Positions 1 through 64,000 of a stretch of 64,000 nucleotides of DNA are shown here, in pieces (position 1 is the stretch's first letter; every line of letters starts with the position of its first letter). The stretch is from Methylophilus sp. Leaf416. GTDB taxonomy: Bacteria; Pseudomonadota; Gammaproteobacteria; Burkholderiales; Methylophilaceae. Where the stretch lies: assembly GCF_001424665.1 (NCBI RefSeq), contig NZ_LMQS01000001.1, positions 373,225 to 437,224 on the forward strand. Reading direction: 5' to 3'. The position numbers were made by a program, and so were the translations under genes. The notes beneath the pieces are model-generated. The model was not told the origin of the DNA and did no database searches. It worked only from the letters and a program-made list of their open reading frames with translations.

Positions 1-750
1 CAGTTTTTCGAATAGCTCGGATAACAGCCACAATAGTAAAGTGGCATAAACACGTGGTGAATTCAGTAATTTATCCGCCGCAAGGATATTGATATAGCCC
101 AAACCTTTGGCATCGGTTTGCATCATATCTTCCAGGTTTAGCGCTGGCTCTCCGAACAAAGCATCTCCGCCTTCAGTTTCCAGTTGCAGTAACGATCGTT
201 GAATCGCGCCCACACTGGCGGTTGAAATATTGCCGTATTGCGTCTGGTAGGTCGCGGCATTTTCGGCACAGTGCTGCGCCATGGCACGTAAATCTTTCAA
301 ATCCAAGAGCAGCATGCCATTGTCATCGGCCACCTTGAAAATCGCGTTCAGTACACCGCTTTGCACTTCGTTAAGGTTAAGCATGCGGGAAAGTAGCAAA
401 GGGCCCATTTCGCTAAGTGTGGTGCGAACCGGATGCCCTTTAGCACCAAACATATCCCAGAACATGACCGGGTAAGCTTTATTGCTGTAATCCGTTAGCG
501 CCAGCTGCTGCACGCGTGCCTCGACTTTGGCATTGCCACCGCCAACCTGGCTCATGCCGGATAAATCCCCTTTGACGTCAGCCATAAATACCGGCACACC
601 AATACGTGAAAACTGTTCGGCCAGACTTTGCAAGGTCACGGTTTTACCTGTACCGGTGGCACCTGCAATCAGGCCATGGCGGTTGGCCATTTTTGGCAAC
701 ATCACGCTGTCGGTTTCATTATTTTTGGCGATGAGCATCGGTTCTATCAT
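1..750 (-). CDS. HerA-like/DUF853 ATPase (3' end outside window)
   Basis: The first 250 residues of an ATPase of the HerA/DUF853 (YjgR-like) family are visible; the reading frame stays open to the window edge, so the C-terminus is missing. A Walker A motif (GATGTGKT) lies about 30 residues from the ATG at 750, followed by [12 protein letters not shown], typical of this family, and the segment [16 protein letters not shown] near the truncation. HerA-type proteins are hexameric, RecA-fold motor ATPases; the physiological role of the DUF853 branch is not established. It lies downstream of the DUF302 gene on the same strand with a 95-base gap, so co-transcription is possible. An in-frame GTG three codons upstream is an alternative start. 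Confidence 0.85.
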
Positions 751-845
751 TGGAAGCACTCGTTTAAGTAATTGTTTGGTTGAGTATAGGTGATGCCCCA
801 GAAAAGTGGAAGGTAGTTGGCGGCAAACGATAGATCAAGAGTCGC

Positions 846-1400
846 TTAAAAATCACCGCGACGGGCTTTTTCCATCAAACCAATCAAGGCATCTTCCAGT
901 TGTTGCGCAGAAGCCTGCGCCCTGGGAGTAGGATTTTTTATATTTTTCAGATCATGCGTAGGCCTATCCAGCCCTAGGTATAAACGCCGCTTGCCTTGCG
1001 CATCCGGTTTTTCATATACAGCCACCCGGCAAGGCGCAAATACCAGGAACTCGGGATGATCGAGGATAATTTCCGTGCCCATGCTGAGGTTACAAAAGGT
1101 GCGGACCTCCTTGATCCCTTGTGGGTCTTGCCCGCGCAATTTCATATGTTCGCCAATCGGGAAATTGGCTGGACTGACAAAATTCATGCCTTCAGAAATA
1201 GACTTTAAGCTATCCACCAGATCCTGGTAGCTGACATTTGGCTGAACCGGTACTTCATAAATCGCGTTATCCAGATCTACATCCGGCATGCCATGGCCGA
1301 TTGCACGCATGTGCGGCCCTTTATCCATCGCCTGTGCACACCCCATAATCGGCATACATAGCCATAGCAAACAACATAAGCCCGAGATGCAGCGATGCAT
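846..1400 (-). CDS. DUF302 family secreted protein
   Basis: A 184-residue protein with an N-terminal signal peptide (hydrophobic CCLLWLCMPIMG core, likely cleavage near AQA) followed by a DUF302-type domain, recognisable from its SYQDLVDSLKSISEGMNFV and FCNLSMGTEIILDHPE segments. DUF302 proteins are small periplasmic or membrane-associated proteins of unknown biochemical function. I place the start at the second ATG (1400) because AAAGGA sits directly against the upstream ATG at 1409 but at good spacing for the one at 1400. The Cys after PIMG could make it a lipoprotein, but the box is a poor match. The gene stands between cysB and the HerA-like gene on the same strand. Confidence 0.8.
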   Translation of the reverse strand: MHRCISGLCCLLWLCMPIMGCAQAMDKGPHMRAIGHGMPDVDLDNAIYEVPVQPNVSYQDLVDSLKSISEGMNFVSPANFPIGEHMKLRGQDPQGIKEVRTFCNLSMGTEIILDHPEFLVFAPCRVAVYEKPDAQGKRRLYLGLDRPTHDLKNIKNPTPRAQASAQQLEDALIGLMEKARRGDF

Positions 1401-1490
1401 GGTCAACATTCCTTTTTTAATTGAAGTTCATTACAGCACAGCGCCCTAAGCAGTCATGTGACTAAAATCACGGCAAATCACCAGCAGGGT

Positions 1491-2417
1491 TTATAAGTCT
1501 TGATGAAAAGCGCGCTGCACCGTACGTTTGTCGTATTGCGGCGACAGCATGGTAATAAAATTCAACATATAGTCACGCAAAAAAGCATCACGACGCACGC
1601 CCAGATAAGTCGTGCTATTCGGGAATAGATGACTGCAATCCAGGCTTTTAAGGGGCGCATCTCGTACTTCGTCATAGGCCATATTCGCAATAAGACCTAT
1701 CCCGAGACCAAGGTTGACGTAAGTTTTAATCACGTCGGCATCAATCGCGGTAAACACAACGTTCGGTTGTAAATCGGCGTCATGAAATACTTTAGAAACC
1801 AAAGTACCACCGGTAAATGCAAAGTCATAGGTAATCAGCGGGTAATCCGCCAGGTCTTTTAATGTCAGTTTGCCTTTTTGCAGCAAGGGATGTTGCGGCG
1901 GCACTACCAGGCAGCGGTTCCACTCGTAACATGAAAGGCACGACAAACGCTCGTCATCACTGATATTTTCGGTTGCGATGCCGATATCGGCCTCACCGGA
2001 AGCCACATGCTCGGTGACCTGTGCCGGGTTACCCTGGTGGATCGCCAGTTTGACGTTAGGATATTGCGCGATGAACTGTTTAACCGCAGACGGCAAACGG
2101 TACCGTGCCTGTGTGTGTGTCGTAGCAATGGTGAGTTCACCACTGTCCTCCTGGCTATATTCATCGCCCACGCGTTTGATATTCTGCATATCCAGGATCA
2201 CGCGTGCTGCCAAATCTACAATCTTACGGCCGGGTTCGGTGACACCGATCAGGCGTTTGCCATTACGCTGGAATATTTGCAGGCCCAACTCTTCTTCAAG
2301 CAACTGAATCTGTTTGCTCACACCCGGCTGTGAAGTGTGCAGCACTTCTGACGCAGAAGAGATATTCAGCTGTTGACGGACAACCTCATGTATATAGCGT
2401 AATTGGTGAAATTTCAT
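1491..2417 (-). CDS. cysB: CysB-type LysR transcriptional regulator
   Basis: A 308-residue LysR-family regulator. The N-terminus MKFHQLRYIHEVV followed by the winged helix-turn-helix (TSQPGVSKQIQLLEEELG) closely follows the CysB/Cbl pattern, and the rest is the periplasmic-binding-like effector domain. CysB activates sulfate assimilation genes in response to N-acetylserine and sulfur limitation. It is divergent from the TSUP-cysI-cysH-cysDN set, which fits that role. An open frame extends 13 codons further upstream, but the start at 2417 matches the family N-terminus exactly, so I reject the longer form. No clear CysB box could be assigned in the AT-rich 106-base intergenic region. Confidence 0.9.
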   Translation of the reverse strand: MKFHQLRYIHEVVRQQLNISSASEVLHTSQPGVSKQIQLLEEELGLQIFQRNGKRLIGVTEPGRKIVDLAARVILDMQNIKRVGDEYSQEDSGELTIATTHTQARYRLPSAVKQFIAQYPNVKLAIHQGNPAQVTEHVASGEADIGIATENISDDERLSCLSCYEWNRCLVVPPQHPLLQKGKLTLKDLADYPLITYDFAFTGGTLVSKVFHDADLQPNVVFTAIDADVIKTYVNLGLGIGLIANMAYDEVRDAPLKSLDCSHLFPNSTTYLGVRRDAFLRDYMLNFITMLSPQYDKRTVQRAFHQDL

Positions 2418-2523
2418 TGCCTGCTCAATATAACCAAAAGCTATATCATAGAACAACTGGTTATTAAATCAATAATTAAAAATCTGGTACATTTCGCGCA
2501 CTAAAGTTAAGAAGATACTCCTC

Positions 2524-3294
2524 ATGGAATTCGGATACATACTGGCAGGCTTTGTTGTCGGCTTTTTGGTGGGTTTAACAGGCGTTGGCGGTGGTTCGTT
2601 AATGACACCTATTTTGTTGCTGGTTTATAACGTGAAACCAGCGGTAGCAGTCGGCACAGACTTACTCTATGCATCCATCACCAAATCTGTCGGTATTTTT
2701 GCGCATGGCAAACTGGGGAACATTGACTGGCGCATTGTGAAGCGCCTGGCTATCGGTAGCGTACCTGCCTCTATGGTCACATTGTGGGCGCTGCAAAGTA
2801 TGGACTTGCAATCTAGCAGTGCCGTCTCCACCATTAAGTTCTGGTTAGGCATTGCACTGATTATCACTTCTATCGCTGTTTTGCTGCGAAACAAACTTAT
2901 CTCCCTGGTTGCCAGTGAAGAATGGATTCCCGTCCGCTATGTGCCCGCAGCGACGATAATTCTCGGCATCATACTTGGCGGATTAGTGACTCTCACTTCA
3001 GTCGGTGCCGGCGCTTTGGGCGTAACTGCGCTCATCATGCTCTACCCTAAAGAAAAGATCACCACTATTGTCGGCAGTGATATCGCGCATGCGGTGCCAT
3101 TGACGCTGGTGGCTGGTGTAGGTCATGCCTCTTTGGGCACAATAGACTACACCTTGCTAGGCACATTATTGATAGGTTCAATCCCCGGCATCTACCTCGG
3201 TAGCCACCTGAGTTCGCGGGTTGCCGAGCACTGGGTGCGTATTGTGCTGGCTATGATATTGATTTATGTAGGCTTTAAGCTGGTTTTCCATTAA
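2524..3294 (+). CDS. TSUP-family sulfite/sulfonate exporter (TauE/SafE)
   Basis: A 256-residue polytopic membrane protein with the two internally repeated TSUP halves: GFLVGLTGVGGGSLMTPILL near the N-terminus and GLVTLTSVGAGALGVTALIM in the middle. TSUP (TauE/SafE/YfcA) proteins move sulfur oxyanions or organosulfonates across the inner membrane. Its place between cysB and cysI suggests export of excess sulfite or import of a sulfur compound during assimilation; direction and substrate cannot be read from sequence. It is 39 bases upstream of cysI and probably belongs to that operon. Confidence 0.85.
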   Translation: MEFGYILAGFVVGFLVGLTGVGGGSLMTPILLLVYNVKPAVAVGTDLLYASITKSVGIFAHGKLGNIDWRIVKRLAIGSVPASMVTLWALQSMDLQSSSAVSTIKFWLGIALIITSIAVLLRNKLISLVASEEWIPVRYVPAATIILGIILGGLVTLTSVGAGALGVTALIMLYPKEKITTIVGSDIAHAVPLTLVAGVGHASLGTIDYTLLGTLLIGSIPGIYLGSHLSSRVAEHWVRIVLAMILIYVGFKLVFH

Positions 3295-3333
3295 AATACT
3301 GCCTCTTCGCAATGGCGAAAAAGTGATTTAAGC

Positions 3334-5007
3334 ATGTACAAATACGACCCTATAGACCAACAAATTGTCAACGAACGTGTCGCCCAATACCGCGACCAGA
3401 CCCGCCGCTACATCGCTGGCGAGTTATCCGATGAAGAATACCGCCCGTTAAGGTTACAGAACGGCCTGTATATCCAACGCCATGCGCCTATGCTGCGTAT
3501 TGCGATCCCTTATGGTTTGCTTGCAAGCAAACAGTTGCGCAAACTGGCAGATATTACAAAAAAATATGACCGCGGATACGGACATTTCAGCACCCGCCAA
3601 AACCTGCAATTGAACTGGCCAAAACTGGAAGATACGCCGGATATCCTGGCGGAGCTTGCCACTGTCGAGATGCATGCCATCCAGACCTCGGGCAATTGCA
3701 TCCGCAATATCACGACTGATCAGTTTGCAGGGATTGCACCGGATGAAATTATTGACCCGCGTGCAATTGCAGAAATCATGCGTCAATGGAGTACATTCCA
3801 CCCGGAATTTGCGTTGTTACCTCGTAAATTCAAGATTGCAGTTTCCGGTACAACGCAAGACCGCGCCATTGTGCAAGCGCATGATATCGGCCTGGAATTT
3901 TACAAAGACAGCAATGACCAGATGGCAATTAAGGTCTGGGTTGGTGGTGGCCTGGGCCGTACACCTATCCTGGGCACGGTAATTCGCGAGCATCTTGAAT
4001 GGCAGCATATCCTGTCTTACTGCGAAGCCGTCATTCGTGTGTACAACGTGCATGGCCGCCGCGATAACGCTTACAAAGCGCGTATCAAGATTCTGGTGAA
4101 AGCCCTGGGCATTGAAGAATTCAAACGCCAGGTAGAAGAAGAATGGGCGCATTTGAAAGACGGCCCGCTCACGATTACCAATGCCGAACTCGACCGCGTG
4201 GCCCAATATTTTGAGCCTATGCCTTATGAAACCTTGCCAGCGCATGATCCATCATTTGATGCTGCTATTGCCTGCAACCCGGCATTTGCGACCTGGGTGA
4301 AGCGTTCAGTACAACCACATCGTGTACCTGGTTACCGTGCAGTGACCTTGTCATTGAAACCACATGGCAAAGCGCCAGGTGACGTCACTAGCGAACAAAT
4401 GCATGTAGTTGCTGATCTTGCAGATGCTTACAGCTTTGGCGAACTGCGTTCTTCACATGAGCAAAACCTGATTTTGGCAGATGTGAAACTATCTGATTTG
4501 TTTGCCGTTTGGGAAAAAGCACGCGCAGCCGGTTTGGCAACGCCTAATATTGGCCTGCTAACAGACATTATTTGCTGCCCTGGCGGTGATTTCTGCAGCC
4601 TTGCCAATGCTAAATCCATCCCGATTGCAGAAGCGATTCAAAACCAGTTTGATGATCTGGATTACCTGCATGAAATTGGTGACATCGAACTGAATATTTC
4701 CGGTTGCATGAACGCTTGCGGCCATCACCATGTAGGCCATATTGGTGTGCTTGGCGTGGATAAAGACGGCTCTGAATGGTATCAGGTGACTATTGGTGGC
4801 AAGCAAGGCAATGACGCCAGTATCGGCAGCGTGATTGGTCCTTCTTTCTCGGCTGAAGAGATGCCGGGCGTAGTGCAAAAACTGATAGAAGTGTATATCC
4901 GTGAACGTCATGAAGATGAGCGTTTTATCGATACTGTCCGCCGGTTAGGCATCGCGCCATTCAAAGCGCATGTTTATGCAGACCAGAAAAAAGGAGCCAC
5001 GGCATGA
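3334..5007 (+). CDS. cysI: Sulfite reductase hemoprotein (CysI)
   Basis: A 557-residue assimilatory sulfite reductase that reduces sulfite to sulfide by six electrons. The siroheme/[4Fe-4S] ligands are visible as a Cx5C pair (C415, C421, in CCPGGDFC) and a Cx3C pair (C458, C462, in SGCMNACGHH). The two nitrite/sulfite reductase ferredoxin-like half domains surround them, with GHFSTRQNLQLNW in the first. No CysJ flavoprotein is encoded nearby, so electrons probably come from ferredoxin or through the adjacent DUF934 protein. The stop overlaps the DUF934 start (ATGA), showing tight translational coupling. Confidence 0.95.
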   Translation: MYKYDPIDQQIVNERVAQYRDQTRRYIAGELSDEEYRPLRLQNGLYIQRHAPMLRIAIPYGLLASKQLRKLADITKKYDRGYGHFSTRQNLQLNWPKLEDTPDILAELATVEMHAIQTSGNCIRNITTDQFAGIAPDEIIDPRAIAEIMRQWSTFHPEFALLPRKFKIAVSGTTQDRAIVQAHDIGLEFYKDSNDQMAIKVWVGGGLGRTPILGTVIREHLEWQHILSYCEAVIRVYNVHGRRDNAYKARIKILVKALGIEEFKRQVEEEWAHLKDGPLTITNAELDRVAQYFEPMPYETLPAHDPSFDAAIACNPAFATWVKRSVQPHRVPGYRAVTLSLKPHGKAPGDVTSEQMHVVADLADAYSFGELRSSHEQNLILADVKLSDLFAVWEKARAAGLATPNIGLLTDIICCPGGDFCSLANAKSIPIAEAIQNQFDDLDYLHEIGDIELNISGCMNACGHHHVGHIGVLGVDKDGSEWYQVTIGGKQGNDASIGSVIGPSFSAEEMPGVVQKLIEVYIRERHEDERFIDTVRRLGIAPFKAHVYADQKKGATA

Positions 5008-5621
5008 GTAACCTGATTCGTCTGAATGCCGAAGGTGTAGCTGAAATCGTGCAGGATGAATGGATACGTGTGATCCCCACTGCCCTCGGTGAAGAGTCTG
5101 TACGCAAGCAAGCGGGTAAAGTCGTATTGTTCAAGTTGACTGGCGAAACCACTTTTACACCTGAACAAATTGCCGACACACAAATCCCTGCAACTGGCAA
5201 AGTGCTGGTACCGCTGACGGTGTGGCAGGCTCGCAAGGCTGAGTTGCAAGCTCGTTTTGACGCTGGTGATGTTGGCATTGTGCTGGCAACCCATGAAACA
5301 GCAGAAGCTTTGCAGGCAGAATTTTCAGATATGAATAGCCTGCCGCTAGTTGCTGTATTCGTTGAGCGCTTTGCTGATGGCCGCATTTTCACCCTCGGCA
5401 ACTGGTTGCGCACCCGCTTCGGTTACAAAAATGAATTGCGCGCCATTGGTGACGTATTGCGCGACCAGTTGTTTTTCCATAAACGTTCCGGCTTTAACAG
5501 CTTCCTGATCCGCGCTGACCGCTCTGCACAAGAGGCCGTCGCCAGCCTGAATGACTTTAGCCAGCCTTACCAGGGTGCTGTGGATGACGTGCCTGTCTGG
5601 CGGAGAGTAAATCGCTCATGA
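5004..5621 (+). CDS. DUF934 protein, sulfite-reduction accessory
   Basis: A 205-residue DUF934 protein, soluble, with no recognisable cofactor motif. The family is found almost only beside cysI or cysH in proteobacteria lacking a cysJ partner and is often annotated as a probable oxidoreductase in sulfite reduction, but its activity has not been demonstrated to my knowledge. It overlaps cysI upstream and cysH downstream by ATGA junctions, and AAGGAG precedes its ATG at good spacing. The conserved C-terminal part includes DGRIFTLGNWLRTRFGY and ELRAIGDVLRDQL, both characteristic of the family. Confidence 0.88.
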   Translation: MSNLIRLNAEGVAEIVQDEWIRVIPTALGEESVRKQAGKVVLFKLTGETTFTPEQIADTQIPATGKVLVPLTVWQARKAELQARFDAGDVGIVLATHETAEALQAEFSDMNSLPLVAVFVERFADGRIFTLGNWLRTRFGYKNELRAIGDVLRDQLFFHKRSGFNSFLIRADRSAQEAVASLNDFSQPYQGAVDDVPVWRRVNRS

Positions 5622-6376
5622 GTGGTGCTGTCAGCATGCTTAAGCCGGCCGCTAAAAATCCGGCTACCAGTCCTGAACTGATTGATGCATTGGTCAGCAG
5701 TGTGCAGGCCAAGCGTGCGCAAGCGTTAGAATTGCTGAAAGCAGCCGTTGCCGAATTTCCGGCAATCACCTTCGCCAACAGTTATGGCGCTGAAGATATG
5801 GTGCTCACAGACCTGATCGCAAAAGAGCAACTGCCTATCGAGATTTTCTCACTGGATACCGGTCGCCTGCCTGCTGAAACTTACACATTGATGGCTGATG
5901 TGGAAAATACCTATACCATTAAACCAATGGTGTTTTTCCCCAGGCACGAAGCGGTTGAAAATTATGTGCGCACGCAAGGCATTAATGCTTTTTACGAAAG
6001 CATTGAGCTGCGTAAAGCCTGCTGCCATATGCGTAAAGTCGAGCCATTGCAGCGCGCCCTTTCCGGCAAACAGGCATGGATCACAGGTATGCGTGCTGAA
6101 CAGGCGACTACACGCAGCAACCTGCCGACCCGTGAATACGATGCAGGCAACAAGCTGGAAAAATTCAATCCTTTAAGTGATTGGACTGAAAAAGAAGTAT
6201 GGGCCTATATCCGCATGTATAGCGTGCCCTACAATGATTTGCACGACCAGTTTTACCCAAGTATAGGCTGCGCGCCATGTACGCGTGCAGTCGCCATGGG
6301 CGAAGATATCCGTGCTGGCCGCTGGTGGTGGGAAGACCCGACGAATAAAGAATGCGGACTGCATGTTAAAAAGTAA
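5618..6376 (+). CDS. cysH: APS/PAPS reductase (CysH), iron-sulfur type
   Basis: A 252-residue thioredoxin-dependent reductase converting adenylyl sulfate to sulfite. It carries both cysteine pairs that bind the [4Fe-4S] cluster of the APS-reductase branch (C135-C136 in KACCHMRK; C218 and C221 in GCAPC) plus the C-terminal catalytic Cys (C246, in ECGLH). E. coli-type PAPS reductases lack the cluster cysteines. Use of APS as substrate is therefore inferred, and agrees with the absence of an APS kinase (cysC) here. The start overlaps the DUF934 stop. Confidence 0.95.
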   Translation: MSGAVSMLKPAAKNPATSPELIDALVSSVQAKRAQALELLKAAVAEFPAITFANSYGAEDMVLTDLIAKEQLPIEIFSLDTGRLPAETYTLMADVENTYTIKPMVFFPRHEAVENYVRTQGINAFYESIELRKACCHMRKVEPLQRALSGKQAWITGMRAEQATTRSNLPTREYDAGNKLEKFNPLSDWTEKEVWAYIRMYSVPYNDLHDQFYPSIGCAPCTRAVAMGEDIRAGRWWWEDPTNKECGLHVKK

Positions 6377-6452
6377 CGACAAATGAATACGGTTCAATAC
6401 ATACGCTGTGTTGAACCTGAAAGCATTTGTGGCTGATTGATAGAAGATTGAA

Positions 6453-7382
6453 ATGACAACTAAACAACCTTTGTCCCACCTCGACTGGCTGGAAGCTGAA
6501 GCCATACATATTTTGCGCGAAGTCGCTGGCCAATGCTCAAACCCGGTATTGCTGTTTTCGGGTGGTAAAGACTCATTATGTATTTTACGCCTGGCAGAAA
6601 AAGCATTCCGCCCTGGCCGTTTTCCGTTTCCGCTTTTGCATATTGACACCGGTCATAACTACCTGGAAGTGGTGAACTTCCGTGACCAGCGTGCGGCTGA
6701 ATTGGGTGAGCGCCTGATTGTGCGCTCAGTGGAAGACTCGATCAAACGCGGCACGGTGGTATTGAAATCGGCCGATGAACCGCGTAACAAGCATCAATCT
6801 GTGACTTTGCTGGAAGCCATTGAAGAATTCGGCTTCGACTGCTGCATTGGCGGTGCCCGCAGGGACGAAGAAAAAGCGCGTGCCAAAGAACGCATCATGA
6901 GTTTCCGTGATGAATTCGGTCAGTGGGACCCAAAAAACCAGCGTCCTGAATTGTGGAACCTGTACAACGCCCGCGTGCATAAGGGTGAAAACATCCGCGC
7001 CTTCCCGATTTCAAACTGGACCGAAATGGATGTCTGGCAATATATCGAGCGCGAAAAACTGGAACTGCCTAGCATCTACTTTGCGCATCAGCGCGATGTC
7101 GTGATGCGTAATGGCTCGATTTTCCCGGTGAATGTGCCCCTGTCTGACGGTAGCCTGATTAATCAGCCAAAAGCGGCTGAAGAAGTCATCAACATGCAGG
7201 TGCGTTTCCGTACTGTAGGGGATATCACTTGCACGGCGCCAGTGATTTCGGATGCTGATGATGTCAGCAAAATCGTGATAGAGACTGCTACAACGACTAT
7301 CACCGAGCGCGGTGCGACCCGTCTGGATGACCAGACCTCCGAGGCTTCGATGGAGCAGCGTAAAAAAGAAGGTTATTTCTAA
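6453..7382 (+). CDS. cysD: Sulfate adenylyltransferase subunit 2 (CysD)
   Basis: A 309-residue subunit that makes APS from sulfate and ATP, with the PP-loop nucleotide motif LLFSGGKDSLC near residue 35, the DTGHNYLEV segment and the CCIGGARRDEEKARAKER signature. It works as a heterodimer with the GTPase CysN, encoded next. A 76-base gap separates it from cysH, and RBS-like AAGATTGAA precedes the ATG. Length and order match the usual cysHDN layout. Confidence 0.96.
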   Translation: MTTKQPLSHLDWLEAEAIHILREVAGQCSNPVLLFSGGKDSLCILRLAEKAFRPGRFPFPLLHIDTGHNYLEVVNFRDQRAAELGERLIVRSVEDSIKRGTVVLKSADEPRNKHQSVTLLEAIEEFGFDCCIGGARRDEEKARAKERIMSFRDEFGQWDPKNQRPELWNLYNARVHKGENIRAFPISNWTEMDVWQYIEREKLELPSIYFAHQRDVVMRNGSIFPVNVPLSDGSLINQPKAAEEVINMQVRFRTVGDITCTAPVISDADDVSKIVIETATTTITERGATRLDDQTSEASMEQRKKEGYF

Positions 7383-7460
7383 AAATGCAGATAAATCCAT
7401 GGGTAGCATTCCATAGGGCGTTTCCCAAGAGTTCTTCAGCATTTTAATTAAGTGAACATT

Positions 7461-8735
7461 ATGACAACACAACACAATGATTCTTTGCTACGCTTTATGA
7501 CTTGCGGCAGCGTGGATGATGGCAAAAGCACTTTAATAGGCCGCCTGCTATACGATACTAAAACCATTCTGACCGATACGCTAAGTAATATTGAGCGTAC
7601 CTCGAGTAAACGCGGTATGGATGCCGTGGACCTGTCATTACTGACTGATGGCCTGCAAGCTGAACGTGAGCAAGGTATTACCATTGACGTGGCTTATCGT
7701 TATTTCAGCACCGGCACGCGTAAATACATCATTGCTGATGCGCCTGGTCATGAGCAATACACGCGTAATATGGTGACTGCCGCTTCTACAGCGAATCTGG
7801 CAATCATTTTGATAGACGCCCGCCGTGGTGTGCTGACACAAACGCGCAGACACAGCTACCTGGCGCATTTGGTAGGTCTGCAGCATATTGTGGTAGCAGT
7901 GAATAAGATGGACCTGGTTGATTATGACCAGGCCACATATGAAAAAATTAAAGCGGATTACCTGGCATTTGCTACCGAAATTGGCTTGGCGCAAGCACGT
8001 GATATCAAGTTCATCCCGATGTCTGCCCTTAACGGCGACATGCTGGTAGACCGCCTGGACAACCTGGATTGGTATCAAGGCGAGACGCTGCTGGAAATCC
8101 TGGAACAGGTGCCTGCAGCGCACAGCGACCCGGCAGAACAATTCCGCTTCCCGGTGCAATTTGTTTGCCGCCCACATGATTCTGCTAATCCTGAACTGCA
8201 CGACTTCCGTGGCTTTATGGGCAGGGTTGAGTCTGGTGAGATTGCTGTAGGCGATGCTGTTACCGTATTACCTAACGGCTACCAATCCAAAGTCAAAGCC
8301 ATTCAGATTGGCAATGATCAGTTGCAAAGCGCGCAAACAGAACAAAGTATTACCCTGTTGCTCGAAGACGAAATCGACACCTCTCGTGGTGATATGATTG
8401 TGAAAACCGCAGAAGTGATAGAACCGGTGAAACAGATTGAAGCTCACGTTTGCTGGTTGTCTGAAACACCGCTGTCACCAGCCCGTACGTATGTCGTGCG
8501 TCACACTTCTCGTGAATCCAAGGCCAAAATTGGAGCGATTCAATACAAAGTTGATGTGAATACGCTGGAACAACAATCGACCGCTGACTTGAAAATGAAT
8601 GACATTGCGCGTGTCAGCTTTAAACTGGCTCAGCCGTTGATGGTGGATAGTTACGATAAAAACCGTGCCACTGGCGCGTTTATCGTCATCGACGAAAGTA
8701 CCAACAATACCGTTGGCGCGGGTATGATTGTTTGA
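7461..8735 (+). CDS. cysN: Sulfate adenylyltransferase subunit 1 GTPase (CysN)
   Basis: A 424-residue translation-factor-like GTPase that couples GTP hydrolysis to APS synthesis by CysD. Visible G motifs are the P-loop GSVDDGKST, DAPGHEQYTRNM (G3) and NKMDLVD (G4), followed by beta-barrel domains II and III. The protein ends at the CysN boundary with no CysC kinase fusion, so the pathway here stops at APS. I prefer ATG 7461 to the in-frame GTG at 7452. The 78-base gap after cysD has no terminator. Confidence 0.95.
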   Translation: MTTQHNDSLLRFMTCGSVDDGKSTLIGRLLYDTKTILTDTLSNIERTSSKRGMDAVDLSLLTDGLQAEREQGITIDVAYRYFSTGTRKYIIADAPGHEQYTRNMVTAASTANLAIILIDARRGVLTQTRRHSYLAHLVGLQHIVVAVNKMDLVDYDQATYEKIKADYLAFATEIGLAQARDIKFIPMSALNGDMLVDRLDNLDWYQGETLLEILEQVPAAHSDPAEQFRFPVQFVCRPHDSANPELHDFRGFMGRVESGEIAVGDAVTVLPNGYQSKVKAIQIGNDQLQSAQTEQSITLLLEDEIDTSRGDMIVKTAEVIEPVKQIEAHVCWLSETPLSPARTYVVRHTSRESKAKIGAIQYKVDVNTLEQQSTADLKMNDIARVSFKLAQPLMVDSYDKNRATGAFIVIDESTNNTVGAGMIV

Positions 8736-8841
8736 TCAATCGCAACGCAACTCATCGTCAATTAGACTAATTTGCAATAAAATATCGTTCTGGCTGACCC
8801 TAATATTTTGGCTGAAACCAAGCCGCTAAGGATTTGAAAAA

Positions 8842-9165
8842 ATGACCTATGTAGTAACCGAAAATTGTATTCAGTGCAAATATACCGATTGCGTAGATGT
8901 GTGCCCGGTCGACTGCTTTGTTGAAGGCCCTAACTTTCTCGCCATTAACCCGGATGAGTGTATTGATTGCACCCTGTGTGTCGCGGAATGCCCTGCTGAA
9001 GCCATTTTCTCGGAAGACGATGTGCCAGCCGACCAGCAGCACTTTATCGAACTGAATGCGCGTCTTTCAACGGTATGGCCTACCATCACCTCGAGAAAAG
9101 ATCCTCTGCCTGAAGCAGACGATATGAACGGTAAACCAGGTAAAACTGCGTTGCTGGTTGAGTAA
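8842..9165 (+). CDS. fdxA: 7Fe ferredoxin (FdxA type)
   Basis: A 107-residue ferredoxin with an N-terminal CxxC...CxxxCP array ([17 protein letters not shown]) and a second [15 protein letters not shown] array, the pattern of [3Fe-4S][4Fe-4S] ferredoxins of the Azotobacter FdI/FdxA type. The C-terminal region ([13 protein letters not shown]) also fits that group. It could be an electron donor to CysI in the absence of CysJ; that is inference from position only. AAGGA lies 9 bases before the ATG. A bidirectional terminator follows. Confidence 0.93.
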
Positions 9166-9183
9166 CCAACCTGCTCCAAATAA

Positions 9184-9209
9184 AAAACCGCTCAAGTGAG
9201 CGGTTTTTA
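9184..9209. terminator. Bidirectional terminator between fdxA and rnhB
   Basis: The inverted repeat AAAACCGCTCA...TGAGCGGTTTT, with A and T runs on both sides, sits between the convergent genes fdxA and rnhB and can stop transcription from either direction. Confidence 0.85.
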
Positions 9210-9227
9210 TTTGTTCACGCTTGGGTT

Positions 9228-9845
9228 TTAACCACTTGCCGTGACGGCCTGATGGCTTAAACCCACAACAAGCAGTTTTTTCACAGGTGCATAACTGCGA
9301 CGGTGCTCAGCCGTTACACCGTATTCCGCCAGGCGCTCAAGGTGCAACGCAGTCGGGTAGCCTTTATGCTGGGCAAAGCCATACTGGGGATATTGTGTAT
9401 CCAGTTCCAGCAAAGAAGCGTCCCTGGCTGTTTTTGCGAGGATAGAAGCCGCAGAAATTTCAGCGACTTTACTATCGCCTTTAACAATGGCTTCACATGG
9501 CAAATCAAACTTTGGCCGGCGATTACCATCTACTTGAATCAAGGTCGCATGCATATCAAAATCGTTCACCATTGCCAGATACGCGCGCTGCATCGCCAGC
9601 ATACTGGCTTGCAAGATATTGATCTCGTCTATTTCCTGCGCGCTGACACTGGCAATGCCCCAAGCCAAGGCATGTGTTTTAATTTCAATAGTCAGTGAAT
9701 TACGTTTGGCTTCAGATATTTTTTTGGAATCCGCCAACCCTGGGATGGGGCGTTCTGGATTAAGAATCACAGCCGCTGCATACACCGCACCGGCCAATGG
9801 ACCCCTACCCGCCTCATCAATGCCACAGAGCCGCTGAATAGTCAT
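9228..9845 (-). CDS. rnhB: Ribonuclease HII (RnhB)
   Basis: A 205-residue RNase HII that cuts RNA in RNA-DNA hybrids and removes misincorporated ribonucleotides. The catalytic start [14 protein letters not shown] (Asp and Glu) is at residues 8-21; the remaining acidic residues are in the IQVDGNRRP and [14 protein letters not shown] regions. It is the last gene of the envelope block, and its ATG overlaps the lpxB stop by 4 bases. Confidence 0.95.
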
Positions 9846-11011
9846 GATGCGGCCGGCAAGAACTGCCTGATGACAGCAGCCGCCTTTTGCGCACTGTTCT
9901 GTTTTAATTGCGTATGGATAGCGCGATATTTTTCGCGCAGCACCGCCAGGCCGGTTTTATCTGCCAGTAAGTTATACAGCGTCTGTGCAATTTGTTCGGG
10001 ATTGGCGTCCTTTTGTAATAACTCAGGCACAATAAATTCACCCGCCAGGATATTCGGCAAACCTACATAAGGTTGCAGACGCATGCGTTTCAGCAGTTGC
10101 CAGCTCATATTAGACATTTTGTAAGTGATTACCATCGGTTTTTTAAGCAAGGCTGCCTCAAGCGTTGCCGTGCCTGAAGCAACCACAATAGCATCAGCGG
10201 CTATCATGGCCTCATGGGCATGGCCGAACATGATCTGCATATCGATGTCGATATCAGGCTTTTGTGTCAGTAACTGATGCCATGCATTCTGGAATATATC
10301 GCGTGTTTCACGCGTCACCAGTGGCACCAGGAATTGCACGGTATTGCCATTCTCGCGCATCAACCGCTCAAATGAAATGGCCGTTTCCAACATCAGCTCA
10401 GCATGAAAAATCACTTCTGACTGACGGCTGCCAGGTAATAGTGCAATCACTACACTATTCTTCTTCAATTTGAGCTTTTCACGCATTTGCGGCACATCTG
10501 GTTCCATAGGCAAAGCATCTGCCAGCGGGTGACCGATATAGGTCACAGGAACGCCTATCTGCTGATACAGGGGGGGCTCAAACGGGAACAGTGCCAAGAT
10601 ATGCGAAACCGCACGTTTAATACTGTGAATACGGTTTTTGCGCCATGCCCAGATGGAAGGGCTCACGTAGTGAATAGTCGCAATGCCTTTGGCTTTCAGT
10701 TTCTTTTCTAACCAGAAATTAAAATCAGGCGCATCAATACCAATAAACACATCAGGTTTCTGTATCAGGATTTGTTTGAGTAACTCTTTGCGTAGCTTTA
10801 GCAAGCCCCAAAGATGCCGAAGCACTTCCAGGTAACCACGTACCGAAAGGCGTTCAATCGGGTAAAGAGATTTAGCCCCTAAACTCATCATTTTAGGTCC
10901 GGCAATGCCAAAAATCTGAATATCTGGATGCAGTGACTTGAGCTCCTGGATCAGGTGGTAACCCAGCAAATCACCGGAGGCCTCGCCCGCCACCATTGCA
11001 ATTTTAGCCAT
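9842..11011 (-). CDS. lpxB: Lipid-A-disaccharide synthase (LpxB)
   Basis: A 389-residue GT19 glycosyltransferase joining UDP-2,3-diacylglucosamine and lipid X to form the lipid A disaccharide at the inner membrane. The N-terminal [12 protein letters not shown] and the [11 protein letters not shown] motif are family signatures, and [14 protein letters not shown] forms part of the nucleotide-sugar site. It lies between lpxA and rnhB in the usual order. It contains a G7/C7 tract near 10570 that does not break the frame. Confidence 0.96.
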
Positions 11012-11023
11012 AGTGTTTTTGAA

Positions 11024-11803
11024 CTAACGCACAATGCCGCGCGTAGTTTGCGCGAGAAAACGGGTCATCAGGCCGATTTCAGGGCATGATTTTTCCATTT
11101 CAGCCAAAGCCAGTTTTGCTTCTTCAAATGACAAACCCTGGCGGTAAAGCACTTTGTAAGCACGCTTGATCTGCTGAATCGCTTCCGGAGTATATCCGCG
11201 TCTCTTCAGGCCTTCCGCGTTAATACCATGCGGTTGCGCATCATAGCCGGCAGCTGTGACGTAAGGTGGAATATCCTTGAATACAACTGAACCAACCGCA
11301 GTAATAATATGTTCGCCAATCTGGCAGAACTGATGCACCAGGGTAAACCCGCCGAGGATAGCGTGATCGTAAATGGTGACGTGACCCGCCAGGGATGAGT
11401 TATTGGCCATAATCGTATGGTTACCGACGATACAATCATGCGCAATATGCACATAGGCCATAATCCAGTTATGGTCGCCAATTTTGGTCGTGCCTTTATC
11501 CTGGATGGTGCCGCGGTTGAAAGTACAAAATTCGCGTATGGTGTTATGGTCACCGATTTCCAGTGTCGTCGGTTCATCCTTGAACTTCTTGTCCTGGGGT
11601 TTTGCACCCAGGGAAGAAAATTGGAATATCTCGTTTTGTTTGCCGATAGTGGTCGGCCCTTCTATGACCACATGAGAGCCAACTTTGGTACCCGCATCAA
11701 TACGTACACCGGCGCCTATGGTGGTGAATGCACCCACTTCAACCGAACTATCCAGCTCAGCTTTGGGGTCAATAATGGCAGTAGGATGAATCAGGCTTTG
11801 CAT
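11024..11803 (-). CDS. lpxA: UDP-GlcNAc acyltransferase (LpxA)
   Basis: A 259-residue left-handed beta-helix acyltransferase for the first step of lipid A synthesis, transferring a hydroxyacyl chain from ACP to UDP-GlcNAc. Hexapeptide repeats fill the N-terminal two thirds (IHPTAIIDPKAELDSSVEVG, then VGNHTIMANNSSLAGHVTI), and the catalytic His is in the AYVHIAHDCIVG region. The helical C-terminal part starts at GLKRRGYTPEAIQ. It is 12 bases upstream of lpxB. Confidence 0.96.
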   Translation of the reverse strand: MQSLIHPTAIIDPKAELDSSVEVGAFTTIGAGVRIDAGTKVGSHVVIEGPTTIGKQNEIFQFSSLGAKPQDKKFKDEPTTLEIGDHNTIREFCTFNRGTIQDKGTTKIGDHNWIMAYVHIAHDCIVGNHTIMANNSSLAGHVTIYDHAILGGFTLVHQFCQIGEHIITAVGSVVFKDIPPYVTAAGYDAQPHGINAEGLKRRGYTPEAIQQIKRAYKVLYRQGLSFEEAKLALAEMEKSCPEIGLMTRFLAQTTRGIVR

Positions 11804-11846
11804 CTTTTAATGTGTGCTGCATACCGCAGCAATACGGAGATAAGGG

Positions 11847-12311
11847 TTATTTTTCAATCGCTTTGAGAATACACATCATGCTGGCTTCAGCCACCACTTC
11901 GTCAGCCACTTTGGCGACCGCATTGTATTTCCAGATACCTTTTAAGATACGATCAATTTTGACATTCAGAATAATCTGGTCACCTGGGGAAACCGGCTTT
12001 TTAAAACGCACATTATCGATTCCGGCAAAATAATACACAGAGTCATTCGTCGGTTTAATGTTCATGGTTTTGAATGACAAGATGGCAGCTGCTTGCGCCA
12101 TTGCCTCCACAATCAATACACCTGGCATCACAGGATGATAAGGGAAATGACCTGGGAAGAACGGCTCGTTCACTGAGACATTTTTCACTGCCACAATTTC
12201 CTTGCCTAGTTCCATCGATAAAACGCGATCCACTAATACGAACGGGTAACGATGCGGCAAGTGTTCCAAAATCTCATGAATATCCATGCTATTCACTGCA
12301 TTCTCAGCCAT
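11847..12311 (-). CDS. fabZ: 3-hydroxyacyl-ACP dehydratase (FabZ)
   Basis: A 154-residue hot-dog fold dehydratase of fatty-acid elongation. [13 protein letters not shown] and the catalytic [20 protein letters not shown] segment are plainly visible. ATG 12311 is chosen over the in-frame TTG at 12323 because GAGAGA lies 6 bases before it; the lpxD stop is 9 bases upstream. The lpxD-fabZ-lpxA order is the conserved lipid A arrangement in which FabZ competes with LpxA for hydroxyacyl-ACP. Confidence 0.96.
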
Positions 12312-12319
12312 AAATTCTC

Positions 12320-13378
12320 TCAATCTTCTGTATGTTTTTTTATACTGCTTACTGCTTGCTCAAGCTGCTTGAGCTTGAGATTGGTTTGTTCTAAATGCCG
12401 GATATTCGCAGCTGTCCGTAACCAGTCTTCATGTTTCTGGAACGGCATCAACGCAGTGTAAGTACCCGGTTGCTGGATTGAACGCATGATCATGGAGCCT
12501 GGTGATATCGTTACGCCATCTGCAATCTGCAGATGGCCCAATATCATTGCGGCGCCTCCAATTTTACAATGCTGACCTATCACAGCGCTGCCCGCAATGC
12601 CGGTACAGCCTGCAATCACTGTATGCGCGCCAATGCGGACATTATGGGCGACCTGTATCAAATTGTCCAACTTCACACCATCTTCGATGACAGTATCATC
12701 CAGGGCACCCCGGTCTATGGTGGTATTAGCACCTATATCTACATGATCACCAATAACGACGCGGCCTATTTGCGGTATTTTAACCCATTGACCCTGCTCT
12801 TCGGCATAGCCGAAGCCATCATTTCCAATAATACTGCCAGAAAACAGATGACAGTCATGACCGATGACAGTGCCATGCTTGACGACTACGCGCGGCTCGA
12901 GAACCGTATGTTCGCCGATAATGACATCATCCTCAATTACGCAGCCTGCGCCAATACGTACGCCCTTACCTAATGTCACCCGGTCACCAATCGTGACCAT
13001 CGCATCTATGGTTAGCTCATGAGGGAGTTTAGTCTCATAGCCAATCACAGCACTATCATGAATATGATTGCTATATTGCTTGGGCGGATTTAGCAGAGCC
13101 GATAGCTTGGCAAAATAGGCATAGGGATTTTCTGTCAGGATGCACGGTAATTCAGTCAGATGCCTGTGCTCAGCACGCAAAATAACCGCTGAGGCTTGCG
13201 TCGCTCGCAACGACTGCGTGTATTTGGTGTCATTGAAAAAAGCGATGGATCCAGCCTGCGCTTGCGCCAGGGAAGACATGCGAGAGACTTTAACGGATGT
13301 TTCTTCAGGCGATGACCCTGTACTGACTTCGCCTCCCAATGACGCCGCAATATCTTGCAATGAAAAAAGTTGCGTCAT
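12320..13378 (-). CDS. lpxD: UDP-3-O-acylglucosamine N-acyltransferase (LpxD)
   Basis: A 352-residue hexapeptide-repeat acyltransferase for the third step of lipid A synthesis. An N-terminal uridine-binding domain (residues about 1-100, [19 protein letters not shown]) precedes a long left-handed beta-helix ([19 protein letters not shown]) with the catalytic His in [14 protein letters not shown]. It follows the ompH/skp gene with a 40-base gap, the usual order. Confidence 0.96.
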
Positions 13379-13418
13379 GGATACCAGACCTTAGAATGCT
13401 TTCTGACTATATCGCAGG

Positions 13419-13916
13419 CTATTTTTTGCCAAGCAACTTGAGTACTTTATCGGTGATATCGATACGTTTGCTAGCGTAGGCAATGCCACTATAGGCAACC
13501 AGATCGTAGCCTTCATTTTCGGCAACGGTTTGTACTGCTTTGTTAATACGTTCCTGCAACACGGCCAATTCTTCATTCTTGCGTAAGTTGATATCTTCAC
13601 GCAGCTCACGCTGCTTGCTTTGGAACTCCAGGCGCATATTATTCAGCTGGCGTTCTTTGACACGACGATCAGACTCATTAATGCTCGTGCGATCATGATC
13701 AAGCTGTGCCTCCAGATCGCGAATCTGCTTTTGCAGTTTTTCCAGATCCAGAGAGCGTGGACTAAACTCTCTCTCCAGCTTTTTGCCCGTTTCAACCGTT
13801 TGCGGTGCTTCTTGCAGCAGTTTATCGACCTGCACGTAGCCTACCTTGAAATCGGCAGACCAGGCTTGTCCGCACCACAGCATAAGGCTCAGCCACACCA
13901 CCAGAAGACTTCTCAT
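13419..13916 (-). CDS. skp: OmpH/Skp periplasmic chaperone
   Basis: A 165-residue OmpH/Skp family protein with a signal peptide (LLVVWLSLMLWCGQAWSA) and a long charged coiled coil (SLDLEKLQKQIRDLEAQL onward). Skp trimers hold unfolded outer membrane proteins on their way to BamA, which is encoded immediately upstream. The C-terminal DLVAYSGIAYASKRIDITDK segment closes the body domain. Length agrees with the family. Confidence 0.93.
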   Translation of the reverse strand: MRSLLVVWLSLMLWCGQAWSADFKVGYVQVDKLLQEAPQTVETGKKLEREFSPRSLDLEKLQKQIRDLEAQLDHDRTSINESDRRVKERQLNNMRLEFQSKQRELREDINLRKNEELAVLQERINKAVQTVAENEGYDLVAYSGIAYASKRIDITDKVLKLLGKK

Positions 13917-13968
13917 GCAGCTACCCCTTTCTGCGTTTGCATTATCCTAAACTTAAGCAAGGATGCCA

Positions 13969-16290
13969 TTAAAATTGCTGACCAAACTGGAATTGCAATG
14001 TTTGTGTATCATCATTTTCTTTTTCTTTAAGTGGCTTGGCAAGAACAAGCTTCAATGGGCCGAATGGTGACACCCATGTCACACCGACACCAGTTGAAAA
14101 TCTCAAATAATCGGAATTGATAGAATCGTTCTCACCAAAAACACCACCGCCATCCACGAATGCACTCAATCTGAACTGGTTAGACTGCGAGACAAATGGT
14201 ACCGGCATAAATAATTCTATGTTTCCAACCAACCGTTTAGTACCGCCGACCGCAAAATCGGAACCTGAAATCGGGTTTACATCACGCGGACCTAATGATG
14301 AGTTCAGGAAACCACGTACACTGTTCACACCACCGGCATAGAAGTTCTTGAAGAACGGGTAATTTTTGCCGCCATAACTTTTCGCATAACCTGCTTCACC
14401 ATTCAACATCAAGGTGAAATCTTTGCCCATGTCTTTAAACCAGCTATGTTGGTAACTCATTTTGTAATATTGCAAATCCAGACCTGGCAATGACACATCG
14501 CCAGACAAACGTTGCAACACACCACGGCGTGGGAAAAGAATGTTATCCCTGGAGTCGAAAGTCCAACCCGCATTCAGCACCACAGAGTTACTGCTACAAC
14601 CATTGCTGTTTTCACAGAATCTCAGATATTGAATCGGACTGTCAGCGGACAAATCAACACTGGTAAAATCAAGCGTCACACCGGCACTGAGGAAATCCAT
14701 TTCAGATAGAGGCATACCGAAACGCATACCTACACCGTAAGACTGGCTGTTATAGTTACCCACGTTTAAAGTAGAGGAATTTCTTCTGCTGGTATCCACG
14801 TCACGGCGGTATATATCGAAGCCACGGCTGATGCCATCCGGCGTGAAATAAGGGTCTGTGTAAGACAATGAATACACAGTGTTATAGCTACTGGTGTTCA
14901 CTTGCAATGCCACACGGTTACCAGTTCCCAGGAAGTTAGGCTGGTTGACGTTGAAGCCCAATACCACACCATCACTACTGGATAAACCGGCACCAAACTG
15001 GACGCTGCCAGTGGCTTTTTCAGCCACCGTCACCGTCATATCGACCTGGTCGTTAATACCTGGGACGGATGGTGTCTCTAACTCAACACTATCGAAGAAG
15101 TTCAGGCGCTGGATACGCTCTTTAGAGCGCTTGATCTTATCACCGGCATACCAGGCGGATTCCAGCTGGCGCATCTCGCGACGGACTACGGCGTCACGTG
15201 TTCTGGTGTTGCCTTGCACATTGATACGGCGAACGTACACTTTGCGGCCAGGATCAACAAAGAAGGTAAAAGCAACGGTGTGTTCCAGTTTATTGATTTC
15301 CGGCACTGCATTCACGTTAGCGAACGCGTAGCCTTCTTCACCCAGCTTGTCATTGATATTTTTGCTGGCATCAGTGACTTTTTGACGGTTAAATACATCG
15401 CCATCCTGGATATTGATCAGCTTACGCAGGTCCTCTTCCGGCAATAACATTTCGCCAGCCAGTTTGGTCTTGCTGATGTTATATTTTTCGCCTTCGGTGA
15501 TATTGACGTTGATGTACACATCACGTTTATCAGGAGAAATCGATACCTGTGTTGAATCAATGGAGAATTCCAGGTAACCCTGATTCATATAAAACGAACG
15601 CAAAGCTTCAAGGTCAGCGGTCAGTTTTTGTTTAGAATACTGGTCATCTTTATTCCACCAACTCATCCAGTTTGGTGTCGTCAGCAAAAAGTTAGCGCGT
15701 AAATCCTCTGTTTTGAATAGATGATTACCGACGATATTGATATCGCGGATTTTAGCAGCCGGGCCTTCAGTGATTTCAAAGCGGATAGATACGCGATTGC
15801 GCTCAAGCGGACTGGAAGTTGCTTTTACTTCGGCACTGTACTTGCCTTGCGAAAGGTACTGGCGCTTGATTTCCTGCTCGGCACGATCCAGTAAGGATTT
15901 ATCAAAAATCTGTCCTTCGGCAATACCGATTTGTTTGAGGCCTTCTTTTACTTTGTCAGTTGGGAAAGATTTGTTACCGCTAAAGTCAATCTGGGAAATG
16001 GAAGGACGTTCCTGGACAGTCACTACTAATACGTCACCATCATTTTCAATACGTACATCCTTGAAAAAACCGGTGGAATACAGCGATTTAATCGCCTGTG
16101 CGGCCTTTTCATCGCTCATCACATCACCTACCTGCATCGGCAGGTAATTAAACACCGTACCGGCTTCGGTACGTTGCAAGCCCTCTACACGAATGTCAGA
16201 GATGACAAAAGGCTCTGTCGCGTAGGCTTTCAGGTGGATAATTGCTGTTAACAGGCACAACAATAACTTGGAACTAGACTTTATTCTCAT
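13969..16290 (-). CDS. bamA: Outer membrane assembly factor BamA
   Basis: A 773-residue Omp85 protein, the core of the BAM complex inserting beta-barrel proteins in the outer membrane. It has a signal peptide (residues about 1-24), five POTRA domains beginning with FVISDIRVEGLQRTEAG, and a C-terminal 16-stranded barrel ending in the aromatic signal LQFQFGQQF. The conserved barrel-interior VRGF motif (GGVNSVRGFLNSSLGPRD) is present. It lies between rseP and skp, as in most proteobacteria. Confidence 0.97.
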   Translation of the reverse strand: MRIKSSSKLLLCLLTAIIHLKAYATEPFVISDIRVEGLQRTEAGTVFNYLPMQVGDVMSDEKAAQAIKSLYSTGFFKDVRIENDGDVLVVTVQERPSISQIDFSGNKSFPTDKVKEGLKQIGIAEGQIFDKSLLDRAEQEIKRQYLSQGKYSAEVKATSSPLERNRVSIRFEITEGPAAKIRDINIVGNHLFKTEDLRANFLLTTPNWMSWWNKDDQYSKQKLTADLEALRSFYMNQGYLEFSIDSTQVSISPDKRDVYINVNITEGEKYNISKTKLAGEMLLPEEDLRKLINIQDGDVFNRQKVTDASKNINDKLGEEGYAFANVNAVPEINKLEHTVAFTFFVDPGRKVYVRRINVQGNTRTRDAVVRREMRQLESAWYAGDKIKRSKERIQRLNFFDSVELETPSVPGINDQVDMTVTVAEKATGSVQFGAGLSSSDGVVLGFNVNQPNFLGTGNRVALQVNTSSYNTVYSLSYTDPYFTPDGISRGFDIYRRDVDTSRRNSSTLNVGNYNSQSYGVGMRFGMPLSEMDFLSAGVTLDFTSVDLSADSPIQYLRFCENSNGCSSNSVVLNAGWTFDSRDNILFPRRGVLQRLSGDVSLPGLDLQYYKMSYQHSWFKDMGKDFTLMLNGEAGYAKSYGGKNYPFFKNFYAGGVNSVRGFLNSSLGPRDVNPISGSDFAVGGTKRLVGNIELFMPVPFVSQSNQFRLSAFVDGGGVFGENDSINSDYLRFSTGVGVTWVSPFGPLKLVLAKPLKEKENDDTQTLQFQFGQQF

Positions 16291-16301
16291 TAACTATGCT
16301 C

Positions 16302-17678
16302 TCAACCTACCAGGTAACGATTAATGTCATTGAAAAAAGCGATGAACATTAAAGCACCCAGCAACCCCAAACCAAGACGCTGGCCAATCTCCAGCACCTT
16401 GTCAGGCAAAGGTTCTCCTCGAATCAATTCCGCCATATGATACAACAAATGCCCGCCATCCAATACTGGTATCGGTAGCAGATTCATGACTGCAATGCTG
16501 ATACTTAACAATGCGATAAAGCCGATATAAGGCTTAAGTCCTAGCCCAGCGGTTTCGCCAGCTGCATCAGCAATACTGACAGGGCCACTGATCGCTTTTA
16601 AAGAGGCTTGCCCGGTCAGCATTTTACCAATCATTTTTAAAGTAAATACGATGGTTTCCTGTACACGGTGCACTGCGCGTATGGCTGCCTCGGATACGGT
16701 GTAATGGCGTTCAACGCGGTAGGGTGCCAGGTCAACAGCCTCCATATTGACTGCTGCACCAAGGCGCCCGATTTTTTGCCCGGCTTCTACCACCGTTTCC
16801 GGCAGCAATTTCACCTTTAATATTTCGCTGCCCCGCTGATATTCAACTTTCAATGGTTTCGATGGGTTGGCCCTCACCCACTTCACAAACTGCTGCCAGT
16901 CTTCGACCGGCTTATTATTAACGCTGAGAATATGATCGCCTACCTGCAAGCCACTGGTTTCCGCGACCGAGCCCGGCAGAACCTCTCCGACTACTGCAGG
17001 AATGACGGGCATCTGCATGGAAATGCCAATTTTCTGCAAGACGTCGCCTTCTGGCTCGCCAGGTAAGGCCGCCATTGGCAGGATATGCGTATGCGCTTCG
17101 CCCTGCACTGTGCGGGTGACCACTTTGATTGACTGATGCGCCACCCAGGCTTCAAGCAACTGCCATTGGGCGTCTTGCCAGGTAGTGACCGGTTTGTTAT
17201 CGAGGGAAACCACCAGGTCGCCTGAGCGCAGTTTAGCCTCGGCTGCCAGTGAACCTGATTCTACCGGGCCAATATATGGTTTCAAGCCTACCTCGCCCTG
17301 GGCAATCAAGCCCCAGTAACAGACAAAGGCCAGTAACAAATTAGCCAGCGGCCCTGCAAATACAATCCACATTTTAGCGGCAACATGTTGGCGGTCAAAA
17401 GCGCGCGACCAGTCGGTGGTGGTGGCTTGATATTCTGGCGCTTCGAGGGATTCGGACTCACGGCTATCAAGCATTTTGACATAGCCGCCCAGTGGAATCC
17501 AGGATAGTACCCACTGAGTGGATTCTGGCGAGTTCTGGTATTTAAAAATAGGCTTGCCAAAACCAATCGAAAATTTAAGCACCCTGACGCCACAACTTCT
17601 TGCAGCCAGGTAGTGACCAAACTCGTGGATGGTGACCAGCACACCGATGGCGATAATGAATGCCAATACAGATGTCAT
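16302..17678 (-). CDS. rseP: Site-2 zinc protease RseP
   Basis: A 458-residue intramembrane metalloprotease that cleaves anti-sigma-E RseA. The zinc motif HEFGH is at residues 18-22, two PDZ domains occupy the periplasmic middle (GDLVVSLDNKPV and GDHILSVNNKPV), and the C-terminal NLLPIPVLDGGHL supplies the third ligand. Its ATG overlaps the dxr stop, indicating coupling. The order dxr-rseP-bamA ties the protease to envelope stress control of the genes that follow. Confidence 0.96.
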   Translation of the reverse strand: MTSVLAFIIAIGVLVTIHEFGHYLAARSCGVRVLKFSIGFGKPIFKYQNSPESTQWVLSWIPLGGYVKMLDSRESESLEAPEYQATTTDWSRAFDRQHVAAKMWIVFAGPLANLLLAFVCYWGLIAQGEVGLKPYIGPVESGSLAAEAKLRSGDLVVSLDNKPVTTWQDAQWQLLEAWVAHQSIKVVTRTVQGEAHTHILPMAALPGEPEGDVLQKIGISMQMPVIPAVVGEVLPGSVAETSGLQVGDHILSVNNKPVEDWQQFVKWVRANPSKPLKVEYQRGSEILKVKLLPETVVEAGQKIGRLGAAVNMEAVDLAPYRVERHYTVSEAAIRAVHRVQETIVFTLKMIGKMLTGQASLKAISGPVSIADAAGETAGLGLKPYIGFIALLSISIAVMNLLPIPVLDGGHLLYHMAELIRGEPLPDKVLEIGQRLGLGLLGALMFIAFFNDINRYLVG

Positions 17679-18883
17679 AGCGCTACCGCTTTAAAAACAG
17701 AGGTGACTGTTGTTTTCGCAATCGCATTCTGGACACAGGTACGAGCCTTTGCATCAATTTCCAGTAATTGCTCTATGGAATTCACTTTTTCGACCGGCAG
17801 TTTTTGCAGCGCTTCATGCAGCAACCGCGGAATATCTAAATAATGAATTTTATCCTTGAGGAAAGCCGCCACCGCAACTTCATTGGCAGCATTTAGGACG
17901 GCAGGCGCGGTTCCCCCTGCGGCCAGCGCATCATAAGCCAGTTGCAGGCAAGGGAAACGATCAGTATCAGGGTCTTCAAATTCGAGTTTAGCAATATCGA
18001 CCAGGCTCAGCGGTTTGACACCTGAAGTGATCCGTTGCGGGTAACCAAGACCATAGGCAATCGGCGTGCGCATATCGGGGTTGCCCAATTGCGCCAGGAT
18101 ACTGCCATCCACATAAGACACCATCGAATGAATGACACTTTGCGGATGCACCACCACTTCAATCTGGTCAGGACGTGCATTAAACAACCAATGCGCTTCA
18201 ATGACTTCCAGGCCTTTATTCATCAGGGTAGAAGAGTCAACGGTAATTTTTGCGCCCATCACCCAGTTGGGATGCTTAAGCGCCAACGCGGGCGTCACTT
18301 CGGCCAGCTGCGCGTGCGTATAACTGCGGAACGGACCACCGGAAGCGGTCAGGATTATCTTATTGACGCCAACATCGGCAATGTCATCATACGCCTGTCC
18401 CGGCATGGCCTGGAAGATGGCATTATGCTCGCTATCAATTGGCAGAAGCGTCGCTTGTCCTTGCTTGACCGCATCCATAAACAATTGGCCGGCCATCACC
18501 AGCGTTTCTTTATTGGCGAGCAATATCTTTTTGCCAGCGTTTGCAGCTGCCAGCGCAGGCAATAATCCGGCGGCGCCTACAATCGCGGCCATGACAGCAT
18601 TCACGGTTTCATGCGCTGAAACTTCGATCAACCCCTCAATTCCAGAGAGCACTTCTATCTTAAGATTTTCAGACTGTACACGTTGGCGTAAACGCTGCGC
18701 TGCATCTGTATCCTGCATCACGGCATATTGTGGTTTGTAGCGCGCGCATTGTTGCAACATGGCATCCACATTCTGGTGTGCGCTTAAGGCAAACACGGCG
18801 TAGCGGTCCGGATGTTGTGAAATCACATCCAGCGTCTGCTGACCAATGGTGCCGGTACTGCCCAGTATAGTGACGTATTGCAA
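17675..18883 (-). CDS. dxr: DXP reductoisomerase (Dxr/IspC)
   Basis: A 402-residue NADPH-dependent enzyme making 2-C-methyl-D-erythritol 4-phosphate in the non-mevalonate isoprenoid pathway. The N-terminal Rossmann motif ILGSTGTIGQQT, the metal-binding PIDSEHNAIFQ and the flexible-loop region GPFRSYTHAQL are recognisable. The start codon is TTG, since the ORF begins at the family N-terminus (QYVTILGSTG) with AAAGG just upstream and no ATG available. It feeds the isoprenoid supply used by UppS, encoded two genes upstream. Confidence 0.96.
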   Translation of the reverse strand: MQYVTILGSTGTIGQQTLDVISQHPDRYAVFALSAHQNVDAMLQQCARYKPQYAVMQDTDAAQRLRQRVQSENLKIEVLSGIEGLIEVSAHETVNAVMAAIVGAAGLLPALAAANAGKKILLANKETLVMAGQLFMDAVKQGQATLLPIDSEHNAIFQAMPGQAYDDIADVGVNKIILTASGGPFRSYTHAQLAEVTPALALKHPNWVMGAKITVDSSTLMNKGLEVIEAHWLFNARPDQIEVVVHPQSVIHSMVSYVDGSILAQLGNPDMRTPIAYGLGYPQRITSGVKPLSLVDIAKLEFEDPDTDRFPCLQLAYDALAAGGTAPAVLNAANEVAVAAFLKDKIHYLDIPRLLHEALQKLPVEKVNSIEQLLEIDAKARTCVQNAIAKTTVTSVFKAVAL

Positions 18884-18892
18884 AATGGCCTT

Positions 18893-19720
18893 TTAAAATG
18901 AGTAAGACTGTTGCCAGTAATGAAACCAGAATACCAGGCATAAACCTACCGGCAGTGCCGGGATCACGCCATCGACACGGTCCAAAAATCCCCCATGCCC
19001 TGGTAAAAACTGTCCACTATCCTTCAGGTTGGCGCGACGCTTGAAAAACGATTCGAATAAATCGCCATATACACCAACAATGGTGATCATCCACAAGCCT
19101 GGCAGCACCCACCAGGTTGTCACGGCTCCGGTAGCTTTCAAAGTAACAGCATACACCCCAACCACCAGCAAAGCACCCAGCACGCCTTCCCAAGTTTTGC
19201 CAGGGCTGATGGCTGGTGCCAGTTTATGCTGCCCAAATTTTTTACCAAAAAAGTAGGCCGCGGTGTCAGCCAGCCAGATAGTAGAAATGATAACCAGCAA
19301 TACGTAAGGATTGACCTCTTGCGCAGTCACCAGTGCCATCCACAATGACAGCATCAGGAAGCAGCCGAGGAAAAGATTAATTGCCTTCTGCTTGAAAAAG
19401 GTATTAAAAAACATCGCCACTGGCACAACAATTAACCAGAAAAATGTCATCCCTATAAACACTTGCAAGGCATGATAGAAAAACCAATGGAAACCCCATC
19501 GCTGCAACAAAACCAGCAAGGCCACGCCAGTGAGTGTAGCAAATGTTAAATAGATCCAGGTCTGCGTCGGGCTTAGCTGCAAAAAACCGGCCCATTCATG
19601 CAAGCAGACCAGCGTTAGCAGTAACATCGCAGACGCCCACCACATCATGGGCAGGTAAAACAACGCCGGGAGAAATAGCCCTAGCAATACTACTGCCGTG
19701 ATCACTCTGGTTTTCAACAT
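18893..19720 (-). CDS. cdsA: Phosphatidate cytidylyltransferase (CdsA)
   Basis: A 275-residue integral membrane enzyme making CDP-diacylglycerol, the precursor of all phospholipids. It has about eight hydrophobic segments and the C-terminal CDS signature SPGKTWEGVLGA followed by GHGGFLDRVDGVIPA. I place the start at 19720 (MLKTRVITAV), 14 bases after the uppS stop, because the longer open frame would reach back into uppS. It sits between uppS and dxr in the conserved order. Confidence 0.95.
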   Translation of the reverse strand: MLKTRVITAVVLLGLFLPALFYLPMMWWASAMLLLTLVCLHEWAGFLQLSPTQTWIYLTFATLTGVALLVLLQRWGFHWFFYHALQVFIGMTFFWLIVVPVAMFFNTFFKQKAINLFLGCFLMLSLWMALVTAQEVNPYVLLVIISTIWLADTAAYFFGKKFGQHKLAPAISPGKTWEGVLGALLVVGVYAVTLKATGAVTTWWVLPGLWMITIVGVYGDLFESFFKRRANLKDSGQFLPGHGGFLDRVDGVIPALPVGLCLVFWFHYWQQSYSF

Positions 19721-19733
19721 AGGTATAAATAAA

Positions 19734-20498
19734 TTAAGTCGCGCTACTATCGCTGCTGAATTGTTCACTGGTACGTCCGAAACGACGTTCACGTTGACGG
19801 TAAGAAACTAACGAAGCTTCAAAGGCGGCTTCATCAAAATCAGGCCACAAAGTATCTGTGAAATAGAGCTCTGTATAGGCAAGCTGCCACAACAAGAAAT
19901 TACTTATGCGTGTTTCACCGCCGGTGCGGATAAACAAATCCGGTTCCGGTGCATAAGGCATTGAGAGATATGGCGTCAGGTCAGATTCATTGATTTCAGT
20001 GACCTTGCCGTCCTTGGTTTGCAATAGAGCATTTACTGCATTGATCACGTCCCAGCGTCCGCCGTAGTTAACGGCAATGGAAAGGGTCAGTCCGCTATTA
20101 CCAGCTGTCTTCTGCTCGGCTTCGAGCATTTTTTGTTGTAACACTTCATTAAACAGGCTACGCTCGCCTATCAATTTGAGAATGATGTTGGCTTCGTGCA
20201 GCTTGCTGACTTCCCGCTCCAACGCTTCCAGGAACAAACCCATCAGGAAGGTCACTTCTTCAGAAGGACGGCGCCAGTTTTCGCTGCTAAACGCAAACAA
20301 GGTCAGAAATTTGATATCCAACCGCACGCAGGCTTTCACCAACTGCCTGACAGACTCAAGGCCGCGCTGGTGTCCTGCTACCCTGGGTAAAAAACGTTTT
20401 TTTGCCCAGCGGCCATTGCCATCCATAATCACCGCCACATGTTGCGGCAGCTCGTTGGTGTCGGGGACTTGCTTGGTAGAACTGGAAAAGAAACCCAA
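19734..20498 (-). CDS. uppS: Undecaprenyl diphosphate synthase (UppS)
   Basis: A 254-residue cis-prenyltransferase building the C55 carrier lipid for peptidoglycan and O-antigen. HVAVIMDGNGRWAKKR with the catalytic Asp is at residues about 20-35; the C-terminal PDLFIRTGGETRISNFLLWQ closes the active site. No ATG fits the family N-terminus, so translation probably starts at TTG 20498. It is 26 bases downstream of frr. Confidence 0.95.
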   Translation of the reverse strand: MGFFSSSTKQVPDTNELPQHVAVIMDGNGRWAKKRFLPRVAGHQRGLESVRQLVKACVRLDIKFLTLFAFSSENWRRPSEEVTFLMGLFLEALEREVSKLHEANIILKLIGERSLFNEVLQQKMLEAEQKTAGNSGLTLSIAVNYGGRWDVINAVNALLQTKDGKVTEINESDLTPYLSMPYAPEPDLFIRTGGETRISNFLLWQLAYTELYFTDTLWPDFDEAAFEASLVSYRQRERRFGRTSEQFSSDSSAT

Positions 20499-20523
20499 AA
20501 TATACGCTCAACTAGATAGCAGC

Positions 20524-21081
20524 TTACACTGCCATCAAATCCGTTTCTTTCTGTTGCAGCAGTTTATCCACTTCAACCACCGCTTTATCGGTCATTTTTT
20601 GTATTTCTTCTTCAGCACGACGCTCATCATCTTCTGAAATCGCTTTGTCTTTTTCCAGTTTTTTCAATGCATCGTTGGCATCGCGGCGTATATTACGAAT
20701 CGCCACTTTGGCGCTTTCACCTTCTGTGCGTACAATTTTAGTCAAGTCACGACGACGCTCTTCAGTCAGCATAGGCATAGGTACACGGATCAAATCGCCG
20801 TTGGTTGCCGGATTCAATCCCAGATCACTGTCGCGAATAGCTTTTTCCACTTTTGCAATCATGTTTTTTTCATAAGGCTGCACATTAATCGTACGTGCAT
20901 CACCCAGGTTAACGTTGGCAACCTGGTTAACCGCCACCATAGAACCATAGTACTCAACCATGACATGGTCCAGCAAACCGGCATGCGCGCGACCTGTGCG
21001 TACCTTTGCCAAATCTGTTTTTAATGCGTCCAGAGACTTTTGCATTTTCTGCTCGGCAGATTTTTTAATGTCTTCAACCAT
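20524..21081 (-). CDS. frr: Ribosome recycling factor (Frr)
   Basis: A 185-residue ribosome recycling factor, which splits post-termination complexes together with EF-G. Family hallmarks are [19 protein letters not shown], the [15 protein letters not shown] helix, and [18 protein letters not shown]. Length is the standard 185 residues. It follows pyrH by 36 bases in the conserved rpsB-tsf-pyrH-frr order. Confidence 0.97.
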
Positions 21082-21116
21082 GTTTTTTCTCCAATCTCAC
21101 TTTACTTCCGCAACCG

Positions 21117-21833
21117 TCAAGCCTTGACGCGTGTGCCTTCGTTCTCACCCAGAATAATGTTCTTAAGCGCGCCTTGTTTGAAAATACTGAATACTGCAAT
21201 TGGCATTTTCTGGTCACGGCATAAAGTAAACGCGGTAGCGTCCATTACTTTCAGGTTTTTATTAATCGCCTCATCAAATGAAACGGTGTCGTAGCGGGTC
21301 GCTGTCGGGTCTTTTTTCGGATCAGCCGTATAAATACCATCGACCTTGGTCGCTTTTAAAACGATTTCTGCATCAATCTCTACGCCACGCAATGCAGCAG
21401 CCGTATCGGTGGTAAAGAACGGGTTACCGGTACCGGCACCAAAAATCACCACTTTACCCTCCTCCAGGTAACGAATTGCTTTGCCACGAATATAAGGTTC
21501 AGCCACTGCTTCGATATTCAATGCACTTTGTACACGCGCAGCGACACCCGCGTGCTTCATGGCGTCCTGTAATGCCATGGCATTCATGACCGTAGCCAGC
21601 ATACCCATATAATCAGCAGTCGCACGGTCCATCCCCTCGGCTGCAGGTGCGATGCCACGGAAAATATTGCCGCCACCAACCACTATCCCTACTTGCACGC
21701 CCATATCGACGATTTCTTTGACTTGCAAAACAATCGCATTCACTGTCTCACGATTAATGCCGTAAGCATCATCGCCCATTAGCGCCTCACCGGATAATTT
21801 AAGGAGAACACGCTTGAAAACAGGTTGTGCCAT
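21117..21833 (-). CDS. pyrH: UMP kinase (PyrH)
   Basis: A 238-residue hexameric UMP kinase of the amino acid kinase fold. [15 protein letters not shown], the [11 protein letters not shown] loop and the [16 protein letters not shown] segment are visible. I prefer ATG 21833 over an in-frame TTG at 21854 because it matches the usual N-terminus. A terminator hairpin separates it from tsf, so it may be expressed by readthrough or from its own promoter. Confidence 0.96.
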
Positions 21834-21916
21834 TGCTATTTTTCCCAAACTCAAAATGTGCCTATTTAATCACAAAACGCGGTTTCTTGGGCCAGAAACC
21901 GACCCGTTAAGCATAA

Positions 21917-21946
21917 AAAAAGTGGAATCCGCAGATTCCACTTTTT
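21917..21946 (-). terminator. Terminator after tsf, before pyrH
   Basis: A 13-base-pair stem AAAAAGTGGAATC / GATTCCACTTTTT with a 4-base loop, followed on the minus strand by a run of T residues. It would end or attenuate rpsB-tsf transcripts before pyrH. Confidence 0.85.
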
Positions 21947-21965
21947 AGTGATTGCTTGAAAGCAA

Positions 21966-22841
21966 TTAAACTTTTGCCGCAGCAGCTACTTCAGCTGCAT
22001 AATCGACCACTACTTTTTCAATGCCTTCACCAACAACATACATCGTAAATGAAGCAACGCTTGCATTGTTATTTTTCAGCAATTGCTCAATCGACAGTTT
22101 GTCATCTTTCACAAAAGTCTGGCTCAGCAAAGTCACTTCTTTCAAGAATTTTTGCACAGTACCGTCAGCGATTTTTTCCAGCATGGCGTCTGGCTTGCCA
22201 GCTTCTTTAGCTTTCTCAATCGCTACGCGACGCTCTGCTTCAATCAAAGCCGCATCCACGCCACTGGCATCCAGTGATTTCGGTTTCGCAGCAGCTATGT
22301 GCATGGCCAGGTCTTTACCCAGGTTCTCGTCACCACCAACCAAGTCAACCAGCACACCGATTTTGCTACCGTGTACATAGCTATACAACTGGCCTTTGGC
22401 TTCAGTGCGTACAAAACGACGTGGCGTGATGTTTTCACCGATTTTACCAACCAGTTGCGCACGCACAGCTTCAGCAGTCTCACCACGCATTGGCAAACCA
22501 GCAACCGCTTCGATATCGGCCGGATTATTTTCATTAACCACTTGTGCCAGTTCAGACACAAATTTCAGGAACTCTTCATTTTTGGCACAGAAATCTGTTT
22601 CAGAGTTTACTTCGATCAAAGTACCAACTTTACCACCAGCGGCGATATTGATACCTACGGTACCTTCAGCTGCCACACGGCCAGCAGCTTTGCTTGCCTT
22701 GTTACCAAAACGCACACGCAGAATTTCTTCGGCACGTGTCATATCGCCTTCAGCTTCAGTCAATGCTTTTTTACAGTCCATCATTGGTGCATCGGTGCGC
22801 TCACGTAACTCTTTCACCATGCCTGCGGTAATTTCAGCCAT
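21966..22841 (-). CDS. tsf: Elongation factor Ts (Tsf)
   Basis: A 291-residue nucleotide exchange factor for EF-Tu. The UBA-like N-terminus ([19 protein letters not shown]) and the [10 protein letters not shown] core motif that inserts into EF-Tu are visible. It follows rpsB after 142 bases that contain an attenuator-like hairpin. AAAAGGAGTAG precedes the ATG as a strong ribosome binding site. Confidence 0.97.
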
Positions 22842-22945
22842 TTACTACTCCTTTTGTTAGGATTCCTGCTTGAGGATTTACTAAATATTCTTTTAATCAA
22901 CAATACACTGACGATGTGTCAGCCATATTGCATGCGATGCAATAG

Positions 22946-22971
22946 AAAAAGGGGCGAATAGCCCCTTTTTT
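22946..22971 (-). terminator. Attenuator hairpin between rpsB and tsf
   Basis: GAAAAAGGGGC...GCCCCTTTTTT forms a stem of about 10 pairs with a short loop; minus-strand transcripts run into a T stretch. Its position between rpsB and tsf suggests partial termination that sets the S2 to EF-Ts ratio. Confidence 0.75.
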
Positions 22972-22983
22972 CGCTGCGAGTAA

Positions 22984-23739
22984 TTACTCGGCAACAGCCT
23001 CTGTAGTCGCGGCTGCTGGCGCGGCTTCTTCTTGCGCTGCTTTAACGATTTCAGTAATCGCGTTAGCACGGCCTTCCAGCACTGCATCTGCCATACCACG
23101 AGCGTACAGACGAATCGCACGTGATGAGTCATCGTTACCAGGAATTACATAAGTAATACCATCTGGTGAGTTGTTGGTATCAACGATACCAATCACTGGA
23201 ATACCCAGTTTGCGTGCTTCAGTAATCGCGCCACTTTCATGACCAACGTCGATCACGAAAATCGCATCTGGCAAGCCGCCCATCTCTTTAATACCACCGA
23301 TGGAACGCTCCAGTTTTTCGATTTCGCGTTTGATGCCCAAAGCTTCTTTTTTACCGAACTTTTCGATGCTGCCGTCTTGCATCATGTTTTCGAAGTCAGT
23401 TAAACGCTTGATAGATTGTTTAACAGTTTTGAAGTTAGTCAACATACCACCCAACCAGCGATGGTTAACGTATGCGCAGCTGGCACGTTGCGCTTCTTCT
23501 TTAACGATATCGCGGGCTTGACGCTTGGTGCCTACGAACAGAATACGGCCCTTGTTGGCTGCCAGAGTACGCACATATTTTTGCGCATCTTCAAATAAAG
23601 GCAGGGTTTTTTCAAGGTTAACGATATGGATTTTGTTACGATCGCCAAAAATGAACTCAGCCATTTTCGGGTTCCAGTAACGAGTTTGGTGACCAAAGTG
23701 AACACCAGCCTCCAACATTTGACGCATAGTCACTGACAT
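22984..23739 (-). CDS. rpsB: 30S ribosomal protein S2 (RpsB)
   Basis: A 251-residue ribosomal protein S2. [20 protein letters not shown] and [18 protein letters not shown] are diagnostic, and the C-terminus has an alanine/glutamate-rich tail ([15 protein letters not shown]). It is the first gene of the long minus-strand block. Its leader holds inverted repeats that could support autoregulation. Confidence 0.97.
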
Positions 23740-23760
23740 AATAAGTCTTTCTATTTCAAA

Positions 23761-23814
23761 GGGTTATTCATTCACATGCATTCAATAACACCCTTGCGGG
23801 CACCCTATGTGAAT
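23761..23814 (-). promoter_or_regulatory. rpsB leader with two competing hairpins
   Basis: In the 5' leader of rpsB, ATTCACAT (23770-23777) pairs perfectly with ATGTGAAT (23807-23814). Alternatively GGGTTATT (23761-23768) pairs with AATAACACCC (23784-23793) with one bulged base, and the loop of that hairpin contains the arm needed by the first. E. coli rpsB is known to be autoregulated by S2 through its leader; similar use here is inference. Confidence 0.4.
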
Positions 23815-23910
23815 ACATGCCAAGTTAATTGACAAAAAAGTCAATCCGCAATTATATGGCAGAAAACGCTTGTTTTCAAGCACTTACCACGATTACTCAT
23901 ACGGAATGGG

Positions 23911-23983
23911 TGTCCCCGTCAGGACTCGAACCTGAAACTAGCCCTTAGGAGGGGCTGGTGATATCCTGTTTCACCACGAGGAC
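23911..23983 (-). tRNA. tRNA-Arg (anticodon CCU)
   Basis: A complete cloverleaf on the minus strand. The acceptor stem is GTCCTCG/CGGGGAC, the D stem GTGA/TCAC, the anticodon stem AGCCC/GGGCT with loop CTCCTAA (anticodon CCU, reading AGG), the T stem TCAGG/CCTGA with loop TTCGAGT, and the discriminator is A. The 3' CCA is not encoded (CCC follows), so it must be added by the CCA enzyme. Length 73 bases. Confidence 0.95.
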
Positions 23984-24132
23984 AGCGGCAGCATTTTAAA
24001 CGCTAGTGATCAAAACGCCTAATCCAGCAGAAGATAAAACAAGCTTGCCATGCACAATTGCTTATCAGTAGCATAATGTTTGCATACTTAAAAGCTTGCC
24101 TGAAAACACATAGATGATGACATTAACCCAAG

Positions 24133-24762
24133 ATGAATAGCGACACAATTAACCATAAGGCTGCAGCCATTCGCGCTGCCATTCTGCAACATGAAGCGGA
24201 TATCGAAGGCCTGGACCGGGAGATCGGCGATGGCGACCACTACATTAATATGAAGCGCGGCTGTGAGGCAATTGTCGGCATTGCCCCGGAACTCGAGGCT
24301 TTGTCAGCCGCTGATGCGCTTAATAAAATCGGCATGAAATTGCTGAGCACGATAGGCGGCGCCTCCGGCCCTTTGTTCGCCAGCTTCTTCATGAGCATGG
24401 GTAAAACCCTCAAGGCCTTCGATAACATAACCACTAAGGAAATCGCGCTGGCTTTTGACGCTGGCGTGCAGGCAATCATGCAGCGCGGCAAAGCACAGGC
24501 AGGTGAAAAAACCATGCTTGATGTACTGATTCCAGTGTCGACTACATTTAAACAATTAGTCGAACAAGATAAATCTGCAAAAGAAATCGCATCAGCATTA
24601 AAAGTGGTTGCCAGTGAAGGCCTGGACTCTACGCGCAATATGCTAGCCACCAAAGGTCGCGCTTCCGGCCTAGGCGAGCGTGCTATCGGCCATCTGGATG
24701 CCGGCGCCAAAAGCTGCCAGGTGATGATACATAGCGTTTGTGATCTGGTCTTAAGCAATTAA
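24133..24762 (+). CDS. dhaL: Dihydroxyacetone kinase subunit DhaL
   Basis: A 209-residue DhaL/DAK2-domain protein that binds ADP/ATP and passes phosphate to dihydroxyacetone held by DhaK. The metal-binding aspartates are in LDREIGDGDHYINM, and the nucleotide-binding GGASGPLFASFFM and KGRASGLGERAIGHLDAGA segments follow. The length fits the small stand-alone subunit of the PTS-dependent DhaKLM system rather than the fused ATP-dependent kinases. Order here is dhaL-dhaK, and no dhaM phosphodonor gene is adjacent. Confidence 0.92.
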   Translation: MNSDTINHKAAAIRAAILQHEADIEGLDREIGDGDHYINMKRGCEAIVGIAPELEALSAADALNKIGMKLLSTIGGASGPLFASFFMSMGKTLKAFDNITTKEIALAFDAGVQAIMQRGKAQAGEKTMLDVLIPVSTTFKQLVEQDKSAKEIASALKVVASEGLDSTRNMLATKGRASGLGERAIGHLDAGAKSCQVMIHSVCDLVLSN

Positions 24763-24846
24763 AATCATCTGCAAAACTGATACGCGATGCAAAACCAAAC
24801 AATTAAAAACGATTAGCGGCTTACTATGTCGGGCACAGGAGTAAAT

Positions 24847-25845
24847 ATGAAAAAATTTCTAAACAATGTAGATCATATGCTGGTCGAAAGCCTGAGTGGC
24901 TTTGCCACTGCGCATGCCGATCTGATTGAAGTGCAATTCGAGCCTACCTTTGTCATCCGCAAACAGAAAGCAAAAAATAAAGTCGCGATTATATCCGGCG
25001 GCGGTTCTGGCCATGAGCCATTGCATGCCGGCTATGTGGGCAAAGGCATGCTGGATGCCGCCTGCCCCGGGCAAGTCTTTACCTCGCCAACGCCAGACCA
25101 GATGCTGGCGGCAGCAGAAGCGGTGCATGCCGATAAAGGTGTGCTATTTATCGTTAAAAACTATGCCGGTGATGTGATGAACTTTGAAATGGCGGCTGAA
25201 ATGCTGTCATTTGAGCATGCAACGGTATACACCTCAGATGATTGCGCTGTAGTTAACAGCACTTACACGACTGGCCGCCGGGGTGTGGCCGGTACCGTGA
25301 TCGTAGAAAAATGTGTAGGCAGCCTGGCAGAAACCGGCGCGGATCTGGAAGCATGCAAAACACTAGGTGAAAAAATCAACCTGCGCACATCCAGCATAGG
25401 CGCAGCGTTGACCAGCTGTACGGTGCCGGCTGCGGGCCGCCCTACTTTTGATATTTCAGAAAGCGAAATTGAAATGGGCGTTGGCATTCATGGAGAGCCT
25501 GGCCGTCGACGTGAAAAGATGCGTGAGGCAGATGCAATCGTCAGTGACATGGTGGCTGCGATTTTGCACGATATTGAAGCTAAACAATTACCTCTCAATG
25601 GCGAAGTACTATTGCTGGTCAATGGCCTGGGAGCGACACCATTGATGGAGCTTTATTTGATCTACAATACCGCTGCCAAACTGCTGAAAGAAAAAGGCTT
25701 TACTCTCGCCCGCAGCCTGGTTGGTAATTACATCACGGCTATTGATATGGCAGGTGCATCAATGACCGTTTGCTTGCTGGACGAAGAAATTAAGCAACAT
25801 TGGGATAGCCCGGTGCATACTGCTGGCCTGCGCTGGGGCGTATAA
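24847..25845 (+). CDS. dhaK: Dihydroxyacetone kinase subunit DhaK
   Basis: A 332-residue DAK1-domain protein that binds dihydroxyacetone covalently through a His as a hemiaminal. The His is in MGVGIHGEPGRRR, and the substrate-pocket ISGGGSGHEPLHAGYVG is near residue 55. ATG 24847 is chosen because GGCACAGGAG lies just upstream; an earlier in-frame ATG at 24826 lacks a binding site. In a methylotroph this pair could return dihydroxyacetone to central metabolism, but that is inference. Confidence 0.93.
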   Translation: MKKFLNNVDHMLVESLSGFATAHADLIEVQFEPTFVIRKQKAKNKVAIISGGGSGHEPLHAGYVGKGMLDAACPGQVFTSPTPDQMLAAAEAVHADKGVLFIVKNYAGDVMNFEMAAEMLSFEHATVYTSDDCAVVNSTYTTGRRGVAGTVIVEKCVGSLAETGADLEACKTLGEKINLRTSSIGAALTSCTVPAAGRPTFDISESEIEMGVGIHGEPGRRREKMREADAIVSDMVAAILHDIEAKQLPLNGEVLLLVNGLGATPLMELYLIYNTAAKLLKEKGFTLARSLVGNYITAIDMAGASMTVCLLDEEIKQHWDSPVHTAGLRWGV

Positions 25846-25851
25846 GAATCT

Positions 25852-25861
25852 GGGGGGGGGG
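25852..25861. repeat. G10 homopolymer between convergent dhaK and glnE
   Basis: Ten consecutive G residues lie 7 bases after the dhaK stop and 12 bases before the end of glnE. It is intergenic on both strands, so length changes would not shift a frame. It is a common type of sequencing uncertainty. Confidence 0.8.
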
Positions 25862-25872
25862 CTTCCTCTTTG

Positions 25873-28632
25873 TCAGCCTTTGGATTCAAATACCGACTGC
25901 CATAGGGCAATCACTGGCTGTTGCAATGGTTCTGCCAATGATTTTTCGACCTTGGCCGGCTCACCCTGTAATTTACTTGCGTGTATCCAGGCACGGTACT
26001 GACGGTATGACTGCTGCACCAGTTCGGCAAGTGGCGCATTGATCAACCCACTTTCTGCCAATACTCCCAGCAAGGCAATATTACCAATGTTCTCGGTTAA
26101 TTTTTGGTAATCTGCCGCATGCAATAACACCAGATATTGCACCAAGAACTCAACATCTATAATGCCGCCAGCTTCATGCTTAAGGTCAAACATGGCAGGG
26201 TCAAAACGATGGGAAGCACGCATCTTCTGTCGCATATCCAGTATCTGTTGCTTGATATCTGACTGATTGCGCCTAGACTTCAATATATCCATACGGATAC
26301 GCTCAAACTGCTGCCCCACTTTGGCTTCACCGGCGACAAAACGCGCACGAGTAATGGCCTGGTGCTCCCATACCCAGGCTTTATTTTTCTGGTACTCCTC
26401 AAAAGCACCCACACTACTCACCAGCAAGCCGCTGTTACCATCCGGCCGTAATTGCAGATCGGTGTCATACAGCAAACCGGCATTGGTGATGGTATTGAAC
26501 CAGGTATTCAGCCGTTGCGCATAACGGGCATAGACTTCCTGCGCGTTATCGGCGTCATCGTCATACAGGAAAATAATGTCCAGGTCGGATAAATAGCCAA
26601 GTTCCTTGCCACCCAGCTTGCCATAGCCAATCACTGCAAATTGTGGCGTTTCTCTATGTTTGAACGAAACATTCTGCCAGACAGTTTGCAGGCTGACCTG
26701 TAGCACCACTTCAGCGAGCGCGCTCAGGTCATCTGAGATCGCTTCCAGCGGCAAAGCCGTCATCAAATCCTGTGCGGCGATTTTCAGTACATTGGCATGC
26801 TTGAAGTGGCGCATGGCATCCATTTGCGCTTCCACATCACCCGCCAGATGCGCCATATGCTGGATCAATTCGGCTTTTAATTGCGCTGCATCCAGCCGTT
26901 TAAACAGGGTTTGTTTATTCAGTAATTCATCAAGTAAGACCGGGTGTGCGGACACATATTGTGCAATCCACGGGCTGGCGGCACACAATTTCACGATCAA
27001 AGCCAACGCATCGGGGAATTCAGTCAGCAAGGCTAAATAGCTGGCGCGGCGGCAAATGCTTTCCAGTAAATCCAGCGTACGAATCAATGCCGTGTCCGGT
27101 ACTATGCTTTGCTGCTGTATCGCCTCACGCAGCAGTAGTGGCATTAATTGATCGAGGCGGCGTTTGCTTTGTTCGGGTAATTGCTGAATTCTCTGGCTGG
27201 CACGCGTGTTTTGCAGCAGCTGTACAATATCGGCAGCTCGGGTATAGCCTTGCTCCTGCAACCATTTCTCAGCCTCACTTGCGGCAATCGTGCCTTGCCA
27301 AATGGCTATTTCCTGTTCTAAATCATTTGCTTGCTGATCATTAGTTCTCTGATCCTTGAAAGTATCATCAAAGAATCGCTGCACTCGGTCCCTGTGCTGA
27401 TTCAGCTCGGCGATAAAACTGTCCCAGCTCTGATGTTTAAGCATGCGTAACAGGTAGTCACGATAGGTCTCTGAATCCGGTAGCTCCTGTGTCTGCTGGT
27501 CATCGATATACATCAATCTATGCTCCAGGTTACGCAGGTAGATATAACTCTCTGTTAGGGCCGCGACATCTTCCGCAGGCAGCATGCCGCGTTCCGCCAG
27601 ACGCGCCAGCACAGCCAATGTTGGCTTGATCTGTAAGTCGGGCAACTGCCCGCCACGGATCAACTGGAACACCTGTGCAATAAACTCAACTTCGCGTATG
27701 CCACCGCGACCCAGCTTGATATTGTTCGACATGCCGCGTTGCACCACATCGCGCTGGATCTGCGTTTTCAGGTCACGCATTGAGGCATACGCGTTAAAAT
27801 CCAGGTATTTACGGAAGACGAATGGCCGGATTAGCTTATTCAAAGCTTGCGCTGGCCCATAGACCACCCTTCCCTTAATCCAGGCATATCGCTCCCATTC
27901 GCGTCCGTAGTTCTGGTAATAATCTTCCAGTGCATCCAGGTTACAAACCAGTGCGCCTTCAGAACCATACGGGCGCAAACGCATATCCACGCGGAACACA
28001 AAGCCTTCGGCAGTCACATCATCCAGCGCCACAATCAATTTTTTACCCAGCCTGGTAAAGAAATCCTGATTGCTGATGGATTTTTCCCCATCAGTGTCGC
28101 CTTCGTGCTCATAGGCAAAAATCAGGTCTATATCAGATGACACATTCAGTTCACGCCCGCCCAGCTTGCCCATACCAACTACGATTAGTTGCTGAGGATG
28201 GCCTTGCGCATTACGCGGCGTGCCATAAGTCTTGACCAGTTCGGCGTGATAGAAATCTGCCGCCGCAGCAATCGCCGCTTCCGCCAGCGCACTGGTGGTC
28301 TCTACAACTTCTTCAAAATTAGCCAGACCATTCAGGTCGCGAGCTATCATGTGTGCCATCAAGCGTTGACGAATCTGCCTGATTTGTTGCAAAAAAACCG
28401 CTTCTGCCTGATTTTTTTCAGTTGAATCCAGATTTTTTTCGACTGAAAATAGCTTGGCGACATCTGCAGTCTTATAGGTCTTGTATAAGTTATCTAACAG
28501 ATCAGTCAGGAAATCTGTATTTTTTGTAGCGAATCTGGCAAAAAACGGGCTACATGCCGCCGCATGCAGCAAATAGGCCGCTTCTGTAGACGGCACCTGC
28601 TTTTCTGTTAGAATTTCGGCAAGCTGTTGCAT
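25873..28632 (-). CDS. glnE: Glutamine synthetase adenylyltransferase/deadenylase (GlnE)
   Basis: A 919-residue bifunctional enzyme that adds AMP to, and removes it from, glutamine synthetase in response to PII and glutamine. Both nucleotidyltransferase domains are visible: the deadenylylase half at residues 152-172 (GMGKLGGRELNVSSDIDLIF) and the adenylylase half in the second part (GYGKLGGKELGYLSDLDIIF). Length is that of the full family protein. It is monocistronic and convergent with dhaK, divergent from acs. Confidence 0.96.
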   Translation of the reverse strand: MQQLAEILTEKQVPSTEAAYLLHAAACSPFFARFATKNTDFLTDLLDNLYKTYKTADVAKLFSVEKNLDSTEKNQAEAVFLQQIRQIRQRLMAHMIARDLNGLANFEEVVETTSALAEAAIAAAADFYHAELVKTYGTPRNAQGHPQQLIVVGMGKLGGRELNVSSDIDLIFAYEHEGDTDGEKSISNQDFFTRLGKKLIVALDDVTAEGFVFRVDMRLRPYGSEGALVCNLDALEDYYQNYGREWERYAWIKGRVVYGPAQALNKLIRPFVFRKYLDFNAYASMRDLKTQIQRDVVQRGMSNNIKLGRGGIREVEFIAQVFQLIRGGQLPDLQIKPTLAVLARLAERGMLPAEDVAALTESYIYLRNLEHRLMYIDDQQTQELPDSETYRDYLLRMLKHQSWDSFIAELNQHRDRVQRFFDDTFKDQRTNDQQANDLEQEIAIWQGTIAASEAEKWLQEQGYTRAADIVQLLQNTRASQRIQQLPEQSKRRLDQLMPLLLREAIQQQSIVPDTALIRTLDLLESICRRASYLALLTEFPDALALIVKLCAASPWIAQYVSAHPVLLDELLNKQTLFKRLDAAQLKAELIQHMAHLAGDVEAQMDAMRHFKHANVLKIAAQDLMTALPLEAISDDLSALAEVVLQVSLQTVWQNVSFKHRETPQFAVIGYGKLGGKELGYLSDLDIIFLYDDDADNAQEVYARYAQRLNTWFNTITNAGLLYDTDLQLRPDGNSGLLVSSVGAFEEYQKNKAWVWEHQAITRARFVAGEAKVGQQFERIRMDILKSRRNQSDIKQQILDMRQKMRASHRFDPAMFDLKHEAGGIIDVEFLVQYLVLLHAADYQKLTENIGNIALLGVLAESGLINAPLAELVQQSYRQYRAWIHASKLQGEPAKVEKSLAEPLQQPVIALWQSVFESKG

Positions 28633-28787
28633 GAGATATCGCTCTTAATGAGGGTGTTTTGTGTGCTCGGAGAGTTGGTCAATCAGAACCAGAACAATAA
28701 TACCTGAGGTTCACCAAACCTGCATTTTGGTTTGATTTTTTAAGATTGATTTTTGGCATTTTTTGACATTGATTTTTGGGGGACGCT

Positions 28788-30764
28788 ATGTCTATCGAAT
28801 CTGTACTTCATGAGCACCGCGTGTTTGCACCGGGCGCAGCTTTTTCCAGCAAGGCAGCCGTGGGCAGCATGGAGGAATACAACCGTTTGTGCAAAGAAGT
28901 TGCACAGGATTACGAAGGATTCTGGGCCAACCTAGCACGGGAATTATTGATCTGGCACAAACCGTTCACTAAAACACTGAATGAAGAGCAAGCTCCGTTT
29001 TACAAGTGGTTTGAAGATGGTGAATTAAACGTTTCAGCCAACTGCCTGGACAAGCATTTAAAAACCATCCCGAACAAGACAGCCATTATCTTTGAAGCCG
29101 ATAACGGCGACATTAAAAATGTCACTTACAAAGAGCTTTATCATCAGGTTTGCCAGTTTGCCAATGGCCTCAAATCACTCAATCTGGTCAAAGGCGACCG
29201 CGTCATTATTTACCTGCCTATGGGCATTGAGGCAATTGTCGCCATGCAGGCCTGTGCACGCCTCGGCCTTATCCACTCTGTGGTATTTGGCGGTTTTTCT
29301 GCCAAAAGCCTGAATGAGCGCATCATTGACGCCGGTGCTGTCGCAGTCATTACCTCTGACGGCCAATACCGTGGTGGCAAAACACTGCCATTGAAACAAG
29401 CAGTGGATGAAGGTATCGCGATGGGGGGCTGTGACAGCATCCGCAATATCGTGGTGTTCAAGAAAACCGGACAGGATGTGGCCTGGGACAGCAAATGTAC
29501 CTGGTGGCATGACCTAATTGCAGGAAAACCCGACGAGTGCGAGCCGGTGATGGTCGAGGCCGAACATCCTTTATTTCTGTTGTATACCTCAGGTTCCACC
29601 GGTAAACCTAAAGGTGTACAACACAGCTCGGCGGGTTATTTGCTCCATGCCATGAACACTATGCGCTGGACTTTTGATATCAAACCGGATGACATTTACT
29701 GGTGTACCGCCGATGTAGGCTGGATTACCGGCCATAGTTATGTGACCTACGGCCCGTTGGCCGTGGGCGCAACGCAAATCGTGTTTGAAGGTATCCCTAC
29801 TTTCCCTAACGCGGGCCGTTTCTGGGAAATGATACAGCGCCATCAGGTCAGCGTGTTCTACACTGCGCCGACCGCAATCCGCTCACTGATTAAAGCTGGC
29901 GAATCTGATGCTGCTACGCACCCTGGAAAATATGACTTATCCAGCCTGCGCTTGCTGGGCACGGTAGGTGAACCGATCAATCCTGAAGCGTGGATGTGGT
30001 ACTACGAGCAAGTAGGCGGCAGCCGCTGCCCTATCGTGGATACGTTCTGGCAAACAGAAACCGGCGGTCATGTCATTACACCGCTACCGGGCGCTACTAA
30101 GCTAGTTCCGGGTTCATGTACCCTGCCCTTCCCCGGCATTGATATTGATGTGGTGGATGAAACCGGCAAAGATATTCCCTGGGGCAATGGCGGTCTGCTG
30201 GTAATCAAGAAACCCTGGCCGTCCATGATTCGTACTATTTACAATGACCCAGAACGTTTCAAAGCCAGTTACTACCCGGCTGAACTGGGTGGCAATATTT
30301 ACCTGGCGGGGGATGGCGCCGTACGTGATGCCACCACAGGTAACTTCACCATCATGGGCCGGATTGACGATGTGCTCAATGTTTCCGGTCACCGCCTTGG
30401 CACCATGGAGATTGAATCGGCACTGGTTGCTAACCCATTGGTCGCTGAGTCAGCTGTCGTGGGCAAACCGCATCCGATTAAAGGCGAATCCGTGGTGGCG
30501 TATGTAGTGTTAAAAGGCAAACGTCCGGAAGGCGAACAAGCCAAGAAAATCGTCGCTGAATTGCGTGAATGGGTAGGCAAGGAAATCGGCCCGATTGCCA
30601 AGCCGGATGAAATTCGTTTTGGTGATAATTTACCAAAAACGCGTTCAGGGAAAATCATGCGCCGCTTGCTGCGCAGTTTGGCCAAAGGGGAAGAAATCAC
30701 CTCTGATATTTCCACTTTGGATAACCCGGCGATTCTGGAGCAGTTGAAACAACCAGTGAGTTAA
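28788..30764 (+). CDS. acs: Acetyl-CoA synthetase (Acs)
   Basis: A 658-residue AMP-forming acetate-CoA ligase. The P-loop [15 protein letters not shown], the acetate-pocket [11 protein letters not shown] and the C-terminal [11 protein letters not shown] are present; the Lys in the last motif (about K622) is the site of regulatory acetylation in other Acs proteins. ATG 28788 has GGGGGA 4 bases upstream and is preferred over an in-frame TTG at 28776. In a methylotroph it would salvage acetate; a 20-codon membrane ORF follows. Confidence 0.96.
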
Positions 30765-30775
30765 GACAGAGCAGT

Positions 30776-30838
30776 ATGGAAGGCCTGATTATCCTGGCGG
30801 TATTTATCGCGATTGCTGTTTTCCTGATGCGAAAATAG
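30776..30838 (+). CDS. Putative 20-residue single-pass membrane microprotein
   Basis: ATG at 30776 opens a 20-codon frame, MEGLIILAVFIAIAVFLMRK, which is a single hydrophobic helix with a positively charged end. It starts 11 bases after the acs stop and lies upstream of the terminator hairpin before prfC, so it would sit in the acs transcript. The ribosome binding site is weak (GACAGAG). Composition is what a real membrane microprotein would show, but a frame this short can arise by chance. Confidence 0.45.
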   Translation: MEGLIILAVFIAIAVFLMRK

Positions 30839-30882
30839 CAATCAGCTTACTCACAGCCATCCCCATCAGGCAAATAGGTTAA

Positions 30883-30914
30883 AATAGCGGCTTTTAAACG
30901 AGCCGCTATTTTTT
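30883..30914 (+). terminator. Terminator-like hairpin abutting the prfC start
   Basis: AATAGCGGCT (30883-30892) pairs perfectly with AGCCGCTATT (30901-30910) with an 8-base loop, and T residues follow to 30914. The prfC ATG is at 30916. It would terminate acs transcripts, but it also replaces the space where a prfC ribosome binding site should lie. Confidence 0.8.
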
Positions 30915-30915
30915 C

Positions 30916-32490
30916 ATGTCCAGTTTGCAGCAAGAAGTCCAACGCCGTCGCACCTTTGCCATTATTTCTCACCCGGATGCGGGTAAAACCACGCTTACTG
31001 AAAAGCTGCTGTGGTTCGGCGGCGCCATCCAGGTCGCTGGTGAAGTCCGTGGCCGCAAGGCTGCGCGCCATGCCACGTCTGACTGGATGGAACTGGAAAA
31101 GCAACGTGGTATTTCAGTCACCTCTTCCGTGATGCAGTTTCCCTACCGTGACCACATGGTCAACCTGCTGGATACACCAGGCCATGATGACTTCTCTGAA
31201 GATACCTATCGTACGCTGACCGCGGTTGACTCGGCCGTGATGGTGATTGACTCTGTCAATGGCGTGGAAGCGCAAACCATCAAGCTGCTCAACGTCTGCC
31301 GTATGCGCGACACGCCTATCATTACCTTCATCAATAAGCTTGACCGCGAAAGCCGTGCGCCAATTGAGTTGCTGGATGAAATCGAAACGACACTGGGCAT
31401 GGAGTGTGCGCCCATGACTTGGCCGATTGGTATGGGTAAAACTTTCCGTGGTGTTTATAACCTGGTGACTGACAGTATTCTGTTTTTCGATCCACGTGCT
31501 GAAAAAGGCACTTCGGAAACTATCCAGGGTATCGACAACCCGCGTCTGGACGAGCTGATAGGCTATCAGGCACAAGAGCTACGCGTGGACATTGAACTGG
31601 TCCGTGGTGCATCGAATGAGTTTAATAAAGAGCGTTATTTAAGCGGCAAGCAGACGCCTGTATTCTTTGGTTCTGCCGTGAATAACTTCGGCGTGCAGTC
31701 CTTGCTGGATGCAGTGGTAGACTTATCGCCACCGCCACAGGCACGCAACACGGCAACCCGCTCTGTAGCCGCTAATGAAGAAAAATTCGCAGGCTTTGTA
31801 TTCAAGATTCAGGCCAATATGGACCCAAAACACCGCGACCGCATTGCATTCCTGCGGGTGTGTTCCGGCCGTTTTGAACGTGGCATGAAAATCAAGCAAG
31901 TGGCTTCCGGCAAAATGCTTAACGTCAATAACGCTATCACCTTTATGGCGCAAGACCGTACCATTATGGATGAAGCGTACTCCGGCGACATTATCGGCAT
32001 TCCTAACCATGGCACTATTAAGCTCGGCGATACATTTACCGAAAACGAAGCACTGAAATTCACCGGCATCCCTTCATTCGCGCCGGAATTTTTCCGCCGT
32101 GCGCGCATTAAAAATCCGATGAAAATGAAGCAGTTACAAATAGGCCTCAAGCAACTCTCCGAAGAAGGCGCAGCGCAGTTGTTCCGCCCGCTACTTTCCA
32201 ACGATCTGATCCTTGGCGCCGTAGGTATGCTGCAGTTTGACGTAGTGTCGCATCGCCTGGAACATGAATATGGCGTCGATATGATTTTCGAGCCATATGA
32301 CTGTTACACGGCGCGCTGGCTGAAAGGCTCAGATGCAGATCTGAAGGCCATCGCTGACAAGTACGGTTTCAACGTAGGTTTGGATAGTGCAGATGACTAT
32401 GTATACCTGGCACCTAACCGCGTCAACCTGCAAATGGCCCAAGAGCGCTACCCGGATATCCAGTTTATGGAAACGCGGGAAATCGCTTAA
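30916..32490 (+). CDS. prfC: Peptide chain release factor 3 (PrfC)
   Basis: A 524-residue translational GTPase that ejects RF1/RF2 from the ribosome after peptide release. G motifs are [13 protein letters not shown] (P-loop), [16 protein letters not shown] and [10 protein letters not shown]. The N-terminus matches E. coli RF3 ([21 protein letters not shown]), so the start is firm, yet there is no Shine-Dalgarno sequence: a stable hairpin ends two bases before the ATG. Expression might use a leaderless or very short-leader transcript. Confidence 0.95.
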
Positions 32491-32517
32491 CTCTATTCAT
32501 TCGTTGGCAGCCGGACT

Positions 32518-32982
32518 ATGTCTATTTCAATACCGTCAGGCGTGATCAAGGCTTTATCTTTCAAGCAACCGTTTGCCTGGCTGATCGCAAACGGCTACTT
32601 GCTGGTCGATGACCGAACCTGGGGCACACAATATCGCGGCCCCATGCTCATTCATGCCAGCAAAGGGTTGTACGCGCAGTATTACCAGCACATTAAATTC
32701 AACACCGACGTTCCCATCCCTGATGTGGATAAACTGGAATATGGCGGTGTGGTTGGCATTGCCAAACTTGTGCTGTGCTGCAAACCTGGGGAATTACCAA
32801 CAGGAGTTAGTCGCGATCAACGCGCGCATTTCGGCGGTGTGCATCATGACTATTTTGGTTTTTTATTTGAACAGGCAAGACCGCTACCGTTAATGCCATG
32901 TGCGGGCAAACTTGGTATCTTCGAGCTTGATATCGATCAGTTATTGGCGGCCCCGCCGGCAGCACAAACAGAGTTGTTTTGA
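32518..32982 (+). CDS. ASCH-domain protein
   Basis: A 154-residue protein with an ASCH (PUA-like) fold, recognised from the N-terminal ALSFKQPFAWLIANG and TWGTQYRGPMLIHASK segments, then YGGVVGIAKLV. ASCH domains bind RNA or act on modified nucleosides; for example YqfB is an amidohydrolase of N4-acetylcytidine. The substrate here is unknown. It follows prfC by 27 bases and is probably co-transcribed. Confidence 0.75.
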   Translation: MSISIPSGVIKALSFKQPFAWLIANGYLLVDDRTWGTQYRGPMLIHASKGLYAQYYQHIKFNTDVPIPDVDKLEYGGVVGIAKLVLCCKPGELPTGVSRDQRAHFGGVHHDYFGFLFEQARPLPLMPCAGKLGIFELDIDQLLAAPPAAQTELF

Positions 32983-33062
32983 TGCAGACTCGACCTTGGA
33001 ACAGAATTATCGACAATCACTTGATCGCTAAACGACTTGCATACTGAGATTCGGAATACCCA

Positions 33063-33443
33063 ATGAAAAATGCCTGCCCATGTTACAGCGGTAAAGCTTA
33101 TACAGACTGCTGCCAGCCTTTGCATAACGGCACACCCGCACCAGATGCTGAACGTTTGATGCGTTCGCGTTACAGCGCCTATGCATTAAAATTGCCAGAA
33201 TATATTTTGCATACCTGGCATCAAGACACACAACCTAAAAGCCTTACTCAAGAAGATTTAGGAGGTATCAAATGGTTAAAACTGCAGGTGCTTTCACATG
33301 AGCAGCCGGATGCGGATACGGCGTTTGTAAAGTTTGTGGCGACTTTTCAGAGTGGTAAACAGAAGAAAGAACAACTGACCGAATATAGCCGATTTAGTCG
33401 AGAAAGTGGGCAATGGCTTTATATTGATGGGCAAGCTGACTAG
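33063..33443 (+). CDS. YchJ-like UPF0225 protein with SEC-C motif
   Basis: A 126-residue protein with an N-terminal zinc-binding SEC-C motif (CPCYSGKAYTDCCQPL) followed by an NTF2-like domain beginning at LMRSRYSAYALKLPEYIL. This is the YchJ/UPF0225 architecture without the second, C-terminal SEC-C motif present in some members. No function is established. It ends at a bidirectional terminator shared with prfB. Confidence 0.85.
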   Translation: MKNACPCYSGKAYTDCCQPLHNGTPAPDAERLMRSRYSAYALKLPEYILHTWHQDTQPKSLTQEDLGGIKWLKLQVLSHEQPDADTAFVKFVATFQSGKQKKEQLTEYSRFSRESGQWLYIDGQAD

Positions 33444-33458
33444 GTGATTATTCAATAT

Positions 33459-33487
33459 AAAAAGGCAGCGACTCCGCTGCCTTTTTT
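33459..33487. terminator. Bidirectional terminator between ychJ-like gene and prfB
   Basis: AAAAAGGCAGCG...CGCTGCCTTTTTT, with a 4-base loop and A/T runs on both sides, lies between two convergent genes. Confidence 0.88.
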
Positions 33488-33505
33488 AATTACCTGAATA
33501 TTAAC

Positions 33506-34610
33506 TTAAAGCCCCTGCTTGAGGCTTTCCATAATAAAAGGGTCCAGGTCGCCATCCAACACGCCCTGCGTATTGCCAATCTCGACATTGGTGCGCAGGT
33601 CTTTGATACGTCCCTGGTCCAGCACATAACTTCGGATCTGGTGACCCCAGCCGATATCGGTTTTGGCATCTTCCAACGCCTGCTTTTCCTCGTTACGCTT
33701 GCTCAGCTCTAGGTTATACAAAGCACCCTTCAGCATATTCATCGCTTCCTCTCGGTTACGATGTTGCGAACGGTCATTCTGGCACTGCACGACCACATTG
33801 GTCGGCAAGTGGGTGATACGCACCGCTGAGTCGGTTTTGTTAATGTGCTGACCACCAGCACCACTGGCGCGGTAGGTATCAATGCGCAAATCCGCCGGGT
33901 TGATGTCAATTTCAATCGAGTCATCTACCTCAGGGAATATCTGCACACTGGCAAAGCTGGTATGACGCTTGGAGTTGGCATCAAACGGGGATTTACGCAC
34001 TAGGCGATGCACGCCGCTTTCAGTACGCAATGTGCCGAACGCATAATCACCGCTGACTTTGATCGATGCGCCCTTAATCCCGGCAATATCACCTTCTGAT
34101 TCTTCCAGCACTTCGACTTTAAAACCTTTGCGCTCTACATAACGTAAATACATACGTAATAACATGCCCGCCCAATCCTGCGCTTCAGTACCGCCACTAC
34201 CAGATTGAAATTCGATAAAGCAGTTGTTGGCATCCAAAGGCTGCGAGAACATGCGTTTGAATTCCATCGCAGCGATGATTTCCTCAATCTTTTTTGTGTC
34301 TGCTTCTACACTCAATAAGGTGTCATCATCATTCTCTTCACGCGCCATCTCAAACAACTCACGGCTATCAGACAATGACTGATGCACATCGTCCAGCGTC
34401 ATGACCACGGTTTCCAGCATGCGTTTTTCCTTGCCCAGGTTTTGTGCCTTTTCTGCATTGTCCCAAATCTTGGGATCTTCGAGCAGACCGTTGACCTCGG
34501 CTAAACGTTGCTGTTTGTTTTCGTAGTCAAAGATACCCCCGAAGGGCCTGGTGACGTTGCGTCAAATCGCTGAGTGCGTTGGCGATACTATTGAGGTGTT
34601 CGGCTTCCAT
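33506..34610 (-). CDS. prfB: Peptide chain release factor 2 with programmed +1 frameshift
   Basis: RF2 of 367 residues, read in two frames. From ATG 34610, 27 codons run to CTT (34532-34530) followed by in-frame TGA (34529-34527); a +1 shift at CTTTGAC continues as Leu-Asp-Tyr into the 340-residue main frame. The sequence CGGGGGTATCTTTGAC closely matches the classic RF2 autoregulatory site, with a Shine-Dalgarno-like G run before the slip codon. The main frame has the stop-recognition SPF motif (VRKSPFD) and the catalytic GGQ ([12 protein letters not shown]). Low RF2 favours the shift, closing the feedback loop. Confidence 0.97.
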
Positions 34611-34708
34611 TTTTGATTGGTCAGAGAGTAAAAGCCAGCATTATACCGCAGCCTTGCATGTGATTCAGGATCATATATGGGCATCAATTTAGTAAAGAAT
34701 TCATATTT

Positions 34709-34749
34709 TTGTCACATTCACTGTCACAAAATAGTAAAATCACGGTCAC
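34709..34749 (+). promoter_or_regulatory. Pho-box-like repeats before the DUF47-pit operon
   Basis: TTGTCAC (34709), CTGTCAC (34721) and CGGTCAC (34743) are spaced 12 and 22 bases apart, close to the 11-base period of PhoB sites. They lie 30-70 bases before the ATG at 34779. The 12-base first step is off the ideal, so this is a likely but imperfect PhoB operator. Confidence 0.5.
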
Positions 34750-34778
34750 AAAACTTTGTAACCGTCCGGGAGTCCTCA

Positions 34779-35435
34779 ATGGCGCATGCCACCTTTGGCC
34801 GCATTATGGCTGCAATCAGCCCTAGAAACGATAACTATTTTGTGCTGTTTAACCGTCTGGCCGACTGTGCTGTGCGTGGTTCCAAAGTATTGGCGTTAAT
34901 GGCCGCAGAGGTAGATCAGGCCGGGTTTCACACACATTTTGCCGAAATCCGCAAAATTGAATCCGAAGCGGACGAATATACCAAAGAGATCCTGCTTTCC
35001 CTGCACAAGACCTTTATTACCCCGTTTGACCGCCGAGAAATCCGCGAACTGGCGATGGCGCTGGATGACATCATTGATTATATGGAAGCGATTCCGCAGA
35101 GTGCGGAAATCTACGGCCATACCAAATTCACCCCTGAAATGGTAGCACTTGCGCAGATCCTGTTAAGAGCGGCCGAAAAAGTACGCGATGCCGTGCATAT
35201 GCTGTCAGATATGAAAGATGCCGAACGCATTTTGCGCACTTGTGAGGAAATCAGCACCATCGAAGGTGAGGCCGACCACATTATGCGCTCTGGCATGCAC
35301 AGGCTGTTTTCTGAAGACCATGATGCCCGCACCCTGATCCGTTCCAAGCAACTATATGATTTGTTCGAAGAGGCTGTCGACAGCTGTGAGGATGTCGCGG
35401 ATGTGATTCACGGCGTCGTGTTGGAACGCATTTAA
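34779..35435 (+). CDS. DUF47 PhoU-like phosphate transport regulator
   Basis: A 218-residue all-helical DUF47 (PhoU-like) protein; KIESEADEYTKEILLSLHKTFITPFDR and the second-half EISTIEGEADHIM contain the E-x-x-x-D metal-binding pattern. These proteins sit beside pit genes and are thought to modulate the low-affinity transporter. ATG 34779 is chosen since GGGAG precedes it; the longer frame from 34677 would run through the Pho-like repeats. It is 9 bases upstream of pit. Confidence 0.9.
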   Translation: MAHATFGRIMAAISPRNDNYFVLFNRLADCAVRGSKVLALMAAEVDQAGFHTHFAEIRKIESEADEYTKEILLSLHKTFITPFDRREIRELAMALDDIIDYMEAIPQSAEIYGHTKFTPEMVALAQILLRAAEKVRDAVHMLSDMKDAERILRTCEEISTIEGEADHIMRSGMHRLFSEDHDARTLIRSKQLYDLFEEAVDSCEDVADVIHGVVLERI

Positions 35436-35444
35436 GGAATCGTC

Positions 35445-36446
35445 ATGGATCACGTGATAATCGTCATGGCGGTGCTTGTTTTCGTCGCCCTGATCTTTGA
35501 TTTTATGAACGGCTTTCATGATGCCGCCAACTCCATAGCGCTAATGGTTTCAACCCGTTTGCTAACTCCTCAGGCAGCCGTGATCTGGGCTGCTTTCTTT
35601 AACTTTGTCGCTTTCCTGTTTTTTGGTTTGCATGTGGCAGATACAGTAGGTAAAGGGATCATAGACCCGAATATCGTCAACAATACTATTATCTTCGGCG
35701 CCCTGTTTGGCGCAATTGCCTGGAACGTCATCACCTGGTGGTTCGGCATCCCCTCCTCCTCGTCACACGCGCTGATTGGCGGCCTGATCGGCGCAGGCAT
35801 GGCGCATTCAGGCACTAAGGGCGTGATCATAGGCAGCAAACTGATCAGCACCGGTATTGCCATTATCTTGTCGCCATTGTTTGGCATGTTGCTGGCGCTG
35901 CTGTTGTCCATCGGTATCATGTGGGCATTTCAGCGCTCATCCCCTTATAAAATCGAAAGCCGCTTTAACAAGATGCAATTTATTTCATCTTCGTTATTCA
36001 GCCTTGGGCATGGCGCCAATGACGCGCAAAAAACCATGGGCATTATTACGGTCTTGCTGTTTGCCAATGGCTACCTGCAAGGTGACTTTCATGTGCCATT
36101 CTGGGTGGTGATTGCCTGCCAGCTGGCAATGGGCCTCGGTACCCTGTTTGGTGGCTGGCGTATCGTACGCACCATGGGCATGGGCATTACCAAGATTCGC
36201 CCGACCGGTGGCTTTGCAGCACAAACCTCCGGCTCGATTGCATTATTTCTGGCCACTAGCCTGGGGATACCCGTTTCAACCACCCACACCATTACCGGCG
36301 CCATTGTCGGCGTAGGACTATCACGCCGGATGACCGCTGTACGTTGGGGATTAGCTTCGCGAATTGTCTGGGCATGGGTACTGACTATCCCCTGCGCAGC
36401 AATTATGGCAGCAATTGCGTACCATATCGGTGAAAGTGTGTTGTAA
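35445..36446 (+). CDS. pit: Low-affinity inorganic phosphate transporter (Pit)
   Basis: A 333-residue PiT-family permease with the two inverted signature repeats FDFMNGFHDAANSIA and LGHGANDAQKTMGI, plus about ten membrane segments. It takes up metal-phosphate with protons. Paired with the DUF47 gene and followed by a terminator, it forms a two-gene operon directly before pstS, so low- and high-affinity uptake are clustered. Confidence 0.95.
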   Translation: MDHVIIVMAVLVFVALIFDFMNGFHDAANSIALMVSTRLLTPQAAVIWAAFFNFVAFLFFGLHVADTVGKGIIDPNIVNNTIIFGALFGAIAWNVITWWFGIPSSSSHALIGGLIGAGMAHSGTKGVIIGSKLISTGIAIILSPLFGMLLALLLSIGIMWAFQRSSPYKIESRFNKMQFISSSLFSLGHGANDAQKTMGIITVLLFANGYLQGDFHVPFWVVIACQLAMGLGTLFGGWRIVRTMGMGITKIRPTGGFAAQTSGSIALFLATSLGIPVSTTHTITGAIVGVGLSRRMTAVRWGLASRIVWAWVLTIPCAAIMAAIAYHIGESVL

Positions 36447-36465
36447 GAAAAATGTCATGCAAAAT

Positions 36466-36487
36466 AGGCGCCTGGTGCGCCTTTTTT
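36466..36487 (+). terminator. Terminator after pit
   Basis: AGGCGC/GCGCCT stem with a 5-base loop followed by six T residues, 20 bases after the pit stop. Confidence 0.8.
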
Positions 36488-36492
36488 ATTTT

Positions 36493-36510
36493 TTGTCACA
36501 TTTCTGTCAT
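36493..36510 (+). promoter_or_regulatory. Pho box before pstS
   Basis: TTGTCAC-ATTT-CTGTCAT is two 7-base direct repeats with an exact 11-base period, very close to the PhoB consensus. TAAGAT at about the expected -10 distance follows. It lies 56 bases before the pstS ATG, immediately after the pit terminator. Confidence 0.8.
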
Positions 36511-36566
36511 ATAAAGTTTCTAAGATTCACGCATTGCAAGATAACACCACACACAGGAGTGTATAA

Positions 36567-37559
36567 ATGAATACCACGTTGTTCCGCACTACTTTAATCG
36601 CTTCATTGATTGTACAAACATTCAGCTTTTCAACAGCTAATGCAGCGGACAAGATTATCAAAATTGACGGTTCGAGCACTGTATACCCGATTACCGAAGC
36701 CGTCGCTGAGGAGTTTCAGCGTACCAAAGGTATCAAGGTGACTGTAGGTGAATCTGGTACTGGCGGTGGTTTCAAAAAATTCTGCCGTGGCGAAACTGAC
36801 ATTTCAGATGCTTCACGCCCAATCACACAAAAAGAAATAGACCTGTGTAAAGAAGGCGGCGTACAGTTTATCGAGTTACCAATCGCCTACGATGCATTGA
36901 CTGTAGTGGTGAACAGTAAAAATGACTGGGTAAAACAACTGACAGTCGCAGAACTGAAAAAAATCTGGGAGCCAAACTCTTCTGTTAAAAACTGGAAGCA
37001 AGTGAATGCAACCTTCCCGGACAAAGCGATGAACCTGTATGGTCCTGGTACTTCTTCCGGTACCTTTGATTATTTTACTGAAGCGGTGAACGGCAAAGCC
37101 AAAGCCAGCCGTAAAGATTACACGCCATCAGAAGATGACAATGTCCTGGTACAAGGCGTTTCAGGTAACCAAGGTGGTTTGGCTTACTTTGGCCTGGCTT
37201 ACTACCTGGAAAACACAGACAAGCTGAGAGCCATTCCTATTGTTGCAAAAGAAGGCGGCAAACCTGTATTGCCTTCTGAAGCTACGGTAATGGACGGTAC
37301 TTACCAACCACTGGCCCGTCCATTGTTTATCTACGTGAACGCAACTTCAGCTGCATTCAAACCGGAAATCAAGGCGTTTGTGAATTTCTACCTGGAAAAT
37401 GCACCGGAACTGGTAAAAGAAGTGAAATATGTACCATTGCCAAAAGAAGATTACGATGCAGTTAAAACACATTTCAAAGCGATGAAACCAGGTACCGGCT
37501 TTAACGGTTCTTCAGAAGTCGGCATCAAGATTACTGACCTGTTATCCCGAATCAAATAA
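36567..37559 (+). CDS. pstS: Phosphate-binding protein PstS
   Basis: A 330-residue periplasmic phosphate-binding protein with a signal peptide (residues about 1-26, ending TANA-ADK). Phosphate-contact segments [41 protein letters not shown] and [12 protein letters not shown] are typical. ACAGGAG precedes the ATG. A terminator after the gene would make pstS more abundant than pstCAB. Confidence 0.96.
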
Positions 37560-37566
37560 TGATTAA

Positions 37567-37589
37567 GGGGCTGCAATAGCCCCTTTTTT
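37567..37589 (+). terminator. Attenuator between pstS and pstC
   Basis: GGGGCT/AGCCCC stem with a 5-base loop and six T residues, 8 bases after the pstS stop. Partial readthrough into pstCAB is expected. Confidence 0.8.
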
Positions 37590-37651
37590 CGTTACTTTCG
37601 GCCTGTACCGCGGATTATCCGCTAAAATTCTTACCCTGACAGATCATCACT

Positions 37652-38593
37652 ATGGCGACTCAAGCAATGCAAGCACCCGTGGAACTGCCCATCAGCCCCA
37701 GACTGGCTAAAAACATCCGTAGAAATGTCAAAGAACGCATCATTGAGTTGATACTGATGATGGCGGCACTGGTAGCGGTAGCCACTACCTTCGCGATTGT
37801 AGGCGTGTTGTTATATGAGTCTTTAAGTTTTTTTAAAACCGTGTCTGTGGTCGAGTTTTTCACCGATACCGAATGGACACCCCTGTTTGAAGATGCACAC
37901 TACGGCATCTTGCCACTGGTTTCAGGTACATTAACGACTTCTGCCATTGCCCTGGCAGTGGCCGTGCCTATCGGTACCATATCGGCGATTTTCCTGTCTG
38001 AATTTGCCACACACAAAACACGCGAGATTGTAAAGCCTATCCTGGAATTGCTGGTGGGTGTACCAACCGTAGTGTTCGGCTATTTTGCCTTGTTCTTTGT
38101 CACGCCATTACTACAGACCATCTATCCGAATCTGCCTAGCTTCAACATGCTGGGTGCCGGTATTGTGATGGGCATCATGATTATTCCTTACATTGCCTCA
38201 CTGTCTGAAGATGCCATGCGCGCGGTGCCTATGAGCATGCGTGAAGGTTCTTATGCGATGGGTGCAACCCGTTTCCAGACTGCGGTTAAAGTGGTCACAC
38301 CAGCGGCTATCTCCGGTATTGTGGCTGCCTATATCCTGGCGATCTCCCGCGCGGTGGGTGAAACCATGGTGGTGGCGATTGCTGCGGGCCAGCAACCTAA
38401 CCTGACATTCAATCCACTGGAAAGCGCTGCGACGATTACTGCTTACATTGTGCAGGTGGCCATGGGCGATTTGCCGCATGGCAGCATTGGTTACCAAAGT
38501 ATTTTTGCCGCCGGACTGGTGTTAATGGCAATGACGTTAACTTTTAACATCATCGGTCACTGGGTACGCAAACGCTATCGCGAGAGTTACTAA
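37652..38593 (+). CDS. pstC: Phosphate ABC permease PstC
   Basis: A 313-residue inner membrane permease with six membrane segments. The ABC coupling loop is in MSMREGSYAMGATRFQTAVKV, and the final AISRAVGETMVVAIAAG is the Pst permease signature. It pairs with PstA; a 90-base gap containing the short inverted repeat CCGGT...ACCGG (about 38643-38659) lies before pstA. Confidence 0.95.
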   Translation: MATQAMQAPVELPISPRLAKNIRRNVKERIIELILMMAALVAVATTFAIVGVLLYESLSFFKTVSVVEFFTDTEWTPLFEDAHYGILPLVSGTLTTSAIALAVAVPIGTISAIFLSEFATHKTREIVKPILELLVGVPTVVFGYFALFFVTPLLQTIYPNLPSFNMLGAGIVMGIMIIPYIASLSEDAMRAVPMSMREGSYAMGATRFQTAVKVVTPAAISGIVAAYILAISRAVGETMVVAIAAGQQPNLTFNPLESAATITAYIVQVAMGDLPHGSIGYQSIFAAGLVLMAMTLTFNIIGHWVRKRYRESY

Positions 38594-38683
38594 TTCTTAA
38601 GATATACCCTGACGCAAAGCTGACATATAACAACGATACACTGCCGGTAACCGACTACCGGACGATGCGGGAATAATACCAAC

Positions 38684-39622
38684 ATGGAACATAAAGCTTC
38701 TGTACTTGAAAATCTGGCCGAAGTGCGCGCCATGATTAAACGCCACAAGCGTAACGACACGTTGTTTGCAACGCTGGGCCTACTCTGTCTGATGCTAGGC
38801 CTGATGACACTGATGTTGCTGTTCTGGCAGTTGATTGCTGATGGCTATCCTAAATTCAACCTTGAATTCCTGACTGAATTCCCTTCGCGTCGTGCAGCGC
38901 GTGCCGGCTTGCTTTCCGCATGGGTAGGTTCATTGCTGGTGATGATTGTGACATTCCTTTCTGCGGTGCCTATAGGCGTCGCCGCCGGTTTATACCTCGA
39001 AGAATATGCGCCGAAAAATTTCTTTACTGACCTGATTGAAATCAACGTCTCCAATCTGGCTGGCGTACCCTCCATTATTTACGGTTTGCTGGCGCTAGGT
39101 TTATTTGTGTACATCCTGGGTTTGGGTCAAAGTATCCTGACGGCCGGTTTAACCTTGGGTCTGCTGATTCTACCAATTGTGATTGTGTCTACCCGCGAAG
39201 CCATACGTGCTATCCCGGTTTCTATCCGCGAAGCCGCATACGGCGTTGGCGCGACCAAATGGCAAGTGGTGTATGACCATGTATTCAAATACTCTTACGG
39301 CGGCATTTTGACCGGTGTGATTATCGGTATGTCCCGCGCTTTAGGTGAAACTGCACCGATTATCACCATTGGTGCGCTGACATTCATCGCCTTTCTGCCA
39401 CCCTCACCAATCACTACAGAGGCACCATTCATTAACTTTGAATGGTTATCCTCCGGCTTTACTGTGATGCCGATCCAGATGTTTAACTGGTTGTCCCGCC
39501 CTGACCATGCATTTCATGTCAATGCGGCCGCCACTGGGGCACTCATTATTGTTGTCACCTTGTTGATGAACGGTGGCGCAATCTGGTTACGCTACAAAAT
39601 TCGTAAAAATATTAAATGGTAA
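38684..39622 (+). CDS. pstA: Phosphate ABC permease PstA
   Basis: A 312-residue permease. The N-terminal cytosolic stretch ([16 protein letters not shown]) is followed by six membrane helices; [20 protein letters not shown] is the coupling loop and [17 protein letters not shown] the conserved C-terminal signature. It ends 25 bases before pstB. Confidence 0.95.
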
Positions 39623-39647
39623 TGCCACACAGGATTTAGAAAATATC

Positions 39648-40427
39648 ATGGCCACAATAACGACCCCGATTAAAGCCGAAGCACGCGATTTAAACTTTTT
39701 TTATAGCAACGGTGCCCGCGCACTCAAAGGTATTTCCATGCCTTTGTACGAGAACAAAATCACTGCGCTGATTGGTCCTTCAGGCTGTGGTAAATCCACA
39801 TTCCTGCGCTGTTTCAACCGCATGCACGACCTGTATCCTGGTAATAAATATCAGGGCCAGATTGTAATGCACCCGGATAACACCAATGTGCTCGATAGCG
39901 GCGTGGACCCGATTGAAGTACGCATGCGTATCAGCATGGTGTTCCAGAAACCTAACCCGTTTCCGAAATCGATCTATGAGAACGTGGCTTACGGTCTGCG
40001 CGTGCGTGGTGAAAACAACAAACGCATCATGGATGACAAAGTAGAAGAAGCGCTGAAAGGCGCAGCATTGTGGAATGAAGTCAAAGACCGTTTGCACGAT
40101 CTGGCATTCAACCTGTCCGGTGGTCAGCAACAACGCTTGTGTATTGCCCGCGCGCTGGCCACGGATCCGGAAATCATGTTGTTCGATGAACCGACTTCAG
40201 CATTAGACCCGATTGCAACGGCCAACATTGAAGAGTTAATGGTTGAGCTGCGTAGCAAATTAACGATTCTGGTCGTGACACACAATATGCAACAGGCAGC
40301 ACGTGTGTCCGATTACACGGCGTATATGTACCTGGGTGAACTGATCGAGTACGATGATACCGACAAAATCTTTACTAACCCTGGCCGTAAGGAAACTGAA
40401 GATTACATTACCGGTAAATTTGGTTAA
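39648..40427 (+). CDS. pstB: Phosphate ABC ATPase PstB
   Basis: A 259-residue ABC ATPase with Walker A ([12 protein letters not shown]), the [15 protein letters not shown] signature, Walker B ([13 protein letters not shown]) and the switch His in [16 protein letters not shown] 39648 with upstream AGGA matches the family length; a longer frame would overlap pstA. The operon ends here at a terminator: there is no phoU or phoBR after pstB, unlike E. coli. Confidence 0.96.
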
Positions 40428-40437
40428 CTCCACTTTT

Positions 40438-40477
40438 CCAATAAAAAAACGCCGCAAATTGCGGCGTTTTTTATTGG
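40438..40477. terminator. Terminator between pstB and DUF1330 gene
   Basis: ACGCCGC/GCGGCGT stem extended by A and T runs (CCAATAAAAAA...TTTTTTATTGG), between convergent genes, so it can act on both strands. Confidence 0.88.
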
Positions 40478-40536
40478 ACACTTACAACATGCTCAAGCAT
40501 TAACCTTCGATAACTTGCTCAGATGAAACTGATCCG

Positions 40537-40860
40537 TTATTTAGGAAGGTAAGGGATGGCACCTGCAACATCAGTGTCATCTATCAACTGGAAACGGCTT
40601 TCAGTACCCTCTTGCCTGGCTTTTGAGAATGGCGCATATTCGGGGTCATTCGCAAATGCTAATGCTGCTTCTTTATTAGGAAACTGAATTAAAGCAATCA
40701 ATGTGTTTTCCAATGGCTTACCCTCAAGCACATCAATATTAGCACTTCGACTCAAATATCTTCCACCATGTTTTTCCGCAATCAGGTGAACATGCTTTGC
40801 ATATTCAGGAACCCATTCATCATTTTTAAGTAGTACATCTGCAATTAAATATGCTGCCAT
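40537..40860 (-). CDS. DUF1330 family protein
   Basis: A 107-residue dimeric alpha-beta barrel (ferredoxin-like) protein of the DUF1330 family: AAYLIADVLLKNDEWVPEYA, the internal HGGRYLSRSANIDVLEG and the FPNKEAALAFANDPEY segment are characteristic. Function is unknown. AAGGAG precedes the ATG. The roughly 290-base stretch from here to the glycosyltransferase gene holds nothing I can call. Confidence 0.85.
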   Translation of the reverse strand: MAAYLIADVLLKNDEWVPEYAKHVHLIAEKHGGRYLSRSANIDVLEGKPLENTLIALIQFPNKEAALAFANDPEYAPFSKARQEGTESRFQLIDDTDVAGAIPYLPK

Positions 40861-41150
40861 TTTTACTCCTTGGATGTGTAGAAATAATCAATTAGTGCGA
40901 GTTTAAACTCTATTGTTTAAATCAATGAGAAATTTAAAGACTGCCAAATTCTGGCTGGCACTCAAAAAAGGCAACCAGCGTGCGGCAGGTGTTGAGTTAA
41001 CATATTAGATTATCCTGAGATTGTGCTGCTTGCTCGAGTGCAAGGCTGCCGGTATCTTGGCGCGCCAGCTGGCAAGCGTCAAGTGGTCCAGGAAAAATTC
41101 CGGAAAATCAGCAGGGATGGCAGCATCACAGTAAGTGTGTGCTGCCTGAA

Positions 41151-42350
41151 TTATGCGGCTGCAGAAGCTGACAGCGGAAAATTGGCCAGCATCAAACGCT
41201 CGTAGCACTCCAGCAACTTCTTGGCCTGTGCTTCGCTTGACCATACCTGTTCCACATAGCGTTTGCCATTTTTACCAACACGCTCACGCAACTGGTGGTC
41301 AATCAGCAAGGTTTGTACTTGTTCGGCAAAGTGCAACTCGTCATCTTGTGCAATCAGCGCGCCCTGCTCATGGCGCAAGATGGAGGCAGTGCCCAGTTCA
41401 GCGATGGCAACCACCGGTGTTTCCTGCGCCATGGCTTCCAGCAATACTAGCCCTTGTGTTTCACTCTTGGAAGCAAACACAAAGATATCCGCAGCACGGT
41501 AAGCGGCATTCAGGCCGACAGCACGGTCCAGGTAACCCAGGAACATCACGTTCTGTTGCAAGCCGTTATCCTTTGTCATTTTTTTCAACATCGCTTCGGC
41601 CGGGCCTTCACCCGTGATCACCAGTAAAACCTCGGGATGATCCTGGATGACCAGCGACAACATTTCCAGCAGGAACTGGATATTCTTTTCATGTGCAACC
41701 CGGCCAACAAACATCAGCAAAGGCCTTTGTGCGGGGATGCCATATTTTTCCCTGAAGGCTGCGCCATCACCAGGTACAAAACGTGAGGCGTCCAGGCCGG
41801 TAGGAATCACGGTAATTGGTGTGGTCACCCCGTATTGTTGCAAGACATCACGCATTTGCCCTGAAGGTGACACCACGGTATCCACTTGCTGGCATTGCTT
41901 ACGAGATACCCATTGCGCAATATTCACCGCAAACTTGCGTGGTACCCACGGCAAGTAATGGTGCATATAGTCTTCAAAGAAGGTGTGGTAGGTTTCCAGC
42001 ACCGGCACTTGCAGTTTCTTGGCGATTTTAAGCCCGGCATAGTGCGCGATAAAGGGAGTATGGATATGCACCATGTCGTAATCACCAGGATGCAGGCTTT
42101 CAATATAGGCCACCAGTGCAGACCACTTCATTAAGTAATCTTCAGGATCAAACACAATCTTGCGCGCATCTATGCGCGTGATCCAGGCTTCATCACCAAT
42201 CAGAGCATGATCGAGGGACTGCGCGTATTGAGGCGCAATCAGGTGCACGCTATGCCCATCGGCACGCAGGCTTTCTGCAAAGGTACGAATGCTGGTTGAA
42301 ACGCCATTTACGCGTGGGAAATACACATCTGAAATCATCAATATTTTCAT
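41151..42350 (-). CDS. GT4-family glycosyltransferase (possible glycolipid synthase)
   Basis: A 399-residue GT-B glycosyltransferase of family GT4. The N-terminal ISDVYFPRVNGVSTSIRTF matches the group containing bacterial diacylglycerol glycosyltransferases and mannosyltransferases such as MgtA, and the C-terminal half has the EX7E-type site (FVFASKSETQGLVLLEAMA). The sugar donor and acceptor cannot be read from sequence. It is divergent from a phospholipase C-family gene, with Pho-like repeats in the intergenic region oriented toward that gene. A role in replacing phospholipids with glycolipids during phosphate starvation is my inference. Confidence 0.88.
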   Translation of the reverse strand: MKILMISDVYFPRVNGVSTSIRTFAESLRADGHSVHLIAPQYAQSLDHALIGDEAWITRIDARKIVFDPEDYLMKWSALVAYIESLHPGDYDMVHIHTPFIAHYAGLKIAKKLQVPVLETYHTFFEDYMHHYLPWVPRKFAVNIAQWVSRKQCQQVDTVVSPSGQMRDVLQQYGVTTPITVIPTGLDASRFVPGDGAAFREKYGIPAQRPLLMFVGRVAHEKNIQFLLEMLSLVIQDHPEVLLVITGEGPAEAMLKKMTKDNGLQQNVMFLGYLDRAVGLNAAYRAADIFVFASKSETQGLVLLEAMAQETPVVAIAELGTASILRHEQGALIAQDDELHFAEQVQTLLIDHQLRERVGKNGKRYVEQVWSSEAQAKKLLECYERLMLANFPLSASAAA

Positions 42351-42432
42351 GCAAAGTTCCGTTTAAGCGGTTCCATGTAAACAATTCTCACATACTTTAA
42401 CAAGGGTTCGTGATGCTTTTATGACTAAATCC

Positions 42433-42472
42433 CTTTCATATCAATGTCATACAATCATCATGCATCTGTCAT
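42433..42472 (+). promoter_or_regulatory. Pho-box-like repeats before the phospholipase C gene
   Basis: CTTTCAT (42433) and ATGTCAT (42444) are exactly 11 bases apart; CTGTCAT (42466) follows at 22 bases, two periods on. Each differs from CTGTCAT by at most one base. Orientation matches transcription of the downstream gene. No clear -10 element was found. Confidence 0.5.
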
Positions 42473-42494
42473 CTACCAGGCGCAGAGTGCGCAC

Positions 42495-43358
42495 ATGCAA
42501 AAAAGTATCTTCAGATGTTTAGCCGTACTGCTATTACTGATTGCCATACCCGGCGAAGCACATGCCTGGGGGTTGTATTCCCATGTGGCTTATACCCATA
42601 GCTGGTTACAGACATTACCTTTATTGCCCTTGCCCTGGTTAGGCGTGATGCGGCGTTACCCGACCCTGGTGCTGGCTGGCGCCTGCCTGCCGGATCTGGC
42701 AGTAGTTTCCCGTACCTTTAATCACAGCCATGGCTGGGGCATAGGCCAGCAATTACTGCATACCAAAAATGAGAGACAACTGGCGCTGGGGATAGGGTAT
42801 AACGTGCATTTACTCACCGATGTCGTTGCCCACCAGCATTTTGTACCTACGTTTGAAGCCAAGTGGCAGCATGACAGTCTGCTCACGCATGCGGCTGCTG
42901 AATGGGCAATGGATGCTTACCTGCAAACGACGGACATTCCTTCGCCTTCCAAACTATTGCGTATACACCGCAAAACCATTGTGGAAACGTTAACGCAAGC
43001 GATGCAATGTGATTCCGGCATCGTGGAAAAAGCTGTTTCCAGGTTAGCTACCGCCGACCAGGCATTGCGCCTGTCGCGTATTCCCCAATATTTGTTGCGC
43101 CGTTACGGCAGGCTGGATAACGAGTTTGAACACAAACTGGCCTATTACCGCGATCAGGTAAGTTTGGCATTGCAAGACCTGCCTCAGTTACTCAACGGGT
43201 CGTTTCCCTCATTGCATGCCGAGCATGTCAATTTAGGCATGGAACAACTGGATGACTGGCGCCAAAAATGCCTGCAAGACGCCAGGCTGCGCCCTACCCG
43301 TGCCATCCAAGCGTTTGAGCATTACCATCATCAGTGGTTTAACCAGCCAGACTGCTAG
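42495..43358 (+). CDS. Secreted zinc-dependent phospholipase C family protein
   Basis: A 287-residue protein with a signal peptide (MQKSIFRCLAVLLLLIAIPG...AHA) predicted to be cut so that the mature chain begins with Trp25 (WGLYSH). In Bacillus zinc phospholipase C the mature N-terminal Trp is itself a zinc ligand, and further His/Asp residues here fit that site: H30, ACLPDLA, and GIGYNVHLLTDVVAHQHFVP. I choose ATG 42495 rather than 42444, which lies inside the Pho-like repeats and would precede the signal peptide by 17 residues. Substrate is unproven. It is followed by a metallophosphoesterase gene on the same strand. Confidence 0.75.
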   Translation: MQKSIFRCLAVLLLLIAIPGEAHAWGLYSHVAYTHSWLQTLPLLPLPWLGVMRRYPTLVLAGACLPDLAVVSRTFNHSHGWGIGQQLLHTKNERQLALGIGYNVHLLTDVVAHQHFVPTFEAKWQHDSLLTHAAAEWAMDAYLQTTDIPSPSKLLRIHRKTIVETLTQAMQCDSGIVEKAVSRLATADQALRLSRIPQYLLRRYGRLDNEFEHKLAYYRDQVSLALQDLPQLLNGSFPSLHAEHVNLGMEQLDDWRQKCLQDARLRPTRAIQAFEHYHHQWFNQPDC

Positions 43359-43487
43359 CGCAAAAAGCCAAGCTGCCGCTGTTGCTTTAACAGCTAGCGG
43401 GTATGCTTTAATTATCAGGCTGACTTGAATCTATTGGCGCTGGCTCCATCTAACGAGTACCCATCCTCCAGCCAACAAAAACAATAC

Positions 43488-44645
43488 ATGCCGCCTCTAC
43501 GCTTTCTGCTCACATTCACCACCATGGTCAGTGTCTTGCATTACTACATCGGTTCACGCCTTCTAAACTCGGTTGCCTGGGCTGATTGGGTGCTGTGGGC
43601 CGGTTGGATATTCCTGGTCATTTCAACGCTGCTGCAGCCAGTCGCTTTCCTGGCACGCGGGCTGCGTAACCATGCTTTGCGTGATACCACCAGCTGGGTC
43701 GCAATGACGCTGATGGGCGTGTTTTCTTCATTGCTGGTACTGACACTAATACGAGATATTTTCTTGCTGGTGGTCGCTGGCATGGATGCTTCCCACTTTT
43801 TCCAGGCAAACTTTTTAACGCTGGAGAAGAACACTGCTTTATTGGCAATCACAGGCGCAGTGGCAATCAGTGTGATCGGGTTTTTCAATGCCCGTCGATT
43901 AGCCAGGGTGATTAAAATCAAAGTGCCTTTACGCAATTTGCCTGCCACGCTGAATGGCTTCCGTATTGTGCAGATCAGCGATATCCACGTAGGGCCTACC
44001 ATTAAAAAAGGCTATCTTTCGCGCATCGTTAACCGCGTCAATACCTTGGACGCCGACCTGATTGCCATTACCGGCGACCTGGTGGATGGTCGCGTCAGTG
44101 AACTCTCAAGGCATACCCAACCGCTGGCGCAATTGAATGCGCGCCACGGCAGTTTTTTTGTTACCGGGAATCATGAATATTATTCTGGCGCACTGGACTG
44201 GATTCAGGAAATAAAGCGCTTAGGGATACAAGTATTGCTGAATGAGCACGTGCAGCTGAAACATGATGGCGCAACGCTGGTTTTGGCGGGGGTGACAGAC
44301 ATAACCGCAGGCGGGTTCTATGACCATCATCAGAGTGACCCACATGCAGCGATTGCAGGTGCGCCCCTGCATGCACCAAAAATCCTGCTCGCGCACCAGC
44401 CACTGAGTTCCAAAGAAGCCGAGTCAGCAGGTTTTGATTTACAGTTATCCGGACATACGCATGGCGGCCAGTTTTGGCCATGGAAATACCTGGTGCCACT
44501 GCAACAGCCTTATGTAGCTGGGCTGCACCGTTTGAAAAATTTGTGGGTATATGTGAATCGGGGGACCGGTTATTGGGGCCCACCCAACCGCTTTGGCTCG
44601 CCGTCGGAGATCACCTGCCTGACACTAGTACCGGCAAATGATTAG
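43488..44645 (+). CDS. Membrane-anchored metallophosphoesterase (YkuE-like)
   Basis: A calcineurin-like phosphoesterase of about 385 residues. About four N-terminal membrane segments are followed by the dimetal site: QISDIHVG (DxH), AITGDLVDG (GDxxD), VTGNHEYY (GNHE), LLAHQPL and LSGHTHGGQFWP. This is the YkuE/YaeI-type membrane architecture, not the soluble PlcP type. The ATG at 43488 lacks a good ribosome binding site; TTG at 43425 with AGG upstream is an alternative that adds 21 residues. It is probably co-transcribed with the phospholipase C-family gene. Confidence 0.88.
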   Translation: MPPLRFLLTFTTMVSVLHYYIGSRLLNSVAWADWVLWAGWIFLVISTLLQPVAFLARGLRNHALRDTTSWVAMTLMGVFSSLLVLTLIRDIFLLVVAGMDASHFFQANFLTLEKNTALLAITGAVAISVIGFFNARRLARVIKIKVPLRNLPATLNGFRIVQISDIHVGPTIKKGYLSRIVNRVNTLDADLIAITGDLVDGRVSELSRHTQPLAQLNARHGSFFVTGNHEYYSGALDWIQEIKRLGIQVLLNEHVQLKHDGATLVLAGVTDITAGGFYDHHQSDPHAAIAGAPLHAPKILLAHQPLSSKEAESAGFDLQLSGHTHGGQFWPWKYLVPLQQPYVAGLHRLKNLWVYVNRGTGYWGPPNRFGSPSEITCLTLVPAND

Positions 44646-44665
44646 AGCGTCATTGACGTTCTAAT
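44641..44665. terminator. Inverted repeat between metallophosphoesterase and mxaL
   Basis: ATTAGAGCGTCA/TGACGTTCTAAT, an almost perfect inverted repeat spanning the metallophosphoesterase stop and the gap to convergent mxaL. There is no T run, so termination is uncertain. Confidence 0.4.
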
Positions 44666-44680
44666 CAACGCTTGGCGCTG

Positions 44681-45634
44681 TTAACCCTCAACGCGCCTGC
44701 GGTAAAGCACATCTGGCAAATAGCTAGCCAACACTAGCAGTATCGCCAGCACCAGATACACGACGCGTAGCGGGTAGTCTGTGACAAAACTGGCTGTGGC
44801 TTTTTTTGCGGCAATAGACTGGTAAAACGCTTCCTGGTCTTGCCCTTTCACGTAACTGCCTTTGAATTCCGCTGACAGCTCTTTCAAATACTCTTCTTCC
44901 AGTTGCGACAGCATGCGGTCATATTCTGCATAAGCCACCGGAGGATCCGGTTCATCACTACTCGGGTCCGCATAAGTCACGCCTACAGCACCTGCGTTAT
45001 TATTTTCGCTAACTGGCCAGTATCCCACTGGTTTATTGGCAGTGTTATAGCGTGTAATCGCCACCTTTTCTGGACCGCCTACCCCGACAAACGTGAAAAA
45101 CTCACCGATCTGCACCCCGCTTAAATCCTGCTTGATGGTCACGTTCACGCGTGGCGCTTCATCGCCATCGGTGAAAAACAGCATTTGTGCCGGTTGATTC
45201 AGCGCATCATAAATATGGGTCGCTGCATGTACGGCAAAGCTCAGACGGCTATTGCCTTTCCATGCCATGCGCCATTCCAGGTGATCAATACCATCGGTAA
45301 TCACATCCAGGTTTTTGCATACTTCCAGCGGTGTTTGCAACATCGCCACGTTATCAGAAGCAAAAATGCCTAAACTGAAATACGTGCCGCATGGTGCTTT
45401 ATGCACGATCTGTTTCATCAAATGTTGTGCGTAGGCAATGCGGCTGATTTTTTTCTGGTTCAGCATTTCATCTTCAGCATTCATACTTTGTGACACATCG
45501 GTGATCAGCAAATAATGCTGCACCTGCTGCCTGAGCTGTATGCTGGGCTTGACCAGTGCCAACACCAGCAAACTCAAAGCGAGTGCGTAGAGCACAGGCT
45601 CATAGTACTGTTTCAGCCATGCTATCGCTTTCAT
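44681..45634 (-). CDS. mxaL: MxaL-type von Willebrand A domain protein
   Basis: A 317-residue protein with membrane segments at both ends flanking a vWA domain; the MIDAS motif DVSQS is at residues 46-50, near the first membrane helix. In methylotrophs mxaA, mxaC, mxaK and mxaL are needed to insert calcium into methanol dehydrogenase. The assignment rests on its place as the last gene of a MoxR-DUF58-vWA operon in the mxaRSACKL order. Its ATG overlaps the mxaK stop by one base. Confidence 0.82.
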   Translation of the reverse strand: MKAIAWLKQYYEPVLYALALSLLVLALVKPSIQLRQQVQHYLLITDVSQSMNAEDEMLNQKKISRIAYAQHLMKQIVHKAPCGTYFSLGIFASDNVAMLQTPLEVCKNLDVITDGIDHLEWRMAWKGNSRLSFAVHAATHIYDALNQPAQMLFFTDGDEAPRVNVTIKQDLSGVQIGEFFTFVGVGGPEKVAITRYNTANKPVGYWPVSENNNAGAVGVTYADPSSDEPDPPVAYAEYDRMLSQLEEEYLKELSAEFKGSYVKGQDQEAFYQSIAAKKATASFVTDYPLRVVYLVLAILLVLASYLPDVLYRRRVEG

Positions 45635-46170
45635 TATGGCAACCCGATCGGCAGATTACTGAGTTCCATATGCGACTGGTCTTTAGTGCCCGCCTGCATG
45701 CCGCGCGCCATCACCGAGTGCAATAGACTCAAATTGAATTTGGCCGCTTTATCTGCAGGCTGCAGGCGTAATGACTGTTCATAAGCGATTTTTGCCTGTG
45801 TAAATGCATAGCGCGCCTCATCCTGAAACGAACCATCTTCATTCACTGTGCGCACCAAGCCGGACAAAAACAGGTTATTCCCGATATTGAAATGGATATG
45901 CGGCAGCTCGGCTTCTGGCGGACCGACTTCCAGCAACTGGCCATAGGTTTGCACTGCATGTTTATAATCGCCATGTTTGCCCTGGTCATAGGCCGCAGTA
46001 AACCGTTGCAAATACGGATATTCTTTCTCTTTAATCAACGTGCCATTCTGGATTTTTTGATTCAGCGCCTGTAATGACTGTAACTGCCAGCCAAAATACA
46101 TCGCACCAATGATTCCTGCCACGGTAATGCTACCCCACAGCCAATTGGCTTTTTTTGCATGTGTTGCCAT
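45634..46170 (-). CDS. mxaK: MxaK-type membrane protein with TPR-like region
   Basis: A 178-residue protein with one N-terminal membrane anchor (WGSITVAGIIGAMYFGWQL) and a tetratricopeptide-like soluble part (DYKHAVQTYGQLLEV, then AYEQSLRLQPADKAAKFNLSLL). Sequence conservation of MxaK is low, so the call leans on gene order. It overlaps both neighbours by one base. Confidence 0.78.
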   Translation of the reverse strand: MATHAKKANWLWGSITVAGIIGAMYFGWQLQSLQALNQKIQNGTLIKEKEYPYLQRFTAAYDQGKHGDYKHAVQTYGQLLEVGPPEAELPHIHFNIGNNLFLSGLVRTVNEDGSFQDEARYAFTQAKIAYEQSLRLQPADKAAKFNLSLLHSVMARGMQAGTKDQSHMELSNLPIGLP

Positions 46171-47135
46171 TAGTACATCCTTATATGTTTAACCAGCACC
46201 AACCCAAATCCCAGTACCAATGCCAGCAAGATTAAGTCTTTGGCATAGTCATGCCCGGGAATCATGATGGCGTATTGAATGACGTTCTTTTCCTTGGCAT
46301 CGATTTCACGCAGGGCAGATTCCAGCGCCGTGGCGTTATCTGCCTCAAATGCCTTGTATTTGATCTTTAAGGAACGGAAAAATCTATCCAGCGCTATGGC
46401 TTCCGGTACGCGCTCTTCTTCATAGACGTTGTCACTGAAAATACTGATGTCATCAGGTTCACGTAGCACAATCCAGTACAGATTGAGTTTTTTACCTGTC
46501 AACTGTTTCTGGATCTGGTATTTCACGCGCGGGCTTAATTTACCGGCACCATCCGACAGCAAAACGATAGCGCGCGAGCCGGTGCTGGCAATGTTTTCAA
46601 ACAATGTTACTGCATTGGTGATGCCGGCACCGATATTGGTCTGGTTCAAGGCCGGGCCAGTCGCGGCCTGAATTGCCGAGTGGATGCCATCGCGATTGGT
46701 GGTGATTTTCATGCCATACAGGGCAGAGTTGGTGAAGCCAACCACGCCCATCATGTCATCCGGTCGGGAATCGATAAATGCAGTAATTAATCGCCTTGCC
46801 GCCATGGACTTGATTTCTGCCGCATGCCCACCGGTACTTTGCCCGGCAAACGGGTGATCCATACTCACGCTGCGGTCAATCACAAATACACTTTGCGCCC
46901 CTTTGCCGACTTTTTGCTCCTGGTGGCTATCGCCCTGTGGACCAGCCAAAGCTAACACCAGGCATAGCAGCATCAGTGCAGTAGCGGCTTTAACCAGCCG
47001 GTTGGCGGTATCTGAAAACGGGTCTGCAGGCACCATTTGCAACCATGAATAAGTTTGTGCATGCCGGCTTTTCAATAGGAAAGGGACAGCGACTACTGGC
47101 AACAGCAGCAAGAACCACGGGTGTAACCAATGCAT
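46170..47135 (-). CDS. mxaC: MxaC-type von Willebrand A domain protein
   Basis: A 321-residue BatA-like protein: two N-terminal membrane helices, a vWA domain with MIDAS motif DRSVS at residues 87-91 (SVFVIDRSVSMDH), and a C-terminal membrane helix. It is part of the methanol dehydrogenase maturation set and would act at the inner membrane facing the periplasm. One-base overlaps with mxaA and mxaK point to a single transcript. Confidence 0.83.
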   Translation of the reverse strand: MHWLHPWFLLLLPVVAVPFLLKSRHAQTYSWLQMVPADPFSDTANRLVKAATALMLLCLVLALAGPQGDSHQEQKVGKGAQSVFVIDRSVSMDHPFAGQSTGGHAAEIKSMAARRLITAFIDSRPDDMMGVVGFTNSALYGMKITTNRDGIHSAIQAATGPALNQTNIGAGITNAVTLFENIASTGSRAIVLLSDGAGKLSPRVKYQIQKQLTGKKLNLYWIVLREPDDISIFSDNVYEEERVPEAIALDRFFRSLKIKYKAFEADNATALESALREIDAKEKNVIQYAIMIPGHDYAKDLILLALVLGFGLVLVKHIRMY

Positions 47136-48037
47136 CAGACGCCCCGTTCACAATCGCGCAGCTGGCGCGTAAATGTTTTACATTGCTTTAAATAACCGGC
47201 AGCGTCGATGGCTTGCCCGCTATACAGCACCGCATTGGACTCGGCAAAAAAAGCATGAAGCGCTTGTTCTAGTGGTTTAAAACCAGGTTGTTGCGCGACA
47301 AACTGCGGCACATGTGACGCCAGCATTTGCTGGCCGAAGCGCTGATTCAATGCATCTTGCACAATCAGGGCTGCCTGCTTCTGGCCTTCAGCGTTTGCTG
47401 GCAGTTTTTTTAGTTTGCGGAAAGCACGGGCAAAGTGCCCGTTCACCATAGGCAATAAAGTCCAGTCGGAATTCCGGTAAAGCAATACCAGGCCACCAAT
47501 CACCGCTAGTAACAGGCTGATAAGCAATCCTCGTTGTGGCGTTTGTGTATCCAGTAATGCCGGGCGGTGTTGTGCAACCACACTTTGCCTGGCTTTTTGT
47601 AACTGGTCTGGCAGTTGCGCCATCAACCAGAAGCGCCATGAAGGTAATTCAACCTTGGCACCGCTTTTAAATGTCACTTGTTCGGCCGGCAGTTGCAACT
47701 GCACAGGTTTGCCACTGCTGGCGAATACCTGGTAATCGTATACCAACTTGTAGACTTGTTGATTTCCCTGCTTGCGGCTATCGACTTGCAACTGCCGCAG
47801 TTCAACACCGTTACGTTGCAAGCCTTTCAGTGGCAGGTTGTTGTCATTGAGCTGATCATTTGCAGCCACCGAAACCTCGATGGAGCGTTGCAATACATCA
47901 CCGATCTGTATCCCTGCATAAGAAGCCGGGTTTTGCACGCTAAGTACTTGCACTTTGGCCACTGGTGTTTCGGCCAAGGCAAAGCTTGGGCATACAGCAG
48001 CCATCAACCACCATAAAAAAATCTGTTTCATCAGCAC
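47135..48037 (-). CDS. mxaA: MxaA-type methanol dehydrogenase maturation protein
   Basis: A 300-residue protein with a signal peptide (IFLWWLMAAVCPSFALAE), a periplasmic beta-rich domain, one membrane helix near residue 180 (LLISLLLAVIGGLVLLYR) and a cytosolic tail. MxaA is required for active calcium-containing methanol dehydrogenase in Methylobacterium. Position between the DUF58 (MxaS) and vWA (MxaC) genes supports the name. Confidence 0.8.
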   Translation of the reverse strand: MLMKQIFLWWLMAAVCPSFALAETPVAKVQVLSVQNPASYAGIQIGDVLQRSIEVSVAANDQLNDNNLPLKGLQRNGVELRQLQVDSRKQGNQQVYKLVYDYQVFASSGKPVQLQLPAEQVTFKSGAKVELPSWRFWLMAQLPDQLQKARQSVVAQHRPALLDTQTPQRGLLISLLLAVIGGLVLLYRNSDWTLLPMVNGHFARAFRKLKKLPANAEGQKQAALIVQDALNQRFGQQMLASHVPQFVAQQPGFKPLEQALHAFFAESNAVLYSGQAIDAAGYLKQCKTFTRQLRDCERGV

Positions 48038-48040
48038 ACT

Positions 48041-48901
48041 CTAATGGATAAGTTGTTCAAAATAATCCGACAGCAAGGCCGAATCGAAGCGTCCATCGAC
48101 ATACAGCGGACGAATATCAAAGCGCGCAAATAGCTGGTCCAGCGCCTGTTTACGTTGCTCAAACATCTCGACAAACTGCGCGCGTATGGCCTGGCGGAAG
48201 AAAATGGTTTTTTGCTGGCCGGTTTCGGGGTCTTGCAAGTTACCGAAACCAAAGCGCGGCAAACGCTGATATTCCAGCGGATCCCATAATACGATGGGAA
48301 TCATTTGGTGATTGGCCATCAGGTTCAAGCCATGCTCAATCAGTGACAGCGGCAAATGAAAATCGGAAATCCAGAACACCAGGCCTTTTTGCTGGCCCAG
48401 TAATCCGGCCGCCTCGACGATGCCACTGCCATCTCGTCGCGTACTGCGAAAATCACCGATTTCGGCGATGGTGGCAAAAGACTGGTGCGCATGGTGCCCG
48501 GCTGACAGGCTCAAATGCGGAATCACGCTATGGTCATAAGAAACCATGCCAAACAGGTCACTGTTCTCATGGGCCGAGCAGGCAATCGATGCTGCCACCG
48601 CTTTCACCGTATCCAGCTTGCTCACTTGCCCCTGAAACTGCATGGAACTGGACAGATCACATACGGCATACAGAGGAGACGATGCCTCCTGCTTGAATAC
48701 ACGCACCTGGATCTGCTCATAAGGATCACGCAGCGTTTGCCGCAAATCCACGCGCCTGGCATCCGGATAATCAACTAGCGAAACATGCTTGCTGAATTCA
48801 TCGCCCGGACCACGCTGTATGCCCAGGTGTTCGCCAGTATGCACGCTGGCAGAGCGCCAGGGCACCTGGTAGAAAAAGGGCTGGGCGTAGTCGGGAATCA
48901 T
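48041..48901 (-). CDS. mxaS: MxaS-type DUF58 protein
   Basis: A 286-residue DUF58 protein. The DUF58 core is visible as DYPDARRVDLRQTLRDPYEQ followed by SPLYAVCDLSSSMQFQG, a degenerate vWA-like strand and MIDAS-like motif. DUF58 proteins are regular partners of MoxR ATPases. Its ATG overlaps the mxaR stop by 4 bases. Confidence 0.85.
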   Translation of the reverse strand: MIPDYAQPFFYQVPWRSASVHTGEHLGIQRGPGDEFSKHVSLVDYPDARRVDLRQTLRDPYEQIQVRVFKQEASSPLYAVCDLSSSMQFQGQVSKLDTVKAVAASIACSAHENSDLFGMVSYDHSVIPHLSLSAGHHAHQSFATIAEIGDFRSTRRDGSGIVEAAGLLGQQKGLVFWISDFHLPLSLIEHGLNLMANHQMIPIVLWDPLEYQRLPRFGFGNLQDPETGQQKTIFFRQAIRAQFVEMFEQRKQALDQLFARFDIRPLYVDGRFDSALLSDYFEQLIH

Positions 48902-49944
48902 GCCGCTTTCGCCTTGGATGGCACGCTCACTGAAGCCAGTATCTGGTTGGTCAGTTCGCGGGACAGTTCGGTGCGACGGCTTTCAAACATCGGGTTAAGC
49001 ACCAGTCTGTGCGCAATGATTTCATGGAACACCGCATGAATATCTTCTGGGAATAAACTGTCACGATTCATTAGCCAAGCATGCACACGGGCTGCTTTTA
49101 ATAACATACCCATACCACGCGGACTGGCCCCGGTATGTATCAGGCGGTTAACATCCACGCTATCAAGCTGAATGCCGTAAGCAGATGGTTTTTGGGTAGA
49201 TTCCCACAAATCCAGCGCATAATCTTCAAGCACATCGCTGGCGCGGATATGGCTTTGCAATACGTCAGAAAAAGCATTCAGCTGGTCATAAGCCAGTACG
49301 CCGGCATCCACTTGCTGGGTCAGGCGCTCGGCATGCTGGAACTTCACATCGAACATCAAGGCCTTGCGTAATGCACGATCCTCAGGAATTTCAATCGGGA
49401 TTTCCATCATAAAGCGGTCGCGCGCTGCGGATGGAATCTCAAAGGTTTCATTTTTTTCTACCTGGTTACGGTCGGCGAATACCAGCATGTGCGGCAAACG
49501 ATATTCTTTTTTGAACGCGCCAATATGTCGCTCAGCCATCACACGCAGCATCAATGCATGTACCTGCGGCCTGGCGCGGTTGATCTCGTTAAAAAAGAAC
49601 ACAGACAACTGCTCGCCTGCCCGCAGCAACGGACCCTCTTCCACTTTTGGACGGCCATCCTCGCCAAGGAATGTGTGGTAGATCAGATCGTTAGGCATCA
49701 GGTCAACGGTGCCTTCAATACGCTCATAAGCCCCCCCCAAACCACGGGCAATCGACTGCAACAACGTCGTTTTACCCACACCTACACCGCCTTCGAGTAA
49801 CACATGGCCGCGGGCAAAAATGGCAATATTAATGGCACGGATTGCCTTGTCCTGGCCGACCACTACTTTTTTCACTTCGTTTTCGAGCTTAAGCGCATGG
49901 TCGCGCCACTCGGTCAATTGTGTTTCGATTGATACGGATGTCAT
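48898..49944 (-). CDS. mxaR: MoxR/MxaR-type AAA+ ATPase
   Basis: A 348-residue MoxR-family AAA+ ATPase, the presumed chaperone of methanol dehydrogenase maturation. Walker A is GGVGVGKT (52-59). The Walker B position reads FFFNEINRARPQ: the usual Asp is Asn (N119) while the catalytic Glu (E120) is kept. It is the first gene of the mxaRSACKL operon. No mxaFJGI genes lie upstream; a divergent hypothetical gene is there instead. A G8 run near 49731-49738 is inside the frame. Confidence 0.87.
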   Translation of the reverse strand: MTSVSIETQLTEWRDHALKLENEVKKVVVGQDKAIRAINIAIFARGHVLLEGGVGVGKTTLLQSIARGLGGAYERIEGTVDLMPNDLIYHTFLGEDGRPKVEEGPLLRAGEQLSVFFFNEINRARPQVHALMLRVMAERHIGAFKKEYRLPHMLVFADRNQVEKNETFEIPSAARDRFMMEIPIEIPEDRALRKALMFDVKFQHAERLTQQVDAGVLAYDQLNAFSDVLQSHIRASDVLEDYALDLWESTQKPSAYGIQLDSVDVNRLIHTGASPRGMGMLLKAARVHAWLMNRDSLFPEDIHAVFHEIIAHRLVLNPMFESRRTELSRELTNQILASVSVPSKAKAA

Positions 49945-50128
49945 GGTTATCCCTTGTTTACAAATTCAGCCGGGGCTATGATGCCAAAGTAGCTTCTGGA
50001 AAAGGTGTGGAAGAACTGGTTGCAATTTGTGGTTTGCCACGTTAATATGCAGACAGGTCTGTTCACTTATTTCTAGTCTACTGCAGCCATCGAAAAAAAA
50101 GCAAGAAGATTTTTATGGGGTTACCAGC

Positions 50129-50890
50129 GTGAACGTACTAGCGATAATGAAGAAGACAGGACAGCGTGGCGCACGCAGCGTGAAAACCTACGCGCTCTAT
50201 GGCCTTTGGAAATTGGGATTTAAGCAATGGTGTCGACATGCGCCGTTATACATGTTGCGCCAACAGCTGGTAGCCTGGAACTCGCAGCGCATGCATGCCC
50301 ATGGTGCCAGTGCTGCTTTAAATACGCAGGACATCCTGCATATTCGGCAGCTGATAGAACGGGCTCAACATACAGCGGATGTGGCACTGTCGCCAACCCT
50401 GCTGGACCAATGGTTTTTCCAGGCCATAGGCGCCATTCGTGTGCAATCGCAAACAGGTGTCGATACTGCCTGGCATTTGTTTGAGCAGTCCGTGCATGAA
50501 CAACTAGGGAGCCAGTCATTTAGCCGTTCATTGTCCTTTGGCTTGGTGGTGACGCTCAGTGTGGTCTGGATGACTATGGTAACGCCAATGCATCAGCCGA
50601 CGCATACTGAATGGTCACCATTGGAAGAAACACAATTTGAGTCAGGTGCGACCGCTGATCCAGTCACGCTCAGCTTGCTAAACCTGGCTTACCAGAAAAT
50701 GCAAAACGGCAGTTGCCAGCTACCACAGGCAGCAATGTTGCCAGATGCGCAGCGACAGGCATTTATTATGTTTGTCACCAATGGCAAGGTAGATGTTGAC
50801 CATGTGGAACAGTTGCGGCAAGCACTTGGATACGTGAGTTGCCTGTACCCACAAGAACTCATGCGCCCGCAAGGACGTGAACGTTTTTAA
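50129..50890 (+). CDS. Hypothetical membrane-anchored protein
   Basis: A protein of about 253 residues that I do not recognise. The first 145 residues are basic and probably cytosolic, a single hydrophobic segment (FGLVVTLSVVWMTMVTP) follows, and the last 100 residues would be periplasmic with two cysteines (CQLPQAAML, YVSCLYP) that could pair. GTG 50129 with upstream GGGG is the most likely start; ATG 50147 is possible. It is divergent from mxaR with a gap of about 180 bases and may share its promoter region, but nothing shows a functional link. Confidence 0.6.
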   Translation: MNVLAIMKKTGQRGARSVKTYALYGLWKLGFKQWCRHAPLYMLRQQLVAWNSQRMHAHGASAALNTQDILHIRQLIERAQHTADVALSPTLLDQWFFQAIGAIRVQSQTGVDTAWHLFEQSVHEQLGSQSFSRSLSFGLVVTLSVVWMTMVTPMHQPTHTEWSPLEETQFESGATADPVTLSLLNLAYQKMQNGSCQLPQAAMLPDAQRQAFIMFVTNGKVDVDHVEQLRQALGYVSCLYPQELMRPQGRERF

Positions 50891-50917
50891 ACCAGCATAA
50901 GCAGAAAAATCGGGATC

Positions 50918-50932
50918 TCCCATTGAATGGGA
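50918..50932. promoter_or_regulatory. Palindrome before the tetR-type gene
   Basis: TCCCATTGAATGGGA is a perfect 7-base inverted repeat around one central base. It lies directly before the AAAAGGATAA ribosome binding site of the TetR-type gene, where a repressor would block its own expression. Confidence 0.5.
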
Positions 50933-50941
50933 AAAGGATAA

Positions 50942-51499
50942 ATGATGAACATGCGTGAGAAAATTTTAACCATTGCCAGCAGCCTGTTTGATACCAGAGG
51001 TATTCAGGCTTCGGGCGTTGATACCATTATCATGGAGGCAGGCGTCGCTAAAGCAACCCTGTATAAGCACTTCCCCAGCAAAAACCAGTTGATTACGGCT
51101 TATTTGCGTGAGAAATCAGACAAATTTTATGGCTGGCTGAATGCCCAGCTGGCTACAGGTAAAAGGGAATCGATTGAGTTACTGATTCAATTGTGTGAGT
51201 TACTTGAGCAATGGATAACACAGCCAGAATTTCATGGCTTGCCGTTTCATATCGCTGCAGTAGAGTTTCCGGATCCTGAGCATCCGATTAACCAGTATTC
51301 AGCCGTTCTTTCGGTAGAGCTGCAAACCTATCTATGTAAAATTGCCCGCAATGCCGGCGCTAAGGATCCGGAAGCATTGGGTCAGCAATTAACCATTCTT
51401 TTTGAAGGGGCGGCATTAGTAGAACGACTTGCCCCGAACACCGGTGCCGCTACCCGTGCAAAACTAGCAGCGATTACCCTGGTGCATCACGCTACCTGA
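50942..51499 (+). CDS. TetR-family transcriptional regulator
   Basis: A 185-residue TetR-type repressor. The N-terminal helix-turn-helix (ILTIASSLFDTRGIQASGVD, then AGVAKATLYKHFPSKNQLI) is textbook, followed by a helical ligand-binding domain. It has its own terminator at 51512-51547. The nearest downstream gene is an SDR reductase whose consensus promoter carries two palindromes, so it probably controls that gene. Confidence 0.92.
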   Translation: MMNMREKILTIASSLFDTRGIQASGVDTIIMEAGVAKATLYKHFPSKNQLITAYLREKSDKFYGWLNAQLATGKRESIELLIQLCELLEQWITQPEFHGLPFHIAAVEFPDPEHPINQYSAVLSVELQTYLCKIARNAGAKDPEALGQQLTILFEGAALVERLAPNTGAATRAKLAAITLVHHAT

Positions 51500-51511
51500 T
51501 CACGTGAAAAT

Positions 51512-51547
51512 ACCAATGTGCTAACCTGGTGGCACATTGGTGTTTTT
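51512..51547 (+). terminator. Terminator after the tetR-type gene
   Basis: A perfect 10-pair stem ACCAATGTGC/GCACATTGGT with a 10-base loop, then GTTTTT. Confidence 0.85.
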
Positions 51548-51745
51548 ACAGTTTCTTTAGTCATCTCTGCTAACACTTCTGAGCTCGTTTTTTATTCATA
51601 CCCTGCCTGATCTCACTTAGAATTAATCTCTAAACAATGAGATTTGGCTACGCATTTGAGCTTTTAAATAGAGTGGGATTAGCTTTTCAAAAGCAATGCC
51701 TTTTCAAGCCTCACACCTGTAATTTCAAATAAAATATTAAATTAT
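51548..51745. other. Intergenic stretch without a recognised gene
   Basis: About 200 AT-rich bases between the tetR terminator and the SDR promoter. I see no ORF with a ribosome binding site and no structured element. Confidence 0.5.
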
Positions 51746-51813
51746 TTACCGATTGGTAATAAATATATTGACAAGCATAAACGTCTTCTTTACTATTTAT
51801 ATACCGAATGGTA
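51746..51813 (+). promoter_or_regulatory. Consensus promoter framed by two TACC-N4-GGTA operators
   Basis: A promoter TTGACA (51768-51773), 17-base spacer, TACTAT (51791-51796) is framed by two palindromes: TTACCGATTGGTAA (51746-51759) just upstream of -35 and TACCGAATGGTA (51802-51813) at the transcription start. Their spacing is 55 bases, five turns at 11 bases per turn. Such a layout is expected for a TetR-type repressor acting on the SDR gene. Confidence 0.75.
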
Positions 51814-51849
51814 ATTAAATAGTAAATCAAATTTTACAAGGACTTTAAA

Positions 51850-52593
51850 ATGAGCACACCACAGCAACGTATTGCATTTATTACTGGCGCTAATCGCGGT
51901 ATCGGCTTTGAAACTGCCAAGCACTTAGGCGGACAAGGCATCAAAATTATTCTTGGGGCACGTGATGAAGTCAAAGGCTTGGAATCAGTAGCGCTATTAA
52001 AAGCCGCGGGCATTGATGCGGAATATTTGCACTACGATGCGGCATTAACAAATGCCCCTCAAACAGTAGCTGAAGCATTGCAATCACGCTTTGGGAAACT
52101 GGATATCCTGATTAACAATGCCGGGATATTGAAAGAAGAATTGATTGGCCAGAACAATACGTTAACCGTTGACCAGGACACACTGAAAGCTACTTTTGAT
52201 GCCAACTTTTTTGCAGTAGTGGCACTGACTCAAGCCCTGCTGCCCTTGCTTCAAAAATCTCCAGCGGGCCGAATTGTTAACCTGTCCAGCATTCTGGCTT
52301 CACAAACACTGCACAGTTCACCAGACTCGCCTATAGAGGTCGCAAAAGGACTGGCGTATAACGCCTCGAAAACAGCATTGAACATGTTTACCATACATCT
52401 GGCGCATGCGCTAAAAAATACCCACATTAAAGTCAATTCTGCGCACCCTGGCTGGGTGAAGACTGAACTGGGCGGGCCTAATGCGCCAATGGAAATCAGT
52501 GACAGCTGGAAGACTTCAGTCAGGTTAGCTACACTGGACGATAATGGCCCTACCGGTGGCTACTTTCATGAGGACCAGGCTTTGCCATGGTAA
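51850..52593 (+). CDS. Short-chain dehydrogenase/reductase (SDR)
   Basis: A 247-residue classical SDR. Cofactor motif TGANRGIGFE (residues about 12-21), NNAG motif at ILINNAGIL, and the catalytic Ser...YNASK set (NLSSILAS, then LAYNASKTALNMF). Resembles plant-type carbonyl reductase SDRs that use NADPH. Its promoter is apparently repressed by the upstream TetR-type protein, suggesting an inducible detoxification of a carbonyl compound; the substrate is unknown. It overlaps the DUF2798 gene by 7 bases. Confidence 0.92.
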   Translation: MSTPQQRIAFITGANRGIGFETAKHLGGQGIKIILGARDEVKGLESVALLKAAGIDAEYLHYDAALTNAPQTVAEALQSRFGKLDILINNAGILKEELIGQNNTLTVDQDTLKATFDANFFAVVALTQALLPLLQKSPAGRIVNLSSILASQTLHSSPDSPIEVAKGLAYNASKTALNMFTIHLAHALKNTHIKVNSAHPGWVKTELGGPNAPMEISDSWKTSVRLATLDDNGPTGGYFHEDQALPW

Positions 52594-52835
52594 ATAGCAC
52601 AAACAAACGCGTGGCCTTCAAACGTAAACTGCTATTCGCAGCACTGATGTCACTGGTGACTGTGAATATCGTGAGCATTTCCATCCTGCTGATTAATCAC
52701 GTCCCTAGGGCGCTATTGCTTGAAAAGTGGCTAACCAGCATCACAGTGGCCTGGCCGATCGTATTTGTGAGTATTTTGATGGTTGCGCCGTGGTTGTTAC
52801 GGCTGACGGAATGGCTGGTAAAAGACCATAAGTAA
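52587..52835 (+). CDS. DUF2798 small membrane protein
   Basis: An 82-residue protein with two membrane helices (FAALMSLVTVNIVSISILLI and TVAWPIVFVSILMVAP), matching DUF2798. Function unknown. It starts inside the SDR stop region, so it is translationally coupled to the SDR and shares its regulated promoter. Confidence 0.8.
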   Translation: MVNSTNKRVAFKRKLLFAALMSLVTVNIVSISILLINHVPRALLLEKWLTSITVAWPIVFVSILMVAPWLLRLTEWLVKDHK

Positions 52836-52925
52836 CCTTGTTTCCTCTGCTGTAGTGAGGAAGCATGGAGAGCGAGTCTGGCTGCCCTGAATAGGCAGAC
52901 CTGCTCGCTTAAACTGACGGGCAGG

Positions 52926-53162
52926 TTAGAAAGGCTTGCGCGGTTCCAGGTGACGGAAAATGATACGACCTTTATCCATATCATAAGGAGACATCTCAAT
53001 AGTAATCTTGTCGCCCGCCAGAATACGGATTTTATGTTTACGCATTTTGCCACCTGTGTAAGCGATCAACTCATGACCGTTTTCAAGTTTCACACGATAG
53101 CGCGCATCCGGCAAAATCTCGGTGACTGCGCCCTGCATTTCAATTAACTCTTCTTTTGCCAT
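52926..53162 (-). CDS. infA: Translation initiation factor IF-1 (second copy type)
   Basis: A 78-residue S1/OB-fold IF-1: [24 protein letters not shown] is diagnostic, with [18 protein letters not shown] following. It is slightly longer than the usual 72 residues and ends in RKPF. Betaproteobacteria often carry a second infA outside the ribosomal protein cluster; whether the canonical copy exists elsewhere cannot be seen. It lies downstream of a cold-shock gene, separated by a terminator. Confidence 0.92.
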
Positions 53163-53180
53163 TCAGCATCCTCTAAAAAT

Positions 53181-53210
53181 AAAAAAAGCCCGGAGATTCC
53201 GGGCCCCTTT
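53181..53210 (-). terminator. Terminator between csp and infA
   Basis: GCCCGGA/TCCGGGC stem with a T tract on the minus strand, 40 bases after the csp stop and 19 before the infA start; infA may be reached by readthrough. Confidence 0.85.
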
Positions 53211-53250
53211 TCCGGTAGGCCGTTAACCAGCCTTGCGGACGTGCAATTAA

Positions 53251-53457
53251 TTATTCAATGATTTGAATATTTGCAGCTTGTTTGCCTTTAGGGCCAGTAG
53301 CTACTTCAAAGCTAACGCGTTGGTTTTCTTTCAAAGTTTTGAAACCTGCAGATTGAATTGCAGAAAAGTGTGCGAATAGATCTTCGCCGCCGTTGTCAGG
53401 AGTGATGAAACCAAAACCTTTTGAATCGTTAAACCATTTAACTGAGCCTGTTACCAT
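53251..53457 (-). CDS. csp: CspA-family cold-shock protein
   Basis: A 68-residue cold-shock domain protein with RNP1 (KGFGFITP) and RNP2 (DLFAHFSAI) nucleic-acid binding motifs. Such proteins melt RNA structure and often help at low temperature; members of this size may also be constitutive. The divergent side contains a 47-codon ORF on the other strand. Confidence 0.95.
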
Positions 53458-53515
53458 GATAAATCCTTGAATGAAAATTAAAAATTTGGGCTAATTGCCC
53501 ATAACGAGGATCAAG

Positions 53516-53659
53516 ATGGCGGGAAGTAACGATACACCAAAAGATAGAACCATAGAACAACGACACTACTTGAACTTCGTGAGGGCACACTATGCACGTA
53601 ATCTTGAATATTGGCAACTAGTATTTGATAAACCGCTAAAAAATCAAAAAAATCATTAG
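53516..53659 (+). CDS. Putative 47-residue small protein opposite the csp leader
   Basis: An ORF from ATG 53516 to TAG 53659 with a perfect Shine-Dalgarno GAGGA 5 bases before the start. The product begins MAGSNDTPKDRTIEQRHYLN and is hydrophilic and aromatic-rich in the middle (HYARNLEYWQLVF). I recognise no family. It starts 58 bases from the divergent csp start, inside the region that may encode the csp 5' leader on the opposite strand. Confidence 0.5.
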   Translation: MAGSNDTPKDRTIEQRHYLNFVRAHYARNLEYWQLVFDKPLKNQKNH

Positions 53660-53740
53660 ATATCATGTTGTACACACTGATAAAACAACGATTTAGCTTT
53701 TAAAAAAACATAGGGAATATGATTATTCCAGATGAATTTT

Positions 53741-55150
53741 TTATTTAAAAGTACTTAGGATTTCAAAAGTCTTTTCATCATCACAATGCGCTACATTGAA
53801 ACGCAACCATGAAGAAGGTGCTTGATGGGGGCTAAATAAATTGCCGGGTGCCAGCATGATGTTTTGTTTTGCTGCGATCGTCGCAATTTCAGCTGCATTA
53901 CCTTCGTTTGCAAGCTGCGCCCATACAAACATACCGCCCGCCGGCTCTGCATATACACTTAAGCCACAAGCCTCTAACTTGCTGATTACCCGCCCTCTTT
54001 CGACTTCAAGCCGGGAACGAATTTTCTCCATATGCTTACGGTAGCGTCCTTCGACTAGTATCTGGTACATCACACGTTGATTAATTTCTGAACTGGTTAG
54101 CCCGGTGAGTAATTTCAGGTCTAGCAATCGCATGGCTAGCTCGCTATTGCACGCCACAAAACCTACACGTAGGCTGGCCGAAATGGTTTTGGAATAGCTG
54201 CTGACATAAATGACCCGATTCAACTGATCCAGCGTGGCCAAACGTGGCACATGATTTGAGTGGAAGTCGCCGTAAATATCATCCTCAACAATATATAAGC
54301 CTGACTTTTCAGCCAGCTGCAATATCTGGTGGGCAATCGCCATGCTGGTGCTGGTACCGGTTGGGTTATGCAACACTGTATTGGTGAAAAAAAGTTTGGG
54401 GCGATAGGTTTCAAGATGCTGCTTTAGCGCAGCAACATCCGGCCCATTCATCCCGCGTGGTACAGCTATCAGCTTGGCGCCCAGAGATTTCAGGTATCCA
54501 AACAAAGTGTAATAACCAGGGTCATCCACCAGTACCACATCCCCAGGCTGGATAAATAGCCTCGCCACCAAATCCAGCCCGTGCGAGGCACCATTGGTCA
54601 TGATGATCTGTTGCGGCTCCAGGCTGATGCCTATATCCGCCAGGTTCTTTTGTGCCAGTTGTTGACGCAAGGGCAAATAACCACGGATATCGCCATAGCC
54701 CGTTAAAAATGCACCGGGCTTGCGCGAAAGCTCGTGCAGGCTCTTTTGAATGACCTTTTCATCCAGCCAGTCAGTGGGCAACCAGCCACACCCCGGACGG
54801 ATGATATTGGGAACATCCCGAAAAGTGTTATGCAACAACCACAATACGTCGTCGGCACGTTCCAAAAAAGTGGTTTGCGGAATCGCCTCTTCGGTTTGGG
54901 TGAGGGAAGCCACATAAAATCCTGATCCGCGACGTGATAACAAATAGCCAAGCGCTACCAAGCGATCATAAGCGTCCACAACGGTAAAACGGCTAATGCC
55001 ATGCTGGATTGCGAACTCCCGGATCGATGGTAAACGTGTGCCTGCGCGCAACACACGTTGCTCAACCAGATTTTTGATACCGGTGACTACCTGCTCAACC
55101 AGAGGAACAGAATCTGAAGTATTCACTGTGATTATCGGTATTACTGGCAT
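53741..55150 (-). CDS. MocR/PdxR-type GntR regulator with aminotransferase domain
   Basis: A 469-residue MocR-family regulator: a GntR winged helix (residues about 10-80; AGTRLPSIREFAIQHGISRFTV) fused to a class I aminotransferase fold. The PLP-binding Lys is retained in YVSSYSKTISASLRVG, and VEDDIYGDFH and DPGYY are also present. MocR proteins use PLP or an amino acid-PLP adduct as signal and usually control the divergent neighbour, here the small ORF and PaiB-like gene. TGTACA repeats lie in the shared intergenic region. Confidence 0.93.
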   Translation of the reverse strand: MPVIPIITVNTSDSVPLVEQVVTGIKNLVEQRVLRAGTRLPSIREFAIQHGISRFTVVDAYDRLVALGYLLSRRGSGFYVASLTQTEEAIPQTTFLERADDVLWLLHNTFRDVPNIIRPGCGWLPTDWLDEKVIQKSLHELSRKPGAFLTGYGDIRGYLPLRQQLAQKNLADIGISLEPQQIIMTNGASHGLDLVARLFIQPGDVVLVDDPGYYTLFGYLKSLGAKLIAVPRGMNGPDVAALKQHLETYRPKLFFTNTVLHNPTGTSTSMAIAHQILQLAEKSGLYIVEDDIYGDFHSNHVPRLATLDQLNRVIYVSSYSKTISASLRVGFVACNSELAMRLLDLKLLTGLTSSEINQRVMYQILVEGRYRKHMEKIRSRLEVERGRVISKLEACGLSVYAEPAGGMFVWAQLANEGNAAEIATIAAKQNIMLAPGNLFSPHQAPSSWLRFNVAHCDDEKTFEILSTFK

Positions 55151-55162
55151 GGCAATATGACC

Positions 55163-55208
55163 TGTACAGTTCTATCAACTGAAATAAAAATTGTACATGT
55201 AGTGTACA
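55163..55208. promoter_or_regulatory. TGTACA repeats between mocR-type and paiB-type genes
   Basis: Three copies of the self-complementary hexamer TGTACA at 55163, 55192 and 55203; the last two are 11 bases apart, one helical turn. Direct repeats of this kind are typical MocR operators. They lie in the 103-base divergent promoter region. Confidence 0.6.
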
Positions 55209-55253
55209 TGATGATAACGATATGATGCTTTTAAAATTTATAAAGCAAATATT

Positions 55254-55478
55254 ATGAAATCGTTAATAGCTCTCTTGATTGTTGCAGTCACAGTTTCGCC
55301 ATGGTTAGCAAGAACAGAGCGTCTAAAAACAACGCTCATGGCTCAAACTGCTAAATCTCAGCAGAGAGATCAGCTATCACCTTGCATTCTGCATTTAAGC
55401 GCTCCAGCTGATTGCAAGGACTTATCCCAACCAACACAAAAGTTCGTGCTGGTCAGAGGTCAACCGTTACCTATTTAA
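55254..55478 (+). CDS. Hypothetical 74-residue exported or anchored protein
   Basis: A 74-residue ORF with a hydrophobic N-terminus (MKSLIALLIVAVTVSPWLA) resembling a signal peptide or anchor and two cysteines in the remainder (SPCILHL, PADCKDL). No family recognised. It ends 4 bases before the PaiB-like ATG, so it may be coupled to it, and is the first frame after the TGTACA repeats. The ribosome binding site is weak. Confidence 0.5.
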   Translation: MKSLIALLIVAVTVSPWLARTERLKTTLMAQTAKSQQRDQLSPCILHLSAPADCKDLSQPTQKFVLVRGQPLPI

Positions 55479-55482
55479 CATT

Positions 55483-56124
55483 ATGTATGTCCCTCAACAC
55501 TTCTCAGAGCCGAATATTGATGCATTGCATGCGCTGATGCGCGCTTATCCGCTGTCTACGCTGGTTTTAATGTCAGAAGACGGTTTAAATGCAAATCATA
55601 TACCTTTATATCTTGACACTGCCAACGGTAAACATGGCACTCTCAGCGGACATATAGCGAGGGCTAACCCGCTGTGGAAAGACCTTGCTGCCAATCATCA
55701 AGTGCTAGCCATCTTTCACGGCCCGGATGCTTATGTGACGCCTTCCTGGTATGCGAGCAAAGCGAAAACAGGCATGGTGGTACCCACCTGGAATTATGTC
55801 GCGGTGCATGCGCATGGCAGAGCAAAAATGATTGAAAACAAGGAGTGGTTACGCACACATCTTTCATTATTGACCACTGACCAGGAAGCCAAATTTGAAC
55901 ATCCTTGGCTGATTGAAGATGCACCGGCAGGCTTTATCGATAAGTTGATACTTGAATTGGTGGGAATTGAGATTGAGATCATTCAACTGACGGGTAAGTG
56001 GAAGGCTAGCCAGAACCAGTCAGTGGAAAATCAGTTGGGTGTTATTCAAGGACTACGTGAGAGCGCCAGTCTTGAACAATGCGAGATGGCCGCGATTATT
56101 GAAAAATCAATAACCAGTCATTGA
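55483..56124 (+). CDS. PaiB-family FMN-binding protein
   Basis: A 213-residue PaiB/FMN-binding split-barrel protein. MYVPQHFSEPNIDALHALM, HIPLYLD, HIARANPLWKD and the PSWYASKAKTGMVVPTWNYV stretch are family marks. Bacillus PaiB was described as a negative regulator of protease and sporulation genes; in proteobacteria these are often paired with MocR regulators and may be flavin or heme enzymes. Function here is unknown. Confidence 0.9.
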   Translation: MYVPQHFSEPNIDALHALMRAYPLSTLVLMSEDGLNANHIPLYLDTANGKHGTLSGHIARANPLWKDLAANHQVLAIFHGPDAYVTPSWYASKAKTGMVVPTWNYVAVHAHGRAKMIENKEWLRTHLSLLTTDQEAKFEHPWLIEDAPAGFIDKLILELVGIEIEIIQLTGKWKASQNQSVENQLGVIQGLRESASLEQCEMAAIIEKSITSH

Positions 56125-56128
56125 GTAA

Positions 56129-56156
56129 GAATGGCGCCAATAGCTGCCATTCTCCT
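56129..56156. terminator. Weak terminator between convergent paiB-type and PAP2 genes
   Basis: GAATGGC/GCCATTC stem with a 10-base loop, followed by a pyrimidine-rich stretch. Confidence 0.5.
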
Positions 56157-56165
56157 TTCAATGCT

Positions 56166-56699
56166 TTAAAACAAGGGTGAATAAGCCGCTACCAGTAAAT
56201 ACCCTACCCCGGCACCTGCCAGCACATCGCTTGGATAATGCAAACCAAGTACAACCCGTGATATACCTACCAGCACCACAAAAGGATAAACGATAGGAAA
56301 CAGTTGCGGATAATGTTGCACAGCCACCATCCCAAAAGCCACTGCGTGCAAGGTATGTCCGGAAGGGAAACTGAAATAATCCAGCGGTGTACCGCTTAAG
56401 AGTACATCCTGTCGGACTTGAAACGGTCTTGGTCGGCTAGTGCGGTGTTTCAACCACTTATACACCAGGGTACCGCTGAGGCCTACGGTAAGCATTTGCA
56501 GGCATACGTATAAGCCGCTTTGGCCCTGAGTGATTGCAATCACCAGCATCAATAGATACCAGAACATGCCATCGCCCATGCGCGAGATGGCGCGAAACAG
56601 GTTGCGGATCAATCGATATTGGCCGGTATGACTTACTTTGACACACACACGGCTATCAACCGACTGCACCCATCCCAAAGTTTGTTGTAATTTAAGCAT
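56166..56699 (-). CDS. PAP2-family membrane phosphatase
   Basis: A 177-residue lipid phosphatase with the three PAP2 motifs: KHRTSRPRP, FPSGHTLHA and SRVVLGLHYPSDVLAG, and about five membrane helices. Likely substrates are undecaprenyl diphosphate or phosphatidic acid/PG-phosphate; the sequence does not distinguish them. It is convergent with the PaiB-like gene and is preceded by the nuo-DUF2818 end on the same strand. Confidence 0.9.
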   Translation of the reverse strand: MLKLQQTLGWVQSVDSRVCVKVSHTGQYRLIRNLFRAISRMGDGMFWYLLMLVIAITQGQSGLYVCLQMLTVGLSGTLVYKWLKHRTSRPRPFQVRQDVLLSGTPLDYFSFPSGHTLHAVAFGMVAVQHYPQLFPIVYPFVVLVGISRVVLGLHYPSDVLAGAGVGYLLVAAYSPLF

Positions 56700-56835
56700 C
56701 TCAGGTCCTTTCCGCGGTTTGCCCCAACTTTAACGGGGTGCGCCGACTACTTAGGTGAGCTTAGTATGAGCAGGATGCTTGAAACTATAGTGAAGAATTC
56801 GTGAAATTAATGTGACTTGCTTATAGTGCCAGGAA

Positions 56836-57117
56836 CTATTTCCAGAGTACGCGGTAAACAAAACCCGGGAAGGAAAATACGAGGAACAGGCAGACAGTGA
56901 TACTGTAAAATTCCCAGCCTTGTGGCCATACCTGACCCATGACCAGTTGTTCCACAAAGTAGGCAATCACCAGTGTGATCAGGTAAGCAGGCACCAAGGC
57001 AGCGAAGCGTTGCCATAATTGATTGACGCGACCAGCGATACCCAACCACTTGTCTGAAATCCAGCCCAGGTTGGCCATGAAAAGTATTAATACCAGGTAC
57101 AGCAGTTTAGTTAGCAT
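56836..57117 (-). CDS. DUF2818 membrane protein after nuoN
   Basis: A 93-residue protein with about three membrane helices, beginning MLTKLLYLVLILFMANLGWI. DUF2818 genes follow nuoN in many betaproteobacteria, suggesting a role with complex I, but none is proven. It starts 7 bases after the nuoN stop. Confidence 0.85.
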   Translation of the reverse strand: MLTKLLYLVLILFMANLGWISDKWLGIAGRVNQLWQRFAALVPAYLITLVIAYFVEQLVMGQVWPQGWEFYSITVCLFLVFSFPGFVYRVLWK

Positions 57118-57124
57118 AATGTGA

Positions 57125-58570
57125 TTACTGCAGACTCATTAACAGGCTGCGGCCACAGACACTCAGCAGAATTTCCGGGAATAAGCCCAACCCTAATAAT
57201 GCCAGTGAATGTACGCTTAATACAAAACGCATATCGATCGGCGCAGTCAGTGGGGAATGATCAACCGGTGCATCAAAGTACATTTTGCGCACGATATTCA
57301 GGTAGTAGAAAGCGCCAATCACTGCCATTAATACTGCCAAGACCACTTGCCAGGTAAATCCGGCCTGCCATGCAGCTTGCAACACGGTAAATTTGGCATA
57401 GAAACCGATGGTAGGCGGAATGCCCGCCATGCTGAACATGATGATCAGCATCATGAAAGCAAACCAAGGATGGCGTTGATTGAGACCTTTAAGGTCGTCG
57501 ATCTCTTCCGCTTCAAAGCCCTGACGGCTTAACAGTAAAATAATGCCGAAGCCGGCGATTGAGGTTAGGACATAGGTGCTGATATAAAAGAAGCTTGAGG
57601 CAAAGCCATTGGCATTGGCGCTCATCATGCCGAACATGATAAAACCGACATGCGAGATGGTGGAATACGCCAGCATACGCTTGAGGTTGGTCTGGACGAT
57701 GGCACTGAAGTTACCAATAATGATAGACAGGATTGCCATCAGCATCAGCATATCCTGCCAGTCTTGTGCGAGCGGATGCAGACCTTGTACCAGCAACCGC
57801 ACCGTCATCGCAAATGCTGCCAGTTTCGGTACAGAGCCGATCAACAGTGTCATTGGCGTTGGCGAACCCTGATACACATCCGGCACCCACATCTGGAACG
57901 GCACGGCGCCAAATTTGAAAGCAATCCCTGACACCAGGAATACCAAGCCCATAATCAGCACAGGGCTCTTGTTTTGCTGCATGATGCTGTTGGCAATATC
58001 ACTGACATCCAGGCTACCGGTCATACCGTAAATCATACTCATACCATACAGCAACATGCCGGAAGCCAGGGCACCCAGCACAAAGTACTTCATGGCTGCT
58101 TCTGAGGCACGCGGATTATCGCGGTCAAACGCAACCAGCGAATACAGGCATAGAGATAATAATTCAAGGCCAATATAGATAGTCAGCAAGTTATGACCGG
58201 ACACCATAATCATCATACCCAGCAGGCCAAACAGCACCATGGCATAAAACTCGCCACGGTACAAACTGCGGTCCTGCAGGTATTTGCGGCTGTAGACAAA
58301 AATCAGTGAAGTACCCAGGTACATCATCATTTTGATCACGTCCGACAGCGTGTCGTCGATGAACATGTGGGAGAACGCAAAGCCAACTGCAGGCGTATGG
58401 GTTTTAAATGTAAAGAATGCTGCGGCAAACAAGGTGAACTGGCTCAACCCATAAATGATGGAGCGGTTTTGCGGCAGGATAAATAAATCCAGCAGCAAAA
58501 TAAACATGGCCATGCCCAATAACACCAGTTCCGGCAACAGGGCGAGCAAATCGAATTGCATATTATCCAT
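57125..58570 (-). CDS. nuoN: NADH-quinone oxidoreductase subunit N (NuoN)
   Basis: A 481-residue antiporter-like subunit of the complex I membrane arm. ELLSLCLYSLVAFDRDNPRASEAAMKYF region carries the conserved glutamates and FVLGALASGMLLYG follows; the proton-channel lysine is in the FKFGAVPFQMWVPDVYQG helix region. About 14 membrane helices. It follows nuoM by 16 bases. Confidence 0.97.
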   Translation of the reverse strand: MDNMQFDLLALLPELVLLGMAMFILLLDLFILPQNRSIIYGLSQFTLFAAAFFTFKTHTPAVGFAFSHMFIDDTLSDVIKMMMYLGTSLIFVYSRKYLQDRSLYRGEFYAMVLFGLLGMMIMVSGHNLLTIYIGLELLSLCLYSLVAFDRDNPRASEAAMKYFVLGALASGMLLYGMSMIYGMTGSLDVSDIANSIMQQNKSPVLIMGLVFLVSGIAFKFGAVPFQMWVPDVYQGSPTPMTLLIGSVPKLAAFAMTVRLLVQGLHPLAQDWQDMLMLMAILSIIIGNFSAIVQTNLKRMLAYSTISHVGFIMFGMMSANANGFASSFFYISTYVLTSIAGFGIILLLSRQGFEAEEIDDLKGLNQRHPWFAFMMLIIMFSMAGIPPTIGFYAKFTVLQAAWQAGFTWQVVLAVLMAVIGAFYYLNIVRKMYFDAPVDHSPLTAPIDMRFVLSVHSLALLGLGLFPEILLSVCGRSLLMSLQ

Positions 58571-58586
58571 TTTCTAACATCCTGCC

Positions 58587-60098
58587 TTAATAGCCAGTGA
58601 CCGGCAATTTGGAAATCGCCATATGTTTCAGGAATTCACTAGTGGTAGCCTGCATCACTTCAGTAATTGGCTGTGGATACACACCGAACCCAATGACCAG
58701 AATTGCCAGAATACCCAGAATCAGGAATTCGCGTTTATTGAGATCTGTCAGCTCAGCTACGTGGTGGTTTGCAACATCACCAAAAAATACGCGCTTGGTC
58801 ATCCATAAGGTATAAGCAGCACCGAAAATTAAAGTTGTGGCTGCAAAGAAACCAACCCAGAAATTAAATTTGACTGCGGCCAGAATCACCATAAATTCGC
58901 CAACAAAGCCCGACGTGCCTGGCAAGCCACTGTTAGCCATGGCAAACAGCACGGCAAACCCGGCAAACACCGGCATTTTGTTGGCGACGCCACCGTATGC
59001 CGAAATTTCACGGCTGTGTACGCGGTCATACAATACGCCTACGCTCAGGAACATGGCAGAAGAAATAAAGCCGTGCGAGATCATCTGCACCAAAGCACCT
59101 TCCAACGCCAGCTGGCCAAACATAAAGAAGCCTAAAGTGACAAAACCCATGTGTGAAATTGAAGAATAAGCAATCAGTTTCTTCATATCGGTCTGCACCA
59201 GGGCAACCAGGGCGATGTACACCACTGCGATCAGCGATAGCACGATCATGGCGGTACTGAAGTAGTGTGACGCGTCCGGCGCTATCGGCATCGCAAATCG
59301 CAGGAAGCTATAGCCGCCAAGTTTCAATGCAATTGCTGCCAGTACCACAGAACCACCTGTTGGCGCTTCCACATGGGCGTCCGGCAACCAGGTGTGCACT
59401 GGCCACATGGGGATTTTCACAGCGAAGGCCATAAAGAAAGCAATAAAAATATAAATCTGCGCTTTCATGCTTAAAGGCAGCAAGTAGTAATCGGCCAGTT
59501 CAAAACTACCGGTCTGGTGATACAGGTAGATAAATGCCACCAGCATCAACAGGGAACCGAGCAAGGTATACAGGAAAAACTTGACGGTGGCATATACGCG
59601 GTTAGGACCGCCCCACACACCGATCACCAGGAACATCGGGATCAGCATTGCTTCCCAGAACACATAGTAGAGCATTGAATCCAGTGCCGTGAAGACACCT
59701 ATCATAATCCCGCTCATGATCAGGAAGGCGGCCATATACTGGGCAACATGCTTGGTGATCACTTCCCAAGCGGCCAGCACTACAATCACGGTAGTAAAGC
59801 TGGTCAGCAGCACCAGCGGCATGGAGAATCCATCGATACCCAGGTGATAATGGATATTAAACGCAGGGATCCATGGCAGCAACTCTTCAAATTGGAAGAA
59901 GCCATCCTGCACATCAAACAATGTGTAAAGAGGTATGGTCACCAGAAAGCTGACCAGGCTACCTGCCAATGCCAGCCAGCGGGTTAAAGTCGCTTTGTGG
60001 TCACCGCCCAGCAGCAATACCAGCACACCGGATAATATTGGCAGCCAGATGGCGAGACTTAACCATGAAATACTTGTGAGGTCGGCTTGCATCATCAA
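58587..60098 (-). CDS. nuoM: NADH-quinone oxidoreductase subunit M (NuoM)
   Basis: A 503-residue antiporter-like subunit. FNIHYHLGIDGFSMPLVLLT, FWEAMLIPMFLVIG (conserved Glu) and the KIPMWPVHTWLPDAHVEAPT channel segment are characteristic. The ATG overlaps the nuoL stop by 4 bases. Confidence 0.97.
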   Translation of the reverse strand: MMMQADLTSISWLSLAIWLPILSGVLVLLLGGDHKATLTRWLALAGSLVSFLVTIPLYTLFDVQDGFFQFEELLPWIPAFNIHYHLGIDGFSMPLVLLTSFTTVIVVLAAWEVITKHVAQYMAAFLIMSGIMIGVFTALDSMLYYVFWEAMLIPMFLVIGVWGGPNRVYATVKFFLYTLLGSLLMLVAFIYLYHQTGSFELADYYLLPLSMKAQIYIFIAFFMAFAVKIPMWPVHTWLPDAHVEAPTGGSVVLAAIALKLGGYSFLRFAMPIAPDASHYFSTAMIVLSLIAVVYIALVALVQTDMKKLIAYSSISHMGFVTLGFFMFGQLALEGALVQMISHGFISSAMFLSVGVLYDRVHSREISAYGGVANKMPVFAGFAVLFAMANSGLPGTSGFVGEFMVILAAVKFNFWVGFFAATTLIFGAAYTLWMTKRVFFGDVANHHVAELTDLNKREFLILGILAILVIGFGVYPQPITEVMQATTSEFLKHMAISKLPVTGY

Positions 60099-62200
60099 TT
60101 AATTTTTACAAAGAAAGTCATAAGAAGAAACACGCCAATAATCATGGTAAAAGCGTAGTGATAAATAAGGCCTGATTGTACATTGCGTAATCTGGCAGCA
60201 ATCTTACCCATGGTTTTGGCGGTGCCATTCACCATGGCACCATCAATTAAAGTGATATCGCCAAACTTCCACAGCAAACGGCCCAGGCAACGGGAACCGC
60301 CGGCAAAGAATTTCTCGTTAAAACTATCGAAACCATATTTGTTATCCAATATGCGGTAAATCACGTCGAATCGCTGTTTGATCGCCGCCGGAATATCCGG
60401 GCGCTTCATATAGAAGAACCAGGACAAAAACACGCCAGAAGCAGCCAGGATAAATGGCAGGCTGGCAAAGCCATGAATCGCCATACCAGCCGGACTGTGC
60501 ATAAACTCATGGTAATGATGTGCCAGATGCTCCATCGCCGGATGCGCTTCAGGATTCACGAAAATCACATTCTTGAAAAAATCGCCAAACACCATAGGCT
60601 CCAGCGCAAAATAACCAATGACCAGTGATGGAATTGCCAATAATATCAATGGCAAGGTCACTACCCAGCCTGGCTCATGCGGATTGTCATTCGGGCCAAG
60701 GCCGTGATGATGCGCATCGTCATGTGCATGATCGTCATGATGGTCATCTGCATGCGCATCGTGCGTACCATGGGCATCGTTAGTATGCGCGACATGCTTA
60801 TGGTCTGCGTGTCCGGCATCTCCATGCGCTACTTGGCGCCATTTTTCTTCACCGTGAAACACCAGGAAATACAGTCGGAAAGAATAGAATGCTGTCACAA
60901 ATACGCCAACGATCACCGCAAAGTAGGCGAACCCGCTGCCTGGAATATGCGATAACTCTACTGCTTCAATGATGCTGTCTTTTGAATAGAAACCGGAGAA
61001 GAAAGGTGTACCGATCAAGGCCAGCGAACCTATCAGCGAAGTAATCCATGTGATCGGCAGGTATTTTTTCAGGTTACCCATGTTGCGGATATCCTGGTCA
61101 TGGTGCATACCTATAATCACAGAACCGGCACCCAGGAATAACAAGGCTTTGAAGAATGCGTGTGTCATCAGGTGGAAAATTGCCACTGAGTATGCCGAAG
61201 CACCCAGCGCGACCGTCATATAACCGAGTTGTGACAGCGTGGAATATGCCACCACACGTTTGATATCGTTCTGGATAATCCCCAGGAAACCCATAAACAA
61301 GGCAGTAATCGCCCCGATCACCATCACCGTGGATAAGGCTGTTGTTGACAGTTCATATAGCGGCGACATACGTGCCACCATAAAAATACCTGCCGTTACC
61401 ATGGTCGCGGCGTGAATCAATGCAGAAATTGGTGTCGGGCCTTCCATCGAGTCTGGCAACCAGACATGCAACGGCACTTGTGCCGATTTACCCATGGCGC
61501 CCACGAACAATAGCAGACAGGTGACTGTCATCAGAGACCATGAGCTGCTACCCAGGATGTTCACTTGTGCATCTGCCATAGATGGTGCGCGTTCAAACAC
61601 GGTCGCGTAATCCACACTGCCAAAATAATACAGCACCATACCTATGCCCAGCAGGAAGCCAAAGTCCCCTACCCGGTTCACAAGGAAAGCTTTCAGGTTA
61701 GCGTAAATGGCTGTTGGACGTGTAAACCAGAAGCCAATCAGCAGGTAAGACACCAGGCCTACCGCTTCCCAGCCGAAAAACAGCTGCATGAAGTTGTTAC
61801 TCATCACCAGCATCAGCATGGAGAAGGTAAACAGCGAGATATAGCTGAAGAAACGGCTATAGCCCGGATCCTCTTGCATATAGCCTATGGTATATACGTG
61901 CACCATCAACGACACGAAAGTGACGACTACCATCATCATGGCACTCAGGTTATCAATCAGGAAACCGACTTCAAAATGGATATCACCTGAGTTTAGCCAG
62001 GTATATACGGATTCATTCAGGGTAAATCCATCCAGTGTCTGGTTGAGTATGGTGACGGATAGTACAAAAGCTGCACCGACACCGGCGATGGTAATGGCAT
62101 GCGCAGTCCAGCGTGGCAGTTGATTGCGGAATAAACCAACGATGGCTGCCGAAAATAACGGCAGCAAAGGGATCAATATCAGGATTTGTTTTATTGTCAT
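60095..62200 (-). CDS. nuoL: NADH-quinone oxidoreductase subunit L (NuoL)
   Basis: A 701-residue distal antiporter-like subunit of complex I, with the long lateral helix expected at the C-terminus. FFGWEAVGLVSYLLIGFW and SAQVPLHVWLPDSMEGPTPISA hold the conserved Glu and Lys. Between residues about 455 and 505 lies a loop with 15 His in about 42 residues, alternating with Asp and Ala, far beyond the core fold. The family is usually 610-690 residues, so the loop explains the length. Confidence 0.97.
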   Translation of the reverse strand: MTIKQILILIPLLPLFSAAIVGLFRNQLPRWTAHAITIAGVGAAFVLSVTILNQTLDGFTLNESVYTWLNSGDIHFEVGFLIDNLSAMMMVVVTFVSLMVHVYTIGYMQEDPGYSRFFSYISLFTFSMLMLVMSNNFMQLFFGWEAVGLVSYLLIGFWFTRPTAIYANLKAFLVNRVGDFGFLLGIGMVLYYFGSVDYATVFERAPSMADAQVNILGSSSWSLMTVTCLLLFVGAMGKSAQVPLHVWLPDSMEGPTPISALIHAATMVTAGIFMVARMSPLYELSTTALSTVMVIGAITALFMGFLGIIQNDIKRVVAYSTLSQLGYMTVALGASAYSVAIFHLMTHAFFKALLFLGAGSVIIGMHHDQDIRNMGNLKKYLPITWITSLIGSLALIGTPFFSGFYSKDSIIEAVELSHIPGSGFAYFAVIVGVFVTAFYSFRLYFLVFHGEEKWRQVAHGDAGHADHKHVAHTNDAHGTHDAHADDHHDDHAHDDAHHHGLGPNDNPHEPGWVVTLPLILLAIPSLVIGYFALEPMVFGDFFKNVIFVNPEAHPAMEHLAHHYHEFMHSPAGMAIHGFASLPFILAASGVFLSWFFYMKRPDIPAAIKQRFDVIYRILDNKYGFDSFNEKFFAGGSRCLGRLLWKFGDITLIDGAMVNGTAKTMGKIAARLRNVQSGLIYHYAFTMIIGVFLLMTFFVKIN

Positions 62201-62204
62201 GCCA

Positions 62205-62510
62205 CTAGCCTTTTAACTGATCCAGATCATCGACGTTGATAGTGTGAAGATTACGGAATAGCACCACCAGAATTGCCAGTCCAATCGCCGATTCAGCAGC
62301 TGCAACCGTCAGGATAAAAAATACAAACACCTGGCCGGCGATATCGTTGAGGTAATGTGAAAAAGCGATGAAATTGAGGTTTACCGCTAATAGCATCAAC
62401 TCAATCGCCATCAGCAGGATGATGACATTTTTACGATTGAGGAAAATGCCGATCACGCTAATTGCAAACATCAGCGCGCCCAAAATCAGGTAATGAGACA
62501 AGCCGACCAT
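62205..62510 (-). CDS. nuoK: NADH-quinone oxidoreductase subunit K (NuoK)
   Basis: A 101-residue three-helix subunit. The two buried glutamates of the proton path are in [13 protein letters not shown] and [13 protein letters not shown]. It lies between nuoJ and nuoL with gaps of 2-4 bases. Confidence 0.97.
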
Positions 62511-62512
62511 GG

Positions 62513-63142
62513 TTATTTTTTCTCCTCGGCAACAGGTGTTGGCGCTGGCGGTTCAACTTCGGCAGGCATGGAAACAATTCTCAGCCTGTCATTACGCTTC
62601 ACTTTCACCTGCTCGGATGGGTTCATGGATTTGTTATCCTTGCGCTCACGCAGGGTCAGCACAATGGCGGCGATCATGGCGACCAGCAACACAACAGCGG
62701 CTAACTCGAAAGGTAACAAATAGTCGGTATACAGCACTTTACCCAATGCCGCGGTATTGCTGTAATTGGCAGGTAACTCTACCGCCTGGCTTGGTTGCAG
62801 GTTTTTGTCAGCCAGCACCAGTGTCATTTCAACCACCATCAGCAAACCAATAAAACCTGCCATTGGCAGATATTCCCAAAAACCTTCACGTAATTTGTCG
62901 AGGTTGATATCCAGCATCATGACCACAAACAGGAACAACACCATCACCGCGCCGACATAGACAAGGATCAGCGCGATAGCGAGAAACTCTGCCTCAAGCA
63001 ATAACCAGATACCGGCTGCGGTAAAAAACGACAATACCAGGAACAATGCCGCATGCACCGGGTTGCGAGTAGTAATCACGCGGATGCCGGAAAACAGCAG
63101 GATAGCTGCCAGCACATAAAAAACAATATCAGTAAATACCAT
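62513..63142 (-). CDS. nuoJ: NADH-quinone oxidoreductase subunit J (NuoJ)
   Basis: A 209-residue five-helix subunit of the complex I membrane arm. [21 protein letters not shown] and the [20 protein letters not shown] helix with its pi-bulge glycine region are diagnostic. A proline/glutamate-rich tail ends the protein ([15 protein letters not shown]). Confidence 0.97.
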
Positions 63143-63159
63143 AATTTTCCTGTCCGCGC

Positions 63160-63651
63160 TTAGCGATAAGCCTTGTCCTGAGTGCGATCGGCAGCAATTT
63201 GCGCCTCATATTTATCGCCCACTTCCAGCAACATTTCTTTGGTGTAAATCAGGTCGCCGCGCTGCTCACCGTGATAATCAAAAATTCGCGTTTCAACAAT
63301 GCTGTCTACCGGGCAAGACTCTTCACAGAAGCCGCAGAAAATACACTTGGTCAGGTCAATGTCATAACGCGTAGTACGCCGGCTGCCATCTTCACGCTGG
63401 TCAGATTCAATAGTGATTGCCATCGCCGGGCACACTGCTTCGCACAATTTGCAGGCAATGCAGCGCTCTTCACCATTCGGGTAGCGGCGCAATGCATGCA
63501 AACCACGGAAGCGGTTCGATTGCGGTGTGCGCTCTTCCGGGTACTGGATAGTGATTTTCTTGGCAAAGAAATAGCGTCCGGTCAGAGCCATGCCTTTCAG
63601 CATTTCCCATAACATTAAACTGCCTAATGTATTTTTAATCGCGTTCAACAT
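63160..63651 (-). CDS. nuoI: NADH-quinone oxidoreductase subunit I (NuoI)
   Basis: A 163-residue ferredoxin-like subunit holding clusters N6a and N6b, with two CxxCxxCxxxCP motifs ([14 protein letters not shown] and [14 protein letters not shown]). ATG 63651 ([10 protein letters not shown]) is chosen; a longer open frame overlaps nuoH and does not match the family. It passes electrons from the peripheral arm toward the quinone site. Confidence 0.97.
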
Positions 63652-63686
63652 GGTAAGGTTTCCAAATTCTTTGTCCGTACATCCTA

Positions 63687-64000
63687 TTAATGGAACAGGT
63701 ACGCCCACTGGGTCTGCATCATGGCGGCAACTACGACAATCCACACCAGCGTGATCGGAATAAATACTTTCCAGCCCAGACGCATGATCTGGTCATAGCG
63801 GTAGCGCGGGAAGGTCGCACGGAACCACAAGAATAAAAATAATAAAAATGCGACTTTGGCTAACAGCCACAAAACACTGTCTGGCAAGAATGGTACTGGT
63901 GACAACCAGCCGCCTAGGAACATCAGTGCGGCCAGCATGGACACCAAAATCATGTTGGCATATTCCGCCAGGAAGAAGACCGCGAAAGCCATACCGGAAT
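63687..64000 (-). CDS. nuoH: NADH-quinone oxidoreductase subunit H (NuoH), 5' part missing
   Basis: The last 104 residues of NuoH, cut by the window edge on its 5' side; the frame continues upstream as Ser-Gly before [27 protein letters not shown] and [28 protein letters not shown] are near the quinone chamber and diagnostic. The remaining nuo genes must lie beyond the window. Confidence 0.95.

Follow-up and report, generated by a model that had tools for sequence, protein, structure and literature searches.

A putatively phosphate-regulated gene pair of Methylophilaceae that probably removes phosphorus from membrane lipids of the cell itself and puts sugar in its place

The window analysed here is a 64,000-nucleotide stretch of the Methylophilus sp. 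Leaf416 genome. An open reading frame (ORF) check of the window confirmed three ORFs at the coordinates and on the strands given by a sequence-only reading of the same DNA. That reading placed a GT4 glycosyltransferase divergent from a zinc phospholipase C (Zn-PLC) and a metallophosphoesterase, after pstSCAB, and the ORFs, strands and Pfam matches agree with this layout. The features are as follows:

36493..36510, + strand: two-half-site Pho box TTGTCAC-N4-CTGTCAT, 56 bp upstream of the start of pstS (score 22/24)
36567..40427, + strand: pstS-pstC-pstA-pstB phosphate ABC transporter operon
41151..42350, - strand: GT4 glycosyltransferase (Pfam PF00534/PF13439), a predicted diacylglycerol glycosyltransferase
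42433..42472, + strand: Pho box array of four CTGTCAT-like half-sites at an exact 11-bp period, directed towards Zn-PLC (score 40/48)
42495..43358, + strand: predicted exported Zn-PLC of 287 aa (PF00882, ligand-like columns, fold comparison)
42495..42566, + strand: Zn-PLC signal peptide, predicted cleavage AHA|W
43488..44645, + strand: membrane-anchored calcineurin-like metallophosphoesterase, YaeI/LpxG-like (PF00149), hydrophobic segments preceding the catalytic domain

In the transporter operon, PstS and PstB, the two proteins that were profile-scanned, exceed their NCBIfam cut-offs, while PstC and PstA are identified by their place and by likeness in relatives. The Zn-PLC ORF as called spans 42444-43358 (+), and its start is better placed at 42495, because the ATG at 42444 falls within a Pho half-site and because position 42495 begins the signal peptide and corresponds to an ATG found directly after GTGCGC in most Methylophilus loci compared. 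Likewise, the metallophosphoesterase ORF as called spans 43425-44645 (+), and a start at 43488 is preferred since relatives have an MPPLRFL-like start.

The 11-base Pho-like repeats reported earlier between GT4 and Zn-PLC are real but degenerate. Half-sites were scored against the Pho half-site CTGTCAT at a period of 11; the Pho consensus, CTGTCATNNNNCTGTCAT, was taken from the available part of PMC11828411. The four half-sites at 42433, 42444, 42455 and 42466 sum to the window's highest score for an array of this kind, a score reached in none of 5000 intergenic-region shuffles and in none of 200 whole-window shuffles (highest shuffle 38). Across 64 homologous regions, the Pho-like signal is specific to period 11, with a slight period-11 excess also present in 78 control regions (p 0.04 and 0.02). 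Within the window, the best box directed towards GT4 is not significant (15/24, a score attained in 1841 of 5000 shuffles). The box upstream of pstS is the window's top two-half-site match, and the count of two-half-site boxes across the window is not above chance. A generic repeat finder returned no repeat family in the intergenic region, and a sigma-70 scan placed no site between GT4 and Zn-PLC; its lone site (43387-43415), fewer than in shuffles, precedes the metallophosphoesterase. Further, the genome's own PhoB exceeds its profile cut-off and has a Pho box upstream.

The sequence-only reading had described the phospholipase candidate as an exported zinc phospholipase C fold, and the profile match, predicted signal peptide, ligand pattern and modelled fold all point the same way. 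In particular, the protein matches PF00882 with 47.4 bits (E 2.7e-12) against a curated cut-off of 26.8, and nine positions (W25, H30, D67, H79, H105, D109, H115, H132 and E136) are invariant in all 28 aligned sequences; we take these to be the metal ligands of the pattern W, H, D, H, H-x3-D, H, H-x3-E. Ala24 and Trp25 are also invariant (28/28) and Ala occupies position -3 in 27 of 28, so that the predicted AHA|W cleavage would make Trp25 the mature N-terminus. A structural comparison with Bacillus PLC, proposed in advance, supports this assignment: the predicted model resembles the fold of B. cereus PLC (1ah7), and the alignment opens at model residue 25 and chain residue 1, which places the Trp at the mature N-terminus. 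The identity to PLC and alpha-toxin structures is 11 to 15% over aligned residues, and a sequence-profile search of solved structures with Zn-PLC gave no match (E up to 1).

Alternatively, Zn-PLC could be a periplasmic nuclease or nucleotidase of the S1/P1 type, scavenging nucleic-acid phosphate and adjoining GT4 through shared Pho control only, but this is improbable. The top 18 structural matches consist entirely of PLC, alpha-toxin and S1/P1-type nuclease structures, with the PLC and alpha-toxin structures scoring higher (6.3 to 8.4) than the nucleases. Moreover, all 24 Zn-PLC members match PF00882; the 10 families that they match in a profile search (E up to 0.1) do not include the S1/P1 nuclease family. 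The last ligand pair is HxxxE in phospholipases C and HxxxD in S1/P1-type nucleases, and here it is of the PLC type. Compared with B. cereus PC-PLC and clostridial alpha-toxin, Zn-PLC shares the family profile, ligand pattern, fold and Trp at the predicted mature N-terminus; it differs in its predicted action on the cell's own membrane as part of a Pho regulon. Alpha-toxin has an extra C-terminal domain, which the all-helical predicted model of Zn-PLC lacks.

The GT4 protein, which carries GRVAHEKN and ETQG motifs, is most like alpha-monoglucosyldiacylglycerol synthases. Its top NCBIfam profile, the best of 48 families, is the Acholeplasma-type synthase NF049988 (E 3.7e-46), with which it shares a full-length match and the GT4 architecture; it differs in scoring 158.3 bits against an equivalog cut-off of 400, and the matches among the NCBIfam families shown are all below their respective cut-offs. 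The earlier parallel with Agt does not extend to Agt in the strict sense, an assignment that was rejected. The Agt/GTcp signature FPSxTDTFG includes the catalytic Asp (PMC8231724, available part); at this site the window's GT4 reads FASKSETQG, and ETQG is found in 128 of 130 GT4 rows, a set in which some genomes appear twice. A separate Agt-like gene was not found in the same genome at 1e-30. The missing signature, the sub-threshold scores and the diversity of GT4 enzymes would suit an acceptor in a polysaccharide or the lipid A region, making the module unrelated to glycolipids. This is unlikely, given the full-length synthase profile, the identity of the recurrent identified neighbours (dgkA, PAP2, olsA and olsB) and the presence of a candidate diacylglycerol-releasing enzyme in 99 of 101 genomes with GT4.

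Those 101 genomes were found among 120 Methylophilaceae genomes searched, and their candidate releasing enzymes are almost mutually exclusive: 77 carry Zn-PLC only, 21 a PlcP-like metallophosphoesterase only, one both and two neither, while 17 of the 19 genomes without GT4 carry neither enzyme (Fisher p 7e-12 for Zn-PLC versus PlcP; 1.5e-16 for GT4 with either enzyme). The two GT4 genomes with neither enzyme may be assembly gaps; in one (G088) the contig stops right after dgkA, and in the other (G108) GT4 begins 320 bases from the start of its contig. The Leaf416 genome has no PlcP match at 1e-20 and none by profile at 1e-35. A neighbourhood survey, also proposed in advance, kept 80 loci from 228 candidates; 79 of these are named loci in which a PLC ORF was called, and 74 of the 79 contain GT4 as well, so that the two form a conserved pair across the family. 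PstB is present in 51 of these 79 loci, which makes the transporter operon a common neighbour of the pair in relatives. The locus of the laboratory strain Methylophilus methylotrophus DSM 46235 is arranged like that of the window. The dgkA gene adjoins GT4 in a quarter of loci, and the Leaf416 genome carries DgkA elsewhere.

Within one genus, a PlcP-like gene stands in place of Zn-PLC at the same pst-GT4-dgkA locus: the order is GT4-dgkA-PLC in one genome (G008) and GT4-dgkA-PlcP-PAP2 in two others (G028 and G041), and all three arrangements adjoin pst genes with one gene between. The GT4 tree implies at least four switches between Zn-PLC and PlcP within the family, a rough count because long-branch warnings apply to the streamlined genomes and outgroups. 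The PlcP clusters of streamlined relatives contain the same GT4 with OlsA and OlsB, together with PAP2 in 9 of 11 maps and DgkA in 6 of 11. Outside the family, 39 genomes have a strong GT4 match; PlcP occurs in 30 of these and in 72 of 329 others (p 1.5e-11), and in 14 of the 39 PlcP is no more than 5 kb from GT4 of this lineage. A Zn-PLC relative was found in one of 368 class genomes outside the family, where it lines up with phoX and a single ORF separates the two. The nuclease alternative would leave both the complementarity with PlcP and the in-place swap unexplained.

Pseudomonads secrete phospholipases that scavenge phosphate, and Zn-PLC could similarly scavenge it from external or outer-membrane phospholipids while GT4 uses diacylglycerol from another source. 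The predicted export of Zn-PLC and its Pho control are compatible with such a role, and diacylglycerol can arise by other routes in E. coli, according to the available part of PMC4796936. Nevertheless, scavenging is unlikely, as it is opposed by the near one-to-one pairing with GT4 and by replacement with PlcP, whose role in the published portions available is diacylglycerol supply for remodelling.

The membrane metallophosphoesterase, proposed earlier as a member of the module, looks peripheral, a lineage-specific accessory outside the conserved core. It adjoins Zn-PLC in 10 of the 79 named loci, each of which has a Methylophilus title, and is missing from the other 69, counted within the loci only. 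It scores 118 bits against LpxG (equivalog cut-off 350) and 97 against YaeI (cut-off 188). Its identification as LpxG was rejected on this score, and no LpxG is needed because the genome has an LpxH above its cut-off. Its identification as PlcP was also rejected: the architecture differs and the PlcP profile match spans just 75 core columns. A profile search of solved structures with this protein gave no match (E up to 0.001). Most structures retrieved with the PlcP-like profile are those of LpxH. It is calcineurin-like, lies directly 3′ of Zn-PLC and shows conservation, motifs included, across Methylophilus loci, and could on these grounds be the functional PlcP, leaving Zn-PLC as a scavenger; its rarity among the loci, its architecture and its closer resemblance to the YaeI and LpxG models, though under both cut-offs, make this highly improbable.

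PlcP-Agt lipid remodelling is described for Sinorhizobium, Phaeobacter, SAR11, Pseudomonas aeruginosa and Methylosinus in the available parts of PMC4796936, PMC8528852 and PMC9239053. The Methylophilaceae pair is similarly Pho-linked, joining a candidate diacylglycerol-releasing phospholipase C to a GT4 enzyme whose lineage neighbours PlcP elsewhere, and a Pho box lies upstream, towards Zn-PLC. It differs in having an exported zinc PLC rather than an LpxH-like metallophosphoesterase, ETQG rather than TDTFG, and divergent genes rather than one operon. In titles and the starts of abstracts, mainly of open-licence literature, the matches listed included no PF00882 enzyme in bacterial lipid remodelling and no name for a GT4/Zn-PLC module in Methylophilaceae, which is no proof of absence. 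The available part of PMC11844350, on Methylotenera lipids, has no word beginning 'glyco' or 'plcP', and no zinc PLC was found in those of PMC6445935 and PMC11828411.

Overall, the proposal of a phosphate-starvation lipid module stands for GT4 with an exported Zn-PLC in PlcP's place, since linkage, Pho boxes, the in-place swap and an almost perfect complementarity with PlcP agree; it does not stand for the metallophosphoesterase as a core member or for GT4 as a strict Agt. We assign a probability of roughly 0.7 to the reading that PhoB controls a module for membrane-lipid remodelling and that Zn-PLC replaces PlcP in it. Most likely, Zn-PLC does PlcP's job at low phosphate and supplies GT4 with diacylglycerol cut from the cell's own phospholipids, because of the complementarity, the swap and the association of GT4 with PlcP outside the family. 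When phosphate is scarce, PhoB would bind the four-half-site array; Zn-PLC would be exported by the Sec route, and signal peptidase would expose Trp25, which may help build a tri-zinc site. The enzyme would then release diacylglycerol from membrane phospholipids. This diacylglycerol would equilibrate to the cytoplasmic leaflet, where GT4 would use a nucleotide-linked sugar (glucose as a first guess) to turn it into a phosphorus-free glycolipid, and DgkA would recycle the surplus. The more specific picture is somewhat favoured over its negation: that most of the family swapped PlcP for a toxin-type zinc PLC fold digesting the cell's own periplasmic leaflet under PhoB control, with the inner membrane between the two remodelling half-reactions, since diacylglycerol would have to traverse the bilayer to be glycosylated by GT4.

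The plcP gene serves as a marker in surveys of phosphorus-driven lipid renovation (PMC4796936 and PMC9239053, available parts). If the proposed role is true, these surveys overlook 77 of the 101 Methylophilaceae genomes with GT4, namely those with Zn-PLC only. An exported zinc PLC is an unexpected enzyme type for the first remodelling step; a fold familiar chiefly from secreted toxins would gain a role on the cell's own membrane, the pathway would be defined by its step rather than by a single enzyme family, and the sidedness of lipid renovation would become directly testable.

The three open reading frames and the pstSCAB genes lie in the window where the sequence-only reading had placed them, and its family assignments (a GT4 glycosyltransferase, a PF00882 zinc phospholipase C and a PF00149 metallophosphoesterase) are borne out. 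The features of the locus are:

36567-40427, forward strand: pstSCAB, whose scanned members PstS and PstB pass their NCBIfam cut-offs
40537-40860: DUF1330 gene between pstB and GT4, 4 of the 79 named loci that carry PLC also have a called relative
41151-42350, reverse strand: GT4
42433-42472: array of four Pho half-sites
42495-43358, forward strand: exported zinc phospholipase C (Zn-PLC)
43488-44645, forward strand: membrane-anchored metallophosphoesterase
44681-49944: downstream genes for MoxR ATPase and von Willebrand domain proteins

The PLC start fits better at 42495, where a signal peptide begins, than at 42444, whose ATG falls within a Pho half-site; likewise, 43488, which resembles the start in relatives, is the better metallophosphoesterase start. 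The nearest named relatives among the loci listed, all Methylophilus, are 86 to 90% identical in the PLC. The downstream genes resemble a methanol dehydrogenase maturation cluster, and a similar cluster adjoins GT4 or PLC in three relatives' loci (L094, L145 and L204).

Across 120 genomes of the family, taken evenly from a larger group, GT4 is present in 101 (E up to 1e-60) and Zn-PLC in 79 (E up to 1e-3). Neighborhoods were mapped for 40 loci and for 80 named loci retained of 228 candidates, of which 79 are counted here, L181 being without a called PLC ORF. This survey of co-occurrence, suggested earlier as a check, places GT4 around PLC in 74 of the 79, together with PAP2 in 57, PstB in 51, DgkA in 18 and the metallophosphoesterase in 10; a frequent order is pstSCAB, GT4 (reverse), sometimes dgkA, PLC (forward) and a PAP2 phosphatase (reverse). 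Of the five loci lacking GT4, L155 and L173 have no more than 450 bases between the locus start and PLC, and the maps of L146, L166 and L197 have no GT4 near PLC. Two loci (L083 and L084) carry a tandem pair of pstS genes ahead of pstCAB, adjoining the GT4-PLC pair.

GT4 is present and Zn-PLC absent in some streamlined relatives (1.2 to 1.4 Mb); in others the whole set of genes is missing. Across 11 complete maps of the former, GT4 is found near OlsA, OlsB and a metallophosphoesterase of about 250 aa resembling LpxH (its ORF, uncalled in L066 and L271, was placed by a separate homology search), with PAP2 in nine and DgkA in six. That this gene is LpxH itself is ruled out: 10 of 10 tested genomes have an LpxH over the cut-off, and this second gene matched the LpxH model in three of them, at 34 to 50 bits versus a cut-off of 190. 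Judged by size, family and neighbors, it is taken as a putative PlcP.

PlcP occurs in 23 of the 120 genomes (E up to 1e-20; two matches are fragments). The 101 GT4 genomes divide into 77 with Zn-PLC only, 21 with PlcP only, one with both and two with neither, while 17 of the 19 genomes without GT4 have neither enzyme. The two GT4 genomes with neither may reflect assembly gaps, since the contig of G088 stops just beyond dgkA and GT4 of G108 begins 320 bases from its contig start. The genome with both (G027) holds its PlcP-like gene on contig 13 (L274) amid many short ORFs and without GT4, possibly a mobile element. Fisher values for the family counts (7e-12 for PLC versus PlcP; 1.5e-16 for GT4 with either) overstate the evidence, as genomes are not independent samples; repeated switches and an in-place swap matter more. 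In particular, the GT4 tree requires no fewer than four switches inside the family, subject to long-branch cautions, and the swap is visible in genus g9, where G008 has the order pst-GT4-dgkA-ZnPLC and G028 and G041 (81 and 72% complete) have pst-GT4-dgkA-PlcP-PAP2, each with one gene separating pst from GT4.

A further glycosyltransferase with a PSxTETFGN motif, presumably akin to alpha-mannosyltransferases, adjoins both the Zn-PLC and the PlcP versions in g9 (L077, L268 and L269). In five loci of streamlined g14 genomes (L062, L063, L064, L270 and L273), one stretch brings together GT4, PAP2, OlsA, PlcP, OlsB, DgkA and two polyphosphate genes, Ppk and Ppx, and looks like a compact island for saving phosphate; four of the five also hold an Agt-like glycosyltransferase.

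Outside the family, a class-wide search of 369 genomes (the window's own and 368 others) finds GT4 in 46 others at 1e-55, with 39 reaching 1e-85 or better, and PlcP in 102 (1e-35). PlcP is found in 30 of the 39 genomes with a strong GT4 match versus 72 of the 329 others, and in 14 of the 39 it is no more than 5 kb from GT4; an Agt-type enzyme with TDTFG stands between the two in 3 of the 29 GT4 loci read. Of the 368 other genomes, just one is matched by the Zn-PLC profile (1e-8). There (L281:3302-7533), the gene is downstream of the phoX alkaline phosphatase gene, separated by one ORF without a Pfam match, and the class-wide search at 1e-55 gave no GT4 match in that genome.

The Pho-like 11-base repeats noticed earlier in the intergenic region proved to be the window's single outstanding array when half-sites were scored at period 11 against CTGTCAT-N4-CTGTCAT, the consensus given in PMC11828411. 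Its score of 40/48 was reached by 0 of 5000 intergenic-region shuffles and 0 of 200 whole-window shuffles. Just two two-half-site boxes score at least 20 in the 64 kb, this array and one 56 bp before pstS; shuffled windows average 1.56, so the boxes' places are evidence and their number is not. Further, 64 intergenic regions between GT4 and PLC reach higher best scores at period 11 than at periods 8-10 and 12-14, whichever strand is read (Wilcoxon p 2.6e-12 and 3e-12). These regions also outscore 78 other divergent regions, both in the PLC direction (p 2.1e-15) and in the GT4 direction (p 9.5e-9); the 78 themselves slightly favor period 11 (p 0.04 and 0.02). The result stands for the 47 regions left after removing similar ones (p 2e-9, either strand). 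By the same scoring, the window's own box towards GT4 is weak and lacks significance. The genome's own PhoB is over its cut-off, and a Pho box lies about 40 to 75 bases upstream of phoB, the range being set by the choice of start.

The best NCBIfam model for GT4 is alpha-monoglucosyl-DAG synthase, matched at full length and far under the cut-off, and the protein carries GRVAHEKN and ETQG motifs. Characterized Agt/GTcp enzymes, as described in PMC8231724, instead have FPSxTDTFG with a catalytic Asp. A separate Agt-like gene is strongly matched in 26 of the 120 family genomes, near GT4 in streamlined genomes and away from it in two others and in eight that belong to the window's genus; at 1e-30 it was not found in the window's own genome. 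The metallophosphoesterase has hydrophobic segments preceding its catalytic domain, resembles the YaeI and LpxG models under both cut-offs, and aligns with PlcP over 75 core columns only. All ten of the 79 named loci where it adjoins PLC are titled Methylophilus, as is L143, which has none beside PLC. It may have joined the PLC transcript recently and, speculatively, could process a released phosphoester.

Among the matches listed, the open-license literature gave no description of a Zn-PLC/GT4 variant. Overall, the module is best read as a PlcP-Agt-like pathway, which would work alike yet depart from two defining features, an exported zinc PLC having putatively taken the place of its first enzyme, and its glycosyltransferase belonging to a different GT4 subgroup. 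The organism's genome also has DgkA and a relative of OlsB, so ornithine lipids may be made too.
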